Shown one piece after another: positions 1 through 64,000 of a stretch of 64,000 nucleotides of DNA. Below the pieces are notes generated by a model that saw nothing but the letters and a program-made list of their open reading frames with translations, did not search any database and had not been told where the DNA came from. The stretch is from Dehalobacter sp. GTDB taxonomy: Bacteria > Bacillota > Desulfitobacteriia > Desulfitobacteriales > Syntrophobotulaceae. Position numbers and translations under genes: made by a program. Within the stretch, counting starts at the first letter, position 1, and each line of letters opens with the position of its first letter. The stretch covers positions 124,001-188,000 of the forward strand of contig JAMPIU010000073.1 in the NCBI GenBank assembly GCA_023667845.1, given 5' to 3'.

Positions 1-1109
1 GTGGTGGAAATGCAATAATTCCTCGGATCCTTGCCATAGAGATAGATTGCTTCTTCCTGTCCATAATCTACTTTCAGTTTTTTCGGCCATTCCGGCCAGG
101 GGTTCGCAGCTTCAATACGATGAGCAGGTGGCTCAGGCAGAATTTCAAACTGGAAAACACTTTTGCAGCCATGTCGGATTGCCGTGGCCACACAGTCCGT
201 CCCCGTATCCCCGCCGCCAATGATGATGACATTCTTACCCTTGGCACTAATAAAACTCTCATCCTTTAGGTTGGAATTCAATAAACTTTTGGTGGTCGCT
301 TTTAGGAAGTCTACGGCATAATAAACCCCTTTCAGATCTTTGCCTTCCACATCCAGCCCCCGGGGCTTGGTAGCTCCTGTGCACAGCACAACGGCATCAT
401 AGTTGTCTACGAGCTCTTGGGCCTTCATATATTTGCCGACTTCGGTATTCAGAACAAATTCTATCCCGGATGCCTTCAGTACATCAAGCCGTCTTTCAAT
501 AAATCGTTTATCAAGCTTCATGTTGGGGATCCCATACATCAAAAGTCCCCCCGCCCGGTCATCCCGCTCATACACCGTGACCTCATGGCCGACGGCATTC
601 AGATAATAGGCCGCAGACAGTCCGGACGGGCCCGAACCGACAACAGCGACTTTCTTGCCGGTGGCTTTGGCCTTCTTAGGATTTACCCATCCTTCGGCAA
701 ACGCTTTCTCGATAATCTCATATTCAATGCTGTTAATAGTCACAGCGTCCATGATATAGCCTTCGGTACAAGCCCCTTCACAAGGTGCAGGGCAAACCCT
801 TGAGGTAAATTCCGGGAACGGCGTTGTTCTACTCAGCCGCTTGTACGCTTCCCGCCATTGTCCTTTATAGACAAGCTCATTCCATTCTGGAATTAAATTG
901 TGCAGCGGGCAACCTGAAGCGGCGCCGTTCAAGAGCACACCGCCGTGGCAGAAAGGTACACCGCAGTCCATGCAGCGCGCGCCCTGCGTCCGGACAATCT
1001 CAGGATCCTGGGGAAGCTTGACTTCATTGTAGTCTTTGATCCGTTCTTCAGGCTTCCTTTTCTTCGGATCGATTCTGTTATACTCTAAAAATCCTGTTGC
1101 TTTTCCCAT
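1..1109 (-). CDS. gltD: Glutamate synthase small subunit, 3' end beyond the window
   Basis: NAD(P)H-oxidising beta subunit of glutamate synthase. It passes electrons through FAD and Fe-S clusters to GltB, which makes two glutamates from glutamine and 2-oxoglutarate. The frame is open from the ATG at 1109 to the window edge (about 369 codons of the family's roughly 490). The N-terminus has the cysteine pattern CMDCGVPFCH and CPAPCEGAC for the [4Fe-4S] clusters. A first dinucleotide fold (VAVVGSGPSGL) and a second (VIIIGGGDTGTD) follow. The start lies just downstream of the gltB stop, so the two are one transcription unit. Only the C-terminal end is missing. Confidence 0.95.
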   Translation of the reverse strand, partial: MGKATGFLEYNRIDPKKRKPEERIKDYNEVKLPQDPEIVRTQGARCMDCGVPFCHGGVLLNGAASGCPLHNLIPEWNELVYKGQWREAYKRLSRTTPFPEFTSRVCPAPCEGACTEGYIMDAVTINSIEYEIIEKAFAEGWVNPKKAKATGKKVAVVGSGPSGLSAAYYLNAVGHEVTVYERDDRAGGLLMYGIPNMKLDKRFIERRLDVLKASGIEFVLNTEVGKYMKAQELVDNYDAVVLCTGATKPRGLDVEGKDLKGVYYAVDFLKATTKSLLNSNLKDESFISAKGKNVIIIGGGDTGTDCVATAIRHGCKSVFQFEILPEPPAHRIEAANPWPEWPKKLKVDYGQEEAIYLYGKDPRNYCIST

Positions 1110-1111
1110 GA

Positions 1112-4100
1112 TCAGACCTTCCCTTCAAAGGCCGCCGTCAGGGCTTCTTCACCGCTTAAGCCAGCCTTGTGAGCTCTATCAATATTTTCCATCATCTTTT
1201 TATAATCTTTGGGTATGATCTTCGTAAATCTTGCTGCGTAATCCGCCCAATTGTCCAGTACTTTTCGGCCTAGGGGGCTTCCCGTATGCGCCACATGTTT
1301 ACGAATCATTTCCCTGATTTCTTTCAGTTCCTTTTCCGAAGTGATTTTTTCCATAAGAATCAGAGACTTGTTGCAGTATATTTCCTCAAAATCCAGGATA
1401 TAGGCAACACCGCCAGACATACCCGCAGCAAAGTTCCGTCCTGTCTTACCCAGGATCACAACTTTTCCTCCGGTCATATATTCACAGCCATGGTCGCCGA
1501 CACCTTCAACAACCGCATTGACGCCGCTGTTCCGGACACAGAATCTTTCGCCGGCGATTCCGTTGATATAGGCTTCACCCGAAGTTGCGCCGTAGAAGGC
1601 AACATTGCCGATTAGAATATTCTTTGCTGGTTCAAAATCCGAAGTTTTTGGCGGATAGACCATGATTTTGCCACCCGAAAGGCCTTTGCCAATATAGTCA
1701 TTAGCATCACCCTCAAGTTCCAAGGACATGCCCTTGGGTGCGAACGCACCAAAGCTTTGACCTGCAGAACCAACAAAAGTCAGCTTAATGGTATCCTCAG
1801 GAAGCCCCTCTTCCCCGAAACGCTTGGTTATTTCACTGCCGACAATGGTTCCAACCACGCGGTCCACATTGTTGATCTTCAGTTTGGCCCGGATTGATTT
1901 TTTGTGTTCCAGGGCCGGTTTGCACATTCTTAAAAGCTTGCGCATATCCAGGGATTCTTCCAGTCCATGGTTTTGCTGCTGTGACTTAAATCTGCCGACA
2001 TCTGCACCGGCATAGGGCTGATACAGGACCTGGGAAAGATCAACCTTAGCTGCTTTCCAATTCTTAATATTTTCTTTGTGTTTGAGCCTGTCTGTACGTC
2101 CAACCATTTCATTAATGGTCCTGAAGCCGAGTTTCGCCATAATCTCCCGCATTTCCTGTGCAACAAACAACATAAAATTCTCAACATGCTCAGGCTTGCC
2201 GGCAAAATTCTTACGGAGCTCTTCATTCTGGGTTGCAATACCTACGGGGCATGTGTTCAGATTGCAGACGCGCATCATCACACAGCCCATGGAAATGAGT
2301 GGGGTGGTGGCAAATCCATATTCCTCAGCACCTAAAAGTGCAGCGATGACAACATCTCTACCTGACAGAAGCTTACCGTCTGTTTCCAGGACGACTCTGT
2401 CTCTTAAGCGATTAAGCACAAGGGTCTGATGGGTTTCGGCAAGTCCCAATTCCCACGGCAATCCTGTATTTTTAATGCTTGTTCGCGGTGAAGCACCTGT
2501 ACCGCCATCATAGCCGCTGATCAGAATAACGTCGGCCTTGCCCTTGGCCACACCGGCCGCGATCGTACCGACACCCACTTCAGAAACAAGCTTAACATTG
2601 ATTCGGGCATCACGGTTGGCATTTTTAAGGTCATGGATCAGTTCCGCCAGATCTTCGATTGAATAGATATCATGGTGCGGCGGGGGTGAAATTAATTCGA
2701 CACCTGGTGTTGAGTGTCTAACTTTGGCAATTGCCGGAAAAACCTTCCGGCCTGGAAGCTGCCCGCCTTCTCCAGGCTTGGCCCCTTGCGCCATTTTGAT
2801 CTGTATTTCCGAGGCATTTACCAGGAAGCTGCTGGTAACACCGAAGCGACCTGAAGCAACCTGCTTGATGGCACTGATCAGACTGTCGCCATTCGGCAGC
2901 TTTCTAAATCTTTCAGGATCCTCGCCGCCTTCACCGCTGTTACTTTTGCCGCCCAAACGGTTCATGGCAATCGCCATACATTCGTGAGCTTCCTTGCTGA
3001 TCGAGCCATAGGACATCGCCCCGGTCTTAAATCTTTTGACGATAGACTCGACCGGTTCGACTTCTTCGATAGGAATCGTATCTCCGGCGCTTATTTTGAA
3101 ATCCAGCAGCTGCCTGAGTGTATAGATCTCCTCGTCATTAATTTTTCTGGAGTAATCTTTGAAAAGATGGTAATTGCCTTCCCGGCAGGCGCGCTGGAGC
3201 AAGTAAATTGTTTCCGGGTTATAGAGATGAATCTCCCCGTTATCTTTACATTGGTAGAAACCGCCGATTTCCAGTGTATCTGTGTAGAGTGCATTCTCAT
3301 CAAAAGCACTTTCATGCCGCATTTGATTTTCCATCGTAATTTCTTCCAGACCGATTCCTTCCAAGCGGGATGGCGTCTGAGTAAAGTAGCGGTCAATCAG
3401 ATCTCTTTTCAGTCCGACAGCTTCAAATATCTGGGCACCATGGTAGCTGCGCATCGTCGAAATACCCATTTTCGTAAGCACCTTTAAGATGCCTTTGATC
3501 GAGGCTTTAATATAGTTCTTTTTGGCCTCCTGATAACTTAGGCCATTCGTCATTCCTTTGGCCGCTAGGTCTCTGATCGTTTCGTAAGCAATATAGGGGT
3601 TGATCGCGGTAACACCGTACCCGATCAAGGCACAGAAATGGTGTACCTCCCTGGCTTCTCCGGTCTCCAGAACAATACCCACACTCGTCCGGATTTCACG
3701 GCGTATCAAATGGTGATGCAGCCCTGAAGATGCCAGAAGAGCGGGGATAGCAGCAAATTCTTTATTAACGCCCCTATCCGAAAGAACAAGAATATTTGTG
3801 CCATCAGCAATTGCTTTATCTGCTTCCCGGGATATTTTGTCTAAAGCTCTTTCCATTGCTCTAAGGCCGCCAGCTGCCTTGTAAAGAATGGAAATCCTGG
3901 CTGTCTTGAACTTCCCGTTATTTAATTTCATAATGGTATCCAATTGCGTATTGGTGAGGATCGGTGACTCCAGATATACTGCGGAACTATGCGTCCGGTC
4001 AGGATCCAGAAGGTTTCCCGCATTCCCCAGGAGCATTGTGCTGGAGGTAATGATTTCCTCACGGATGCCATCAATCGGGGGATTCGTCACTTGGGCAAAA

Positions 4101-5668
4101 AGCTGCTTGAAATAATGGTACAGCATTTGAGGTTTGTCTGAAAGTACTGCCAGCGGTGAATCCATGCCCATCGATCCGACAGGGTCAAGGCCATCAGTCG
4201 CCATCGGCAGAATCATTTTATTGATATCCTCATGGGTATAGCCAAATGCTTTCTGCTGGGAGATAATATCTTCCAGCATCGGTGCTTCCAATTCGTCGTC
4301 AGCAGGGAGATCACTTAAATAGACAATATGCTTCTTATTCCACTCTTCATACGGATGCATCAGGGAAACATTCTTTTTGATTTCCTCATCAGAAATGATC
4401 CTTTGTGCTTCCGTATCGATCAGGAGCATTTTACCCGGTTCCAAACGGCCTTTATACTTGACATTTTCAGGCTTGATGTCAAGAACCCCCACCTCGGAGG
4501 CGAGGATAACTTTATCATCTTTCGTGACATAATAACGTGATGGTCTTAGTCCATTCCTGTCCAGTACGCCACCGATAACGGTTCCGTCGGTAAAGCCCAT
4601 GGCAGCCGGTCCGTCCCAAGGCTCCATAATAAAATTATTAAACTCATAAAAGTCCTTTTTTTCTTTGGACATCAAATCATTCTTTTCCCATGGCTCAGGA
4701 ATCATCATCATGACAGCATGAGGAAGCGATCTGCCAGTAAGATGGATAAACTCAAGACTGTTGTCAAACATGGCCGAATCGCTGCCTGACTCGTCAACAA
4801 TCGGATATACCTTGGAAATGTCATCAAATAATGGTGAATCAATGCATTTTTGTCTGGCCTTCATCCAGTTAACGTTACCTCTGATGGTATTGATTTCTCC
4901 ATTATGGACGATATACCGGTTCGGGTGCGCCCGCTCCCAGCTCGGAAAGGTATTGGTGCTGAACCTGGAATGAACCATAGCCAGTGCTGAAACAAAATCG
5001 AGATCGGAAAGATCCAGATAAAAGTTTCTGAGCTGTTCAGCTGTAAGCATACCTTTGTAGACAATGGTTTTGCTGGAAAGGCTGGCAATATAGAAGGAGC
5101 CGCCCTTATCTTCACACATTGGGATGATCAGTCTTTCTGCTCTTTTCCGAATGACATAGAGCTTTCTTTCAAAATCCATATCATCGGTCAGATCGGGGCT
5201 TCTTCCGATAAAAACCTGTATAAACCGAGGCATAACAGCTTTGGCACTATGGCCGACCGTCGATTTGTCGATCGGGACTTCCCGCCACCCAAGAATCTTC
5301 TGTCCTTCCTCACGAACAATCTTTTCAAAAGAGTCCATCTGGGTAACCCGAAAATCTTCATATTTGTGCGCAAAAATCATTCCTACACCATATTTGCCCT
5401 TTTCCGGCAAATTAAAACCAAGAACATCACATTCCCGTTTAAAGAAGTCATGGGGTATTTGCACCAAAATGCCAGCGCCGTCACCCGTATTCTCATCCGC
5501 ACCACTGGCACCTCTGTGGTTTAAGTTTTCCAGAACGGTTAAAGCTTCCTCGACAATGTCGTGCGATTTTTCACCTTTGATATTCACGACAAATCCCATA
5601 CCGCAGGCATCATGCTCAAAGGCCGGATCGTAAAGACCCTGTTTTTTTGGCAATTGATTGTATTTCAT
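1112..5668 (-). CDS. gltB: Glutamate synthase large subunit
   Basis: Alpha subunit of glutamate synthase, 1518 residues from the ATG at 5668, the usual family length. I chose this start, not an in-frame GTG nine bases upstream, because AAAGGGTG lies at a normal distance. The order is a class II glutamine amidotransferase domain, a central domain, the FMN-binding synthase domain and a C-terminal GXGXG beta-helix. The propeptide would be cut before Cys22 in HDACGMGF, leaving the catalytic N-terminal cysteine. The cysteines in [15 protein letters not shown] ligate the 3Fe-4S cluster. Transcribed with gltD and divergent from gdhA. Confidence 0.97.
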
Positions 5669-7316
<1,648 letters not shown>

Positions 7317-7385
7317 GCCGGAGCTGCCTAATCCGATTCGTGATTCCATTGATACTCACGATATAGTCTTGATACCACTAAAATT

Positions 7386-7445
7386 AAAAAGACCTCTTGG
7401 AGACTGAGTATGTTCAAAACAGCTCGCATCCAAAAGGTCTTTTTT
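7386..7445. terminator. Bidirectional terminator between gdhA and alr
   Basis: Arms AAAGACCTCTTGGA (7388-7401) and TCCAAAAGGTCTTT (7429-7442) pair with one mismatch. A T-run follows on each strand, as expected between convergent genes. Confidence 0.8.
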
Positions 7446-7463
7446 ATTAATGTTTTTCAAATA

Positions 7464-8582
7464 CTATTTGCTCTCAACCATCACCCTTGGCACTCTCTTG
7501 GAAATACCGCACAGGATCTCATAGCTAATCGTTCCACATTGTTCAGCAATCCGATCTGCGGAAATAAACAAGTCACCGTCTTTGCCAAGTAGAATAGCTT
7601 CATCTCCTTCTTGGATCCCTTCAATTTCTGTTACATCAACCATGATCTGATCCATGCATATTTTGCCGATGATCCTGGCTTTCTTTCCCTTCAGCAAGAC
7701 CTCACCGCCGTTGGACAGAGAACGGCGCAGACCGTCTCCGTAACCGATCGGCAGCGTTGCGACTTTTGTGGGCCTGTCGGCAATAAACGTCCTTCCATAG
7801 CCAACACTCTCGCCCTTTTCGATGGTCTTCAGCTGGGAAATGCGGGTTTTTAAAGACATGACCGGTTCAAAGCCGGCTTCCTGTCCGGCGTGGTCCATCG
7901 GTAAAAGTCCGTACAATATGATTCCTGGACGGCAAAGTTCGTAATGACTTTCGGGAATTTGCATGATTGCGGCAGAGTTTGCGACATGACGGATCGGAAT
8001 TTTTATTCCTGCCGCGCATAACTTTTCATATAAGTCATCAAAGATCTTCAGCTGCTGCTTCGCATAAGACAAATCAGTGCTGTCGGCCGTGGCCAGATGG
8101 GTATAAATCCCCTCCAGATAAAGGCCAGGAAGCTTTGCAATTTTTTGAATATTTTCGAGTATATTTTCGCGGAACCCTGTCCTACCCATTCCCGTATCCA
8201 CTTTGATATGGAGTCTCGCTGTTTTATTCAGCTTCAACGCTGCCGCTGAAAGCGCTTCAGCCTGTTCGATCTGAAATATTTCGGGAATGATCTCTTCTTT
8301 GACCAGTATTTCTGAATACTTCGACAATGTAGGTCCAATAACCATAAGGGCAATATCCGGGAATTCCCTTCTGAGCTCCAAAGCTTCTTCCAGGATAGCA
8401 ACCCCGAATCTGGTAATCCCTTCTTCCTTTAGAGTCCGAACAACCTCCACTGCACCGTGTCCGTAGGCATCTGCCTTGACTATGGGCATTATTTCACTGC
8501 CGGCGTACTGCTGTATCCTTTTTAAATTGCGTCTTAAAGCCCCCAAATCAACTTCTGCCCAAACCGGACGAAAAATATTCAT
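7464..8582 (-). CDS. alr: Alanine racemase
   Basis: PLP enzyme interconverting L- and D-alanine for peptidoglycan. 372 residues, normal length. The PLP lysine is K36 in VKADAYGHG, and the catalytic-tyrosine region GYGRTF and the LPIGYGDG motif lie in the C-terminal half. The ATG follows the stop of the upstream nnr gene within a few bases (TAGAATG), so the two are translationally coupled. The alr plus nnr pairing is common in Firmicutes. It converges on gdhA. Confidence 0.96.
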   Translation of the reverse strand: MNIFRPVWAEVDLGALRRNLKRIQQYAGSEIMPIVKADAYGHGAVEVVRTLKEEGITRFGVAILEEALELRREFPDIALMVIGPTLSKYSEILVKEEIIPEIFQIEQAEALSAAALKLNKTARLHIKVDTGMGRTGFRENILENIQKIAKLPGLYLEGIYTHLATADSTDLSYAKQQLKIFDDLYEKLCAAGIKIPIRHVANSAAIMQIPESHYELCRPGIILYGLLPMDHAGQEAGFEPVMSLKTRISQLKTIEKGESVGYGRTFIADRPTKVATLPIGYGDGLRRSLSNGGEVLLKGKKARIIGKICMDQIMVDVTEIEGIQEGDEAILLGKDGDLFISADRIAEQCGTISYEILCGISKRVPRVMVESK

Positions 8583-8583
8583 T

Positions 8584-10161
8584 CTAAAAATCTCCTAACT
8601 GCTCTATCTCTTTTCTGACCCTTGGGAGGCAATCAGCTACCTCCGAAGCTGTGAAACCTGATAAACCAAACTGATCTTTTAAAACATCTCCGGCCTTGCC
8701 GTGAAGATAAACCCCCATGCAAGCTGCACCTAACGGAGGGACACCCTGGGCAATCCAGGACATAATACTTCCGGTCAGCACATCCCCTGTGCCGCCTGTG
8801 CCAAGTCCTGCATTACCTGTCGGATTCAAAAAAACTCTGCCGTCCGGCGAAGCAACGACCGAACCTGCGCCTTTCAGGACAACAATGGCACCCCATTCCA
8901 GGGCTTTGGCCAGCGCTATCTTCAAACGGTTTTCCTGAACCTCGTCAATTGAACAGCCGCATAAGCGGGCCATTTCCCCTGGATGAGGCGTCAGAATAAG
9001 ATTGCCTCTGCCTTTCCTTAAACTGACAACATCCGGTTCGCGGGAAATCAGATTCAACGCGTCTGCATCCAGAACTACCGGTACATCGGTCTCTATCAGT
9101 ATATTTTTTATGACATTAAGAAATGACTCCGTCTGCCTGAGTCCGGGACCTACTGCACAAGCGTCAGCTCCTTGTAACCGCTCCTGAATGACCGACCAGG
9201 CATTGACGCTTAACATTTCATAATCCTTTGCTGGCCAGACCGTAGCTTCAATGACTCCCAAATCTACCGTCTCAGCAATCGCTTCAGGGGTAACGATCTG
9301 AAGAAGCCCTGCCCCGCAGCGCAGAGCCGACTTTCCTGCCAGGATGACAGCCCCGCTCATTCCAAGCGATCCCCCAATCAGAACCGCCCGGCCATGCGTA
9401 CCTTTATGGCCCAGTATGTGTCTTGCTGGAATCAAAGGCCGGATGACTTCATCCGTCAATAGATAGGCAAAGATTTTTTCTTCGCCTATCACTTTTTCGG
9501 GAATTGAAATTTGGTCAATGACCAGCCTTCCTGTATAGATTAATCCTTCTCCGAGAAAATGTCCAAGCTTTGGCAAGCCAAAGGTAACTGTCACATCTCC
9601 CTGGACTGCAATCGTATGTACTTTCCCCGTATCTGCTTCCAGACCGCTGGGAATATCGACACAAACCACCGGCAGATCGGCTTTGTTTAAGTCTTCAATG
9701 AAACCTGCCAGGGATTCCGGAATTTCTCCTTTAAAGCCTATTCCATACAACGCATCAACAGCAACCTGAGACTGCATCAGGGCAAGCTTGAATAGACGAA
9801 GCTGTTTTTCGTCTTCGACAGGAATGATCTTTTCTCCCATTTTCTGGAACAATTCATAGTTCAGCTTGGCATCCCCTTGAAGCTCAGCAGGATTTGCGAA
9901 AAGAAAAACGGTCACTTCCATCCCTAATACACAAAGATGCCTGGCCACTGCCAGACCGTCACCGCCATTATTGCCTTTTCCGGCAAGAATAACTGCTCTC
10001 AAACCGCGAAGCGACTTTTTTTCATCCTTCAGCAGAATAATCTTTATTTCCCTTACTACTGCCAACGCTGCATTCTCCATAAGAATGGACCCGGGGATTC
10101 CAAAATGATTGATTGCGTTGGAATCAATGCTGCGCATTTGTCCGGCACTTACAATACGCAT
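8584..10161 (-). CDS. nnr: Bifunctional NAD(P)H-hydrate epimerase / ADP-dependent dehydratase
   Basis: Repairs damaged NAD(P)H. The N-terminal YjeF_N domain (about 1-220, with VILAGKGNNGGDGL) epimerises R-NAD(P)HX to S. The C-terminal ribokinase-like domain (about 240-510, ending in GTGGTGDVLTGSI) dehydrates it using ADP. 525 residues, usual for the fused form. The ATG has GAGGAGG upstream. First gene of the nnr-alr unit. Confidence 0.94.
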   Translation of the reverse strand: MRIVSAGQMRSIDSNAINHFGIPGSILMENAALAVVREIKIILLKDEKKSLRGLRAVILAGKGNNGGDGLAVARHLCVLGMEVTVFLFANPAELQGDAKLNYELFQKMGEKIIPVEDEKQLRLFKLALMQSQVAVDALYGIGFKGEIPESLAGFIEDLNKADLPVVCVDIPSGLEADTGKVHTIAVQGDVTVTFGLPKLGHFLGEGLIYTGRLVIDQISIPEKVIGEEKIFAYLLTDEVIRPLIPARHILGHKGTHGRAVLIGGSLGMSGAVILAGKSALRCGAGLLQIVTPEAIAETVDLGVIEATVWPAKDYEMLSVNAWSVIQERLQGADACAVGPGLRQTESFLNVIKNILIETDVPVVLDADALNLISREPDVVSLRKGRGNLILTPHPGEMARLCGCSIDEVQENRLKIALAKALEWGAIVVLKGAGSVVASPDGRVFLNPTGNAGLGTGGTGDVLTGSIMSWIAQGVPPLGAACMGVYLHGKAGDVLKDQFGLSGFTASEVADCLPRVRKEIEQLGDF

Positions 10162-10204
10162 TTTTTTCTATCCTCCTCGGAAAAAAACTTTTCCTACTTA
10201 TTTT

Positions 10205-10233
10205 ATAATGAACACCGCCAAGTACCATGTCAA
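10205..10233 (-). promoter_or_regulatory. Promoter of the nnr-alr operon
   Basis: On the minus strand TTGACA (10228-10233), a 17-base spacer and CATTAT (10205-10210), about 45 bases before the nnr start. The stretch TTGACATGGTACT around the -35 recurs exactly at 12698-12710. Confidence 0.6.
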
Positions 10234-10299
10234 CCCTAAAATGCCCGCCCGTTGCTGTCACCGTTCGTTGCTGTCTAATATTTTGGATACCAACGATAT

Positions 10300-10653
10300 C
10301 TATTCCAAAATAACAGATGCTATGGCCGTATCTTTACTGTGAGAGAGGCTTATTCGGACTCTCTCTGCTCCTCTCGACCGCGCTGCAGCCTGTGCCCTTT
10401 CACTCAAATATACGATTGGTTCTCCCGCTTCATTCCGCAGGATCTCAATATCATGCCAGCTTAGACCACTGAGCCCCGTCCCCAGTGCTTTAAGTACCGC
10501 TTCTTTGCCTGCAAACCTGGCAGCCAGAGAAGATATATGTTTTTTTGATAGTTCAGCCAGCTCCCTGTCGGTAAACAGTCTGGCAACCAGTTTTGAATGT
10601 CTCCGGCAGGCCTGTTCAAATCTGGCTATTTCAACAATATCTATACCTGGATA
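10300..10653 (-). CDS. acpS: Holo-[acyl-carrier-protein] synthase
   Basis: Transfers 4'-phosphopantetheine from CoA to the serine of acyl carrier protein. The metal-binding GIDIVEIARF is at the N-terminus and FAGKEAVLKALGTG in the middle, and the protein ends with the family's LSHSKDTAIASV motif. I chose the TTG at 10653 (117 residues, GGGGAA six bases upstream). A longer in-frame start at 10686 would overlap the histidine kinase stop but has no good ribosome site. It follows the kinase gene directly. Confidence 0.92.
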   Translation of the reverse strand, partial: YPGIDIVEIARFEQACRRHSKLVARLFTDRELAELSKKHISSLAARFAGKEAVLKALGTGLSGLSWHDIEILRNEAGEPIVYLSERAQAAARSRGAERVRISLSHSKDTAIASVILE

Positions 10654-10682
10654 CAAATGAAGTTCCCCGTTTCTTCGTAAAA

Positions 10683-12035
10683 TCAAATACCATTTCTGGC
10701 CCTGGTACTAGACATAGGGTCCTGAATCCAGGGTTCGGCAGAAGGCTGCTGCGGACTGGTCTGTTTGTATGGAAGCCTCATTTCTACAGTCGTCCCCTCA
10801 CCTATTTTGCTTTCAATGTTTAATCCGTATTCTGAACCATATAAACCCTTCAGGCGGGCATGGACATTGGCGAGCCCTACACCGTTGCCTGAGCCTACAC
10901 CGGGCAGCAGGACATCTTTCAGCCGATCCTCTTCAATCCCCATTCCGTTATCAATGACTTCTACAAAAAGTTCGCTTTTACCATCTTCCAGCCCGAGTTC
11001 CCTGACCCGGATCGTTACAACACCATTCAGCATGATCATGGGGGTAATCCCATGTTTGACCGCATTTTCAACTAGAGGCTGAATACTCAGTCTTGGCACC
11101 TCGGCATCCATCAGTTCCTTGGGAATTTCCAGCTTAATCTTCAGCTTTTTCCCAAAACGAGCTTTTTCCAGCACAAAATAATTATTAACGAATTCCATCT
11201 CTTCCCGAAGAGAAATGAGTGCGCCTTTAGATTTTAAAGACTTACGGAAAAATTCGGCCAGATGGATCAAAAGTCTTCTGGCCCGGTTGGGGTTGGTTCG
11301 GCTGGTGGCAATAATTGTATTCAGAACATTAAAAAAGAAATGCGGATTGATCTGAGCCTGAAGAGCATCGAGTCTGGCTTCCATCGTCAGATTGGTCTGA
11401 TGGTCCAGTTCAGCTACTTCCACCTGAAGGCTTAAAATCTGGCCCATGCCAAGTGCAAGCCTGATCAGGTCAGGAGAAATCTTTCCGCCCTTCGTTTCAT
11501 AGAGCTTAAATGTTCCGACAACATTTCCTTTGCAGGAAAGCGGAACAATGACTGCCGCAGCCAAAGGACAGTCACACGTGTCCGACATCGGGCAGTTTAA
11601 CTCTTCCTGCGTCTGAACAACTTTATATTTTGCAGTCTGTATGACTTCTCTGGTCGCTGCCGTCAGAATCTTATCACCGGGATGGTGCCTGTCGCAGCCT
11701 GCCCCAAGATAGGCGAGCTGTTTCTCACAATCGGTGATCGAGACTGCGGCCACCTGAGCAATCCCTTGAATGATTTTGGCAATGGCTTCGGCGTTTTGTT
11801 TATTCAGACCGCCGCGCAGGTAAGGAAGTGTTTCGTTAGCAATCTTTACACTCAGGTCTGCCCTGCTTAACGTATGCAGCGGTACGGCCTTTTTCTCTAA
11901 ATTTTTCATATACCAGAAGAAATATCCGGCATCAATCACCATAAAAGCGGCCAATAGAAAAGCATTTTGCAAATAAAGACCCAGAGCGATTTCAAGGGCT
12001 ATGACCAGAACAAGGGTTACATTCATATTTTTCAT
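10683..12035 (-). CDS. LytS/YehU-type sensor histidine kinase with GAF-like domain
   Basis: Membrane kinase of about 450 residues. It has two short N-terminal hydrophobic segments, a GAF-like sensor region (about 60-200) containing a cysteine cluster (CDRHHPG, then CPMSDTCDCPL), the His_kinase box LQAQINPHFFFNVLNTI and a HATPase domain with VENAVKHG and DNGMGI. It lacks the five-helix LytS sensor at the N-terminus. No partner response regulator lies nearby. The ATG at 12035 has GGGAGG upstream. The cysteines could bind metal or sense redox; that is inference. Confidence 0.85.
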   Translation of the reverse strand: MKNMNVTLVLVIALEIALGLYLQNAFLLAAFMVIDAGYFFWYMKNLEKKAVPLHTLSRADLSVKIANETLPYLRGGLNKQNAEAIAKIIQGIAQVAAVSITDCEKQLAYLGAGCDRHHPGDKILTAATREVIQTAKYKVVQTQEELNCPMSDTCDCPLAAAVIVPLSCKGNVVGTFKLYETKGGKISPDLIRLALGMGQILSLQVEVAELDHQTNLTMEARLDALQAQINPHFFFNVLNTIIATSRTNPNRARRLLIHLAEFFRKSLKSKGALISLREEMEFVNNYFVLEKARFGKKLKIKLEIPKELMDAEVPRLSIQPLVENAVKHGITPMIMLNGVVTIRVRELGLEDGKSELFVEVIDNGMGIEEDRLKDVLLPGVGSGNGVGLANVHARLKGLYGSEYGLNIESKIGEGTTVEMRLPYKQTSPQQPSAEPWIQDPMSSTRARNGI

Positions 12036-12055
12036 CGTCACACCTCCCTAAGAAA

Positions 12056-12658
12056 TTATTTCAATAAGCTCCGGACTTTTTTATTGCCATTCTCCGAGCT
12101 GACTACGAGAAGAATATCTCCTTCTTCGAGCAGGAAGTCGGCTTCAGGAGAAAAATTCTCATTGCCGTTTCTGACAACCCCTACGACTGTTGCCCCAGTT
12201 TTTTCTCTGACTTTAAGCTCTCTCAGGGAACAGCCGATTGCGGATGATTCCGGCTGGATTTTGAGTTCTTCAACGTCATTCCAGCGGGAGATATATCGGT
12301 CGGCATAGGTCGAAACTTTCTGAAGCAGCGCATCGATTTGCCTGTCAACTTCCTTTCTCTGCTCCATCAGGCTTTTCAACTCGTCAATAAAGGCTTGAAC
12401 CTCATTTTTTTGGTCAAAAGACTTTAAAAATTTTTCGGCCTCTATCCTGGAGTTCACAATGATGCCAATACCCGGTTTTACTCTGACGACTCCTTCATTT
12501 TGCAGAATAGCAATTGCCCGACGGATCGTCTCCGGAGAAACATTGAATCTTCCTGCCAGGGTCGACCTTCCGTGGATTTTATCCCCTTCACGGAACTCGC
12601 CGAGAACGACGGCATGCGCGATCTCATTCGCAATTTCCTGGTATTTGGCCTGTTCCAA
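12056..12658 (-). CDS. GntR-type regulator with RCK_C (TrkA-C) domain, BusR-like
   Basis: 200 residues: an N-terminal GntR winged helix (about 1-70, with HGRSTLAGRFNVSPETIRRA), a coiled linker (about 75-120) and a C-terminal RCK_C domain (about 125-200). This is the architecture of BusR, which binds c-di-AMP through RCK_C and represses osmolyte uptake genes in lactic acid bacteria. Start is a TTG with AAAGGGA upstream. Head of a unit with the kinase and acpS, and divergent from the glutamate 2,3-aminomutase gene, the likely target. The c-di-AMP ligand is inference from domain architecture. Confidence 0.82.
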   Translation of the reverse strand: MEQAKYQEIANEIAHAVVLGEFREGDKIHGRSTLAGRFNVSPETIRRAIAILQNEGVVRVKPGIGIIVNSRIEAEKFLKSFDQKNEVQAFIDELKSLMEQRKEVDRQIDALLQKVSTYADRYISRWNDVEELKIQPESSAIGCSLRELKVREKTGATVVGVVRNGNENFSPEADFLLEEGDILLVVSSENGNKKVRSLLK

Positions 12659-13001
12659 GATATGATCCCTTTCTTTCTTTGCTGATTTCAGATACCTAGT
12701 ACCATGTCAATCAATCCGTATCTTCTCATGCACGTATCAAATTTTTGCCTTTTACGTAATTCTACCCTAGGGAGTTGGGGAAGACAATCTTTTCTATAAA
12801 AAAAGACCATTTCCAGGCAATATTGGAGCAGCGCCATACCTTCAAAATTTTTCCATTATTTGACGTAATCGGACATTTTAACCCTCTTGACGCCCGACAA
12901 CTTACAATGCTATGATTGGTTGGCAGTATAATTTTTAGCGTCGCTATTTTGTATGATATGGAGGTTTTTTCTGTAATTAGCATTTGAAAGGGGGGCTAAA
13001 T
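12659..13001. promoter_or_regulatory. Divergent control region between the BusR-like gene and eam
   Basis: 343 bases. On the plus strand TTGACG (12887-12892), an 18-base spacer and TATGAT (12911-12916) form a good promoter for eam. A second TATAAT-like box is at 12927-12932. On the minus strand TTGACATGGTACT (12698-12710) repeats the -35 region of the nnr promoter. TTTACGTAA and TTTGACGTAA at about 12750 and 12860 are possible operator pieces. I see no perfect dyad. Confidence 0.5.
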
Positions 13002-14264
13002 ATGGCAATCGAGCTATATAGACCGCATCGTGATTATCACTATTTTTCTATTAAACGTACCGAAGAATTAAAGCAGCGGATCGAACCCTATCTGCAAAAA
13101 GCTAATCAGATACCTGCCGGACTTAATCTGACAGATTTATATTCTGCCCAAAAGGAAAGGATCCTCCAATACTTCGGGGCAACCCAGGAAATTTGGGATG
13201 ACTGGCGGTGGCAAATGAGCCACAGGATTACGGATGTCAACACGCTGGATTCTCTTTTTCCGTTAACTGATGCTCAAAAAAATGAGATCGCAACAGTCGG
13301 CCGGATATACCGCTGGGCTGTATCACCGTATTACCTCAGTTTAATGGATTTTAGCAACCCTGAAGACCCCATCCTTCTGCAGGGAATACCCAAAATAGAA
13401 GAGCTGTTTGATAAAAGCGGAGAAGAAGATCCAATGGGAGAAGCCTTAACCTCCCCCGCTCCTTGTATCACCAGACGCTATCCGGACCGCTTGATCATTA
13501 ATGTTACCAACATGTGCGGCATGTACTGCCGTCACTGCCAACGCCGGCGCAATATCGGCGAAACAGACGGACACAAGGAAAAAGAAGACCTGAAAGCCGC
13601 GCTGGATTATATCCGTGAGAACCCAGAAATCCGGGATGTGCTGATCACAGGCGGGGATGCGTTTCTTTTAAGTGACCAGACCATCGAATGGCTGCTTGCT
13701 GAACTTCATAGTATTCCGCATGTTGAAATAAAACGCCTTGGAACCAGGGTCCCTGTAACCCTGCCAATGCGGATTACCGATGAACTTCTAGCCATACTTG
13801 CCAAATATCCGCCAATCTATATCAATACCCAATTTAATCATCCGAAAGAAGTAACCCTGGAAGCCAAAAAGGCTGCAGATAGGCTTGTTTCAGCCGGTGT
13901 TGTGCTTGGGAACCAGGCCGTACTGCTCAAAGGCATCAATACAGACCCGGATGTCATGAAGAAAATGAATCAGGAATTACTGAAAATCCGTGTCCGTCCC
14001 TACTATATCTTTCACGCCAAAAACGTCAAAGGCACCCGGCATTTTATTCCGTCCATTCAGGAAGGTCTGGCCGTGATGGAAGCGCTCAGAGGCTTCACCT
14101 CCGGTCTGGCCGTTCCGACCTATATTATCAATGCACCAAAAGGAGGCGGCAAAACCCCGCTCCTCCCCCAATATCTTCTTTCCCTCGATGAGCACCAGGC
14201 TATTTTGAAGACATGGGAAGGGAAAATTGTTTATTATGAGAATCATTGCGCTGATGAAGGCTAA
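13002..14264 (+). CDS. eam: Glutamate 2,3-aminomutase (lysine 2,3-aminomutase family)
   Basis: Radical-SAM, PLP-dependent enzyme moving the amino group of glutamate from C2 to C3 to give beta-glutamate, a compatible solute. 420 residues from the ATG at 13002, which has a strong GAAAGGGGGG site. The cluster motif is CGMYCRHC. In lysine 2,3-aminomutase two aspartates 37 residues apart hold the substrate's epsilon-amino group. Here they are K340 (in YIFHAKN) and N377 (in YIINAPKGGG), the same Lys/Asn pair, 37 apart, reported for the clostridial glutamate enzyme. That substrate assignment rests on recall of the family. Divergent from the BusR-like regulator. Confidence 0.87.
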   Translation: MAIELYRPHRDYHYFSIKRTEELKQRIEPYLQKANQIPAGLNLTDLYSAQKERILQYFGATQEIWDDWRWQMSHRITDVNTLDSLFPLTDAQKNEIATVGRIYRWAVSPYYLSLMDFSNPEDPILLQGIPKIEELFDKSGEEDPMGEALTSPAPCITRRYPDRLIINVTNMCGMYCRHCQRRRNIGETDGHKEKEDLKAALDYIRENPEIRDVLITGGDAFLLSDQTIEWLLAELHSIPHVEIKRLGTRVPVTLPMRITDELLAILAKYPPIYINTQFNHPKEVTLEAKKAADRLVSAGVVLGNQAVLLKGINTDPDVMKKMNQELLKIRVRPYYIFHAKNVKGTRHFIPSIQEGLAVMEALRGFTSGLAVPTYIINAPKGGGKTPLLPQYLLSLDEHQAILKTWEGKIVYYENHCADEG

Positions 14265-14275
14265 GTTAACCGCAT

Positions 14276-15208
14276 TTACCAGGTTAACGGAATTTTGGTG
14301 TTATGATGGATTCCTTGAAAGCTTCCTCTTCGTTCCATCTCTTGGTCGATACCGTTTAAGACTTCCCATTTACGTGGGGTCCACATTGGGGCAATGACAT
14401 CATTGAGAGGTCCGTCGCCCATAAGTCTGTGGATGATCATATTGGGAGGAAGAATCTCCAGGATATTGGCTACGAGATCTATATATTGTTCCATTGAAAG
14501 CAGTTGAAGACTCCCCTGGCTGTAGAGATCAGCAAGCGGAGTCCCTCTTAAAATATGAAGTGAATGAATCTTTATACCCTGTATCGGGATTTGACTGATC
14601 ACCTGTGCTGTCCTGAACATTTCCTCCTGGCTTTCACAGGGAAGCCCCATGATGATATGGGTACATACCCGGATATTCCTTTGTCTGAGCTTATTTACAC
14701 CCTCCAGAAAACAGTTGAAATCATGTCCCCTGTTCAGCCAGTCCAAGGTTTTGTTATGAACAGACTGCAAACCCAGTTCTACCCATAGATAGGTCTGTTT
14801 ATTCAGGTCTTCCAGAACATCAAGGATTGCTTCGTTCAGACAGTCCGGTCTGGTCGAAACGGATATGCCGACGACATCTTCCAGCGCCAACGCTTCCCGG
14901 TATAAATTTTCCAGATAATCTTCAGGACCATACGTCGCAGAAAACGATTGAAAATAAGCAATATATTTTGCTTTTGGCCATTTTTTCAAAGTCCTTTCCC
15001 GAACCTGGTTAAACTGTTCGCGAATGGACAGCCCTCTTTGCCCTGCAAAATCGCCGGAACCTTTTTCACTGCAAAATATACAGCCCCCGTCACTTACCGT
15101 CCCATCCCGGTTCGGGCAGCTGAGACCTGCATCCAAAGATACTTTGATGACTTTTTCGCCAAAAAATCCGCGGAAATGTTCATTTAATGTATAATAGCGT
15201 TTGTTCAT
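14276..15208 (-). CDS. TIGR01212/YtqA-type radical SAM protein
   Basis: 310 residues. Near the N-terminus are the paired cysteines of this family, CPNRDG and CIFCSEKGSGDF, giving the radical-SAM cluster. HIIMGLPCES and IKIHSLHILRGTPL are typical downstream motifs. The family's function is not established to my knowledge; a tRNA or translation-linked role has been suggested for relatives. I use the ATG at 15208 (starting MNKRYYTLNEHF). A TTG 18 bases upstream is possible. Convergent with eam, 11 bases apart. Confidence 0.85.
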   Translation of the reverse strand: MNKRYYTLNEHFRGFFGEKVIKVSLDAGLSCPNRDGTVSDGGCIFCSEKGSGDFAGQRGLSIREQFNQVRERTLKKWPKAKYIAYFQSFSATYGPEDYLENLYREALALEDVVGISVSTRPDCLNEAILDVLEDLNKQTYLWVELGLQSVHNKTLDWLNRGHDFNCFLEGVNKLRQRNIRVCTHIIMGLPCESQEEMFRTAQVISQIPIQGIKIHSLHILRGTPLADLYSQGSLQLLSMEQYIDLVANILEILPPNMIIHRLMGDGPLNDVIAPMWTPRKWEVLNGIDQEMERRGSFQGIHHNTKIPLTW

Positions 15209-15399
15209 GTTCAACCCCGGTTTCAACGTGCAATATCGTATCTCTTTTGCTAGGCCATGTGTTAAATAAGTCTCTGTATCATAGACTTGTCTTGTGTCAT
15301 ATGTACTTTTGGTCTTTTCCTGTATCCTATTATAGCTTTAGTTGGTCTGAAACAAAACAACAACGGCGAAGAAACCTGTAATTTCTCCATATAAAGCCA

Positions 15400-15457
15400 G
15401 AAACCGGAATCAAATGTATTTCCAGCCTAGCGGTGGCATACATCTGGACTCCGGTCT
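15400..15457 (-). other. Long imperfect hairpin downstream of amtB
   Basis: In the 320-base gap between amtB and the YtqA-like gene. AAACCGGAATCAAATGTAT (15401-15419) pairs imperfectly with ATACATCTGGACTCCGGTCT (15437-15456), about 17 pairs. No long T-run follows, so it may be a weak terminator or an mRNA 3' stabiliser for amtB. The rest of the gap holds nothing I recognise. Confidence 0.45.
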
Positions 15458-15528
15458 CATTTATCTTCATAAGCTTACATCTGCATATCATACTTTAGGT
15501 CTGCACTTATAACGCAATCTTGTTGCTT

Positions 15529-16791
15529 CTATAAATTATAGATCGAATTTGCTGTTAATCCTTCAAAATCGGGATAAGCACTTTCTCCGTGTTGGGTTGT
15601 ATCAAGACCGCTGACCTGTTCAGCGTCTGTAGCTGTGAGTGGAGTGATCGCTCCGATGACTTTCAGTAGGATAAACGTTACCAGACCTGCGTATATATAC
15701 GTTGCCAGTACTGCGATGAGCTGTATGCCGACTTGATGGAACTCACCAGTGTAGAACAGGCCGTCTTTGCCGAGAGGGTTAACTGCGGTTGTGCAGAAGA
15801 TGCCTGTCGCCAGAGCTCCCCAGGTTCCGCCGATTCCGTGGATGCCAAAGGCATCCAGCGCGTCGTCATAACCAAGCTTATCTTTAAGGATTGCAACTGC
15901 AAAGTAGCATAATCCGCCGGCTCCAAGGCCGATTACCATTGCGGAAGCATTTGTTACATAGGCACAAGCAGGTGTTATGGCTACCAGTCCGGCAACAGCT
16001 CCGGAAATTGCCCCAAGGACAGTAGGCTTCCCACGGTGCAGTTTTTCTGCAACGACCCAGCCCAAAAGCCCTAAGGCAGCTGCAATAAATGTGGTTACAA
16101 AAGCGATTACTGCAATTCCATCAGCCGCCAGTTCACTGCCTGCATTAAAGCCAAACCAGCCAAACCATAGCAGGGCGCCGCCCAGAATCACGTAAGGAAT
16201 ATTATGCGGAATAGTCGGATCTGTGGACTTATTGATGCGTTTTCCAATCACAAGTGCTGCGATCAGACCGGAGAAACCTGAACTGATATGAACAACAGTA
16301 CCGCCGGCAAAATCAAGTGCACCTAAATTTCCAAGCCAGCCGCCGCCCCATACCCAGTGCGCGATCGGAACGTATACCAGTAAACTCCAGAAACTCATCA
16401 GCAAAACAAATGCGGGAAAACGTAAGCGTTCGGCTGTTGCCCCAGTCATCAAGGCCGGTGTCAGGATTGCGAACATCATTTGGAAGACCATGAAAAGCAG
16501 ATGCGGAATCGTAGCGCCTTCAGTTCTCGGCTCCAGCCCTACGCCCTTCAGCATCAGATGGTCGAGGCCTCCAATGACTGAACCGATATCCGGCCCAAAA
16601 GCAAGCGAATAACCTAAAACTACCCAGATAAGTGTTACAACACCCATCGCAATAATACTTTGCATCATCATGGATAAAACATGACGTTTTTTAACCAGTC
16701 CTCCGTAAAAAAAGGCCAGACCGGGTGTCATTAACATAACAAGTGCGGTGGAAATAATCATAAAACCAATATCCCCAGTTGTGTAATTCAT
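15529..16791 (-). CDS. amtB: Ammonium transporter Amt/MEP/Rh
   Basis: Eleven-helix ammonium channel of 420 residues. The N-terminus MLMTPGLAFFYGGLVKK, the SFWSLLVYVPIAHWVWGGGWL helix with the pore region, DFAGGTVVHISSG and the later FGIHGIGGTWGAL with the second pore histidine are all present. No glnK or PII gene is adjacent, which is unusual for amtB. The surrounding genes (GS, GDH, GOGAT) fit a nitrogen-assimilation neighbourhood. Confidence 0.95.
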   Translation of the reverse strand: MNYTTGDIGFMIISTALVMLMTPGLAFFYGGLVKKRHVLSMMMQSIIAMGVVTLIWVVLGYSLAFGPDIGSVIGGLDHLMLKGVGLEPRTEGATIPHLLFMVFQMMFAILTPALMTGATAERLRFPAFVLLMSFWSLLVYVPIAHWVWGGGWLGNLGALDFAGGTVVHISSGFSGLIAALVIGKRINKSTDPTIPHNIPYVILGGALLWFGWFGFNAGSELAADGIAVIAFVTTFIAAALGLLGWVVAEKLHRGKPTVLGAISGAVAGLVAITPACAYVTNASAMVIGLGAGGLCYFAVAILKDKLGYDDALDAFGIHGIGGTWGALATGIFCTTAVNPLGKDGLFYTGEFHQVGIQLIAVLATYIYAGLVTFILLKVIGAITPLTATDAEQVSGLDTTQHGESAYPDFEGLTANSIYNL

Positions 16792-16881
16792 TTTCTTCTC
16801 CTCCTTAGTTTTCTTGATGTATTTCTTATAGATTTATAGATAGCTTGATACAAGTCTTTAGCCGCGCGCCGATTGACTAAT

Positions 16882-16919
16882 AAAAAAAGCCTCAAAAAAG
16901 TATTGCACTTTTTTGAGGC
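16882..16919 (-). terminator. Rho-independent terminator upstream of amtB
   Basis: GCCTCAAAAAAGT (16889-16901) and ACTTTTTTGAGGC (16907-16919) form a perfect 13-bp stem, with seven Ts after it on the minus strand. It ends the amr operon. As it precedes amtB on the same strand it could also act as a leader attenuator. Confidence 0.85.
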
Positions 16920-17077
16920 CCCGTTGCCTGATTGACTTGCGTATAACAAACGATCTATCTGTACTATATTACCCGGTAAACAATCTGTAAAGAGGTTTTT
17001 CGTTTAAATAATGTATACATTTCTGTATACATTCTTCAATATTACGCATACCTGGTTAATCCTAAACCTGTCATTGG

Positions 17078-18034
17078 TCATAAGAGTCCAACTCCCCAGA
17101 TATCCCGGCCACAGTGCCCGCATTTCCCTTCCGTGGTTTTAACGGTCACCCGCATGTCTCTGGTAATAACCTCCTGACCGCATTGCGGACAATAGGTTGT
17201 GTTGCCTCCTGCCATATTCCCGAGGTACACATAGGGCAGGGTTTCTTTGGCCAACCTCCATAGTTTCCTCAGTTTCTTTTCATCGGTTGCCGGTATTTTG
17301 CTTTTATGCATTGGATGATATTTGCTCAAATGCCACGCCAGCGGAGTATTTAAACCGGACAGCCATTTGGCCAGCGCCTCAATTTCCTGCGGATTGTCAT
17401 TCAAGTTCGGGATAACAAGCGTTGTGATCTCGGTATGAACGTTTGACACCAGCGTTTCAACTGTTTTTAACACCCACTCCAGTTTCCCTCCGGTGTATTT
17501 CTCGTAGAATTCCGGGGTGAACCCTTTAATATCAATATTGACCGCATCGATGTAAGGGATTAGATATTCGAGGTATTTCTGTTCGATAATCCCATTGGAT
17601 ACCAGGACGACCTTTCCTCCCCGCTCTTTAACCAGCGGAGCTGTCTCCATGATCATTTCGTACCAGACCAGAGGCTCCGTATACGTAAAGCAAATCCCGA
17701 TGGACTGGTCTTCCGCGGCCATTTCCGTCAGCTGCTTCGGGGGAATCTGGCGGCCCTGCTCATATTTTTGGGAGATCTCATGGTTCTGGCAGAAGAAGCA
17801 GTGCAGGTTGCAGCCATAGCCGCCGACAGAGAATATCCGGCTTCCCGGATAGAAATGATAAAGCGGTTTCTTCTCCACAGGATCAAGATGAAACGCAGCG
17901 ACTTCAGCAAAAGTCAGCGGTATGATTTCACCGTTCCGACACCCTCTGACCTTACAGAATCCGGACTGGCCTTCTTTGAGTTTACAGTGATGCGGACATA
18001 GCGGACATTCAGAAAATCCTGTCATATGCTTCAT
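17078..18034 (-). CDS. amrS: AmmeMemoRadiSam system radical SAM enzyme
   Basis: PflA-like radical-SAM protein of 318 residues. An N-terminal zinc-ribbon-like CPLCPHHC plus CKVRGC is followed by the cluster motif CNLHCFFCQNHEIS. The C-terminus has a second ribbon (CPQCG and CGHCGRDIWG). This matches the radical-SAM member of the AmmeMemoRadiSam system, whose substrate I do not know. ATG at 18034 or 18025; GAGGG favours the latter. It lies 12 bases after its partner gene. Confidence 0.88.
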   Translation of the reverse strand: MKHMTGFSECPLCPHHCKLKEGQSGFCKVRGCRNGEIIPLTFAEVAAFHLDPVEKKPLYHFYPGSRIFSVGGYGCNLHCFFCQNHEISQKYEQGRQIPPKQLTEMAAEDQSIGICFTYTEPLVWYEMIMETAPLVKERGGKVVLVSNGIIEQKYLEYLIPYIDAVNIDIKGFTPEFYEKYTGGKLEWVLKTVETLVSNVHTEITTLVIPNLNDNPQEIEALAKWLSGLNTPLAWHLSKYHPMHKSKIPATDEKKLRKLWRLAKETLPYVYLGNMAGGNTTYCPQCGQEVITRDMRVTVKTTEGKCGHCGRDIWGVGLL

Positions 18035-18046
18035 CCCTCTTTCCTG

Positions 18047-19309
18047 TTATTCAAAAAAACGTTCAACTTCAAAACGCCAGAGCTCGACTTCCTCCTCCGG
18101 ATCAATACCAGCTTTCTGTTTGGCTATTCCGACCTGTTCCTCAACCGTATCAATCCCTTCAAGATGAGGCAGCAACAACCCGACCTTTCCACCGCGGCGT
18201 ACAACTACCCCGTAACGCTGAGGATCCAGATCTTCGGGCCCAGTAATCTTCTCCGTGTCTCCAAGAACATCGACAGATACAGATATTAAGGGCAGTTCTT
18301 CCGCTTGGATCGGCCAAAAGCGTGGATCCTGGGTACCTGCTGCTATCGCGTTATGTCTAATTTCTGAAGCCAGGTTTTCTCTTACCGGTTGGATCGTACC
18401 AATGCAGCCCCGCAATGCCCCATCCTTTTTAAGGGAAACAAAGCAGCCTTTCTTTTCTTTCAGCAGAGGGTCTCCAGGAATATTTAACCTGTCAAAAGGC
18501 GGGGATGTAAGATAGTAAGTCAGACATTCCCTAGCATAGCCGGCAATCGGTGAAGAACGGAATATCTCAGCAATGAGGTAACCTACCCCAAACGGTCCTT
18601 CATAGGAGAGAACCTTAATCGCACCTTCTCTCGCCCCGAGTGCAAACAGCAGGGAATGATAGCCGCACTGGCCCGCTTCATCCAAAAGACTGGCGGGAAT
18701 CCCCCTGAGCAGTGTTGTATCTCTTTTCAATCCTTTGACTATAAGCTGGTCCAGTTTGGGGCCTGAAGGGTGGAATCCATAAGGTCCGTCTTCTTTGAGC
18801 CGGTGGGAAAGGTCACCGCTTGCAAGCAAGGCGCAGCGTTCAGCTGCATCATTTAAAATTTGGCCGACTTTTTTTCCGTAATGTTCCGGACGGCTCATCG
18901 GCATGCTTAAGACAACAATCTTCCCGGACCATCCGGCTTGATGGAGAAAATAAAGCGGAATGAGTGAACCATGATCAAGCTCTGCCCGGACAGGAAAAGC
19001 ATCAGGAATCTCTTCCCTAATGGTCTCCACGAGTTGCTGATCTGTTTCAAAGCTTAAGCTAACCTGGCCTGCCCCAAAACGGCTGAAACTCCCGGAGAGA
19101 GTGTCTCCGTCTAAGATTACCAAACCCTGCTCAGCCAGCTGCGCATGAGGAGATACAATCAGAACCGTCTGCGTATTCATCCCGATGACTTGCTGAACGA
19201 GCGTCCTATAAGCCTCTGCTGTTTGCTGACAACCTTTTTCTTCACCATGCCCGACCTCAGGCACGAGAATCGGAGGATGAGGAACAAACCCTACATAGAC
19301 AAGACTCAT
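18047..19309 (-). CDS. AmmeMemoRadiSam fusion: LigB/Memo-like domain plus AMMECR1 domain
   Basis: 420 residues combining two of the three components in one chain. Residues 1-250 are a class III extradiol dioxygenase-like (LigB/Memo) fold with VGFVPHPPILVPE, IVSPHA and LLASGDLSHR. Residues about 260-420 are AMMECR1 (GCFVSLKKDGALRGCIGTIQ and later LPLISVSVDVLG). With the adjacent radical-SAM gene this makes a complete two-gene version of a system usually described as three proteins. It is cytoplasmic, with no signal peptide. The biochemical role is unknown to me. Confidence 0.85.
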   Translation of the reverse strand: MSLVYVGFVPHPPILVPEVGHGEEKGCQQTAEAYRTLVQQVIGMNTQTVLIVSPHAQLAEQGLVILDGDTLSGSFSRFGAGQVSLSFETDQQLVETIREEIPDAFPVRAELDHGSLIPLYFLHQAGWSGKIVVLSMPMSRPEHYGKKVGQILNDAAERCALLASGDLSHRLKEDGPYGFHPSGPKLDQLIVKGLKRDTTLLRGIPASLLDEAGQCGYHSLLFALGAREGAIKVLSYEGPFGVGYLIAEIFRSSPIAGYARECLTYYLTSPPFDRLNIPGDPLLKEKKGCFVSLKKDGALRGCIGTIQPVRENLASEIRHNAIAAGTQDPRFWPIQAEELPLISVSVDVLGDTEKITGPEDLDPQRYGVVVRRGGKVGLLLPHLEGIDTVEEQVGIAKQKAGIDPEEEVELWRFEVERFFE

Positions 19310-19733
19310 AGCAATACCCCCTTAGTTTCTAAAGAAAATTTGGCTGACACCAAGCCTTTGGCGATTGATTTTCTCATATCGGTTATTTCATCGGATTTGC
19401 TTCTGTCAATTTACTTCTTTTTGAAGCACTATTTTTTCTTTATATATTTTCTTTTTATATGCATATTTATCCTGCCAATTCATCTGCTGGGCCCGGATTA
19501 ATTATAATCCGGATTATTTCCGGATTATATTTTGTATACATCAGAATAAACACTTGTTATTTCTAAAAAAGTGTGTTAACTTTTTGATATATTTTTATAG
19601 GTAATTTAAGCAAAGATGCTTATTCCTCAACCAAACGCTTTGAGGGTTAAGTTTGTTTTTGCTTTTTTTGCTTTTTGTGGTTATTTATCTATGTACCATT
19701 TAATATCTAAATCTGAAGGGAGATTTCGAAACA
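19310..19733 (+). promoter_or_regulatory. Leader and promoter region of glnN
   Basis: 424 bases without a gene. It contains a cluster of three CCGGATTA motifs (19493-19527), a small hairpin CCTCAA...TTGAGG near 19627-19648 followed by a T-rich run that may be an attenuator, and GAAGGGAG before the glnN ATG. I do not see a known nitrogen riboswitch. Confidence 0.5.
19493..19527. promoter_or_regulatory. Palindromic CCGGATTA cluster upstream of glnN
   Basis: CCGGATTAATTATAATCCGG (19493-19512) is a perfect 20-base palindrome, followed eight bases later by a third CCGGATTA (19520-19527). Looks like a repressor or activator operator. The cognate regulator is not known. Confidence 0.45.
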
Positions 19734-21830
19734 ATGGATATCTTTGCAATGAACGTTTTTAACGATGCCGTCATGAGGGAACGGCTGCCCAAAGCAACCT
19801 ACAAAGCTTTGAAAAAAACAATTGAGGACGGGAAAGCGCTGGATCCCGATGTTGCAGAAATCGTTGCAAATGCAATGAAAGACTGGGCGATCGAAAAAGG
19901 AGCCACCCACTATACCCACTGGTTCCAGCCGATGACAGGACTCACTGCGGAGAAGCATGACTCGTTTATTTCTCCGACTGCCGACGGCAAAGTCATTATG
20001 GAATTTTCCGGTAAAGAACTGATCAAAGGCGAACCCGATGCATCTTCTTTCCCAAGCGGCGGCATTAGAGCCACGTTTGAGGCCAGAGGCTATACTGCCT
20101 GGGACTGCACCTCTCCGGCTTTTGCCAGAGAAGAAAGAAACGGCAACATCACGCTGACAATTCCCACAGTATTCTATTCGTATACCGGTGAAGTTCTCGA
20201 CAAAAAAACGCCGCTTTTGCGTTCTATGGAAGCACTCTCCAAACAAGCAGTAAGATTGTTAAAATTATTTGGCAATACGACAGCAACCCGGGTCATTTCT
20301 ACGGTCGGACCCGAGCAGGAATACTTCCTGATTGATAAAAGTTTTTTTGATGCCAGAATGGATTTAGTCCTTACCGGCAGAACACTCTTTGGCGCTCCGC
20401 CGGCTAAGGGCCAGGAAATGGAAGACCACTACTTCGGCAGCATCAAAGAGCGCATCGCCGCCTTTATGAAAGAATTGAATGAAGAACTCTGGAAGTTGGG
20501 CGTTTTGGCTAAAACGCAGCACAACGAAGTTGCTCCTGGCCAGTTTGAAATTGCCCCAATTTTCTCGACAACCAATGTTGCCACCGACCATAACCAACTG
20601 ATCATGGATAATTTGAAAAAGGTTGCCTTGCATCATGATCTGGTCTGCCTGCTGCATGAGAAACCGTTTGCAGGCGTCAATGGTTCCGGGAAACACAATA
20701 ACTGGTCCATGAGCACTAATGATGGACAGAATCTGCTTGATCCGGGAAGTACCCCGCACGATAATGCTCAGTTCTTAACTTTCCTTTGTGCTGTCATTAA
20801 AGCTGTGGATGAATACTCCGAACTGCTCAGAGTCTCCGCCGCCAACCCTGGAAACGACCACCGTCTCGGTGCGAATGAGGCTCCCCCGGCGATCATTTCC
20901 ATGTTCCTCGGCGACATGCTTTCGGATATTGTCGAACAAATCCAAAACAATGGCGGTGCTGTATCATCCAAACCAAACGGCACTTTGACAGTCGGCGTGT
21001 CCACGCTTCCGGAAATTCCAAAGGATAACTCCGACCGCAACCGGACTTCACCGTTTGCCTTTACCGGAAATAAATTTGAGTTCCGCATGGTTCCTTCCAG
21101 TGCATCTATCGCCGGTCCGAACATGGTCCTAAATACGATTGTCGCTGAAAGTATTTGCCAGATTGCCGATAAGCTTGAAAAGGCTGCCGATTTTAACAGC
21201 GAACTGCAGGCCCTCTTGAAAGAAATTCTGGTCAAACACAATCGTATCATCTTCAATGGCAACAACTATTCCGAAGACTGGATCACTGAAGCAGAAAAAC
21301 GTGGTCTGCCAAACATCAAATCCATGGTGGAAGCTTTGGAGCACTTCATTGATGAGAAAAATGTCAATGCGTTCGAAAAACACGGTGTATTGAGCAAACA
21401 GGAAGTTCATTCCCGTTACGAGATTTTGCTGGAGCAATACAGCAAAACGATCAATATTGAAGCCAAAACGATGATTGATATGGCTAACAGGCTGATTCTT
21501 CCCGCAGCTGCAAAATATGCAGCTGACCTGGCCGGTTCCGTGCAAAGCGTTAAAGCTGCCGTAGCTTCTGCGGACACCTCGGCTCAGGAAGAAGTCATTA
21601 AAGAAGTATCTTCGGCTTTAGGTTCCTTTAAAGCCAAAACTGTGGCTTTGGAAAAAGCTGTTTTGGGCGCGGCTGACGTTGAAGATGTCCATGCCAACGC
21701 GGTTTACTACCGTGATATCGTCTTTGTCGCAATGAATGAATTGAGGATCTATGGGGATAAGCTTGAAACACTTGTTGACGCGGAGCTTTGGCCGCTACCG
21801 ACTTATGTGGAAATGCTGTTCATCATTTAA
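19734..21830 (+). CDS. glnN: Glutamine synthetase type III
   Basis: ATP-dependent synthesis of glutamine from glutamate and ammonium. 698 residues, the length of GSIII, against about 450 for GSI. The GSIII signature [13 protein letters not shown] is present, with [14 protein letters not shown] and [17 protein letters not shown] in the catalytic half and a long C-terminal helical extension. No GSI gene is seen in this window. Single-gene unit with its own leader and a strong terminator. Confidence 0.96.
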
Positions 21831-21850
21831 TCCATACCCTTCAGAAAAAT

Positions 21851-21890
21851 AGCAGAGGAGAGGGCACCGGCCCTCTCCTCTGCTATTTTA
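21851..21890 (+). terminator. Terminator of glnN
   Basis: GCAGAGGAGAGGGC pairs with GCCCTCTCCTCTGC around a short loop, then TATTTTATT. Stable 14-bp stem. Confidence 0.9.
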
Positions 21891-21955
21891 TTACATTCTC
21901 ATCGTCATTTTCCTATCCCTCACCAGCTTTGCAGACCATTTACTGTTTTGAGTTC

Positions 21956-22474
21956 TTATCGCCTGCCGGCCCAAAATCCTCCGCGGAAATTCTTAGGCTC
22001 CTGGAAAAATATAAACGCGCTTGGGCAGGAACCATTAACAATATTCAAAAGTTCTTTTTGCCGGTTTCTTTTGGCCAGAACCAACATCAGGAGGCGTTTC
22101 CCGTCGCGGCCTTCCCCGGTCCAGGTGGTAACACCAAATCCTTTCTTACGCAATAATTTGGGAAGCGTCTCATCGAGCGAATCAACAATGACCTCGGCAG
22201 TCATGTACCCAAGAGCAAGTCTTTCCTCGATCCTGCTTCCCAGATACACTCCGATACCATAGCCGATGCAATATGCTGCGATGTTCCAGTAACTGTCCAG
22301 GTTTTTTAGAATAATAGACAATCCGGCAATGTACACGAGCACTTCGACCATGGACAGCATGGAAGCATACTCCTTTAAGCCCTTGATCACAAGGATAAAC
22401 CGTACCGTTGTCAGTGATACGTACGTAATATTAATAGCCGTGATCAGCAGAACAAATAGGACTGCCTGATTCAT
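21956..22474 (-). CDS. UPF0316/DUF2179-type membrane protein
   Basis: 172 residues. Three hydrophobic segments occupy about 1-75. A soluble C-terminal domain (about 90-160, with GYMTAEVIVDSLDETLPKLL and VTTWTGEGRDG) resembles the DUF2179 ligand-binding domain of the YebE/YpjP type. Function unknown. I use the ATG at 22474, which has GGTGAT upstream. Convergent with glnN. Confidence 0.78.
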   Translation of the reverse strand: MNQAVLFVLLITAINITYVSLTTVRFILVIKGLKEYASMLSMVEVLVYIAGLSIILKNLDSYWNIAAYCIGYGIGVYLGSRIEERLALGYMTAEVIVDSLDETLPKLLRKKGFGVTTWTGEGRDGKRLLMLVLAKRNRQKELLNIVNGSCPSAFIFFQEPKNFRGGFWAGRR

Positions 22475-22741
22475 TCTTATCACCAATCTTCTTTTTCAGA
22501 CTGGATATTTCTTTGATATTATTATGATCTATTTAAGGGTAATTCTACTCTGCTGTTCCGAATTTTTCTGAGTTGCTGTTTTTCACTCACATTGCCGGCT
22601 ATCTCCTGCGTGTTACAAAATACCTGTATATGTAAAGAAATGTATAAAATATGCTATGGAACACACAATAATGGTGAATTAGCAAAAGACCGGCTTTTTT
22701 TCATTCAGCAAGCCAATATTCTATGTCGGGAGGGGAAAATA

Positions 22742-23881
22742 TTGAAAAAGGGCAGCTATTATGACTGGGCCCGCCAGAAAGGAATATCCCGGCGGGACTT
22801 TTTGAGGTTCTGTGCCATGACTGCAGCAATGCTGGGGCTCGATGCAACCGCTGTCCCCAGAATTGTGGAAGCTTTGGAAAACAAGTCACGCCCACCTGTC
22901 ATTTATCTAAATCTGCAGGAATGCACCTGCTGCGGCGAGTCTTTCATCAGGTCCGCCCACCCTTTGTTTTCGGACCTGATCTTCAATATGATTTCCCTTG
23001 ATTATATGGAGACGCTGCAGGCCGCAGCCGGAACACAGGCAGAGTCTGTCCGTCTAAAAACAATGCAGGAACATTACGGGGAATATATTCTGGTAGTCGA
23101 AGGCAGTGCCACGCTGGCAGAGGGCGGCATTTACTGTACCATCGGCGGAATGACTGCCAACGAGCTCCTGAAGGAATGTGCCGACGGAGCAGCTGCCGTG
23201 ATAGCGTATGGCTCCTGTGCGACCAACGCCTGTGTCCAGGGGGCACACCCCAATCCAACACAGGCTGTACCGATTCGGAGAATTGTCAAGAATAAGCCTG
23301 TCATTGACGTTCCCGGATGTCCGCCCATTGCTGAAGTCATCACCGGTACAATCGTTCATTACCTGACATTTGGGAAAATCCCGGAATTAACGAGCTTGGG
23401 CCGTCCTAAAGCCTTTTACTCCAAACGTGTCCACGACGGCTGCACCCGCCGGGCCTTTTTTGATGCCGGCCAGTTTGTGGAGCGCTTCGATGACGAAGGT
23501 GCCAGAAAAGGCTGGTGCTTGTATAAAGTTGGCTGCAAAGGCCCGGTTGCCTATAATGCCTGTGCCGTAACGGAATGGAATGACGGAGTCAGCTTTCCTG
23601 TGAAATCAGGACACCCTTGTATGGCCTGTTCCGAGAATAATTGGTATGATTCCAGCACGCCTTTTTATGCTCACCTGGCTGAGATCCCCAATGAGGCTAT
23701 CGGCGGCAACCCTGACCATATCGGTCTTGCCGCTTTAGGTGTGGCCGGTCTGGGTGTTGTTGCCCATGGGGGAATTACGGCCGCTGCCGGAGGACGCGGG
23801 AAGAAGAACCACCCGGCCGGAAGTACGGATGCTAAACAAAGAAGACAAGTAACTAAGAAGACGAATGATAAAGAAGACTAA
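22742..23881 (+). CDS. hyaA: Uptake [NiFe] hydrogenase small subunit, Tat-exported
   Basis: Electron-transfer subunit with three Fe-S clusters, 379 residues. A TTG start at 22742 with GGGAGGGG upstream gives a twin-arginine signal SRRDFLRFCAM. Longer in-frame starts have no ribosome site. The proximal-cluster motif CTCCGES follows the signal. Later cysteines, including CLYKVGCKGP and CMACSENNW, bind the distal clusters. A C-terminal hydrophobic helix (HIGLAALGVAGLGVV) and a basic tail anchor it to the membrane. It lies outside the membrane, paired with the large subunit and cytochrome b that follow. Confidence 0.93.
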   Translation: MKKGSYYDWARQKGISRRDFLRFCAMTAAMLGLDATAVPRIVEALENKSRPPVIYLNLQECTCCGESFIRSAHPLFSDLIFNMISLDYMETLQAAAGTQAESVRLKTMQEHYGEYILVVEGSATLAEGGIYCTIGGMTANELLKECADGAAAVIAYGSCATNACVQGAHPNPTQAVPIRRIVKNKPVIDVPGCPPIAEVITGTIVHYLTFGKIPELTSLGRPKAFYSKRVHDGCTRRAFFDAGQFVERFDDEGARKGWCLYKVGCKGPVAYNACAVTEWNDGVSFPVKSGHPCMACSENNWYDSSTPFYAHLAEIPNEAIGGNPDHIGLAALGVAGLGVVAHGGITAAAGGRGKKNHPAGSTDAKQRRQVTKKTNDKED

Positions 23882-23903
23882 TGCAGAAAGGTTTTGAATC
23901 TCA

Positions 23904-25601
23904 ATGACAACAAGAATTGTTGTGGATCCTGTCACCAGGATCGAAGGTCATTTACGCATTGAAGCCATTGTTGACGGGACAAAGATCAGTGATGCCGTCA
24001 GCTCAGGAACAACATTTAGAGGAATTGAGAAGATTGTCGAAAACAGGGATCCACGTGATGTCTGGGCGTTTGTCCAACGGATTTGCGGTGTTTGCACGCA
24101 CATCCATGCGATCGCCTCCGTGCGGGCAGTGGAAGATGCCTTGGATTATCCGATCCCCAAAAATGCCAACTACATACGCAATATCATGACTCTGACCCAA
24201 TTTACCCAGGATCATGTGATTCATTTCTATCATTTGCATGGTTTTGACTGGATTGATGTCTTAAGTGCGTTAAAGGCTGATCCTAAAGCAACAAGCAGTC
24301 TAGCTATGTCCATCTCCTCGTGGCCTAATTCTTCGGAGGGTTACTTCAGGGATGTGCAAAACAAAGTTAAGAATATTGTCCAAAGCGGCCAGCTTGGTAT
24401 TTTTGCCAATGCTTACTGGGGTCATCCCGCTTATCGCTTGCCTCCGGAAGCCAATCTAATGGGAGTCGCGCATTACCTGGAAGCATTAAGTTGGCAAAAA
24501 GAAATCGCTAAAGTCCATACCGTGTTCGGAGGGAAAAACCCACACCCGAACTATCTGGTTGGCGGGCATGCTTCGAGCATCAACCTTGATGATGTCCATG
24601 TTCTGAATATGGAACGCCTGAATCTTGTGAAAACAAAGATCGATGAAGCCCAAACGTTTGTCAACCAGGTCCTTATTCCGGATATTCTGGCCATTGCTAG
24701 TTTTTATAAAAAAGACCTTTGGGGAGGCGGAATCGGCAACTTCCTGGCCTACGGTGGTGTACCGCTGGTCGATATCCACGAACCGGACAGCTACCTGTTC
24801 CCGCGCGGAATCGTCCTGAACAGGGACTTGAGCAAAGTCTATGATCTTGATCTAAAGGATCCAAGCCATATTCAAGAATTTGTATCTCACTCGTGGTATC
24901 AATACGAGGATAAGGATGCCGGGCTTCATCCCTGGCAGGGGCGGACGGATCCAGCGTATGACGGGCCCAAACCACCTTATCACAATTTGGATGAATCAAA
25001 AAAATACAGTTGGATCAAAACACCGCGCTGGCAGGGCCATGCGATGGAAGTCGGCCCACTGGCCCGCTTCGTGGTTGCTTATGCCAAAGGCAATAAGGAA
25101 ATCAAGGAAATGGTCGATAGCTCTCTGCAGAAACTGGATCTTCCGCTCAACGCTTTGTTTTCAACGCTCGGACGGACCCTGGCCAGAGCACTGGAAGCAA
25201 AATTTTGCGTCGATCAACTTGCCGGTTTTTATGCGGACCTAATCGCTAATATTAAAGCCGGTGACACACAGACCTTCAATCCTGAAAAATGGGAACCCAG
25301 CCGCTGGCCGGCAGAAGCGCAGGGTGTCGGCTGGGCTGAGGCCCCGCGAGGAGCCCTGGCTCATTGGATTAAAATCCGCGGCGGCAAGGTGGAAGGCTAT
25401 CAGGCGGTTGTGCCAACAACCTGGAATGCCTCACCACGGGATGCTACAGGACAAAAAGGTCCTTATGAGGCATCCCTGCTCGACACACCGGTCGCTGCTA
25501 CCGACCAGCCCCTGGAACTGCTCCGGACCATTCACTCATTTGACCCCTGCATCGCCTGCGCAGCACACCTGATAACACCACAAGGAAAACTATTATGCTA
25601 G
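23904..25601 (+). CDS. hyaB: Uptake [NiFe] hydrogenase large subunit
   Basis: Carries the Ni-Fe site that oxidises H2. 565 residues. The N-terminal RICGVCTHIH and C-terminal DPCIACAAH supply the four cysteine ligands. After the final histidine there is a ten-residue tail that the maturation protease would remove. No maturation protease or hyp genes lie in the window. It is exported with the small subunit by the latter's Tat signal. Confidence 0.95.
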   Translation: MTTRIVVDPVTRIEGHLRIEAIVDGTKISDAVSSGTTFRGIEKIVENRDPRDVWAFVQRICGVCTHIHAIASVRAVEDALDYPIPKNANYIRNIMTLTQFTQDHVIHFYHLHGFDWIDVLSALKADPKATSSLAMSISSWPNSSEGYFRDVQNKVKNIVQSGQLGIFANAYWGHPAYRLPPEANLMGVAHYLEALSWQKEIAKVHTVFGGKNPHPNYLVGGHASSINLDDVHVLNMERLNLVKTKIDEAQTFVNQVLIPDILAIASFYKKDLWGGGIGNFLAYGGVPLVDIHEPDSYLFPRGIVLNRDLSKVYDLDLKDPSHIQEFVSHSWYQYEDKDAGLHPWQGRTDPAYDGPKPPYHNLDESKKYSWIKTPRWQGHAMEVGPLARFVVAYAKGNKEIKEMVDSSLQKLDLPLNALFSTLGRTLARALEAKFCVDQLAGFYADLIANIKAGDTQTFNPEKWEPSRWPAEAQGVGWAEAPRGALAHWIKIRGGKVEGYQAVVPTTWNASPRDATGQKGPYEASLLDTPVAATDQPLELLRTIHSFDPCIACAAHLITPQGKLLC

Positions 25602-25678
25602 GGAAAATCTAGGGGCCACAATATTTGCGTGCCATGGTGACGCTAGCATACATTCTAAGTGATACGGAGGGATTACGA

Positions 25679-26425
25679 TTGGCCTTATCCAAAGAAAAGA
25701 AGGGTTCCGCCCCGATGCCGCAGCGCAGACCGGTATACGTCTGGCAATTTCCTGTCCGGATGTTTCACTGGATAAATGCAGCCGCCGTCACCGTACTCTT
25801 TCTTACAGGTCTGTATATTGGAAATCCTGTCTTTATAACCCCCGGAGAAGCTTTCCAGCAGTTTTTAATGGGATCCGTTCGCTACTGGCATGGAATAGCC
25901 GCTTTTATCTTTACGGCCAATCTGTTATTTCGCCTCTATTGGTTCTGGGCAGGTAATGCGTATGCCAAGATACGTTTCTGGCAGAAGGCTTTTTGGCAGG
26001 ACCTCAAGTCAACGGTCCGCTACTATTTATTTATGAGAGGAGAACATCAGGGACATCTCGGGCATAATGCCCTGGCCCAGCTATCTTATCTTCTCTTCAT
26101 CTGGATCGGAAGTTTTTTCATGATTATAACCGGTTTTGCTATGCGGATAGGCACCAATCCGGACGGTATATCCGGAAAGTTGTTTTCCTGGGTCATTCCG
26201 GCTTTTCACAACGAAAATTTGGTTAGGATGAGTCATCATCTTGTCGCCTGGGGTTATGTGGTTTTTTTGTTGATTCACCTCTACCTTGTATTCAGACAGG
26301 ATCTTCTGGATGATGATGGTACTACCTCATCCATGATCAATGGGTATAAATATGAATTGCCCTCTACTGTCGGCGCTGAAGAAGTCCGTACCCCCGAATA
26401 TGTTGTACTCCAGAAGGGGGATTAA
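25679..26425 (+). CDS. hyaC: Hydrogenase b-type cytochrome subunit
   Basis: Membrane dihaem cytochrome b that takes electrons from the small subunit to the quinone pool. 248 residues from a TTG at 25679 with GGAGG eight bases upstream. Four to five hydrophobic helices. Candidate haem histidines are in RMFHWINAAAV, RYWHGIAAF and MSHHLVAWGYV. Third gene of the operon. Confidence 0.92.
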   Translation: MALSKEKKGSAPMPQRRPVYVWQFPVRMFHWINAAAVTVLFLTGLYIGNPVFITPGEAFQQFLMGSVRYWHGIAAFIFTANLLFRLYWFWAGNAYAKIRFWQKAFWQDLKSTVRYYLFMRGEHQGHLGHNALAQLSYLLFIWIGSFFMIITGFAMRIGTNPDGISGKLFSWVIPAFHNENLVRMSHHLVAWGYVVFLLIHLYLVFRQDLLDDDGTTSSMINGYKYELPSTVGAEEVRTPEYVVLQKGD

Positions 26426-26426
26426 C

Positions 26427-27464
26427 TTGAATTTCGAGCCCAAACAGGTCTTTTATGAGCCTGAAGCCCTGGATTATCCACTTGGAAAGAAGCTTGTTGA
26501 TTATTTTCGGCAAACCAATATTCCGGTCAAAGCGACAAGCTCTCACAACAGAATAACCGGTCTGAGCGGAGATACTGCTGCCGAAACCTATTTTGAAGCC
26601 AAAAAAACATTGGTGATCGGTGTCAAACGCGGAAAAACGTTTCAAACCTGCAAACCGTCGGCTCATTATCAGCTGCCGCTGACCACAAGCTGTCCCGGGA
26701 TGTGCGAATATTGTTATTTAGCCACGACGCTGGGTGCAAGACCGTACATCCGCATCTATGTCAATATCAATGAACTGCTTGAGAAAGCCCAAACTTTAAT
26801 CCATGAACGTTTACCCGAGATCACTTATTTCGAAGGAGCCGCAGTTTCCGACCCAATCCCGGTGGAACAATATACAGGCAGTCTGAGAAAAAGCATTGAA
26901 TTTTTCGGAAGACAGCCTCAGGGCAGGTTCCGCTTTGTCACAAAATTCACTGACGTCGATAGTCTTTTGAATCTTGAACATCACGGCCATACCAGGTTTC
27001 GTTTCAGCCTGAATTGCGAGGAAATCATCAGAAATTATGAGCATGGGACACCATCCGCTGAAAATAGAATAAGGGCAGCCGGAAAAGTACTTCGCGCCGG
27101 CTACCCTTTAGGTTTTATTATTGCCCCGATTATCAGATTTGAGAACTGGATGGATCAATACGAAAAGCTCTTTGCTGACCTGGCAGAGCAGTTAAAAGCC
27201 GCTTCTCCGGCAAACTTTTCTCCTGCAGCGCTTACGTTTGAATTTATCACACATCGTTTTTCTTCCCGGGCCAAGTCCAATATTTTAAATATCTATCCGC
27301 AGACAAGCCTACCGATGGATGAAGCTTCACGCAAATTTAAATTCGGGCAGTTCGGCTACGGAAAATATGTCTACCCACCCGTTAAAATAGAGGAAATAAA
27401 GACTTCCTTTCTGGCGTTTATGAACCATCATTTCCCGGGAGCAAAAGCCAAATACTTTATTTAG
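26427..27464 (+). CDS. splB: Spore photoproduct lyase family protein
   Basis: Radical-SAM repair of the 5-thyminyl-5,6-dihydrothymine lesion formed in spore DNA. 345 residues from a TTG at 26427, one base after the cytochrome stop, with AGAAGGGGG upstream. The cluster motif is C89-PGM-C93-EY-C96, and the tyrosines next to it (YCYL) are kept. In the Bacillus enzyme the hydrogen-donor cysteine lies in FEASCTSD. Here the aligned segment is FEGAAVSD, so that cysteine is alanine (A139). C75 (FQTCKPS) could substitute. It appears to be part of the hydrogenase transcript. Confidence 0.85.
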   Translation: MNFEPKQVFYEPEALDYPLGKKLVDYFRQTNIPVKATSSHNRITGLSGDTAAETYFEAKKTLVIGVKRGKTFQTCKPSAHYQLPLTTSCPGMCEYCYLATTLGARPYIRIYVNINELLEKAQTLIHERLPEITYFEGAAVSDPIPVEQYTGSLRKSIEFFGRQPQGRFRFVTKFTDVDSLLNLEHHGHTRFRFSLNCEEIIRNYEHGTPSAENRIRAAGKVLRAGYPLGFIIAPIIRFENWMDQYEKLFADLAEQLKAASPANFSPAALTFEFITHRFSSRAKSNILNIYPQTSLPMDEASRKFKFGQFGYGKYVYPPVKIEEIKTSFLAFMNHHFPGAKAKYFI

Positions 27465-27472
27465 CTTTTCGG

Positions 27473-28612
27473 CTATTGTACGCCAGTATGCTGGTATTGG
27501 GCGTACCAGCTTCTGATGGCCTGCTTGCTCTGCTCGCTCGGGTAATAATTCTTGTTTTCATCATCTTTGCCCACAGCAAAAACAGAAAAACCAAGATGCC
27601 AGGTTTCTTTTTCAAACACTTGCTGATAAGCCAGAAAGCAATTTGCCTGCTCCTGGTTATTAATTATTTCCGACGGCAAGGGATTCCAGGGATGAACTGC
27701 AGCACCGTCTCTTTTTGGGAAACCCAGTTCACCAAAGAATACAGGTTTGTTCCATTTCGCAGACAACTGTTTTAATTCATCATAGATATTCTGGTTCCGG
27801 TCAAAAATCCGGGTCTTATAGATCGAGCTTACAAGGTTATCTACCGTATTGGTCTCCTGGTCGGTCAATTCAAAATAAGCTGCCACAGAGATAAAATCCA
27901 CTTTTCCAAGAACCGGATTATTTAATTTGGCAATGTAGGTATCGTACGCCAAATCCTGCCCGGCATTCCATTCAGCTGTATACCACCAGTTTGTCCGGTA
28001 AGTCACTTTGCCCTGGTATTCCGCCCTGACAAAATCCGCGACATCAGTCCAATAACCGCATTGATCCTCAAATTGATCAAAGTTGGAACCGATACATAGG
28101 GCGTAGACTTTATTCGGCTTAGCCACATCACGGATAAGTTCGACAAGGACGACCTGTTTCCAGTTCCAGAACCATTGATTGATATGATCCGGCTTGAGAT
28201 CCGTCTCATATTTCTCACCGTTTTGAATATACGGATAAGGTTCCAGAATGACGTTAATTCCTTTATATCTTAAGCGTTTAATCAACCGGACCGCTTTCTT
28301 TTCGCTTTCCGCATTGATACTCATCGTACTGGCTGTCAACGACGGAATATCAATTTGGACAGGGACGTTCAGGGTATTTAACCCGAGACTGTCAATATCG
28401 CTCAGAGCTTGTTCAATTGTATAATCTACAGACAGGTTTGCCGATTTTATCTTTCCCCCCCATGGGGTAATAATCCTGTTCTTTTCGTATTGGTGACCGA
28501 TATAGACAAGATCCACTAGAACCAGTTTAATGATCAGCAACACCGCAATAATAACACCTAACGCAATCAGCCGCGTTTTATTTTTTTTGAGCGTATTCAG
28601 CAAATTGTTCAA
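27473..28612 (-). CDS. Membrane-anchored glycoside hydrolase-like protein (GH113-type TIM barrel)
   Basis: 379 residues. An N-terminal basic stretch and one hydrophobic helix (about 15-37) anchor an extracellular domain. INVILEPYPYI, FISVAAYFELT and KPVFFGELGFPKRDG resemble the TIM barrel of GH113-like hydrolases, with Glu in FGELGF as a candidate catalytic residue. Substrate unknown; cell-wall or exopolysaccharide glycans are plausible. TTG start with AGGAAGGG upstream. Convergent with splB and followed by the SGNH gene's partners on the same strand. Confidence 0.7.
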   Translation of the reverse strand: MNNLLNTLKKNKTRLIALGVIIAVLLIIKLVLVDLVYIGHQYEKNRIITPWGGKIKSANLSVDYTIEQALSDIDSLGLNTLNVPVQIDIPSLTASTMSINAESEKKAVRLIKRLRYKGINVILEPYPYIQNGEKYETDLKPDHINQWFWNWKQVVLVELIRDVAKPNKVYALCIGSNFDQFEDQCGYWTDVADFVRAEYQGKVTYRTNWWYTAEWNAGQDLAYDTYIAKLNNPVLGKVDFISVAAYFELTDQETNTVDNLVSSIYKTRIFDRNQNIYDELKQLSAKWNKPVFFGELGFPKRDGAAVHPWNPLPSEIINNQEQANCFLAYQQVFEKETWHLGFSVFAVGKDDENKNYYPSEQSKQAIRSWYAQYQHTGVQ

Positions 28613-28699
28613 TATTCTGACCCTTCCTAAGAATCGTACATGTTAAATAGATTGACGATTAGAAGCGTAAAGGATGAAAAGCTTATACTTTCTAATATG

Positions 28700-29455
28700 C
28701 TAAGAAAGGTTTTCCGCGGAAGAATCTTTGAGCAGAAAATTGTAATTCTGCCTGAGGTATTCCGTCACCTTTTGGGCAATAACCTTATGCCCGTCTTCAT
28801 TCGGATGGATCCCGTCAATACAAAGCAATTGAGTAAAATCCGGCGTCTTCAGAAAAGCACCTCTTACATCAATCCATCTCGTCCTGGTTTCCTCTGCAAT
28901 GTTCACAATCATGGAGTTGTAGCGTTCCTGCCACCAGTATATCTTTGTAACGCTTCCAAGCCAAATTAATATACTTTTTCCTATCTCATTACTGTTTTTG
29001 CTGATCCACTTGAAATACCGATCGGCGTCAAGCGGGGGAAGCGTCATCAACACCGGGATAATATTATTGTTTTTAAGCGAAATAATGGTATCTGTAAGCA
29101 TTTTCCCGAAAACGTTGAAATCCGTTTTGGGCTCATGCTCTGCCATTGGATCATTCGCAATCTGCATCCAGTCAAAATCACAGTCATTGCCTCCAAATTC
29201 GATCAGTACAATATCCGGACACGTTTTGGAGACATCCCGATTAAGGCGTTCAATACCTTTTTTGATGGTATTACCAAATTTCGCAGCATTATAGACCATG
29301 CCCTTCAAGCTGTTCTGGACCAGAGAAACATAGTTTCTGTCCAATAACGAATATTTCCCCTGATCCTCGTTATAGATCACGCCTTTGGAAATGGAATCTC
29401 CTACAATCAGAAATGTATAATTTTCTTTCAGTTCGGGCTGATTGTTATCCATCAA
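28700..29455 (-). CDS. SGNH/GDSL hydrolase
   Basis: 251 residues. Block I VGDSISKG, block III EFGGNDC and block V DGIHPNEDGH give the Ser-Gly-Asn-His set of this esterase family. No signal peptide, so probably cytoplasmic or released differently. It precedes the GH-like gene by about 90 bases and may act on acylated glycans with it. The start is one of two adjacent ATGs, with AAAGGTGTG upstream. Confidence 0.82.
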   Translation of the reverse strand: MMDNNQPELKENYTFLIVGDSISKGVIYNEDQGKYSLLDRNYVSLVQNSLKGMVYNAAKFGNTIKKGIERLNRDVSKTCPDIVLIEFGGNDCDFDWMQIANDPMAEHEPKTDFNVFGKMLTDTIISLKNNNIIPVLMTLPPLDADRYFKWISKNSNEIGKSILIWLGSVTKIYWWQERYNSMIVNIAEETRTRWIDVRGAFLKTPDFTQLLCIDGIHPNEDGHKVIAQKVTEYLRQNYNFLLKDSSAENLS

Positions 29456-29509
29456 TTCACACCTTTCACAACGACTTGCTTAAAACTTCATAGGCATTAC
29501 TTCAAGATT

Positions 29510-30055
29510 TCATAAGTATTTCAAAATTGCTTTCCAATGTCTCAGCTTTTCCCCAAATTTCATCGTATTGGCCGGACTAGTTGAGGGCAATAGCAGATAG
29601 GCAATGGAAGCAGACTCCAGACGGATTTTCCTCTTATATATATTAAAGCCCTTTGCTCCGTTAAATGCAAGTAATTCCAGATTTGGGTACTGAATAAATA
29701 AATTTTGAAAATCATTAACCTGTTCATTAACGATATTGCTATCGAGACTGCCTTCTCTGGAGCAGTTACGGATGACATCCCAGAGGGCAATTTTTCTGTC
29801 CAAAAGAAATTGTTTCCTGTTCTCATAATCAGGATCCGGAAGTTTGCTGCTTTCTGCCATCCGTGGTACCGCAGCATTAGAGCATCTACGGGCATCGTCA
29901 AAAAGCGCATACATAATCCGCCAAAAATGATTGTAAGGATGTGCATAATATTTCTGCTCCCTCAACGATTGCACTCCTGGCATCGAGCCGAGAATCAATA
30001 CCCGGGACTCCTGATTGATGACTGGTTCAAATGAATAGAGAATTTCCATTTCCAT
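29510..30055 (-). CDS. Uracil/hypoxanthine-DNA glycosylase family protein
   Basis: 181 residues of the uracil-DNA glycosylase superfamily, closest by eye to DNA-deoxyinosine glycosylases. VLILGSMPGVQSLREQKYYAHPYNHFW is the characteristic N-terminal active-site region, and LLPSTSPAN is the C-terminal DNA-binding motif. It excises deaminated purines or uracil. The ATG overlaps the end of the pentapeptide gene closely (TGATATG), so it is coupled to it. Confidence 0.8.
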   Translation of the reverse strand: MEMEILYSFEPVINQESRVLILGSMPGVQSLREQKYYAHPYNHFWRIMYALFDDARRCSNAAVPRMAESSKLPDPDYENRKQFLLDRKIALWDVIRNCSREGSLDSNIVNEQVNDFQNLFIQYPNLELLAFNGAKGFNIYKRKIRLESASIAYLLLPSTSPANTMKFGEKLRHWKAILKYL

Positions 30056-30056
30056 A

Positions 30057-30953
30057 TCAGTCCAAACTCCATTGTCTTGGATAAAAAAGTGATGGCGGCA
30101 GCTTGGTATGTTTGTCCCCCTTCGCCGTATTCAGCTGGGCCTGGGTCAGGAAAATACTTTGGCTTAAATCAGTGCCGCTAAGGTCGGCATCGCGCAAATC
30201 CGCCCCGATCAAATCAGCTCCGCCCAGATCGTTCCCGCTGAGATCTGCGGCAATCAAACAGGCTCCTCTAAGGTTAGCCCCTCTGAGGTCTGTTTCCCGG
30301 AGATCTGCAGCAACCAGACTGCTCCTGCGCTTAAAGGTCTTCAAAATCCCGGCCTGAATATTCCGCTCCTGACAAATAGAAACACGGACCAGTTCACTTG
30401 TCTGAAGCAGCAGGGTATTTACTTCGGTACGATATAAAGGTACGTCCATTTTCAGAAGCTCGCACGGGCTAAGCAGTGTCAGCCGTTCCGTCTCTTCCCG
30501 TAGGGTACAAAGCGCCTCATGAACTGAATGAGCCGGCTGTAATGTCTCTGCTTCTGTCAAATACCAGAGCATCTCCTGAAGCTGCCGAATGACAAGAAAA
30601 ACTTCAAACATTTGCTCCTGGAATTCCGGTGATCGCCGCCAGTCTCTGCCGCCGTAACTGAGCCTGGATACTTTTGGCCCTGCGCCAAAACAGTCAAATG
30701 CCATGCAGCCTTTCAGACCCAATCCCTGAAGATCTTGATATATACAGCAGCGAAAGTCTTCCTGCAGGTTCCGACAAGGCTGACCGGCCTCTTTATCGTT
30801 TGGAAAGCCTTCCGAAGCTGAAAAATACAGCGCGGTGCAGCACAATCCGAAGCAGTTCTCACAGTCAGCTCTCAGACTGCGTCTCTGCTCAGCAAAAATG
30901 TCTATTGGTTCACGAATTCCAGACAATATTTGATCCTCCAAAACAAAGAACAT
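30057..30953 (-). CDS. Pentapeptide-repeat protein with cysteine-rich N-terminus
   Basis: 298 residues. The N-terminal third has many cysteines (CENCFGLCC, CRNLQEDFRCCIY, CMAFDC) that could bind metal. A helical middle follows. Residues about 215-275 form A(D/N)LxG-type pentapeptide repeats such as ETDLRGANLRGACLIAADLS, which fold as a right-handed beta-helix. Function unknown. Same-strand cluster with the glycosylase and the DUF3795 gene. Confidence 0.75.
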   Translation of the reverse strand: MFFVLEDQILSGIREPIDIFAEQRRSLRADCENCFGLCCTALYFSASEGFPNDKEAGQPCRNLQEDFRCCIYQDLQGLGLKGCMAFDCFGAGPKVSRLSYGGRDWRRSPEFQEQMFEVFLVIRQLQEMLWYLTEAETLQPAHSVHEALCTLREETERLTLLSPCELLKMDVPLYRTEVNTLLLQTSELVRVSICQERNIQAGILKTFKRRSSLVAADLRETDLRGANLRGACLIAADLSGNDLGGADLIGADLRDADLSGTDLSQSIFLTQAQLNTAKGDKHTKLPPSLFYPRQWSLD

Positions 30954-30990
30954 TTGATTTATCCCCAGAAATAATGCTTGAATAGTTTGT

Positions 30991-31569
30991 CTAATCTTTT
31001 TTGGCCTTTCTAAGAACCAGTTGAATATTCAGACGATCGGCTTCCGCTTTTAGCAAGCGGACGGCTTCTTCAGCACTGCCGTTGCAGTTGATCCGATCCA
31101 TATGATGGATCTTATCCATCATATTATTCAGGACGGAAAGCGGCAGCAGGTTGACCGCCAGACAATAAAATCCCTTTGATTTGCCGTCGTTGTAATTCGC
31201 GATTAGTTCGCCTAAAATTTTGTGTTTTTCCGTCAGTTCTTCAAGATAATTTTGAAGGTCCATTTTAGCCTTGGCTTGATCCTGCAATACATTTTGATAG
31301 GATATAAAGGAATCGGCCTGGCTTGGAGCCTGATACCTCTCACATGGATAGACACTGCATTCAAAACAGTATTCAACATTTTGATGCTTTTTATTACAGG
31401 TAATCACGGCACAGGAAGGATGCTTCAAAAAAAAGTCAGGACCCCCGCAGCCGGGGCACTTTGAAGAACCGTCCGTATGAAAGCGCGGACAGAGACAGCA
31501 ATTCAATCCGCATAATGAAAAGTCGGCGCATTTCCGCCTGTATTCTTTACTTACCATTGATTTGACCAT
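30991..31569 (-). CDS. DUF3795-type cysteine-rich protein
   Basis: 192 residues from the ATG at 31569, which has AGGAG at good spacing; an in-frame GTG at 31644 would add 25 residues. The cysteine layout LCGLNCCLCPRF, CPGCGG, CAVITCNKK and YCFECSVYPCER is that of DUF3795, probably zinc-binding. A helical C-terminus follows. Function unknown. A shorter paralogue lies at 44540-44959 in the repeat-rich region. Confidence 0.72.
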   Translation of the reverse strand: MVKSMVSKEYRRKCADFSLCGLNCCLCPRFHTDGSSKCPGCGGPDFFLKHPSCAVITCNKKHQNVEYCFECSVYPCERYQAPSQADSFISYQNVLQDQAKAKMDLQNYLEELTEKHKILGELIANYNDGKSKGFYCLAVNLLPLSVLNNMMDKIHHMDRINCNGSAEEAVRLLKAEADRLNIQLVLRKAKKD

Positions 31570-31628
31570 CGCATGCATCTCCTGGTAATAATCATTTTTT
31601 AGCATCCCCCGAAGATTAAGGGCCGTAT

Positions 31629-32018
31629 CTAAACATCGCAGCACGGAATTCTTCTTGGGATATGCGCGTTCTCCGCGACTCTGTACTTCACGATCTTGCT
31701 TATTAACGCATACGGAATAGGCTTATTTAACGGAAATTGCACCGATCCTTTGGCTCCCTTATAACCGGCCAGTTCCTGTTTAAAGGCTTCGATCCCGCTT
31801 GGTGTCGGATAAAATCCAATGTGGTTCTTGAATGCTGCGAAATGAACGAGATTACCGTTCAATACAAACGTAGGCATCTGATAGCTGATCTTTTCCACTG
31901 CGTCCGGTGCTGCTTCTCTTATCACATTTCTAATTGCTCTTAATATTTCCTGTATCTCATCAGGAAACTGCAAAATATACCCATCAACTGATTCATGAAC
32001 CACCTTATCCGCTCCCAT
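31629..32018 (-). CDS. DUF1801 (YdhG-like) protein
   Basis: 129 residues. VDGYILQFPDEIQEILRAIRNVI and VHFAAFKNHIGFYPTPSGI are typical of the DUF1801/YdhG fold, some of whose members have been called iron chaperones. Cytoplasmic. Lies at the start of the minus-strand run that ends with the GH-like gene. Confidence 0.8.
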   Translation of the reverse strand: MGADKVVHESVDGYILQFPDEIQEILRAIRNVIREAAPDAVEKISYQMPTFVLNGNLVHFAAFKNHIGFYPTPSGIEAFKQELAGYKGAKGSVQFPLNKPIPYALISKIVKYRVAENAHIPRRIPCCDV

Positions 32019-32227
32019 TTTTAGTTTCTCCTTTAACTATCTTCAGAATTTATCCGTACGCGTATAAACATCATTAATGAGTTATACGAATTTTAGCAGA
32101 TTCCTCTGCTAAATCAAGAACCATTTATCATTTGGCACCAGAATAAAGAATAATTTTCCAAATAACCCCTGTAGAACTTGAAAGCGATGTGTTACAATGG
32201 TTCTATGACCGAAATATCAATCGAATA

Positions 32228-32328
32228 GGGATACAGGAGCAACGACAATGGCAAACTTGGTGAAAGCCAGGGACGCAAAGCTATGGGTCTTCCAGAATAA
32301 TTCTGATGACTGCCAGGCCACCGAATCC
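32228..32328 (+). ncRNA. Cyclic di-GMP-I (GEMM-I) riboswitch
   Basis: The core GGCAAAC, then a hairpin CTTGG-TGAAAG-CCAGG, then GGGACGCAAAGC, then a longer arm and TGCCAGGCCACCGA match the GEMM-I aptamer. GGAT (32229-32232) and ATCC (32325-32328) can close the outer helix. It stands directly upstream of a c-di-GMP phosphodiesterase gene, so the enzyme's expression would respond to its own substrate. As I recall, the GG before CAAAC favours c-di-GMP over the cGAMP-selective variant. Confidence 0.87.
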
Positions 32329-32346
32329 GCTCAGGTTTGTTTTGAA

Positions 32347-32377
32347 TGTCGCCATGCAATCTGCTGGTGATTTTTTT
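32347..32377 (+). terminator. Possible expression-platform terminator of the riboswitch
   Basis: TCGCCA (32349-32354) can pair with TGGTGA (32365-32370), followed by seven Ts. Short stem with one wobble, so modest. Lies between aptamer and start codon. Confidence 0.5.
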
Positions 32378-32420
32378 GTTGCTTCAGCCAGCACTGATTT
32401 ATTGGAAAGGAAGATTACAA

Positions 32421-33482
32421 TTGCGTCAGGTAAGTGTAAACCGGCTTCAAAAGGGAGACGTGTTGGGAAGAACCATCTTCTCGCATAACGGTCGTTCATT
32501 GCTTGGAAAAGGAGTCACGCTGACCCAGCCATATATCGACCGGTTAAAAGAACTGGGCATTAGTATTGTCTATGTGGACGATGACGAAACCAAGGATATC
32601 GTTATTGAGGATGTTATTTCCGAGGAAAACAGGCGGGAGGCAATGAACTCCATTGAGCATTCAGCGGAAGCGGTACGAATCGGTAAAGACCTCAATGGTT
32701 TTCAGGTAAAAAAGACGGTAAACAACATCATCGGAGACGTCCTATTTCAAGAGAAGATATTTCTAAGCCTGACAGATATGCGGAGCTATGACAATCAAGT
32801 TTATGCGCATTCAGTCAGTGTTTGCGTCCTTTCGACCATTTTGGGCAAAGCTTTGGGGCTGGATAAAGATACCCTGGAGGCACTGGCAGTAGGGGCTTTG
32901 CTTCACGATATCGGGACTGTCAAGCTGCCGAAAGAGCTTGTCGCCAAACGTGAGGCCTTTACTCCGAAGGAAAATGACCTATATCAAACGCATACCATTC
33001 ACGGATATGAAATACTCCGGAATAAACCGGAATTAAACTTATTGAGTGCGCATATTGCTTTGCAGCATCATGAATGGCTGAACGGAAACGGCTATCCCCG
33101 TAAGCTATCCGGCAGGCGCCTTCATGTCTTGGCTCAAATCGTAGGGGTGGCCGACTTCTATGATAATCTGGTCAATGATGGCCCGGGCCACTCCCGGATC
33201 GTCCCGCATGAAGCCTGTGAAATTGTAATGGGATGTGCAAACAAGCTATTCTCCCAGCAATTGGTTGTAACGTTTTTAAAACATATTGCGGCCTATCCGA
33301 CCGGCTGTACAGTTAAACTTAATACAGGTGAGGTTGGGATTGTAGTTGACCAGAATAAAAGTTTGCCGATGCGCCCAATTATCAGGGTATTAATCGCCGA
33401 CAAAGGGCTAGCCCATGTCCAGGCTAAGGAATATAACCTTGTCGAAGATCTTACAACCTTTATTGTATCCATTGTCGAGTGA
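32421..33482 (+). CDS. HD-GYP domain c-di-GMP phosphodiesterase
   Basis: 353 residues. The TTG at 32421 has GGAAAGGAAG upstream; an upstream ATG would run back into the riboswitch platform. The N-terminal domain (about 1-110) resembles the DUF3391-like segment found before HD-GYP. The catalytic domain has HD at 162-163 (LLHDIG) and GYP at 224-226 (HHEWLNGNGYP). It hydrolyses c-di-GMP to pGpG or GMP. No membrane helix. The riboswitch implies feedback control of the second messenger. Confidence 0.9.
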   Translation: MRQVSVNRLQKGDVLGRTIFSHNGRSLLGKGVTLTQPYIDRLKELGISIVYVDDDETKDIVIEDVISEENRREAMNSIEHSAEAVRIGKDLNGFQVKKTVNNIIGDVLFQEKIFLSLTDMRSYDNQVYAHSVSVCVLSTILGKALGLDKDTLEALAVGALLHDIGTVKLPKELVAKREAFTPKENDLYQTHTIHGYEILRNKPELNLLSAHIALQHHEWLNGNGYPRKLSGRRLHVLAQIVGVADFYDNLVNDGPGHSRIVPHEACEIVMGCANKLFSQQLVVTFLKHIAAYPTGCTVKLNTGEVGIVVDQNKSLPMRPIIRVLIADKGLAHVQAKEYNLVEDLTTFIVSIVE

Positions 33483-33499
33483 AGCTGATTCATTTTTTG

Positions 33500-33535
33500 A
33501 AAAAAAACGCCGGCTCAAATGTTTTTTGAGCCGGC
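33500..33535. terminator. Bidirectional terminator after the HD-GYP gene
   Basis: GCCGGCTCAAA (33509-33519) and TTTGAGCCGGC (33525-33535), an 11-bp stem, with an eight-base T-run on the minus strand. Serves convergent genes. Confidence 0.85.
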
Positions 33536-33542
33536 TAACCTA

Positions 33543-33930
33543 TTATTCTGGAAGTTTTCCAAACACCTTCAGTACGGACCGGTGGAACGAATGAGGAAAC
33601 GATGGTTCTGCAAACATTAGGACGCATTGGTCATGGATGACGTTTATATGATTTTCCGTACAAAAGTCTATAGCCTCTTTGGATTCAGCCCCCTGCTGAA
33701 TCCAGATATGTCTGACTCCAGCTTCTACCGCGTCTCTAACGACCTTATTGGTTTTGTCCGGAGGGACGACGATCACTACGCCGTCGGCTTTCTGCGGCAA
33801 AAACATTATACCCTCTCTTCTTTAACGTTCTATACAGCCTACGCGAGAACTTCTTTTCGGATCTGGATACCCCGACCACAGCTAAAGTACGCTGGTCTAG
33901 AAAATCAGTGACTGAGCTCATTGTCGTCAA
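33543..33930 (-). pseudogene. CoA-binding (YccU-like) protein, frameshifted remnant
   Basis: Two frames together give a CoA-binding Rossmann protein. The N-terminal part (about 33810-33930) reads FLDQRTLAVVGVSRSEKKFSRRLYRTLKKRGYNVFA. The C-terminal part (33543 to about 33806) reads KADGVVIVVPPDKTNKVVRDA and on to the end. The roughly 25 residues usually between them are missing and the frame changes there, so an internal deletion has inactivated it. The following bases to 34222 hold nothing I recognise. Confidence 0.75.
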
Positions 33931-34222
33931 AAAAATGACCCCCTTAATAAAATTATTCAACTGCCTACATCGCTTCCCATGGATCAAAACAACAAGACAG
34001 ACATTTTGATGCTCGGCTTCTTCCCTGGCTGTTAATTGAACTATGATCAAATCGTTTAGTCTGAATTGGATTAGCTCATCTATTCTTTTGTTTATTTCTT
34101 GGTGATGTGGCTAATTCCTTCTTCCAATATTTATTTTCTGTGAAAACTATTTTCAGTTCCTATCGTATTAATAAACAGGCTCTTATTTCCTTGCTTATAT
34201 TCATGATGAACAGGCGTTATTA

Positions 34223-35014
34223 CTAGCTGTAAAAGCTTGCAATAATCTGGGCGGCCGGCAAAAACAGCACTTGCCCCAATAATGTGCCAATTAGTTTTGT
34301 AGCAATAAGCATAATAACCAATGCTTTCACATCAGCATAAGGCCTTATTCCTTTCAATGCCTGGTCTGTAATAATTGCCGATTTTGGGTCGATAAAAAAA
34401 GTAAGTAGAATACTTGCCATGCCATTAATAATTCCTGATGAAGCTGCTGCTGCTAGTGCTGCTTGCTCCGGGACCAAAAGAGCTGAGTAATTAGCGGCAA
34501 GGACCCCAATGGTATATATGCCTGTAACCAAAACATTGATAACAAGTAACCTTTTGGGTATCTCTCTATACCTTAGTCTTTCCAGCATTGTCTTCGAAGG
34601 CCGTACAGCACTTTTTACAATTCGCTTGATATTATTTGCCTGCAGGGCCTCGACAACTAAGGAAGGTACAGAACCGGCTAATTCTAAACGTTTTACAGCA
34701 ACTTCAAATATCTTTAAAAATGTAGGTATGAGCAGGATTCCAAATAGGGTCCCTGCTGTCGCAGCAAAAATAACTAACCGCAAATCACTGATCGGGTTCA
34801 GTCCTTGCGCTATACTTAAACCAACAATGCTTGCAATTAACGGTCCCTGAAACATGTTGGCTGTCCGTGAAACAAGAACAAACATGTTGAAAAGAGAAAA
34901 AGATAAAGCAACCTGTCCGCTTTTTACGGAATTTAAGCGTACAGAGTAGGCCAGGGTATCGACGATATGAATGACAACTGTAAGAATCATTAATTCTATT
35001 AGCATCTTTTCCAT
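34223..35014 (-). CDS. amj: Alternate lipid II flippase Amj
   Basis: 263 residues and about six to eight membrane helices. VIHIVDTLAYSVRLNSV and ALSFSLFNMFVLVSRTANMFQGP match the Amj (YdaH, DUF2837) family, which flips lipid II across the membrane when MurJ is absent or inhibited. The ATG directly follows the stop of the small gene upstream (TAAATG), so the two are co-translated. Whether MurJ is also encoded elsewhere cannot be seen here. Confidence 0.87.
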   Translation of the reverse strand: MEKMLIELMILTVVIHIVDTLAYSVRLNSVKSGQVALSFSLFNMFVLVSRTANMFQGPLIASIVGLSIAQGLNPISDLRLVIFAATAGTLFGILLIPTFLKIFEVAVKRLELAGSVPSLVVEALQANNIKRIVKSAVRPSKTMLERLRYREIPKRLLVINVLVTGIYTIGVLAANYSALLVPEQAALAAAASSGIINGMASILLTFFIDPKSAIITDQALKGIRPYADVKALVIMLIATKLIGTLLGQVLFLPAAQIIASFYS

Positions 35015-35299
35015 TTACTGCAATCCATACGCTTTCAAAAGAATTAATATTGTATGATTGGTCATTTTATTCGTCAGCAGTTGCTTGAATTTTACTGAAT
35101 TCGTTTTGCCTTCAAATCTTAGGTTCTCTAATTCCATAGAGATTTCACTTTGTTTAAATATCAAATCATCATAAAAATTTTCGAACTTTGCCAGTTTGTT
35201 AATGGCTTCCCCAAAATAACCGTTTGCATCATGCTGTAGTTGAGAATCTTCCACAATAAAAAGACCATTGCTTTCTAATGCTTTTGTTAATCTCTCCAT
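35015..35299 (-). CDS. Small conserved-looking protein coupled to amj
   Basis: 94 residues from the ATG at 35299 with AAGGAGT upstream. Acidic and helical, no membrane helix, no motif I recognise. It lies between the reductase gene and amj, with its stop touching the amj start. A regulatory or partner role for Amj is only inference. Confidence 0.6.
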   Translation of the reverse strand: MERLTKALESNGLFIVEDSQLQHDANGYFGEAINKLAKFENFYDDLIFKQSEISMELENLRFEGKTNSVKFKQLLTNKMTNHTILILLKAYGLQ

Positions 35300-35322
35300 G
35301 TGATTACTCCTTGTATAAATAT

Positions 35323-36432
35323 TTACATGGTTAAGCTTGATATGCACTTCACGCCCATTTTTTCTATATCCTTTAGAAGACGATTCGGTTCAGCCAAGTG
35401 CCCCATCATCCAAAGTCCGGGCTTACGGGCAGAGCCATCCAAGTATTGTAATAAAGTCGCAACAACAGGGATAGCTGTTAATTCGTAACCATCGGGATGA
35501 GAAACGCTGACGTGGGGTTGAATCATCTGTCCATCCTTATATCCAGATGCCCTAACCAGAAGTTCAACCCGATATGGCGGCTTGTGAAAAGTGCCCATGC
35601 TCCACCATAAAAACTTACCAATTGACCTGACAGCGTTTGGCATGATCTTTAGCCACATCCAGACAACTGGCATAATCACCCAGTCTGTCACCCAGTGTGA
35701 CTCCGATATATAAAAGCCAAGATCCTTGAGTGAGGGGTATAACTCCGGCAGCGGCTGCAATTCCTCAAAGAACATAGAATAGCACCGTTTCAATCCAATG
35801 TCGCTCCCAAAATCTATTTTACGTATTTCATAGGAGCTTTTTTTCGTCCATTGTCCGTTCTTATAGACCTGAGCCTGATATTCTTTGAAACACTCAACCA
35901 ATTCGTCAACTGCTTCGGTATAAGGAAGATCTTTCCCCATATTGAGATAGCCAGCTGTTATGGCGCTTTCAATCGAGTCCATATGGGTGGCCACGTAACG
36001 AACCAGTGCAGAAGGAAGCCCAGGATGGAACCCGGCCTCCGTGATAAAAGTTCTTCCAGCGCTTTTGATTTCTGTAGCAAGGGACTGCAAATAAGCAAAT
36101 TTCTTGGAGCCAAGCTGCACATCGAGATAATCAATCCCAGCCTGAAGCGCAGCATGGGCCACGATTTCGGTATAGGCAGTCGTGGGTGCTGCGACCACAA
36201 CGATAGACTGGTCTTTAAACGCTGTTCGTAAGGATTCTGCTTCTGATGCATTTGCATAAACAGCCGATGCACGTAAACCGGGGTACTTTTGATTCAGCTC
36301 ATCAACAAATACCTGTGCCTTGTCGGGATATCGCGTCCCAATTGTAACGGTAGCTTCGGAATACTCCAATAGATGACGCGATATCAATCTGCCAGTTTGA
36401 CCTGTCCCACCTAGGATAAGGATTTTAGACAT
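35323..36432 (-). CDS. Saccharopine dehydrogenase-like NAD(P)-binding protein
   Basis: 369 residues from the ATG at 36432, with GAAAGGAAGAG upstream. The N-terminal Rossmann motif is ILILGGTGQTGRLI, followed by the saccharopine dehydrogenase-like ALQAGIDYLDVQ and ITEAGFHPGLPSALVRY. The C-terminal half has a hydrophobic stretch (WVIMPVVWMWLKIMP). Substrate unknown. First gene of a likely operon with the small gene and amj. Confidence 0.78.
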   Translation of the reverse strand: MSKILILGGTGQTGRLISRHLLEYSEATVTIGTRYPDKAQVFVDELNQKYPGLRASAVYANASEAESLRTAFKDQSIVVVAAPTTAYTEIVAHAALQAGIDYLDVQLGSKKFAYLQSLATEIKSAGRTFITEAGFHPGLPSALVRYVATHMDSIESAITAGYLNMGKDLPYTEAVDELVECFKEYQAQVYKNGQWTKKSSYEIRKIDFGSDIGLKRCYSMFFEELQPLPELYPSLKDLGFYISESHWVTDWVIMPVVWMWLKIMPNAVRSIGKFLWWSMGTFHKPPYRVELLVRASGYKDGQMIQPHVSVSHPDGYELTAIPVVATLLQYLDGSARKPGLWMMGHLAEPNRLLKDIEKMGVKCISSLTM

Positions 36433-36524
36433 CAGTTTCTCTTCCTTTCTTTTGGCCTGTACTTTCATTTTTAAGTGAAAACTCCAAAAGCCAGTCCCTT
36501 ACAAATCTTGCATGGTCTGTCACC

Positions 36525-36637
36525 TAACTCGTCCTTATGTCGCCTTCAGCGGCATCTATGATATCGAAAAGGGACGATACCCTTATTGTATCCTAGACTT
36601 ACACTATCTTCCATTATTTTCTTCTTTATGTATTAAT
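36525..36637. repeat. Dispersed repeat Z, copy 1
   Basis: About 113 bases, roughly 80-85 percent identical by eye to 47615-47728. It contains a small hairpin around GCGGCAT and ends in CCATTATTTTCTT...TATTAAT. It starts immediately at a CCTAAC core preceded by GCATGGTCTGTCA, which resembles the left flank of the array sites at 41094 and 49583. It fills most of the 364-base gap before the FRG gene. Confidence 0.75.
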
Positions 36638-36796
36638 GAAAGTAAAGGCTGAACTGACAAGCGATTTCCTGGCTTCAAAGATAACAAAAAATACTTATAT
36701 ATCGGAAGTCGGCAAATTTACACATTCACTCAAATGACAACTCCATACACGCACTTCCCTGTCCTACTTTTCATAACTTATAAAGGAGGTGGGGAA

Positions 36797-37684
36797 ATGT
36801 TTACTGAAATACAACAATCAAGTCCAGTTACTAGTTGTGTGACTCGGATTGAAAGTGTTGAAGATTATTTAAGAGCTGTAGATTATGCATTCCAAAAAAT
36901 CTGCCCCGCGGGGGGTAGATGTGAATTATGGTACCGTGGTCAAAATCAACCGGCAAACCAAAACGCATTTAATTTAGAACCCAGCATCACTCGAAGAGGG
37001 CGCAATCCCCAAATGGAAATTATCTATCTATCTAAGTTCAAATCCTATGCTATTCCTTTCGTACAGGAGCTGCCCTCTTTTCCCATTCCAAATGGTCCGG
37101 CAGCTTATTGGCACTGGCTCTTTATGATGCAGCATTACGGAGTACCAACTCGACTATTGGATTGGAGCCGAGATGCGCTTACTGCCCTTTTCTTTGCATT
37201 GGATGGTCGGGGTGCTAACGATGTTGGCAAAGATGCCGCAGTTTGGATTCTAAATCCCGTTCTGCTCAATGAAGCATTCTCATTTCATAGCTTTGTTAAA
37301 GCTGGCTATATTCCCAATGTAGATGAAAAGATTGTTGATCTCTACTTTGGGCCGAATGCTGAAATCCTTGCCAATAAGAAGCCTGCCGCTGTCATCGGCC
37401 CCTTGAACAATCCACACATTGTCGCTCAAAAAGGAGTTTTTACTGTATTCCCCCATGATAAAGAGATTATCCCATTGAATCTCTTCTCAGACGCATCGGA
37501 CTATCTCCTTGAAATCTGTGTCGCTGCCGAGAAAATTCCATTAATCACTTCTCAACTTGAACATTATGGTGTGACGCGCTTTACCCTCTATCCTGATATC
37601 ACTGAGGTTACTCGTCAGATTAACCTTGAAGTCCAAGAGGAAGGTCAGTTGCCTTCTATCACCAGTTCCATTATTCCGATGTAA
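36797..37684 (+). CDS. FRG domain-containing protein
   Basis: 295 residues from the ATG at 36797, with AAAGGAGGTGGGG upstream. The FRG hallmark LWYRGQN is at about 55 and HYGVPTRLLDWSRDALTALFFAL at about 120. FRG proteins are of unknown activity, and some occur near phage-defence or mobile loci. It is the first gene inside the region of inverted repeats and lies on the plus strand, opposite to most array genes. Confidence 0.82.
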   Translation: MFTEIQQSSPVTSCVTRIESVEDYLRAVDYAFQKICPAGGRCELWYRGQNQPANQNAFNLEPSITRRGRNPQMEIIYLSKFKSYAIPFVQELPSFPIPNGPAAYWHWLFMMQHYGVPTRLLDWSRDALTALFFALDGRGANDVGKDAAVWILNPVLLNEAFSFHSFVKAGYIPNVDEKIVDLYFGPNAEILANKKPAAVIGPLNNPHIVAQKGVFTVFPHDKEIIPLNLFSDASDYLLEICVAAEKIPLITSQLEHYGVTRFTLYPDITEVTRQINLEVQEEGQLPSITSSIIPM

Positions 37685-37717
37685 GATATTAAGAGTTTTA
37701 GAAATGACCCAGATTCC

Positions 37718-37792
37718 CGATAACATTCTGGGTGTTACCGTAGCGTCATACTATTTTCATATTTGCTAAGCTACGATAAAACCTTGTTAAAT
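37718..37792. repeat. attC-like site 1 (degenerate)
   Basis: Left core GATAAC (37719-37724), stem CGTAGC/GCTACG extended by GGTGTT/AAAACC, loop with TTTTCATATTTGC, right core GTTAAAT (37786-37792). Followed by the shared flank CGCCCCCAGATTGAGA and a GCCATGGAGGGC mini-hairpin (to 37842). Confidence 0.6.
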
Positions 37793-37963
37793 GAAGTTGG
37801 TCGCCCCCAGATTGAGAAGTCGCCATGGAGGGCGGCTCCTTATACTAAAAACATTTTATTCATACATAAAGTCTATAGGGCTTAACTTAATTAGTAATTG
37901 ATAAAATTCTCTTTTTCTGAACAGACTATATTTGTATCATTCTGTTAGAAAAGAGGTACTACT

Positions 37964-38437
37964 TTGAAAAAATATAATGATACTATCACTATAGGAACAA
38001 TCAGCGGAATAATTGCAGCGATTGTCATGACTTTAATAGACTGGATACTTCTTTTATTTGGTATTCAATTTACGCCACCTTGGGTAGTAGCTGGAAACAT
38101 TTTGCTAAATACTGACGTTCTATATACCCCAGCTGGAATTCTAATAGGTTACATCGTTCAGTTTCTTCTTGGATCTGGATTAGGCGTTATTGTTACTATT
38201 GTTATCAGATTAACTGGCAAAGACTACTATTTAATTAAAGGTTTAGGCGTATCCTCACTCTTTTATATTGGTAATACTGGAATAATACAAACACTAGTAA
38301 ACATAGCACCTTGGATGCGGAGTGAGATTAGTTCAACATTAATGGCACTTATTAACTTCATTGTTCTTGGTGTATTGAGTTCATCAATCATAGCTAAATA
38401 CTATGAATTTAATAATAAACCAAATTTTCAAAGATAA
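37964..38437 (+). CDS. Small multi-pass membrane protein
   Basis: 157 residues with four predicted hydrophobic helices (about 8-32, 40-62, 65-88 and 118-142). Resembles YqhR-like membrane proteins in general character, but I do not recognise a motif. Start is a TTG with AAGAGG upstream. AT-rich. First gene after site 1. Confidence 0.6.
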   Translation: MKKYNDTITIGTISGIIAAIVMTLIDWILLLFGIQFTPPWVVAGNILLNTDVLYTPAGILIGYIVQFLLGSGLGVIVTIVIRLTGKDYYLIKGLGVSSLFYIGNTGIIQTLVNIAPWMRSEISSTLMALINFIVLGVLSSSIIAKYYEFNNKPNFQR

Positions 38438-38596
38438 ACTGCTTAGCTAATAATATATTTTTTTATAACCAGCTTATTTAGAGTAATTATAAAGTGCTTT
38501 GCATAATTTAGGCTGGAACCAAGATATTGTTTCTGAATCAAAAAGAATGTTTTGAGAAATAATAAATATTACAAATTAATGTTAGGGGGAAATATA

Positions 38597-39160
38597 ATGG
38601 TAAATAAATCCATCTATAGGCGATGGTGGTTTTGGCTATTATGTATCATAGTGATTATCATACTTGTCCAAGCATGTAGTGGCGGTCAGTCTACCCCTGC
38701 TCCAACTCCCGCTCCAAATTCGTCTACCCCTCAAACTTCCACTCCTCAGGAATATAAGCTAAATGATGAGGTTAAGGCAGGAAATATTGGGTATACTGCA
38801 AGCGAGGTAAAAAGGAGCACTAAAATTGGGCAAAATCAATATTTGCAAAAAACAACCGAAAATGAATATTTACTAATAAAAGTAAAGGTATCAAACAACG
38901 ATAAAGAGACTCGTACCATTGATACTAGTTTATTTAAGTTAAAAGATGCTGAAGGCAAAGAATATTCTGCAATGGCTGAAGCAGACATGTATGTAAACAC
39001 CGATAATAGTTTCTTTCTAGCCCAGGTAAACCCGGGAACAAGCAAAAGTGGATATATTGTATTTGAAATTCCTAAAAACCTAAAAGGTTTAAAATTACAA
39101 GTTTCAAGTGGTTTAGGATGGTCTGGTGGACAGTACCAGATAATAAACCTTGGTCAATAG
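38597..39160 (+). CDS. DUF4352-type exported or lipid-anchored protein
   Basis: 187 residues from the ATG at 38597, with GGGGG upstream. A basic N-terminus and a hydrophobic helix are followed by VQACSGG, a poor lipobox, and a Pro/Thr/Ser linker. The C-terminal domain (about 65-187) has the DUF4352 Ig-like pattern (EYLLIKVKVSNNDKETRTID, KSGYIVFEIP). Extracytoplasmic. Role unknown. Confidence 0.75.
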   Translation: MVNKSIYRRWWFWLLCIIVIIILVQACSGGQSTPAPTPAPNSSTPQTSTPQEYKLNDEVKAGNIGYTASEVKRSTKIGQNQYLQKTTENEYLLIKVKVSNNDKETRTIDTSLFKLKDAEGKEYSAMAEADMYVNTDNSFFLAQVNPGTSKSGYIVFEIPKNLKGLKLQVSSGLGWSGGQYQIINLGQ

Positions 39161-39181
39161 GCTTGGAAAAGTATAGATTTT

Positions 39182-39222
39182 GGCCGAGTCATAATAAATT
39201 GAGATTCGGCCTTCTTTCTTTA
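39182..39222 (+). terminator. Terminator after the DUF4352 gene
   Basis: GGCCGAGTC pairs with GATTCGGCC around a 12-base loop, followed by a T-rich run. Confidence 0.75.
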
Positions 39223-39304
39223 TGTTTTTTCACTTAAGTCTTTTTTCCACTTTTCCAGTTTATCTTTAGCATCTTCACTTTAAATTATAAACCAAGGATA
39301 ATGC

Positions 39305-40192
39305 TCATTTTGTTAGTTCGTACCAATTTTCAACATCAGGTATTTTTTGTATCAATTTCTCATTTGCTTCCAGCATCTTCTTGTAATAAAAATCATATGC
39401 TGGACTTAGCGTTCTCATCGTCGGAATGAACACATCATAGTATCCGTTTGTTTCTCCAAATTTACGAAACAAATCCATGAGTTGTGCCATTACTGAATTC
39501 TGGTACTTATCCGTTTTCTTAAATTCTGTATATTGAATGATATTATCTTTGTTGTTTTCCCAATACGTGTCAAAGTCATCATAAGTACTCTGTATGTTGG
39601 CACTCATTTCTTCAATTTTTTCATTGTCCATATATTTGTCAGCTTCGTCCAAAATTGATTGAAACTCTTCTGGAATTTCGATTGGTTCCATATCGTCAAG
39701 GAAGTTAACAATGTTGTCATATAACACTTTCTGCTCATTTGTCTTTACTGGTTCATTGAGAAATTGGCCAAAATGAAAGCTGAAGTATCTCCCATAGTAT
39801 CCGGGAAACGCCATTAATAACTTTTCTTTAATCGTAGATTGTTGTTCTAATAAATTCAATCTATCCTGAATTTCAGCAACATCCACCCCATTAATCAACT
39901 GTCCTATCAAATCAAGTCGATATAATTTTGCCTTTGCCTGAATCTCTTTTGCTTGCTTAATTAAAGCAAGGGTGTGCTTCTTGTCGTTACTATCAAGCAC
40001 TTGCTTGATCTCATCAGTGCATAATTCCAGTTTTCGAAACAACGCAATTTCTTTCAAACGAGATAAATCTGAGTCAGAAAATTCCCTATATCCGTTCTCG
40101 TTAACTTTAGGTGATACTAAACCCTTTAATTGATAATACTCAACTGCTTTTTTCGTTAAACCTGTTTGTTTACAAATCTCATTCACTTGCAT
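39305..40192 (-). CDS. MerR-family regulator with long effector domain
   Basis: 295 residues. The N-terminal MerR winged helix is EICKQTGLTKKAVEYYQLKGLV...GYREFSDSDL. A dimerisation helix follows, then about 170 residues of unrecognised helical effector domain with aromatic clusters (GYYGRYFSFHFGQF). It probably binds a small molecule. GGAGGT precedes the start. The promoter has the MerR-type long spacer, so it is likely autoregulated. Confidence 0.85.
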   Translation of the reverse strand: MQVNEICKQTGLTKKAVEYYQLKGLVSPKVNENGYREFSDSDLSRLKEIALFRKLELCTDEIKQVLDSNDKKHTLALIKQAKEIQAKAKLYRLDLIGQLINGVDVAEIQDRLNLLEQQSTIKEKLLMAFPGYYGRYFSFHFGQFLNEPVKTNEQKVLYDNIVNFLDDMEPIEIPEEFQSILDEADKYMDNEKIEEMSANIQSTYDDFDTYWENNKDNIIQYTEFKKTDKYQNSVMAQLMDLFRKFGETNGYYDVFIPTMRTLSPAYDFYYKKMLEANEKLIQKIPDVENWYELTK

Positions 40193-40212
40193 ACCTTACA
40201 CCTCCTGATTTC

Positions 40213-40243
40213 AGCTTAAGGTATCCTCTTAGGTGCTAGTCAA
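40213..40243 (-). promoter_or_regulatory. MerR-type promoter with 19-base spacer
   Basis: On the minus strand TTGACT (40238-40243), 19 bases, TAAGCT (40213-40218). The spacer contains the dyad CCTAAGAGGATACCTTAAG, as in MerR-activated promoters. Confidence 0.65.
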
Positions 40244-40343
40244 GTACTTAGCTAATATAAATTATCCCTTCTTCACACTTTTCTACTACTGCGAATACTA
40301 CAACATCCGCGCCAAGGATGGCGTGGTCTTTGCACGATATGTC

Positions 40344-40420
40344 GTAGAACGTCTTGTGAATTCCCGAAGTCTGGTTACTACTTGCATATTCTTCCAGATT
40401 TCGGGAATTCACTGTTCTAC
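40344..40420. repeat. attC-like site 2
   Basis: Cores GTAGAAC (40344-40350) and GTTCTAC (40414-40420) are perfect inverse complements. The inner stem GTGAATTCCCGAAGTCTGG pairs over 19 bp with one wobble. Spacers are five and one bases. Left mini-hairpin CGCCAAGGATGGCG (40310-40323), right flank CGCCCCCAGATTCAGA. Confidence 0.8.
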
Positions 40421-40541
40421 CAAGCTGTACGCCCCCAGATTCAGAATAATCAACTCCCCTTAATAGGTATACTTGTCTGTTTGCATAGTATGCTTTACAT
40501 TTTCTTTTCACTGTGCTACTATCTAGTCAGGAGGTGATAGT

Positions 40542-40772
40542 TTGAATGATAATATTCAGCTTAAAAATCGATTAAAAGTCGCCCGAGCAGAAAAGAATCT
40601 TTCGCAGGAACATCTTGCAATTCTTGCAGGCGTAACAAGACAAACAATTAGTTCTATTGAGACAGGTCAATACTGTCCGACAGCAAAATTAGCATTGATT
40701 CTATCAAAAGTTCTTAATAAACAATTTGAAGACTTATTCTATTTTGAGGAGGTTATAGAAAATGGCCAGTAA
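40542..40772 (+). CDS. XRE-family HTH regulator (YozG-like)
   Basis: 76 residues, essentially one Cro/CI helix-turn-helix (RLKVARAEKNLSQEHLAILAGVTRQTISSIETG). TTG start with CAGGAGGTGA upstream. Overlaps the next small membrane gene by 11 bases, so the two form an operon. Such HTH/membrane pairs often autoregulate. Confidence 0.88.
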   Translation: MNDNIQLKNRLKVARAEKNLSQEHLAILAGVTRQTISSIETGQYCPTAKLALILSKVLNKQFEDLFYFEEVIENGQ

Positions 40773-41061
40773 TATGGTTAAGAAAGATGAAAGAACAACA
40801 TTTATCGAAAATATTAGTTATAAATTCGGATATGTTTTTATTACATTTGCTTTGCTTCTTGATGTTGTATATAGATCGTTAAAACTAAATGAAGCGCCCT
40901 GGGATCTGCTTGCATTAATTATTGTAAGTGGTCTGGTTATGTCCTTATATCAATACAAACAAAAGATTTTAGGTAAGACTTGGATAAAAACATTCATTTA
41001 TGTATTTGCAGTTTCCTTTATTATCGCATTTATAATGGCATTCATTAGAAAATTATTCTGA
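40762..41061 (+). CDS. Small membrane protein paired with the HTH regulator
   Basis: 99 residues and three hydrophobic helices (about 22-38, 48-64 and 75-95). GAGGAGG lies upstream inside the HTH gene. No motif recognised. Similar regulator/membrane pairs occur across Firmicutes with unknown function. The gene ends just before site 3. Confidence 0.7.
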   Translation: MASNMVKKDERTTFIENISYKFGYVFITFALLLDVVYRSLKLNEAPWDLLALIIVSGLVMSLYQYKQKILGKTWIKTFIYVFAVSFIIAFIMAFIRKLF

Positions 41062-41104
41062 AACTATTCCGCGCCTGGAAGCGCTGTCTCCCGCATGGTT
41101 TTTC

Positions 41105-41181
41105 GCCTAACGTTTATGTGTCTGCGACGCGTCCCATACAGCTTTCATATTGGCAAAGTGTCGCTAAACACAGTGTTACAA
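41105..41181. repeat. attC-like site 3
   Basis: Cores GCCTAAC (41105-41111) and GTTACAA (41175-41181). Stem TGTGTCTGCGAC with GTCGCTAAACACA, including a bulge. Loop CGTCCCATACAGCTTTCATATT. Preceded by GCGCCTGGAAGCGC and CCGCATGGTTTTTC. The right core is off consensus. Confidence 0.75.
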
Positions 41182-41285
41182 AAGCATCTCTAATAATAGT
41201 ATATCACCAAAAATCGACTTTCTACATATCATCTCCAAAGTAAAACAAAGCTTTTGCCGTCACGGTAGACACGTCGGTTCCCGGT

Positions 41286-41462
41286 TCACCCCGGCCTTTC
41301 GGTTATTCTTGGTGTTATTAGTGCATACCATTTCATTTTTGCTTCATACTCTTTCCAGGTAAAGCTTCTTCTTTGACTCCTTTGGTTTAGCCATTTGTAC
41401 AGGATTTTTTGACCATAGTAATTGTAACCTTTGTTTAGCTGTTTGCTTAGGCGGACAGCTTT
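41286..41462 (-). pseudogene. Group II intron maturase, C-terminal scrap
   Basis: A minus-strand frame reads LSKQLNKGYNYYGQK, then YKWLNQRSQRRSFTWKEY, then ITPRITERP and a stop. This resembles the extreme C-terminus of group II intron reverse transcriptase/maturases, with the residues usually between NYYG and the YKWLN motif missing. No start, RT domains or domain V seen. It explains much of the 470-base gap before the sigma gene. Confidence 0.62.
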
Positions 41463-41532
41463 TTAAAAAATTAAATTATGGTGTAACAAAACACTGCGTT
41501 ATCGGATATATGTTTTGAAGGAAGTGAATTGC

Positions 41533-42012
41533 ATGTTCGACATAGATGACATTTATAAGGAATATGCAGAGACAGTCTTTAAATTTCTGATCATTCTTTG
41601 TAACGATGAGGATACTGCGGAAGAGCTCACGCAGGAGACCTTTTACCGTGCAATAAAATCAGCCAATCGCTATGACGGTACATGTAAAGTCTCGACATGG
41701 CTTTGCCAAATTGCAAAACATCTGTGGTATCAAGAGATTGATAAAAGAAGCCGCAAAGAAACATCTATGCTTAATGACAATATTGTTTCCAACAAATTTA
41801 ATCCGGAGGAAGAATTATGTCTGATAGAAGATAAAATGCAACTTATCAAAGCAGTACATATTCTTGATGAAACTGCAAAGGAAATAGTTCTCTTACGCAT
41901 CACTGGTGCATTTTCTTTTAGAGAAATTGGGGAAGTATTCAACAAAAATGAAAACTGGGCAAGAGTCACTTTTTACCGTGCAAAACAAAAAATTATGAAA
42001 GGAAGATTGTAA
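41533..42012 (+). CDS. ECF-type RNA polymerase sigma factor
   Basis: 159 residues from the ATG at 41533, with AAGGAAGTG upstream. Region 2 (EYAETVFKFLIILCNDEDTAEELTQETFYRA) and region 4 (ETAKEIVLLRITGAFSFREIGEVFNKNENWARV) are clear. The stop abuts the anti-sigma start (TAAATG). It would direct a small regulon with its own promoter. Confidence 0.9.
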   Translation: MFDIDDIYKEYAETVFKFLIILCNDEDTAEELTQETFYRAIKSANRYDGTCKVSTWLCQIAKHLWYQEIDKRSRKETSMLNDNIVSNKFNPEEELCLIEDKMQLIKAVHILDETAKEIVLLRITGAFSFREIGEVFNKNENWARVTFYRAKQKIMKGRL

Positions 42013-42636
42013 ATGATAAAATGTGCAATTATAAAAGACCTGTTACCAAGCTATATTGATGGTTTGACCAGCTCTGAAAGCAACCTGGAAATCGAAGAGC
42101 ATCTTAATAATTGTCCTCAATGCAAGGAAATTTTTGAGCAAATGAAAGCAGAGGTCAGGGTAGAAAATACCGAATACAACAAAGAAAAAATCAAACCATT
42201 CAAAAAGCTGAATAGAAAAGTTTTTAAAGCAGTTCTAATAACCTTGACAATCTGTGCATTGGCAGTAGTATCTTATCTCTATTTCTTTGGATTTGGATGG
42301 AAAGTGAACTCCGCTGATATGAACATCGACTATGTTTATAGAGACGACAAGATATTATTTGAATTTGAACTGACAGATGGTAGAGTTCTTAATCCTTGGA
42401 GTCATCCGGACGCGGACAACATTCATGCTAAAACTATTAAGTTTACAGAATGTTTCAGTAGTATCTTAGATGACAGAGGTGAACATCCAAACAAGTTTTC
42501 ATATGGCATACACTGTACCGATTATAATGGCAATAAAGTACAATTTACTAAGGGTGATTGCGTTATATTACAATTCAAGGACAAAACAGAAACTTTTTAT
42601 TTGAGGGAAATAGCTAAAGAATTAAATATAATGTAA
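42013..42636 (+). CDS. Membrane anti-sigma factor with zf-HC2 domain
   Basis: 207 residues. An N-terminal zinc-binding anti-sigma motif (CAIIKDLLPSYIDGL, EEHLNNCPQCKEIF) is followed by one membrane helix (about 74-92) and an extracytoplasmic domain of about 115 residues that would sense the signal. It holds the sigma factor at the membrane. Translationally coupled to it. Confidence 0.87.
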   Translation: MIKCAIIKDLLPSYIDGLTSSESNLEIEEHLNNCPQCKEIFEQMKAEVRVENTEYNKEKIKPFKKLNRKVFKAVLITLTICALAVVSYLYFFGFGWKVNSADMNIDYVYRDDKILFEFELTDGRVLNPWSHPDADNIHAKTIKFTECFSSILDDRGEHPNKFSYGIHCTDYNGNKVQFTKGDCVILQFKDKTETFYLREIAKELNIM

Positions 42637-42679
42637 TCGCCATTTATAGCAAGAATCTGTAGTTTAGACCAAACATATA

Positions 42680-43126
42680 TTATTGGATGGTCAGCAGTTG
42701 GTAGAATGTATCGGCGATTGTTTGGCAGCAAGCGGCGCATTTTTCTTCATACTCCGTGGTAAAGGTTGAGGGGGCTGCAGTTTTTGGCCCACTTTTTGGT
42801 TTGTCGGTTTTTTTGACGGTTATATATTCTATTTTGATATCCTGAGGATTATTTGGTATGGGCGTGACTTGAGCCTGCTCTTTCTCCGGAGCGGTTTGGT
42901 TCAGTTCTTTGAGAGTCTGATCAAGCTCCCGGGAAGTCATATCTTTAACATCATGCTGCAGGATAAATTTCTCCCGCTCATCTTCCGGAATCCCCAGAAG
43001 AAGGAGGGCCTGATAGTAGGTTAAATTCGTCAGCGCTGACGAATTTGATTTTACAAGTCTGTTGTTTGATTCTATTAATCTCAGCCGCGATGACAAGCGG
43101 CGTACGTTCAGTGATTGGTTCATTCA
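42680..43126 (-). pseudogene. Decayed DUF3102-type protein gene
   Basis: The start region (ATG at 43126) reads TERTPLVIAAEINRIK, matching RTPHVIAAEINMIK of the intact gene at 50934-51854. About 70 codons are then missing and the frame shifts into NLTYYQALLLLGIPEDEREKFI, which matches NYSQAVLLLGIPKEERAQFI. The C-terminal half diverges. A palindrome AAATTCGTCAGCGCTGACGA lies at the junction. An expressed out-of-frame product from 43123 is possible but unlikely. Confidence 0.65.
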
Positions 43127-43197
43127 TTTTTATTCCCGCCTTTTTGGTAGCTTTAATTACAGCATACGCAGACGAGCTTCGGATGGTGAAGGCTTGT

Positions 43198-43842
43198 CTA
43201 TGAACCTATCAAATCACCTTTCAAAATTAACATCAATTCTATTTGTTTTATCGCTTTCTTATCAAGCAATCCGCCTGTAAGTGCTTTAAAAATGTACGTA
43301 TCAATTTCTTCTGAGGTATCATTTTTTTTAATTAACAAAAGAATATTTAGAATATCAATTAATATTAGCTTTTTCATTGTTGGTTTAATATCCATAATAT
43401 CAATGGATATAAGTTCATTTGCAACTTTATTATGTAAATTTGTCCTGTAAGTAACTATTTTGCCTAATGACTGTATACATTGGCGTACCGTAATCGGTTT
43501 TTCATCATCTAAAATTCTTAAATAGTCATCAATTGTTATATCAATTCTGTTTTCTCTATCCCATTTTACATTAGTAGAAATAAGCATTACCCCAATACTT
43601 CTCTGATAGGAATTAGTACTTTTTAGTTTTTCACAAAAAATATCCCAAAAAGGATACACATCATCATATTCCTCTGAACGATGTTCCAATAATAGCAATG
43701 AATGATATCTCAGCTTATCATCTTTTTCAGTTAACAATTCCACTAACTGAGATATGTCTTCTGCCTCTAAAGTTTTAGAGAATTCAAGTAAATTCTCCTT
43801 TTTTATTGTTAACAGTCTCTCAATATTAATCATATCTTCCAT
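43198..43842 (-). CDS. Unrecognised helical protein, HEAT-like
   Basis: 214 residues. Repeated helical pairs such as YHSLLLLEHRSEEYDDVYPFW, YQRSIGVMLISTNVKW and VRQCIQSLGKIVTY look like HEAT repeats, a protein-protein interaction scaffold. AT-rich, no signal. Start at 43842, or the next ATG nine bases on, with GAGG upstream. Nothing else can be inferred. Confidence 0.6.
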   Translation of the reverse strand: MEDMINIERLLTIKKENLLEFSKTLEAEDISQLVELLTEKDDKLRYHSLLLLEHRSEEYDDVYPFWDIFCEKLKSTNSYQRSIGVMLISTNVKWDRENRIDITIDDYLRILDDEKPITVRQCIQSLGKIVTYRTNLHNKVANELISIDIMDIKPTMKKLILIDILNILLLIKKNDTSEEIDTYIFKALTGGLLDKKAIKQIELMLILKGDLIGS

Positions 43843-43924
43843 ACCTCTTTCAAATTAACCTCTGCCTCAAATAATTGCTAATCCTAAATCCCGCACAGGA
43901 CGTGCGGGCCAGTCGACCAATGCC

Positions 43925-43999
43925 AGATAACGGTTAGGGGTTTACGCAGCGTCATAACCACATTCATATTTGCAAAGTTGCGTGAACCTCGTGTTAGGC
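43925..43999. repeat. attC-like site 4
   Basis: Left core AGATAAC (43925-43931), right core GTTAGGC (43993-43999). Stem GGGGTTTACGCA with TGCGTGAACCTC, two wobbles. Loop CGTCATAACCACATTCATATT. Left mini-hairpin CCGCACAGGACGTGCGG (43891-43907), right flank with TCATGGATGGCGATCCTTA. Confidence 0.78.
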
Positions 44000-44106
44000 G
44001 TCGTGTGGCGCTTCAAATTTAGCAGTTGTCATGGATGGCGATCCTTAAAAATTCTCCTTGACTTATCTTCCAAAAACGATAAGCTATTCATTAGGAGGCG
44101 ATCGTA

Positions 44107-44370
44107 TTGGATGATAAGGTAATGGATCTTCTCGGAAAGATCCTTGAAAACCAAACCGAAACTAGCTCCCAACTTAAAGAATTAACCTCTCGAGTCCAAA
44201 AAATAGAAACAAAAGTTGAAAATGATTTGGGTTCTAAAATCAAAGCATTATTTGATGCTCGCGAAGTACAAAATGAGAAAAATGATACTATTATCAATGC
44301 CCTCGAAAGAATCGAAACTAAAATTGAAACCTTACAGATGGAAACAGCCCATGTACGAAAAGTTAAATAG
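44107..44370 (+). CDS. Short coiled-coil protein
   Basis: 87 residues, almost wholly heptad-patterned (LKELTSRVQKIETKVENDL, NALERIETKIETLQ). TTG start with AGGAGG upstream. No known family. Sole gene between site 4 and a partial flank copy, on the plus strand. Confidence 0.6.
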   Translation: MDDKVMDLLGKILENQTETSSQLKELTSRVQKIETKVENDLGSKIKALFDAREVQNEKNDTIINALERIETKIETLQMETAHVRKVK

Positions 44371-44437
44371 AATGATTGAAGGAGTTTGTTCAAGGCTCCT
44401 TTTTATTTTACCCTTCGACACCCGGTATGGAAACCTT

Positions 44438-44460
44438 TCCCATGGACGGCGCTGCCTTAA
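44438..44460. repeat. Fragment of array-site right flank
   Basis: CCCATGGACGGCGCTGCCTTA resembles the mini-hairpin end of the right flank at sites 5 and 6 (GCCATGGATGGCGATGCCTTA), without cores next to it. Probably the remains of a lost site. Confidence 0.4.
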
Positions 44461-44539
44461 ATATCTAGCAATCAGCACCAGTATTACAAAATAAGAAAAA
44501 TTTATCCGAAGCTTTATAATTATGTATCTAGGAGAAGAC

Positions 44540-44959
44540 TCACTCTATGTATGTAGTTTTGCAGATCAAACAAAAAGCTCTATGTACGCAAACAATATTG
44601 CCACATTCTTTGCAAGTCCATTTATTTTCCTCATTCCGCAAAAACGAATCAATGCCATATTGCTTTATCTGCTCAAGGTTTTCAAGCATGCTCATGTGAT
44701 ATTTTGTTCGATATCGCTTATCTAACTGTTTTAACCTCCGGCAAGGGTATTTATCACATTCAAAGCAAAATCCCGATTCATTGCTTTTAATTACAGAACA
44801 GTTTTTGATTATGCAACTGACGCTACCTTTTGTTTTATACCTAATATCTATCTCATTCCGACACCCTTTGCAATGATTTTTCTCTCTTTGATTACCTAAG
44901 CAAAGTCTGCAATTCATACCACAAGGAGCAATCAATTCTTCCTTCATTTTATTATTCAT
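44540..44959 (-). CDS. DUF3795-type cysteine-rich protein (second copy)
   Basis: 139 residues. APCGMNCRLC, HCKGCRNEI, CIIKNCSV, FCFECDKYPCRRL and CKECG give at least five cysteine pairs, probably zinc sites. Related in layout to the protein at 30991-31569 but more AT-rich and divergent, so not a recent duplication. Start at 44959 after GAGGTATGAG. Confidence 0.72.
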   Translation of the reverse strand: MNNKMKEELIAPCGMNCRLCLGNQREKNHCKGCRNEIDIRYKTKGSVSCIIKNCSVIKSNESGFCFECDKYPCRRLKQLDKRYRTKYHMSMLENLEQIKQYGIDSFLRNEENKWTCKECGNIVCVHRAFCLICKTTYIE

Positions 44960-45095
44960 CTCATACCTCACACCTCAGAATATATATAATAACGTCACGT
45001 TATTCTACTGTTACTAAAAATCCGACTGCCGCAAAGAAATAACCTATAATCCATTTTATCCGCGCCAGAACGGCGCGGCCTTTTCACGATATGTC

Positions 45096-45171
45096 GTAGA
45101 ACGGTTCACGTGTTTGCGACGCGTCCCAATCGCATTCATATTGACAAAGTGTCGTAAACACGCTGTTCTAC
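45096..45171. repeat. attC-like site 5
   Basis: Cores GTAGAAC (45096-45102) and GTTCTAC (45165-45171). Stem CGTGTTTGCGAC/GTCGTAAACACG with one mismatch. Loop GCGTCCCAATCGCATTCATA. Left mini-hairpin CGCGCCAGAACGGCGCG (45061-45077), right flank GCCCCCAAACTCAGA plus GCGCCATGGATGGCG. Confidence 0.85.
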
Positions 45172-45228
45172 GATGTATCGTGCCCCCAAACTCAGACAGC
45201 GCCATGGATGGCGATGCCTTAAGAATAT

Positions 45229-45729
45229 CTACTTCAGCAATTTCATCTTACTTGCAAGAATATTTTTAAACTTCTCGATATCAGATTCATCTCCAAAAGC
45301 ACTCTTGGGCAATATCGTCAAAGACTTATTGATATCTACTAAAATGAAATACCTTTTTAGTTCACAAGCTTTAATAAACATGGTCCATTTGCATATGCTC
45401 TGAGCATAATCACGTATTATTTCTATATTTTCAGATGTGAATATAAAAGTACTAACTTTCCAAATTTTATATACTTTAATATATCGATTAATTGGGTAAA
45501 TATAGTAGATGGCGAAAAATAATAAACTAATGATTAAAAAAACAATTAACAATCCATTATAGTAGGCTGAAAAACCATTTTTTATGGTAATAAATAGAAC
45601 CAATCCCAACACAAAAAAAGCACAGACAGATAGTACCCACAAGCTATTTATTCTATTAATAACTTCAAATACTGCGTTTCTAATATCTTTATCCGTATAA
45701 CTAATCTCAACAATTATTTTATCTTCCAA
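45229..45729 (-). CDS. YcxB-like membrane protein
   Basis: 166 residues from a TTG at 45729 behind AGGAGAGGGAGAG; an ATG inside the repeat mini-hairpin at 45762 is in frame but has no good ribosome site. Two helices (about 30-50 and 58-78) and a C-terminal YcxB-like PH-fold domain (FIFTSENIEI, YFILVDINKSLTILPKSAF). Function unknown. Single gene between sites 5 and 6. Confidence 0.72.
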   Translation of the reverse strand: MEDKIIVEISYTDKDIRNAVFEVINRINSLWVLSVCAFFVLGLVLFITIKNGFSAYYNGLLIVFLIISLLFFAIYYIYPINRYIKVYKIWKVSTFIFTSENIEIIRDYAQSICKWTMFIKACELKRYFILVDINKSLTILPKSAFGDESDIEKFKNILASKMKLLK

Positions 45730-45789
45730 AACTCTCCCTCTCCTTTTTCTCTTTTGCGCCATGGATGGCGCGTCCGTGCACGATATGTC

Positions 45790-45864
45790 GTAGAACGTCT
45801 CGCGAAGTTCCGCAGCGTCTTACAGCATTCATCTATTCTAAGTTGCGGAACTTCGCTGTTATAC
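45790..45864. repeat. attC-like site 6
   Basis: Cores GTAGAAC (45790-45796) and GTTATAC (45858-45864). Perfect 13-bp stem GCGAAGTTCCGCA/TGCGGAACTTCGC. Loop CGTCTTACAGCATTCATC. Left mini-hairpin GCGCCATGGATGGCGC (45756-45771), right mini-hairpin GTGCGCCCGGATGGCGCAC (45890-45908). The clearest copy. Confidence 0.87.
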
Positions 45865-45910
45865 GTCGTATCCCGCCCCTTGATTCAGAGTGCGCCCGGA
45901 TGGCGCACCC

Positions 45911-46675
45911 TTATTTTCGGCTTTTCTTTTTATCTTTTAGCTTAATCAACTTATCATATAAAATTACTGTAACACTCATTGAGAATGGTAAAAGCACCAA
46001 ATTTATAACAACGTTGATACTTCCACTTAATAGAGTAAAGTAAGCTGGCGAAATTGTTCCAAATGAGTGAATAAAATACCACGGAATATGAATAAGGTAT
46101 GTACTTACAAAAATAATTATTATAACTTTAATGACGTTGTTTTTTACTAAATACATGCTGTATCGAAGTCTATTGCCAATTTCTGGTGAAAGTGGTACCG
46201 AAATCGGAGCGAAATAGAAAAATGTCGATATCAAAGCAATTATCAATGACAAGATAGCAATCAATGGGTACTTATAATAAACTTCTAAAAGTGACCTATT
46301 AACAAGCCCTAGTAATAACATAGGAATAACAACTGTTAGTCCTACTAAAATTGTGTTACCTATACTTCTCCAAAAATATTTTGATGATTGTTGATATGCT
46401 TTTTCTATATTAATTCTTCTATTATGAATTAACTCCCATATAACAATTATCAAGCATATACCAAACCTGACATTTAAAAAAGCTGCTATCAAACTAACAA
46501 CATATTCTAATAGAATAAATATTGGTTCATTTAGTAGTTGATACAAAAATTGAGGTAATATATTAAAAATATTAATAAGTGCTATAAAAAAAGATATAGT
46601 AAATAAAATCTCAAAGTTCTTTTTGTAAAGATTAAAGCCTTGACGAAAAATATCAATTATTAATAATTTTTTCAT
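45911..46675 (-). CDS. Multi-pass membrane protein, unrecognised
   Basis: 254 residues with about six hydrophobic helices spread over the whole length, each rich in Ile and Phe, and a basic C-terminus (LIKLKDKKKSRK). General character of DUF975-like bacterial integral membrane proteins, but no firm match. AAAGGAG upstream of the ATG. Its stop lies just past the right mini-hairpin of site 6, as a cassette gene would. Confidence 0.65.
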   Translation of the reverse strand: MKKLLIIDIFRQGFNLYKKNFEILFTISFFIALINIFNILPQFLYQLLNEPIFILLEYVVSLIAAFLNVRFGICLIIVIWELIHNRRINIEKAYQQSSKYFWRSIGNTILVGLTVVIPMLLLGLVNRSLLEVYYKYPLIAILSLIIALISTFFYFAPISVPLSPEIGNRLRYSMYLVKNNVIKVIIIIFVSTYLIHIPWYFIHSFGTISPAYFTLLSGSINVVINLVLLPFSMSVTVILYDKLIKLKDKKKSRK

Positions 46676-46737
46676 ATATTCTCCTTTATTTTTTATTTAG
46701 CGCGCCAAGGACGGCGCGCCCGTGCGGGATATGACGT

Positions 46738-46812
46738 ATATAACGTCCAGGCTATTCCCGCTGCGCCTTTCTACACCTATATAGACAACGTGGCGGGAAT
46801 GCCGTGTTATAT
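46738..46812. repeat. attC-like site 7
   Basis: Cores ATATAAC (46738-46744) and GTTATAT (46806-46812). Stem GGCTATTCCCGC/GCGGGAATGCC with one extrahelical T, a feature of integron attC sites. Left mini-hairpin GGCGCGCC-type at 46700-46719. Confidence 0.83.
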
Positions 46813-46836
46813 GCAGTAGTCCGGCTTCAAAGGCAA

Positions 46837-47526
46837 TCAAAGATGACCATACCCAACCGTCCGCACTTCATTATCAGTAGATAAAATAAGATTAGGACCA
46901 TTCATTGAACCTTTATGATTATTACCATCTTTTGATGGAATTTCCGTGAATATTGAGATAGTTTGGGTTTCACCTGGAGGCAATGTAAATATCCCATCTT
47001 TTTCTGATATATTTGATCCTGTTAAGATCACATCCTTTGAAAACCATATTTGTTGCATGTATCCATCTAAAGGAATCTTTATCCCAACTTTTAGTTCATC
47101 TCTCCCATAATTGGTTAAAACAATATAGCCTGTAATATCTAAATCCTTATTGTCTGCGGTACTTCTAATATCAAAATGACTCCTTTTATATTCATATTCA
47201 ACTGCAGCAAGCCCGTTTTGTATTTTAAAATAAGCTGGTTTGATTATCGAAACAAGCATTGGAGATAGTACGATAAAGAAAAGGATTAAGACAGCAATCC
47301 TTAGACGAGGAACTTCAGCTTTGGCACAAATACAAGCTATTATAAAAAGAATAATAGCGACTATTGATGGAGTATGAAACCCCATCTGTCCATTTGACCA
47401 TAAAGGGATTCCTAAAAATAAAAATAACTCATCGCCAAAAGAAAATCCTGTTCCAGTAGTAGTTCCTATTATAAATGCTAATATAAATAACGATATGGTA
47501 ATAAAACCTCGCTTTGAAACTTTCAA
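46837..47526 (-). CDS. Membrane protein with extracytoplasmic C-terminal domain
   Basis: 229 residues from a TTG at 47526 after GGAGTGA. Three N-terminal helices (about 6-26, 42-58 and 66-88) and a beta-rich C-terminal region from about 105 (GYIVLTNYGRDELKVGIKIP, FTLPPGETQTISIFTEIP) resembling an Ig-like fold. No known family. AT-rich, between site 7 and repeat Z copy 2. Confidence 0.6.
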   Translation of the reverse strand: MKVSKRGFITISLFILAFIIGTTTGTGFSFGDELFLFLGIPLWSNGQMGFHTPSIVAIILFIIACICAKAEVPRLRIAVLILFFIVLSPMLVSIIKPAYFKIQNGLAAVEYEYKRSHFDIRSTADNKDLDITGYIVLTNYGRDELKVGIKIPLDGYMQQIWFSKDVILTGSNISEKDGIFTLPPGETQTISIFTEIPSKDGNNHKGSMNGPNLILSTDNEVRTVGYGHL

Positions 47527-47614
47527 ACTTTTCACTCCAATGACTATCAATAAGATTCACTACATATAATTATGATTATTCTCCAAGGAAAGCCACGATA
47601 CGGACTATTGCATA

Positions 47615-47728
47615 TAACTCGTCCTTATGCCGCCTATAGCGGCATCTATGATAATGAAAAGGGCCGATACTCCTATTGTATCTCAAGATTCTAATATCTT
47701 CCATTATTTTCTTTCCTGGTGTATTAAT
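47615..47728. repeat. Dispersed repeat Z, copy 2
   Basis: Second copy of the repeat at 36525-36637, with hairpin ATGCCGCCTATAGCGGCAT. It starts at a TATAAC core preceded by CACGATACGGACTATTGC, similar to the left flank of array sites. It overlaps the 3' end of the DJ-1-like pseudogene. Confidence 0.75.
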
Positions 47729-48188
47729 TGAGCGTCAACATACTTAACGCCTCGCTCTAGTACCACCTTCTCGAATTCCTTCTCTAACCTATCAATATCC
47801 ATCCAGTGCGTTGTGGCTCTCTTACCATCTAACAAACCCGCTTTAGCAAGCAAAAATGCACCAGTGCATACATAAATGTGACCTTATTCATTTGGCCTTT
47901 TATCCAGCCAATAACTACTTCATTATGAATTTCAATTTCTTCCGCACCGTATCCGCCTGGGATAATCAAGATGTCAAAGTTAGTATTATCCGCAAAGCTA
48001 TAATCCGGTACAACTTGGAGTCCATTCCGTGTTCGGACTGTTTCTTTTGTTTGAGCAACAGTATTAACTTCAAATGGTTTAACATTGGATTCTGGGTAAG
48101 AGGTAATGGACAACACCTCGAATGGTCCTGCAAAGTCCAATACTTCGACCTCATTAAAAAGTAATATCCCTATCTTCCACTGACGCAT
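47704..48188 (-). pseudogene. DJ-1/PfpI family protein, frameshifted and truncated
   Basis: The ATG at 48188 (AGGAG upstream) begins WKIGILLFNEVEVLDFAGPFEVL and continues to DILIIPGGYGAEEI. A one-base frame change occurs before the nucleophile-cysteine segment. In the next frame the sequence continues as [23 protein letters not shown]. The C-terminal third of the fold is replaced by the end of repeat Z, with the stop at 47704. It would have been an isonitrile hydratase or transcription-regulator-like protein. Confidence 0.78.
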
Positions 48189-48230
48189 CGTTCTTCTCCT
48201 TCTATTAAAAACCACATGCAAGGCGGTTTT

Positions 48231-48307
48231 GTCTAACGTTCAGGTGTTCCCACCGCGCGCCCTACCACATTCATCATCCTCCAAGTGGCGGGAACACCGT
48301 GTTAGGC
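48231..48307. repeat. attC-like site 8
   Basis: Cores GTCTAAC (48231-48237) and GTTAGGC (48301-48307) fit RYYYAAC/GTTRRRY. Stem GGTGTTCCCACC/GGCGGGAACACC. Loop with CACATTCATCATCC. Right flank GCCCCTAGATTCAGA. Confidence 0.85.
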
Positions 48308-48443
48308 GATGGACCATGCCCCTAGATTCAGAGACGACCACGGATGGGAGTCACTTAACGTTCCTCTTGAATTTATATTTAACATCCATTATGTGACAAT
48401 AAGCACAGTTAATATTTCATTTCTTTTAATTCTCGATAAAATA

Positions 48444-49430
48444 TTATTCACCCTGAAGTAATATTTCAATTGCTTTACATTCATCAATATAATCTTTAGT
48501 CTGTCCAACCGTATCATATTGGCCCCATTTTTTATCAATTTCTTCTGTCTGCTTAAAATAATCGAGTGCTGTAAACCCTTGGTTATCTTTTGAATTTACG
48601 TCAACTCCAGTTTTTATCAAGGATTTTATAATATTATAATCAAATGACGCAAACTGATCCTTAAGTTCAATACTTGGAATTTTAGAGATATCTGCATTAG
48701 AATTCAATACAGAGCCACAAGCCCACATAAGTACTGTCCTACCCTTATTATCTCTTTCATTTATCTTTGCGCCGCTTTTTAATAATAAATCTGTAAGTTT
48801 ATTAGACAGAGTAAATCCTTTATCAAATTTGGAATCAACAGTTGCATACATTAGCAAAGTGATCCCGTCGCTATCTGTTTCATTAACGTTGTAACCATTT
48901 TCTATCAATAATTTAACAATATTGTATATGTCGGATTGGTCATCATAACGCTTTTCCCCTATTAGAATATCCTTCATCAGTGAGCAGTCATCGTATGAGA
49001 GATTGACTTTATGGCTAATTAATATTTTTGCGGCTTCATAGTTAACACCATCGTCAAAATTGCTGCATGCCCAAAAAATTGCGGGTACACCTTTAAATAT
49101 CTCATTTGGATTTGCACCTTCATCTAACAATTTTTTCAACTTGTTATTGTCATGCTTCATAACAGCATTGTTAACAGGGTATTCTTTAGGGTTTACGTAC
49201 TGATTCATTGATGCATTATTTGCAATTGTATAAAACCCAGGAAATGTAAATGCAGTTGGTATTCCAATTAATAACAGTACAATTGCTGCAATTAATAACC
49301 CTTTTTTCTTTTTTGTTTTTCTTTTCGCTAAATATATAATTAATAATATTAATCCAATAAGGCTTAATATTATTCCGAAAATAGAGACAAACCCTAATAT
49401 TGCTCCTAAGATCAATGAAATAAATCCCAT
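48444..49430 (-). CDS. Membrane protein with ankyrin repeats
   Basis: 328 residues. Two N-terminal hydrophobic segments (about 3-35 and 44-66), then ankyrin repeats from about 85 (NKLKKLLDEGANPNE, IVKLLIENGYNVNETDSDGITLLMYA, LLLKSGAKINERDNKGRTVLMWA, SLIKTGVDVNSKDNQGFTALDY). The repeats are presumably extracytoplasmic or cytosolic interaction surfaces; topology is not certain. GAGGAGG upstream. Single gene between sites 8 and 9. Confidence 0.85.
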   Translation of the reverse strand: MGFISLILGAILGFVSIFGIILSLIGLILLIIYLAKRKTKKKKGLLIAAIVLLLIGIPTAFTFPGFYTIANNASMNQYVNPKEYPVNNAVMKHDNNKLKKLLDEGANPNEIFKGVPAIFWACSNFDDGVNYEAAKILISHKVNLSYDDCSLMKDILIGEKRYDDQSDIYNIVKLLIENGYNVNETDSDGITLLMYATVDSKFDKGFTLSNKLTDLLLKSGAKINERDNKGRTVLMWACGSVLNSNADISKIPSIELKDQFASFDYNIIKSLIKTGVDVNSKDNQGFTALDYFKQTEEIDKKWGQYDTVGQTKDYIDECKAIEILLQGE

Positions 49431-49594
49431 ATTATTCCTCCTCTATTCACTATATTTAGCCAGATTACAATTATCAATAGGCTTTTCAAATTCCGCACTG
49501 GTGCGGAATTTACCAACATATGTGCAGTAAACCAATCATTTTATTCGTCCTTTTCCAATCCGCGCATGGATGCGCAGTTCCCGCATGGTCTTTC

Positions 49595-49669
49595 GCCTAA
49601 CGTCCCGCGAAGTTCCGCAGCGTCTTACTACATTCATATATTCTAAGTTGCGGAACTTCGCTGTTAGGC
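49595..49669. repeat. attC-like site 9
   Basis: Cores GCCTAAC (49595-49601) and GTTAGGC (49663-49669), perfect complements. Stem as in site 6 (GCGAAGTTCCGCA). Loop CGTCTTACTACATTCATATA. Left mini-hairpin GCGCATGGATGCGC (49562-49575), with a further hairpin TTCCGCACTGGTGCGGAA (49491-49508). Together they fill a 323-base gap. Confidence 0.87.
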
Positions 49670-49753
49670 GCAGTGTGGCCTTCAAATACTGAGGCTGACA
49701 GGAGGTCAGCCCCCAGACAACTGACCTACAAAGCCTAGATTAAACCGACAAGA

Positions 49754-50071
49754 TCACTCCTTATCATTATCAACTTCTGTCGGTTCTACGGCTCCTATTC
49801 CAAAGGTATCGCTTACGCCAAACCCATACAATATCTTCTTTGCAGCTGCTAAATGTTCCGGAACATGAGCAAGAAACCTCAGAAGAATTCTTTCGACCTC
49901 CTCGTCACTATAACCCTCAGGCGTTGAATAGAACTTGATTAAATCCTCCAAGTCCGATAACCAATCTGTCATATGGAAAGAAAGATCAACTGCCTCGCCC
50001 TCCTCAACGCACTCAAGGTTCAAAAGACTAGAAGATATTCTTTCTTTCAGTATGTTAAAATCATAACCCAA
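49754..50071 (-). CDS. Small acidic protein, unrecognised
   Basis: 105 residues, strongly acidic, helical (HMTDWLSDLEDLIKFYSTPEGYSDEEVERILLRFLAHVPEHLAAAKKIL). No known motif. TTG start with TTGGAG upstream. It could be an immunity or antitoxin-like protein by size and charge, but no partner is adjacent. Nearest array gene to the recombinase remnant. Confidence 0.55.
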   Translation of the reverse strand: MGYDFNILKERISSSLLNLECVEEGEAVDLSFHMTDWLSDLEDLIKFYSTPEGYSDEEVERILLRFLAHVPEHLAAAKKILYGFGVSDTFGIGAVEPTEVDNDKE

Positions 50072-50129
50072 GATATCAACTCCAATAAGAAAATTAACTT
50101 GGCGGCTAGGATGGCCGCCACCACATTGC

Positions 50130-50200
50130 GCCTAACGTCGTTTTCCCGCAATTATTGCGTATTACATCTAAATATGGAGGTAAACCGCAAGGGTTGCGGA
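50130..50200. repeat. Half attC-like site 10 or attI-like site
   Basis: One clear core GCCTAAC (50130-50136), reading GTTAGGC on the minus strand, preceded by the mini-hairpin GGCGGCTAGGATGGCCGCC (50101-50119). The following TTGCGTATTACATCTAAATA resembles the conserved loop, but no second core is present. It lies 30 bases from the recombinase remnant. Confidence 0.6.
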
Positions 50201-50229
50201 GATATTTCCTTTAGCAGAATTTACTTCTT

Positions 50230-50655
50230 TTAAACCTCTATGTCCAGTGCATCGATTGGGCTGTGTATTTTGGCTAGATCCCGTTGGCTTACATGGGTAT
50301 ATATTTCTGTTGTTTTAGAATTTTTATGCCCTAAAAGTTCCTGGATATATCTCAGATCCGTACCGCCTTCCAGCAAATGGGTGGAAAAGGAGTGTCTGAG
50401 TGAGTGAACAGATACATCTTTCTTAATATTTGCTTTTATGCAGGCTTCCTTAAAAATATTTTGAACACTCGTCAAAAACTTTGTAAAGAGAAAGAATTGT
50501 ATCCACTGATCTTGGTACAATCCAGCATCGCAGCCCTGAGTCTCCCACCTTCGCCCTTTAATAGATTTGATCTTCTCGACTCTTTCTGCCGTATACTCAA
50601 AAGTTACAAAGAGTTCCCTTTGATTTTCTTCCCGGGCGTTGACATATACAGCCAT
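50230..50655 (-). pseudogene. Tyrosine recombinase remnant with internal deletion
   Basis: 141 codons. The C-terminal half keeps [35 protein letters not shown], i.e. the catalytic His-x-x-Arg, the second His and the nucleophile Tyr, and ends with SPIDAL as integron integrases do. The N-terminal 40 residues ([23 protein letters not shown]) match an N-terminal segment found in some XerD-like recombinases. About 150 to 170 residues between them, including the first catalytic Arg, are missing. ATG with GGAG upstream. Whether the parent was IntI or XerD-like cannot be decided from this remnant. Confidence 0.8.
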
Positions 50656-50862
50656 CTTTCTGCTCCATTCTTACATAATGGAAATATTACTAATAAATAC
50701 CATTACAAAAATATTTTAACTTCTTTAATTTGCATGGTCAATCCTGAAAAATAATTTTGGTATTATTTAGGGAACTCCTTTTTATGTCATATGCGTTTAT
50801 CCGAATAAACAGCTTCAAGCGCTTTGGAACCAGTACGGTGAAAGCAATTTTGAGCTTGTAGT

Positions 50863-50906
50863 ATACCTCCTCGAATTCGGATTCGGCTCCGAATTTGAGG
50901 AGGTAT
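50863..50906. repeat. 19-bp inverted repeat downstream of the DUF3102 gene
   Basis: ATACCTCCTCGAATTCGGA and TCCGAATTTGAGGAGGTAT pair with one mismatch around TTCGGC. The core TTCGGATTCGGCTCCGAATT recurs inside the DUF3102 gene at about 51527-51546. The rest of 50656-50933 holds no gene I can support. Confidence 0.6.
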
Positions 50907-50933
50907 GCCGTCCAGCTCCGTTCTCTTTTTTCC

Positions 50934-51854
50934 TTACTGCCCATCTCCGCAGGGGCAAGCTTCCCTGCTCCACGCCTCGTCTTTACGCCACACATCCATA
51001 AGATCGCAAACCTTATTCTTATAAATGATATACGTCTCCTTGTCATTAGGGGCGATTTCGCGCAGCTTTTGCTTTACTTCCCTAACGGTTTGATCCAAGT
51101 TTTCACAGAGGAAGGCGAGATGGTTAGCCCTGACTTTGAGCGAACTCTTCATGAAGTTATTTCTCATCCTCTCGTAGCTCTGGGCGGATGAGCTTTTTCG
51201 GAGCGATTCCAACGAATCATTCAGCTGTCTGGCCGTTATAGCGAGTTCTTCTTTGGACGCCTTGACGTTCTCCAATTGGGCCTTTAGATTGGCGAGTTCC
51301 GCAGTCAGCTCGGTGATGGTACCACCTTGGTCTTCCACTTTTTTCTGGAAGTCCGCGTTCTCTTGCTGGGTCTGGTCTTTTTCTTGCCGGGCCTGCGTCC
51401 GTTCCTTGACCGCCTGACGCAGTTCCTGGGTGGTCATGCCTTCGACATCCATATCGACGATGAATTGCGCCCGTTCCTCCTTCGGGATACCTAAAAGAAG
51501 CACCGCCTGGCTGTAGTTTAATTTCGGATTCGGCTCCGAATTTGAGTTGGTAAGCTGTCCTTCTCCATACTCTTTGAAGATACGCATCAGTTTATTGGCC
51601 CTGCTTTGGGAGAAATCGACCGACTCCTCCAGCCACTTGCCCCATTCTCCAAACTTAAGAAAGGCTTTGGCCTCCGTCAACCGTCTTCCAATCTCGACGA
51701 TAGCGGTAAGGTAGATATTCTCAGCCTGATATTTGATCATGTTAATCTCAGCCGCTATGACATGCGGCGTACGTCCGCTGATGACATCAGGTACTGTATT
51801 GCTTACTGGATCATTCTCCGGATCGGTTGCTGTATCCTTTGCTGGATACATCAT
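50934..51854 (-). CDS. DUF3102 domain protein with coiled coil
   Basis: 306 residues from the ATG at 51854, with AAAGGAGTG upstream. The N-terminal DUF3102 region (HVIAAEINMIKYQAENIYLTAIVEIGRRLTEAKAFL, FSQSRANKLMRIF) resembles phage and plasmid DNA-binding proteins. A long coiled coil follows (about 160-225), then a helical C-terminus. Function unknown. A decayed copy is at 42680-43126. The flanking recombinase remnant and repeats suggest mobile origin. Confidence 0.75.
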   Translation of the reverse strand: MMYPAKDTATDPENDPVSNTVPDVISGRTPHVIAAEINMIKYQAENIYLTAIVEIGRRLTEAKAFLKFGEWGKWLEESVDFSQSRANKLMRIFKEYGEGQLTNSNSEPNPKLNYSQAVLLLGIPKEERAQFIVDMDVEGMTTQELRQAVKERTQARQEKDQTQQENADFQKKVEDQGGTITELTAELANLKAQLENVKASKEELAITARQLNDSLESLRKSSSAQSYERMRNNFMKSSLKVRANHLAFLCENLDQTVREVKQKLREIAPNDKETYIIYKNKVCDLMDVWRKDEAWSREACPCGDGQ

Positions 51855-52102
51855 GATATCCACACTCCTTTGGACCAATTTCACTTATAGGATATGTGGC
51901 CATGCTTAAAAGTGTACTACCTCAGTCGTTAAGCTTTTTATTATAGAGAAGTACCTTTCTTATTTCCTTTCTTACTTCCCCCAAATGTGTACGCTTCACC
52001 TTGCTGTTGCCAGTTTCGGCGCAACACTCGATATGGGTGGTTGGCTAGACCTTGCCCAGCAAGGACTTTCACCTTGCAGGAAGTACCAAGCTTTGCTTGG
52101 CG

Positions 52103-52178
52103 CACTAACGTTTAGGGGTTCCCGCTGCGCCCTAACCGCATGCATCATTCTCCAAGTGGCGGGAACCCCGTGTTGTAT
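52103..52178. repeat. attC-like site 11
   Basis: Cores CACTAAC (52103-52109) and GTTGTAT (52172-52178). Stem GGGGTTCCCGC/GCGGGAACCCC. Loop with CGCATGCATCATTC, like site 8. Left mini-hairpin CCAAGCTTTGCTTGG (52086-52100), another CCTTGCCCAGCAAGG at about 52049, and right flank GCCCTCAGACTCAGA. Lies beyond the recombinase remnant. Confidence 0.83.
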
Positions 52179-52213
52179 GAAGCCGTACGCCCTCAGACTC
52201 AGAGGCCGCCACA

Positions 52214-52256
52214 TAGAAGTATTGCTAACCACAAAAAATGGTTAGCAATACTTCTA
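52214..52256. repeat. Perfect 18-bp hairpin after nrdG
   Basis: TAGAAGTATTGCTAACCA and TGGTTAGCAATACTTCTA around a loop containing six As (Ts on the minus strand). Immediately downstream of nrdG, so probably its terminator, although no T-run follows the stem. Confidence 0.6.
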
Positions 52257-52270
52257 TTCATACTAATCTT

Positions 52271-52942
52271 CTATTTCAGGCCACGGACAGGACAATTCAG
52301 CTTCTCTCCCATTTCTTTGAGCCATGAGTCAGGATAAGCATCATAAGTTTTCCCGTCGAGCACGCCCTGGGGGGACTGCCGAAACTGCTGGAGCACCCAG
52401 GGAGTTTCATTTCCGAGGAACTCACGGATTAGCTTTAGATCTTCAAATGTATGCCAGACCGGCAGTACCGTAGTTCTGAATTCGTATGCAATTGTACTCG
52501 CCCTGATCCATTGGATGGTTTCAAACGCCGCCTCTCCGCTGTTTTTGCACGCGGTCAGCTTCTCGTATTTATCAGGAGTACATTTAATATCCATGGCAAT
52601 ATAGTCCAGGAAAGGAGCCAGCTCCCGGAGTTTTTCCGGGCTGCTTCCATTGGTATCCAATTTCACCTTGAAACCGAGCGCTTTGACCTCTCTTACAAAG
52701 GGATTCAGATCCGGGGATAAAAGCGGCTCCCCGCCAGTAAGACAAACACCGTCCAGTAATCCTTTCCTGGTCTTCATAAATTCAATGACAGCAGAAGGAG
52801 AAGTCCGCGACTTCTCCTTCTTGTTGACCAAAGCAGGGTTATGGCAGTAGCCACACTGGAAATTACAACCTCCAAAAAAGACCGTTGCTACGATATGTCC
52901 AGGATAATCGACAAGAGAGAAAGGTTCAATATCCATTAGCAT
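52271..52942 (-). CDS. nrdG: Anaerobic ribonucleotide reductase activating enzyme
   Basis: Radical-SAM enzyme that puts the glycyl radical on NrdD. 223 residues. FFGGCNFQCGYCHNP carries the CxxxCxxC cluster, CLTGGEPLL is the SAM-binding motif and YIAMDIKC follows. Third gene of nrdR-nrdD-nrdG. Confidence 0.92.
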   Translation of the reverse strand: MLMDIEPFSLVDYPGHIVATVFFGGCNFQCGYCHNPALVNKKEKSRTSPSAVIEFMKTRKGLLDGVCLTGGEPLLSPDLNPFVREVKALGFKVKLDTNGSSPEKLRELAPFLDYIAMDIKCTPDKYEKLTACKNSGEAAFETIQWIRASTIAYEFRTTVLPVWHTFEDLKLIREFLGNETPWVLQQFRQSPQGVLDGKTYDAYPDSWLKEMGEKLNCPVRGLK

Positions 52943-53033
52943 CTGCGATCACCAATCCTTGTTCTGCTTTATACTAAATACCTGTACTCGTAAAAGTTTC
53001 TGCATAAAATAGATACGTTGTGACAACTTACCC

Positions 53034-55157
53034 TTACTTTGCTACGCCGTCAAACAGACTTGGAGTGATTCCCATAACACGGTATTTGACGGTTTCTTTT
53101 TTCTCTTCCTGTTTGCCGGGGTTCATGGCGGAGATCGGTCTATAGAACCCGGTGACCCTCGTCATGACCAGAGTTTCCCTGCCGCACTCGGGGCAGTTGA
53201 AATGCTCGCCTTTGATATACTTGTGGTCTTCGCAGATGCTGAAAGTCGGAGTCAGCGTGAAATACGGCAGCTGGAAGTTCTCAAACACCCTGCGTACGAC
53301 GGCCTTGGCGACGGCAAGATCATCGAGACTTTCAGCCAGATAACCGTGAAGCACGGTCCCGCCGGTATAAAGCGTCTGCAGGTCATCCTGAAGCTCGACG
53401 GCGCGGAACAGGTCGCTGGTATAGCCCACAGGCAGGTGGGTGGAGTTCGTATAATACGGTTCATTGTCGCCGGCCGTAATCATATCGGGATAGTGCTTTT
53501 TGTTGATTTTGGCCAGACGGTAGCTCGTACCTTCCGCCGGTGTTGCTTCGAGGTTATAGAGGTCTCCGTCTTGCTCCTGGAATTCCTGGATGCGGTCTCT
53601 CATATAGTTCAATGTTTCCTTGGCAAAATTCTGTCCGAAAACGGTGGTGATGTCATCGGCGTCCGAAGTAAAATTACGGATCGCTTCATTCATGCCGACT
53701 AGACCGATCGTCGAAAAGTGGTTCGTCCAGTACTTGCCAAATCGTTTTTTAATATCTCTCAGATAAAATTTAGTATAGGGATACAAGCCGTTGTCCGTCA
53801 GGATCTCCAGCGTTTTGCGTTTGGTCTGCAGCGAGGACCGGGCGATATTCATGTGGTTATCGATCAGTGTGATGAACTGATCCCAGTTGCCTTTAGCCAG
53901 ATAGCCGTACAACGGCAGGTTCAGGGTTACAACTCCAATGCTTCCTGTGAGCGGATTGGCTCCGAACAGGCCACCGCCGCGTTTTCTGAGTTCCCTGTTG
54001 TCCAGACGCAGACGGCAGCACATGCTTCTGGCGTCCTCCGGATTCATATCGGAGTTGATAAAGTTCGCAAAATACGGGATTCCGTATTTATCGGTCATTT
54101 TAAAGATCGCTCTCGATACTTCACTGTTCCAGTCAAAGCCCTTCGTGATGTTGTATGTCGGGATCGGGAAGCTAAAAATATTGCCGTCAGCGTCCCCTTC
54201 AAGCATGACCTCGCAGAACGCCATATTGATGATATCCATCTCAGCTTGATATTCCCGGTACGGCGTATCCAGGAATTTGCCGTCAACGACAGCAGGCTCA
54301 TCTTTGATGGCCGATTCGGCCGCCCGCACATCGAGCGTAATATTAAAAAATGGAGACTGGAAACCCACCCGGGTCGGGACATTGACATTAAAAATAAATT
54401 CCTGAATCCCCTGTTTGACTTGTTTATAATCGAGGTTATCCACTCTGACGAACGGAGCAAGATAGGTATCAAAGCTGGAGAGCGCCTGAGCACCGGCAGC
54501 TTCTCCCTGTAAGGTATAAACGAAATTAACGATCTGTCCGAGTGCGGAACGGAAGTGTTTGGCCGGTTTGGAGGTCGTTTTGCCTTCCGCGCCCCTAAAA
54601 CCCACCAGAAGCAGATCTTTGAGATCCCAGCCGACGCAATATGGAGCAAGGTCTCCCATGTCATGATTGTGTAAAGCACCGGAATCGTGCGCTTTGCCGA
54701 CTTCAGACGGAAGCAGAGATTGCCAGAAAGCATTGGTCGCTTTGCTGGTTACAAACCGGTTAAGCCCCTGAACCGAAAATCCCATATTGGAATTCTCTTT
54801 GATTTCCCAGGTTCCCAGCCCCAGGTAATCAGAGAATAATTTATTGTTATCGTTTTTGGCGCTTTCCTGATTTCGAATGATTTCATGCTGGAAGCGGTAC
54901 CGGATATATGCTCTGGCGACATTGGTATTTCCTGTCTGCATCAGGACATCTTCGACTTTGTCCTGAATCTGCTCGATTTGGAAGCCTTCATTCTTACTGT
55001 AAGCAGCTTCCAATTCCGAGAATACCCTGTCGGTAACAATCTTCGCCCAGTTGGTGACATTGGGGGTCTCGGTAGCGATAAAAGCCTTTTCTACCGCCTT
55101 GCAAATCTTCTCCTGATTAAAAATTTCTCTTCTTCCATCCCTTTTCACAACGTACAT
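53034..55157 (-). CDS. nrdD: Anaerobic (class III) ribonucleoside triphosphate reductase
   Basis: Reduces NTPs to dNTPs without oxygen. 707 residues. The N-terminal ATP-cone (VVKRDGRREIFNQEKI) gives allosteric control. The C-terminus has the zinc site (CEDHKY...CPEC) and the glycyl-radical loop RVTGFYRP. AGGAGG precedes the ATG. The nrdG gene that activates it lies 91 bases downstream, and nrdR 83 bases upstream. Confidence 0.96.
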   Translation of the reverse strand: MYVVKRDGRREIFNQEKICKAVEKAFIATETPNVTNWAKIVTDRVFSELEAAYSKNEGFQIEQIQDKVEDVLMQTGNTNVARAYIRYRFQHEIIRNQESAKNDNNKLFSDYLGLGTWEIKENSNMGFSVQGLNRFVTSKATNAFWQSLLPSEVGKAHDSGALHNHDMGDLAPYCVGWDLKDLLLVGFRGAEGKTTSKPAKHFRSALGQIVNFVYTLQGEAAGAQALSSFDTYLAPFVRVDNLDYKQVKQGIQEFIFNVNVPTRVGFQSPFFNITLDVRAAESAIKDEPAVVDGKFLDTPYREYQAEMDIINMAFCEVMLEGDADGNIFSFPIPTYNITKGFDWNSEVSRAIFKMTDKYGIPYFANFINSDMNPEDARSMCCRLRLDNRELRKRGGGLFGANPLTGSIGVVTLNLPLYGYLAKGNWDQFITLIDNHMNIARSSLQTKRKTLEILTDNGLYPYTKFYLRDIKKRFGKYWTNHFSTIGLVGMNEAIRNFTSDADDITTVFGQNFAKETLNYMRDRIQEFQEQDGDLYNLEATPAEGTSYRLAKINKKHYPDMITAGDNEPYYTNSTHLPVGYTSDLFRAVELQDDLQTLYTGGTVLHGYLAESLDDLAVAKAVVRRVFENFQLPYFTLTPTFSICEDHKYIKGEHFNCPECGRETLVMTRVTGFYRPISAMNPGKQEEKKETVKYRVMGITPSLFDGVAK

Positions 55158-55240
55158 GGCTTAGTCCTCCTGCTCCCATATATATTTATTTGCATGGATA
55201 TCCTGTCTTTATCGCAAGGATCTCAATTTGGGGGGCTGTT

Positions 55241-55699
55241 TTATTTGCGACGCTTTACCAGTCCGTTCAACTCTTCCATAAACTTCTGAATATCCTTGAA
55301 CTGCCTGTAAACAGAAGCAAAGCGAATATACGCAATTTCATCTGCTGCAAACAGTTTTTTCATGACGGCTTCGCCGATCAATTCGCTCGGCACTTCGCGG
55401 TCGTTGATATCACGCATTTCTCTTTCGATATCGGTGACCATTGTTTCCAGCTGTTCGGTAGACACGGGGCGTTTTTCACAGGCCTTGTTCAAGCCTGACA
55501 GCAGTTTATGACGGGAAAAGGGCTCTCTTCTGCCATCCTTTTTCACGACAATCAGCTGAAAATCCTCGTAGCGCTCATACGTCGTAAAACGCTTTGTGCA
55601 GACATCGCATTCCCGTCTGCGTCGGATAGCAGTGCCTTCCTCAATCTGTCTGGAATCCAGCACCTTCGTGTCGTCACTCTGACAAAAAGGACAGCGCAA
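55241..55699 (-). CDS. nrdR: Transcriptional repressor NrdR
   Basis: 152 residues. Zinc ribbon RCPFCQ...CDVC at the N-terminus and an ATP-cone ([16 protein letters not shown]) that senses dATP/ATP. I use the TTG at 55699 with AGGAAGG nine bases upstream, giving the usual MRCPFC start; an ATG at 55708 has no room for its ribosome site. It represses reductase genes, here presumably its own operon. Confidence 0.93.
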
Positions 55700-55742
55700 T
55701 ACCCTCATCCTTCCTATATCTTGTATATTCCTTATTTTATCA

Positions 55743-55758
55743 ACACTACATATAGTAA
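55743..55758. promoter_or_regulatory. NrdR box upstream of nrdR
   Basis: ACACTACATATAGTAA matches the NrdR consensus acaCwAtATaTwGtgt in most positions and lies about 45 bases before the nrdR start. A second box is not clear. Confidence 0.65.
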
Positions 55759-55976
55759 GCAATAGCCTTTTATTGGCGTTTTTATGCATCTAAGGCCTTC
55801 TATATGGATTATTTTACGTTTTACTTGCGATTTTAGTTCTTGGAGATTTCATGCAAAACATTACTTAAGTCCCATATCATTGCAAAATAAATAAATCAAG
55901 ACAAACACACTTCCGTCAAAAAAACATATCCTTTTATTGTAAATATATTCCATTATAACCATAAGGAGGAATCCCC

Positions 55977-56744
55977 ATGAGTATTGGTCAACCCTCCTAT
56001 CTTCTGCAAAAAGTTGCACCGATTGTACTGAGGGAACTTCAGCCATACATCGCCGGTAAAGTTGGTCCCCTCGTTGCTGAAAAAATTGGCATGCCCATTG
56101 CCAGGAAAGTCGGACTTCCACTTGCTAAAAGAATAGGTATTCCTATGGCCCGTAAAACCGGTACCTTTTTGTTGAACCGGGTCGGCTATCCGCTTATTAA
56201 TAAAGTCATTTTCAAAGGAAATCCCCCTTCATTCCTCTTGCCCGGAAATCCCCAGGCAAACAGTGGCACAGGAATAAAGACAATGGTGACAGAAGCAGGA
56301 TCAGGACTTGGGCCAAGTTCAGGATCAGAAAATGGTACCGGTACTGGAATAAGCACCGGTTCAGGTACAGTTATTAATACAAGTAAAGGTATAAAAGGGA
56401 CAAAAAGAACAGAAACAGGAGTAGGATCTGAAGCAGGTGTACGCGGGAGAAAACAAACCAAAGCAGAAAAAAAGATTGAAAAGCAAAACAGAAAGCGCCA
56501 AAAAACACGGAGAGGCTTGTTTAGCTTTGGTAAAAATCTTCAGTCCTTCCCGACTGGAATCCGTCCGCTGAACCAGATTGTACCCGGGCCGGCCGTTCCT
56601 TCTCCTATTCCGGAAGCACCGAGTACCTTCGTCCAGCCTCTTGTTCAAAATCCAGCTGTCCAAAATTCTTATGAACTATTTGATCAAAATCAGAATTATG
56701 CTTCAAGTCTCTTTAGCAGAAGAAGGCAAAACCACGGTTTTTGA
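55977..56744 (+). CDS. Protein with eight-residue glycine repeats, low complexity
   Basis: 255 residues, GGAGGA upstream. Residues 30-77 are six repeats of exactly eight residues, pattern G-x-P-x-A-x-K-hydrophobic, with glycines at 30, 38, 46, 54, 62 and 70. Then a Gly/Ser/Thr-rich stretch (about 90-150), a Lys/Arg-rich helix (about 150-178) and a Pro/Asn/Gln-rich tail. No signal peptide. No family recognised. By composition it could be a spore-coat or DNA-associated structural protein; that is a guess. Confidence 0.7.
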   Translation: MSIGQPSYLLQKVAPIVLRELQPYIAGKVGPLVAEKIGMPIARKVGLPLAKRIGIPMARKTGTFLLNRVGYPLINKVIFKGNPPSFLLPGNPQANSGTGIKTMVTEAGSGLGPSSGSENGTGTGISTGSGTVINTSKGIKGTKRTETGVGSEAGVRGRKQTKAEKKIEKQNRKRQKTRRGLFSFGKNLQSFPTGIRPLNQIVPGPAVPSPIPEAPSTFVQPLVQNPAVQNSYELFDQNQNYASSLFSRRRQNHGF

Positions 56745-56750
56745 AAAATT

Positions 56751-56784
56751 TGAAATCCCGCCTCAGTCTCGAGACGGGATTTCA
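56751..56784. terminator. Hairpin between the octad-repeat gene and metH
   Basis: TGAAATCCCG pairs with CGGGATTTCA over 10 bp. No long T-run, so a weak terminator for the convergent genes. Confidence 0.5.
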
Positions 56785-56811
56785 TGCATCTATTAGCATC
56801 TATTATAGAGA

Positions 56812-59800
56812 TCAACGATTAATATTAAATATCTTAGCTTCAGGATGAGAAAAAACAACAGCGGTAACAGACGCTTCGGGGTCCATCATGAAATTCTCTG
56901 TCAGCGTTATTCCAATCTCCTCCGGTTTCAGCAGTCTGAACAGCTTGGCCTGTTCTTCCAGTGCAGGGTAGATCGGGTAGCCCGGAGAAACCCGGATGCC
57001 GTTATCAATCCCCCAGATTTTACGCATCTTTTCATGCATGATGTCAGCAAATCCTTCAGCCAGCTCCAGGGCCAGAACCTGAAGAAGAAACGACTTCAGG
57101 TATTCGCCCTTGTCCCGGTAATTCTCGGCCTTTTCTCTAATTCCCAGGCCCGTAGTCAGCGCAAACATACCAAGATAATCATACGTCTGCTCCTGACCGT
57201 CAAGCTTATTCCAGGGACGGACATAATCAGCGAGACAAAGGCCATTATCTTTTTGCTGACGCGGAAAACTGAGTTCTTCAAGGACAATATTTGAAGCTTT
57301 CAGATTCGAATCCGGATTCGAATCTGATTCTGAATCCATAATAGCGACCGTATTTCCGTTCGCACAGGCCGGATAAAACGCAAATACCCCATTGACCGTA
57401 ATCAGCTTGTGTTCTTGGATCTCTTCCAGGAAATCCTGAACAAATTTCTGGATTTTGGCTGATTTATCTTGGGAAACATCTTCGGAATCCAGCAGGAGGC
57501 TTTCCGCTGCCTTGATTTCTTCCTGGGAAGGGTGGCGCAGTTTGTTTTTGACCCCGAGATAACGCCTCAGGATAAAAGGCAGATCCAAGTTCGGGATAAT
57601 CTCCGCCAGCGGATAATCCAGAAGGACCTCCCGTGCTGTATGCTGCGGGCGGCAGACAGGTCCGTCAAAGCTGACCGGCGAAAATTTATTTTCGCTGTGG
57701 TTGTCAGAAATACTGCCGGAGATACTGTCTGGGATGTTGCCGGAAATCGTACCAACATTACCGGCCTGATCATTATTTTTAGCTGCGTTATAGCTTCCGG
57801 AATCATTGGCCGTCTTGCTTTTCAAGCCATTCAGAAGATTCAGTCCAGCCATGGCGTCGCGCGCATACAAAACCGGTCCGCCGTATTGCGGGGCAATCTT
57901 CTCCTCGGTATATTTGCGCGACAGAGCCGCGCCTCCGAGAATCAGCGGGATATTAATTCCGGCTGCCTGAAGATCCTGGGCAGTCAACAGCATCTGCTGA
58001 ACCGATTTGACCAGAAGCCCGGATAGACCGATCGCATCAGGCATCTCTCGCCTAGCCGCTTCGATCAGCTGTTCGGAACTGACTTTGACGCCAAGGTTGA
58101 CCACCTTATAGCCGTTATTGGCCAGGATGATTTCCACAAGATTCTTGCCGATATCATGGACATCGCCCTTGACCGTTGCGAGCAGGATCTTCCCTTTGAC
58201 TGCCTCTTCGGCTTTTTCCATATAGGCCTCCAGGATGGTCACCGCTGCCTTCATGACTTCGGCGCTCTGCAGAACTTCAGCCACGATCAGCTGGTTCCTG
58301 TTAAAGAGGCTGCCGACTTCCTCCATACCTTTCATCAGCGGACCGTTAATAATTTCGAGCGGCCGATATTTCGTCAGGGCCTCGTACAGATCATTCTCCA
58401 GGCCCTCTTTGGAGCCTTCCACAATAGCTCCTGCCAGCCGTTCCTCAACGGAAAGCCCGGACGTCTGTTTTTGTTCCGTGACCTTTTTCTCTCTGTAAAA
58501 ATCGGTAAAAGCTTTTAAGGTCTGGTCATTCGTATTTAAGAGCAGATCTTGGGCCAGTTTTTTCTCTGCCTGAGGAATCGTCGCATAACGTTCCAGTTTT
58601 TCGGAATTGACAATCGCGTAGTCCAGTCCGGCTACGGTATTCAGATAGACGAAAACGGCATTCAACACTTCCCGGCCTGCCGCAGGCAGACCGAAGGAGA
58701 CATTGCTGATCCCAAGAATCGTCTTGCATTCCGGATATTTGGCTTTGATCAGTCGCAGGCCTTCAATGGTCTCAACTGCAGAACCGAGATACTTGACATC
58801 CCCGGTCCCTACCGGGAATGTCAGCGGATCAAAGATAATATCGGCAGCTGAAAGACCGTATTCATGCACCAGCAGATCGTAAGAGCGTCCGGCCACTTCG
58901 AGCTTGCGTTCCCGGGTCAGGGCCATACCCTGTTCATCGATTAAGCCAACTACGACTGCAGTACCGAATTTTCGAAGCAGCGGAACAACTTCATCAAAGC
59001 GTTCCCGGCCGTTTTCAAGGTTGATCGAATTAATGATTGCTTTGCCCTGAATTAACCGGAGTCCTGCTTCCAAAACCGCGGGATCGGTCGTATCCAGCAT
59101 CAGCGGCGCTTTGACTTTATTGACAACATGGGGCAGAAAGCTAACCATATCCTCAAGTTCGTCCCGGTCGGGATTGGCCACACAGACATCCACAATCTGA
59201 GCGCCCTTCTTGACCTGATTTCGGGCAATCTCGGAACCTTCTTCATAATACTCACCGGCAATAAGCTCCTTGAATTTGCGAGAACCGATCACATTGGCCC
59301 GCTCGCCGACCAGCAGCGGCCGGTTTTCTTCTTCGGGCCAGACTGCTTCGAGTCCTGCGACGCTGCTTCGTTCAGCAGCCCGCATTTGTCTCGGAGCGTA
59401 CTTGGCCAAGGCTGCTGCCAAGGCTTCGATATGGCGATCCGTCGTCCCGCAGCATCCACCGGCAATGTTCAGCCAGCCTTTGGCTGCGTAAGCGGCCATC
59501 TTTCCGGCAAACTCTTCCGGAGTTTCCTGGTAGCCGCCTTCTTCATCAGGAAGCCCCGCGTTCGGGTAACAGCTCACGGCGCAAGAGGCAAGCCCCTCCA
59601 GGGTTCTGAGGTGATCATTCATCAGTTCTGCTCCGGTGCCGCAGTTCATGCCGACAGCAGCCGGCTTCAGGTGCTGTATCGAAATATATAAAGCTTCAAT
59701 ATTCTGTCCTGCGAGCATCGTACCCGAAGGTTCAATCGTCACGGAAACGACCAGCGGCACCTCCCGCCCAAGTTCAGCAAAGGCGCGTTGGATCCCGAGT

Positions 59801-60321
59801 CCTGCCGCCTTGATATTCAGCGTATCCTGACAGGTTTCGACGATCAGCAGATCGACGCCTCCCTTAATAAGGCCAAGGGTTTGACGGCAATAAGCCTCTT
59901 CCAGGTCAGTAAAAGTAATACCGCCTCCAAAGGCCAGCATCTTGGTCGTCGGGCCCATGGATCCAGCCACAAACCGCGGTTTTTCCGCTGTAGACCATTT
60001 GTCGGCCGCTTCGCGGGCCAGCCGTGCCGCAGCCTCGTTGATTTCCATATCCCTGTCCCCGAGATGATATTCCCCAAGGACAATATTTGTGCCTCCGAAG
60101 GTATTGGTTTCAATGATATCCGCACCGGCTTTCAGATAGGCCTCATGAATATCACGCACGATATAAGGACGGGTGAGCGTCAGGATTTCGTTGCAGCCTT
60201 CTTGTTCAGGCCCTCCAAAATCTTCGGCAGACAGATCCTTCTGCTGAAGCATGGTTCCCATCGCTCCGTCCAGAATCAGAATTTTTTTCGCAAGTAATTC
60301 ATTAAAAATCTGTTGTTTCAT
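56812..60321 (-). CDS. metH: Cobalamin-dependent methionine synthase
   Basis: Methylates homocysteine using methyl-tetrahydrofolate via methylcobalamin. 1169 residues from the ATG at 60321, with GGTGAG upstream. Domains: homocysteine-binding (GAMGTMLQ, with zinc Cys in GGCCGT), pterin-binding (GERANVIGSRKF), B12 cap and Rossmann domain with the base-off histidine in DVHDIGKN, and the AdoMet activation domain (RVSPGYPIYPALEEQ, TENFMMDPEASV). An Asn/Ser-rich linker of about 50 residues joins B12 and activation domains, and a short Asp/Ser insert lies within the latter. Confidence 0.95.
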   Translation of the reverse strand: MKQQIFNELLAKKILILDGAMGTMLQQKDLSAEDFGGPEQEGCNEILTLTRPYIVRDIHEAYLKAGADIIETNTFGGTNIVLGEYHLGDRDMEINEAAARLAREAADKWSTAEKPRFVAGSMGPTTKMLAFGGGITFTDLEEAYCRQTLGLIKGGVDLLIVETCQDTLNIKAAGLGIQRAFAELGREVPLVVSVTIEPSGTMLAGQNIEALYISIQHLKPAAVGMNCGTGAELMNDHLRTLEGLASCAVSCYPNAGLPDEEGGYQETPEEFAGKMAAYAAKGWLNIAGGCCGTTDRHIEALAAALAKYAPRQMRAAERSSVAGLEAVWPEEENRPLLVGERANVIGSRKFKELIAGEYYEEGSEIARNQVKKGAQIVDVCVANPDRDELEDMVSFLPHVVNKVKAPLMLDTTDPAVLEAGLRLIQGKAIINSINLENGRERFDEVVPLLRKFGTAVVVGLIDEQGMALTRERKLEVAGRSYDLLVHEYGLSAADIIFDPLTFPVGTGDVKYLGSAVETIEGLRLIKAKYPECKTILGISNVSFGLPAAGREVLNAVFVYLNTVAGLDYAIVNSEKLERYATIPQAEKKLAQDLLLNTNDQTLKAFTDFYREKKVTEQKQTSGLSVEERLAGAIVEGSKEGLENDLYEALTKYRPLEIINGPLMKGMEEVGSLFNRNQLIVAEVLQSAEVMKAAVTILEAYMEKAEEAVKGKILLATVKGDVHDIGKNLVEIILANNGYKVVNLGVKVSSEQLIEAARREMPDAIGLSGLLVKSVQQMLLTAQDLQAAGINIPLILGGAALSRKYTEEKIAPQYGGPVLYARDAMAGLNLLNGLKSKTANDSGSYNAAKNNDQAGNVGTISGNIPDSISGSISDNHSENKFSPVSFDGPVCRPQHTAREVLLDYPLAEIIPNLDLPFILRRYLGVKNKLRHPSQEEIKAAESLLLDSEDVSQDKSAKIQKFVQDFLEEIQEHKLITVNGVFAFYPACANGNTVAIMDSESDSNPDSNLKASNIVLEELSFPRQQKDNGLCLADYVRPWNKLDGQEQTYDYLGMFALTTGLGIREKAENYRDKGEYLKSFLLQVLALELAEGFADIMHEKMRKIWGIDNGIRVSPGYPIYPALEEQAKLFRLLKPEEIGITLTENFMMDPEASVTAVVFSHPEAKIFNINR

Positions 60322-60609
60322 GGTCTCACCACTTCTTTGCAAACTTTTCCTCCAAGCTTCCCTTGGGTTTATCATATTATTTTACCATGATTATACGATT
60401 CGTCCAATCTATACATTTCGTATTTCCTGCGTAATCATTTTTGTATATTTTAAGCAGCATATCCGGATATTCCGAGCTGCAGAAAATTCTTGTTAAAATT
60501 GTTCAAACCGTTAAAATAGTTATATATGGCGATATACAGACGAATGCGACTGTATTCAGTTTTCTTTCAGAATAATCGTGTATTTTAAAGATACAGGAGG
60601 AATAAACGA
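60322..60609. other. Intergenic region between metH and the response regulator
   Basis: 288 bases holding two divergent promoters. GATACAGGAGGAAT just before 60610 is the ribosome site of the regulator. I looked for S-box, T-box or cobalamin riboswitch features before metH and see none. Confidence 0.4.
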
Positions 60610-61293
60610 ATGGCCAATAAATTCAGAATACTTATCGTGGATGACGACGCTTCAATCCGCCAGATGCTCAGCCTGGGGCTGAAGCAGGAGGGTTACGATA
60701 TCGGAACAGCGGACAACGGAAAAAAGGCACTGGAAATAATCCCTGTCTTTGAACCTCATGTCATCATCCTTGACATTATGATGCCGGTCATGGACGGATA
60801 TGAACTATGTGAATCCATCCCGGAAATATCCGGTGCTTCCATAATTATGCTGACTGCCAAGGATACATCCAAAGACATTGTCAAAGGACTGCGCCTCGGA
60901 GCCCACGACTATCTGGTTAAGCCTTTTCACTTTGACGAGCTGCTGGCCCGGATCGAGGTTCAGCTGCGTAACCGTTTCCCGGATCTATCCGGCAAAAGAA
61001 CCATTGGCCGGTTTACGATCGATGAACTGAAAAAGTCAATCTTGCTCGATAATCAGCCTCTGCAGCTTTCTCCTACCGAATATAAACTGCTGTCCTATCT
61101 TTTATGGAACAGCAATCAAACGTTGAGTAAAGAACAAATCCTGATTCACATCTGGGGTTACGATTTTGAAGGAGAGGACAATATCGTCGAGGTATATATC
61201 CGCTATCTTCGAGAGAAACTCGGGGATCTGGATCACACGATCATTAAAACCGTCAGGGGCCTTGGTTACCACCTGCAGACGGAACAGCAGTAA
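60610..61293 (+). CDS. OmpR-family response regulator
   Basis: 227 residues. The receiver domain has acidic DDD near residue 11 and the phospho-acceptor Asp in ILDIMMP (about 54). A C-terminal winged helix follows (LQLSPTEYKLLSYLLWNSNQTLSKEQIL, VRGLGYHL). Partner of the kinase 118 bases downstream. The target genes are unknown; the ZIP transporter next to it is convergent, so not clearly a target. Confidence 0.93.
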   Translation: MANKFRILIVDDDASIRQMLSLGLKQEGYDIGTADNGKKALEIIPVFEPHVIILDIMMPVMDGYELCESIPEISGASIIMLTAKDTSKDIVKGLRLGAHDYLVKPFHFDELLARIEVQLRNRFPDLSGKRTIGRFTIDELKKSILLDNQPLQLSPTEYKLLSYLLWNSNQTLSKEQILIHIWGYDFEGEDNIVEVYIRYLREKLGDLDHTIIKTVRGLGYHLQTEQQ

Positions 61294-61411
61294 CTGGCAG
61301 TCTACACGAGATATCAAATATCAAGCATTTTACACAGGAATATCATGACACATTGCATGTTTAACATTTCAATCGTTGTGTTTTTAGTATGATCACATTA
61401 GGGAGATCATC

Positions 61412-62998
61412 ATGAAAGTTCATCCTCTGGAAAAACTGAATATTTGGCGGCAATCCCTGGTAGGGCAGCTCCTGCTGCGTTTCTGGGTGTGCCATATCAT
61501 TTTTTTTACGTTAATTGGGGCTATTCAGTATACTTCCCTGAAAAATTCCCTGTATCAAAGCGTGGAGCAGAACCTGCTTTCAGACTATTACGCCATACGG
61601 AACAGTATGGGGAGCTGGCTTTCGAGCAGTGAGCTTCCTCCGGGAAGATTCTCCGAACTCCGCCCGGGAAATTTTGTGGCGTTTTATACCAGCGGCTATC
61701 AACTTAAATCGATTGTTTACAGCTACGGCAAGACGAACAGTACGGTCCCGAATCTCAGCCGCAACCAACTGCAGTTTGATCTTGCTGAGAAGGCGAGATC
61801 CGGCGGATGTTTTATTTTTCAGGATACCGACGAACAGCAGTATATGCTGATGGTGGCCCCGGTCGTAACGAACCAGCTTTCGGTAAACAGTCTCCCCCTG
61901 GAACAAAACAACGATATTCAGCCTTATGCGGGCTATGCTTTGATCGGTCAGCCGCTGGCTGAACAGGACCTGATCTTGAGCCGAAATCTCAGAGGATATA
62001 CTTTTAACGCGATCATCATTATTCTACTCAGTACATTTTTTACAGCGCTGGTTTTGCAGAAACCACTGGAACCACTTCTGAACATTTCCTCTACGGCCCG
62101 CAAGATTGCCGCCGGCCGCTATGACCTGCGCCTTCCGTATATGAATAAAACCGCTTCGGAAATCCAGCAGCTTCGGGAAGCTTTAAACCATATGCTTGGA
62201 CAGATGGAGAATGCTCTAAATACGGAAAGATCGGCTAAAAACCGGATGGCTCGGTTTATTGCCGATGCTTCTCATGAACTCAGGACTCCGCTGACCTCGA
62301 TCAGAGGCTTCCTTGAAATACTCCAGCGGACAGGTATGGCAGACAAAGAGACTTTGGATGCCGCCCATCAGACCATGCTGATCGAGACGGAAAGACTGAT
62401 CAGGCTTACCGAGGGTCTGCTGACCTTAAATCGGATCGCCCAGGAAGAAATAAACAGCGATCATTCCGAAGAGCTCAATTCCGGACTGCACGATGTGCTT
62501 CCCGAGCTTATGCCGCTTTTGGCCCCCCTGCTTAAAGACCGTACTTTCAGATTCAACGGCCAGGATTTCCGGACAATTGATGATTTTGTCTCAGAAGTCC
62601 TGGATACGTCACAAGTACTTCCATTAAAACCCGATGAACTGAAACAGATCCTGTACAATCTTGTTAATAACGCTATTCAACATACACTTTCCGGCGGAAC
62701 GATTGATATCCTCGCTAAATCGGAAAATTCCCGTTTTATTCTATCCGTCAGGGATAACGGTGAAGGAATCCCGGTTGAAGACGTTCCTCATATTTTTGAA
62801 AGGTTTTTCCAGGGAGACCGTTCCCGTTCCCATGGAAAAGGCCAAGGATCGGGACTCGGCCTGGCAATCGTATCCGAACTGGTGTACCTTCGCGGAGGAG
62901 AAATACGGGTCGAAAGCACTCCCGGAGAAGGAACCACCTTTACAATATCTTTCCCACTGATTCATGTAAAAAACGATAACCTAGATGAAACAAAATAA
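61412..62998 (+). CDS. Membrane sensor histidine kinase
   Basis: 528 residues. Helices at about 22-42 and 192-212 enclose an extracytoplasmic sensor of about 150 residues. HAMP (about 213-265), HisKA with ASHELRTPLTSIRG and HATPase_c (NLVNNAIQHT, DNGEGIP, GSGLGLAIV) follow. GGGAGATC upstream of the ATG. It phosphorylates the regulator encoded just before it. Confidence 0.92.
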   Translation: MKVHPLEKLNIWRQSLVGQLLLRFWVCHIIFFTLIGAIQYTSLKNSLYQSVEQNLLSDYYAIRNSMGSWLSSSELPPGRFSELRPGNFVAFYTSGYQLKSIVYSYGKTNSTVPNLSRNQLQFDLAEKARSGGCFIFQDTDEQQYMLMVAPVVTNQLSVNSLPLEQNNDIQPYAGYALIGQPLAEQDLILSRNLRGYTFNAIIIILLSTFFTALVLQKPLEPLLNISSTARKIAAGRYDLRLPYMNKTASEIQQLREALNHMLGQMENALNTERSAKNRMARFIADASHELRTPLTSIRGFLEILQRTGMADKETLDAAHQTMLIETERLIRLTEGLLTLNRIAQEEINSDHSEELNSGLHDVLPELMPLLAPLLKDRTFRFNGQDFRTIDDFVSEVLDTSQVLPLKPDELKQILYNLVNNAIQHTLSGGTIDILAKSENSRFILSVRDNGEGIPVEDVPHIFERFFQGDRSRSHGKGQGSGLGLAIVSELVYLRGGEIRVESTPGEGTTFTISFPLIHVKNDNLDETK

Positions 62999-63011
62999 TT
63001 GATTGATCATT

Positions 63012-63728
63012 CTACGACAGGATTAATGCCAGGATAAAGCCGAGCATGATGCCGACATTGGCATATTCACTGTGGGAATGGTGGCTTTTCGGAATCAGTT
63101 CGTCACTGCTGATATAGATCATTGCTCCGGCCGCAAACGCCAGAAAGAAAGCGATGATGAGCGGAGAGATCAGGCCAAGAATCATTCCCAGCCCGGTACC
63201 GAGCAGCGTTGACATACCGGTCATGGTCGTAATCAGGACGACCCTCGATTTCGGGACGTTGGCGAGACACAGCGGCATCGCCACACAAAGACCTTCAGCA
63301 ATATTATGCAGACCGATTGTCAAGGCTGTCATGACGCCCATGTGATACGATACTTCGCTGGTCGCACCGATCGCGATCCCTTCGGGAAGATTATGCAGTG
63401 TGATTCCGAGCGCGATAAAATACCCCATCTTGGCATAGTTACTCAAATCCGCTTCAACCTTGTGAATGTGCGGCATTGAAATATCCACCAGAAACAGGAA
63501 CAGAGCTCCGGCTGCAAAGCCGGCAATACAAATGATACTGTTGCTCATGTCTAGGCTGGTCGGAATCAGACTTAAGGCAGATATCCCGATCATGATTCCT
63601 GACGCAAATCCGAGCGATATTGAAAGTATCTTGTTCGTGATATTTTTTATCGAGATAGAGATGACAGCGCCAAGCCCGGTAACCAGACCCGCTATCAGCC
63701 CGTAGAGTAGAATCGTAATAATAATCAC
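63012..63728 (-). CDS. ZIP-family divalent metal transporter
   Basis: 238 residues and about seven to eight helices. HNLPEGIAIG and HNIAEGLCVAMPL are the paired metal-binding helices IV and V, and a His-rich loop (HKVEADLSN, KSHHSHSEY) may also bind metal. Imports Zn or Mn. GTG start at 63728, close to the htpG stop, so the two may be one unit. Convergent with the kinase. Confidence 0.9.
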   Translation of the reverse strand: MIIITILLYGLIAGLVTGLGAVISISIKNITNKILSISLGFASGIMIGISALSLIPTSLDMSNSIICIAGFAAGALFLFLVDISMPHIHKVEADLSNYAKMGYFIALGITLHNLPEGIAIGATSEVSYHMGVMTALTIGLHNIAEGLCVAMPLCLANVPKSRVVLITTMTGMSTLLGTGLGMILGLISPLIIAFFLAFAAGAMIYISSDELIPKSHHSHSEYANVGIMLGFILALILS

Positions 63729-63735
63729 TCCGGTA

Positions 63736-64000
63736 CTATTTCTTTACAACCGCTCTTTCCAGGATGTTATAGAGTCTGTTAACCATACTCCTGGGATCGA
63801 TGATCAGCCCGGCGGCAATCTGCGAGTTTTCCAGAATCTGTTCCGCCGCTGCCGCAGCAAATGCGTCGCCCGACTTGCGCAGTTCATTGATTCCCTGAAT
63901 GACCGGATGCCGGCTGTTAATCTCCAAGATTCCTGCTGGGATATCTTCCATATCCTTGTTCATGATCTGCATCATTTTCTGCATACTATGCGTTCCGTAT
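63736..64000 (-). CDS. htpG: Chaperone HtpG (Hsp90), C-terminal part only
   Basis: About 88 codons reach into the window from the right edge. MQKMMQIMNKDM followed by ILEINSRHPVIQGI and LIIDPRSMVNRLYNILE match the C-terminal dimerisation domain of bacterial HtpG. The N-terminal ATPase and middle domains lie outside. The stop precedes the ZIP start by seven bases. Confidence 0.88.
   Translation of the reverse strand, partial: YGTHSMQKMMQIMNKDMEDIPAGILEINSRHPVIQGINELRKSGDAFAAAAAEQILENSQIAAGLIIDPRSMVNRLYNILERAVVKK

Follow-up and report, generated by a model that had tools for sequence, protein, structure and literature searches.

In the window, the 64,000-nucleotide stretch of Dehalobacter sp. 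DNA analysed here, a gene for an HD-GYP domain protein on the plus strand is preceded by a c-di-GMP-class aptamer and an intrinsic terminator. The features of the locus are as follows.

32190–32198, plus strand: candidate extended −10 promoter element, TGTTACAAT (a weak call, by sequence reading)
32237–32240 with 32329–32332, plus strand: outer P1 extension, GAGC with GCUC (RNAfold)
32241–32326, plus strand: c-di-GMP-I (GEMM-I) aptamer (Rfam RF03167 and RF01051)
32243–32247 and 32250–32259, plus strand: predicted antiterminator 5ʹ strand, CGACA and GGCAAACUUG (RNAfold minimum free energy (MFE) structures of transcripts ending at 32358–32366)
32332–32341 and 32347–32351, plus strand: predicted antiterminator 3ʹ strand, CAGGUUUGUU (genus only) and UGUCG (conserved)
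32348–32371, plus strand: intrinsic terminator stem (GUCGCCA.GCA/UGC.UGGUGAU), with a U-tract at 32371–32377 (sequence, RNAfold)
32407–32414, plus strand: ribosome binding site, AAAGGAAG (sequence; conserved in homologs)
32421–33482, plus strand: HD-GYP domain protein, 353 aa (Pfam HD_5, PDB matches 4mcw and 3tm8, alignments, fold)
33509–33535, no strand assigned: terminator hairpin closing the transcription unit, GCCGGCTCAAA...TTTGAGCCGGC (listed by the scan on the minus strand, 11 pairs)

The gene behind the aptamer belongs to the HD-GYP family, as the sequence-only reading had proposed: its product scores 97.1 bits with Pfam HD_5, and the H...HD...H...HH...D metal ligands and the GYP motif are all present. 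The gene starts at TTG 32421 and its stop codon is at 33480–33482. The starts of homologs align with this TTG (GTG in L153, ATG in L154 and L155), and GAAAGGAAG is conserved in homologs a few bases upstream. The 378-codon ORF opens with an ATG at 32346, at the base of the terminator; we rejected it as the start because the homologous ATG and GTG starts match TTG 32421. Both flanking genes (DUF1801 and CoA-binding) are on the minus strand, and the gene is followed by the hairpin terminator at 33509–33535; hence, we consider it a single-gene unit. The candidate promoter, from which transcription is predicted to start near 32205, has no good −35 element and was absent from the list of a simple scan. 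In the congener G004, TGCTACAAT is found upstream of the aptamer.

The aptamer itself is real, with a score far above chance. We searched the window against Rfam, and the whole genome assembly with the RF03167 and RF01051 models. In the window, RF03167 (c-di-GMP-I-GGC) matches 32241–32326 on the plus strand with 66.8 bits against a gathering cut-off of 59 (E 1.3e-13). RF01051 (c-di-GMP-I), the model against which the sequence-only reading had proposed to check its GEMM-I aptamer, matches the same site with 72.1 bits against a cut-off of 35, and the motifs quoted in that reading are all present. The GAAA tetraloop is at 32262–32265 in the RF03167 alignment. The outer P1 extension has both arms identical in G004, and was not retained in the more distant orthologs of the alignment.

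Which ligand does the aptamer recognise? GEMM-I variants that are selective for cGAMP have A at position 20, where this aptamer has G32250. In the RF03167 alignment, the equivalents of Vc2 positions G20, A47 and C92 are G32250, which precedes the P1b pair GC, A32277, which follows the second P1b strand, and C32321, which precedes the P1 3ʹ strand. These are the three ligand-contact positions of class I aptamers (PMC11218506; PMC9049102). Since all three bases are retained, the expected ligand is c-di-GMP rather than cGAMP. The Rfam name with the best E-value in the clan (cmscan) is RF03167, which would suggest that this is a genuine c-di-GMP-I-GGC variant whose ligand specificity is altered. 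However, although the score clears the RF03167 cut-off, the consensus base of that model at position 37 (Vc2 A47) is G, where the window has A32277, and the bit score is higher with RF01051. We take the name “GGC” to refer to the bases at positions 20, 47 and 92, and we rejected that label for this aptamer because of the A at position 47. An altered specificity is very improbable; since A32277 differs from the RF03167 consensus, the binding site appears to be of the ordinary c-di-GMP type, despite the reported Rfam name.

The 3.65-Mb assembly from which the window comes has six GEMM-I aptamers, this one included. Another (L010 1501–3086, contig C51 from 26128 onward) lies with a terminator before a gene for a GGDEF and HD-GYP hybrid. 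Hence, a protein that probably makes c-di-GMP is also under a c-di-GMP switch in this genome; a 5ʹ-strand antiterminator was not found in that platform. Two more (L011 and L012, contigs C53 and C73) precede ion-transporter-like genes, and the gene behind L012 matches the CitMHS/ArsB families, an unusual target for c-di-GMP. Elsewhere in the window, 51955–52069 on the minus strand matches group II intron D1-D4-6 (RF02005, 59 bits against a cut-off of 49), with its middle apparently mostly missing.

Between the aptamer and the gene, the candidate terminator of the sequence-only reading (32347–32377) was borne out as a hairpin at 32348–32371 followed by a U-tract. A simple hairpin scan did not list it, owing to a bulge in the stem. 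In a comparison of 8 orthologs, the stem pairs in 96.4% of cells, while the loop differs in length and sequence. The terminator and the aptamer share no overlap and can coexist; structure prediction and conservation point to an antiterminator that excludes both. The CGACA strand at 32243–32247 is the 5ʹ strand of the aptamer, and its partner, UGUCG at 32347–32351, overlaps the 5ʹ arm of the terminator. When a growing transcript was folded with RNAfold, the structure was aptamer-like at 32345, contained the antiterminator at 32358–32366, and from 32370 onward combined the aptamer with the terminator. When the pairs are enforced, hardly any energy difference separates the two end states (−35.1 and −35.4 kcal/mol), so ligand binding could tip the outcome. 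A 10-bp pairing of 32236–32245 with 32375–32386, which tops the full-length MFE prediction, was rejected as chance because its 3ʹ half is missing in G004. No conserved pairing was found that would sequester the ribosome binding site at 32407–32414.

The CGACA/UGUCG pairing is retained in ten loci from two families, namely the genus of the window (five genomes) and G031, G028, G027, G057 and G029 in another family. Its five pairs are unbroken in all 8 distinct aligned orthologs, the rest of the spacer being unalignable, and CGACAA is invariant in these 8. When the partner is slid along the sequence, pairing falls from 93.8% to 17–59%. The conserved pairs never vary and show no compensatory changes, so the evidence is one of conservation rather than covariation, and each strand may be conserved for some other reason. 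Nonetheless, the terminator stem has little need of the UU(G) that precedes UCGCC, and the conservation of UU(G) therefore favours the antiterminator. The extension through CAGGUUUGUU was not retained outside the genus in the ortholog alignment, and we therefore claim only the CGACA/UGUCG core as general.

A broader comparison covered the GEMM-I loci of the order. In 52 non-redundant loci with a terminator, complementarity between the aptamer 5ʹ strand and the sequence before the terminator exceeds that of dinucleotide shuffles (Fisher p 0.003), and in 65 loci pairing is better between true partners than after partners are swapped (p 0.00095); both values are approximate, since related loci remain and some terminators were mispicked (in L147 a poor hairpin was chosen). 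Individually, the shuffle p value is a modest 0.027 for the window and 0.003 for G004. At three loci (L121, L080 and L099), the place of the antiterminator is taken by a longer helix that differs in sequence. At L099 (genome G034), where the aptamer is followed by an ORF resembling a response regulator and by an HD-GYP gene, the antiterminator is AUAGCUU/AAGCUAU, another sequence in the same layout as in the window.

What is the polarity of the switch? Class I switches of either sign are known, with Bc2 as an ON example, and all seven functional class I switches of C. difficile are OFF switches (PMC6366702). The aptamer of pilM, an ON switch, and its terminator are mutually exclusive, whereas those of Cd1, an OFF switch, can form together and compete with the antiterminator (PMC9262584). 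The layout in the window follows Cd1 rather than pilM. Because the aptamer and terminator coexist, while the antiterminator needs the 5ʹ strand of the aptamer, we predict from this architecture that the switch is very likely OFF. When c-di-GMP is absent, the aptamer 5ʹ strand would pair with sequence before and inside the 5ʹ arm of the terminator, allowing read-through, and the HD-GYP protein would be made at low c-di-GMP. With c-di-GMP bound, the aptamer would retain its 5ʹ strand, the terminator would form and the gene would be silent. The opposite sign, in which c-di-GMP stabilises the antiterminator and raises phosphodiesterase expression in a homeostatic negative feedback, has precedents among class I switches such as Bc2 (PMC6366702), and it fits the arrangement implied by the sequence-only reading, in which the substrate “sets its own degrading enzyme”. 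However, the terminator and aptamer have no strands in common, so ligand binding leaves the terminator unblocked, and the antiterminator depends on strands of the aptamer. We therefore regard an ON switch as improbable.

The computed features (aptamer, terminator, gene, conserved alternative pairing and a conserved loss of the catalytic lysine, described below) are probably explained by a canonical c-di-GMP-I riboswitch that controls a single divergent HD-GYP gene by transcription attenuation, as an OFF switch; ligand identity, polarity and enzyme activity are the parts of this explanation that we infer. Among the closest known systems is Cd1 (Cdi1_3, of the C. difficile flgB operon), which likewise has a class I aptamer, a non-overlapping downstream terminator, antiterminator competition and transcriptional OFF control (PMC9262584, PMC6366702). 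The two differ in their target, which is flagella for Cd1 and an HD-GYP gene in the window, and in the partner of the antiterminator, which is the 3ʹ aptamer-stabilising strand in Cd1 and the conserved 5ʹ strand in the window.

Of the 74 genomes of the order, 62 have at least one GEMM-I aptamer. The riboswitch lies upstream of ten HDIGT orthologs of the window gene, five in the genus and five outside, one of which (L156, genome G057) has an in-frame TAG at codon 69 that could be a sequencing error or decay. No riboswitch was found within 400 bases of two further HDIGT orthologs (L157 and L158), and the K, M or I homologs examined, which are ~55% identical, all lack one. More distant HD-GYP genes are preceded by GEMM-I at no fewer than nine other loci in nine further genomes of the order, most with a terminator. 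The arrangement is thus recurrent and already a known kind, of which the window locus is a further member.

The HD-GYP protein itself was compared with PmGH, the Persephonella marina HD-GYP phosphodiesterase (4mcw). The two share the HD-GYP fold and the GYP motif, and the window protein retains seven of the eight PmGH metal ligands (H130, H162, D163, H191, H216, H217 and D245, the counterparts of H189, H221, D222, H250, H276, H277 and D305), as well as D183 and D308. Four other PmGH residues are substituted: E185 by Gln, K225 by Thr, R314 by Gly and K317 by His, so that the window protein has HDIGT for HDIGK and GPGH for RPYK. The lysine of HDxGK (PmGH K225) is replaced, as HDIGT, in the window and all riboswitch-bearing orthologs checked; all five members of the genus have it, as do L153–L159. 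By contrast, the paralogs and the other HD-GYP proteins behind GEMM-I aptamers mostly have HDxGK. In PmGH, the K225A mutation abolishes activity, whereas R314A and K317A do not (PMC4159591). However, the residue requirements of PmGH are not universal, since VCA0681 is active without D308 (PMC4212101). A fold model of the window protein (mean pLDDT 72) matches HD-GYP and related HD structures, with DvhD among the best partial matches. The window protein has its fold in common with the inactive proteins Bd1817 (3tm8) and DvhD (9rbz), in which active-site residues are partly lost; unlike them, it keeps the HD pair, the double His and the Tyr of GYP. Three orthologs (L154, L155 and L159) have Asn at D305, the last metal Asp, with an intact riboswitch, which hints at a non-catalytic role under c-di-GMP control.

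Together, these substitutions make c-di-GMP cleavage by the window protein doubtful, and we lean slightly towards weak or no activity. Hence, the sequence-only reading stands in that a c-di-GMP-class aptamer and terminator platform controls an HD-GYP gene, but with Thr at K225 the identity of the gene product as a phosphodiesterase is not established, and nor, therefore, is the “direct feedback loop” of that reading. One explanation, a serious one although just short of probable, is that the protein is non-catalytic and binds c-di-GMP, pGpG or GGDEF partners, as an output of the c-di-GMP regulon without feedback. This is consistent with the fact that the clade as a whole has lost catalytic and base-contacting residues, and with the fold match to DvhD, an HD-GYP receptor incapable of c-di-GMP hydrolysis (PMC13090378). 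However, DvhD is without the metal ligands that the window protein has, which suggests that metal chemistry is still selected.

An alternative, possible but rather doubtful, is that the protein is an active phosphodiesterase despite HDIGT. The retained metal ligands, the D183 and D308 equivalents and the GYP motif favour activity, but the clade-wide Thr at K225 and the changes at E185, R314 and K317 do not, and nor does the Asn at D305 in three riboswitch-bearing orthologs, the same change that is present in inactive Bd1817 (PMC8177086). The sequence-only reading gave its loop no sign. Given the OFF polarity predicted from the conserved antiterminator, degradation of c-di-GMP by the protein would make the loop positive (double-negative) rather than homeostatic, and such a loop would sharpen or lock states of low and high c-di-GMP. 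There is a comparable loop in E. coli, where c-di-GMP lowers expression of the phosphodiesterase PdeL and thereby gives positive feedback (PMC5052742). PdeL acts by a protein route, as an EAL-domain transcription factor, whereas the window would use an RNA switch and an HD-GYP protein. We also propose, tentatively and as an unlikely case, an RNA-only double-negative loop in which the HD-GYP protein removes or sequesters c-di-GMP and is silenced by it, a bistable arrangement kept in two families of one order with the catalytic lysine replaced.

What is the significance of an HD-GYP gene under a c-di-GMP OFF switch? With an active protein, this locus would exert positive feedback on a second messenger by compact, RNA-based means. 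With an inactive one, the label “phosphodiesterase under its own substrate” would be misleading, and the gene would instead be an output of the signal. The arrangement recurs across the order, and the sign of the loop is predictable.
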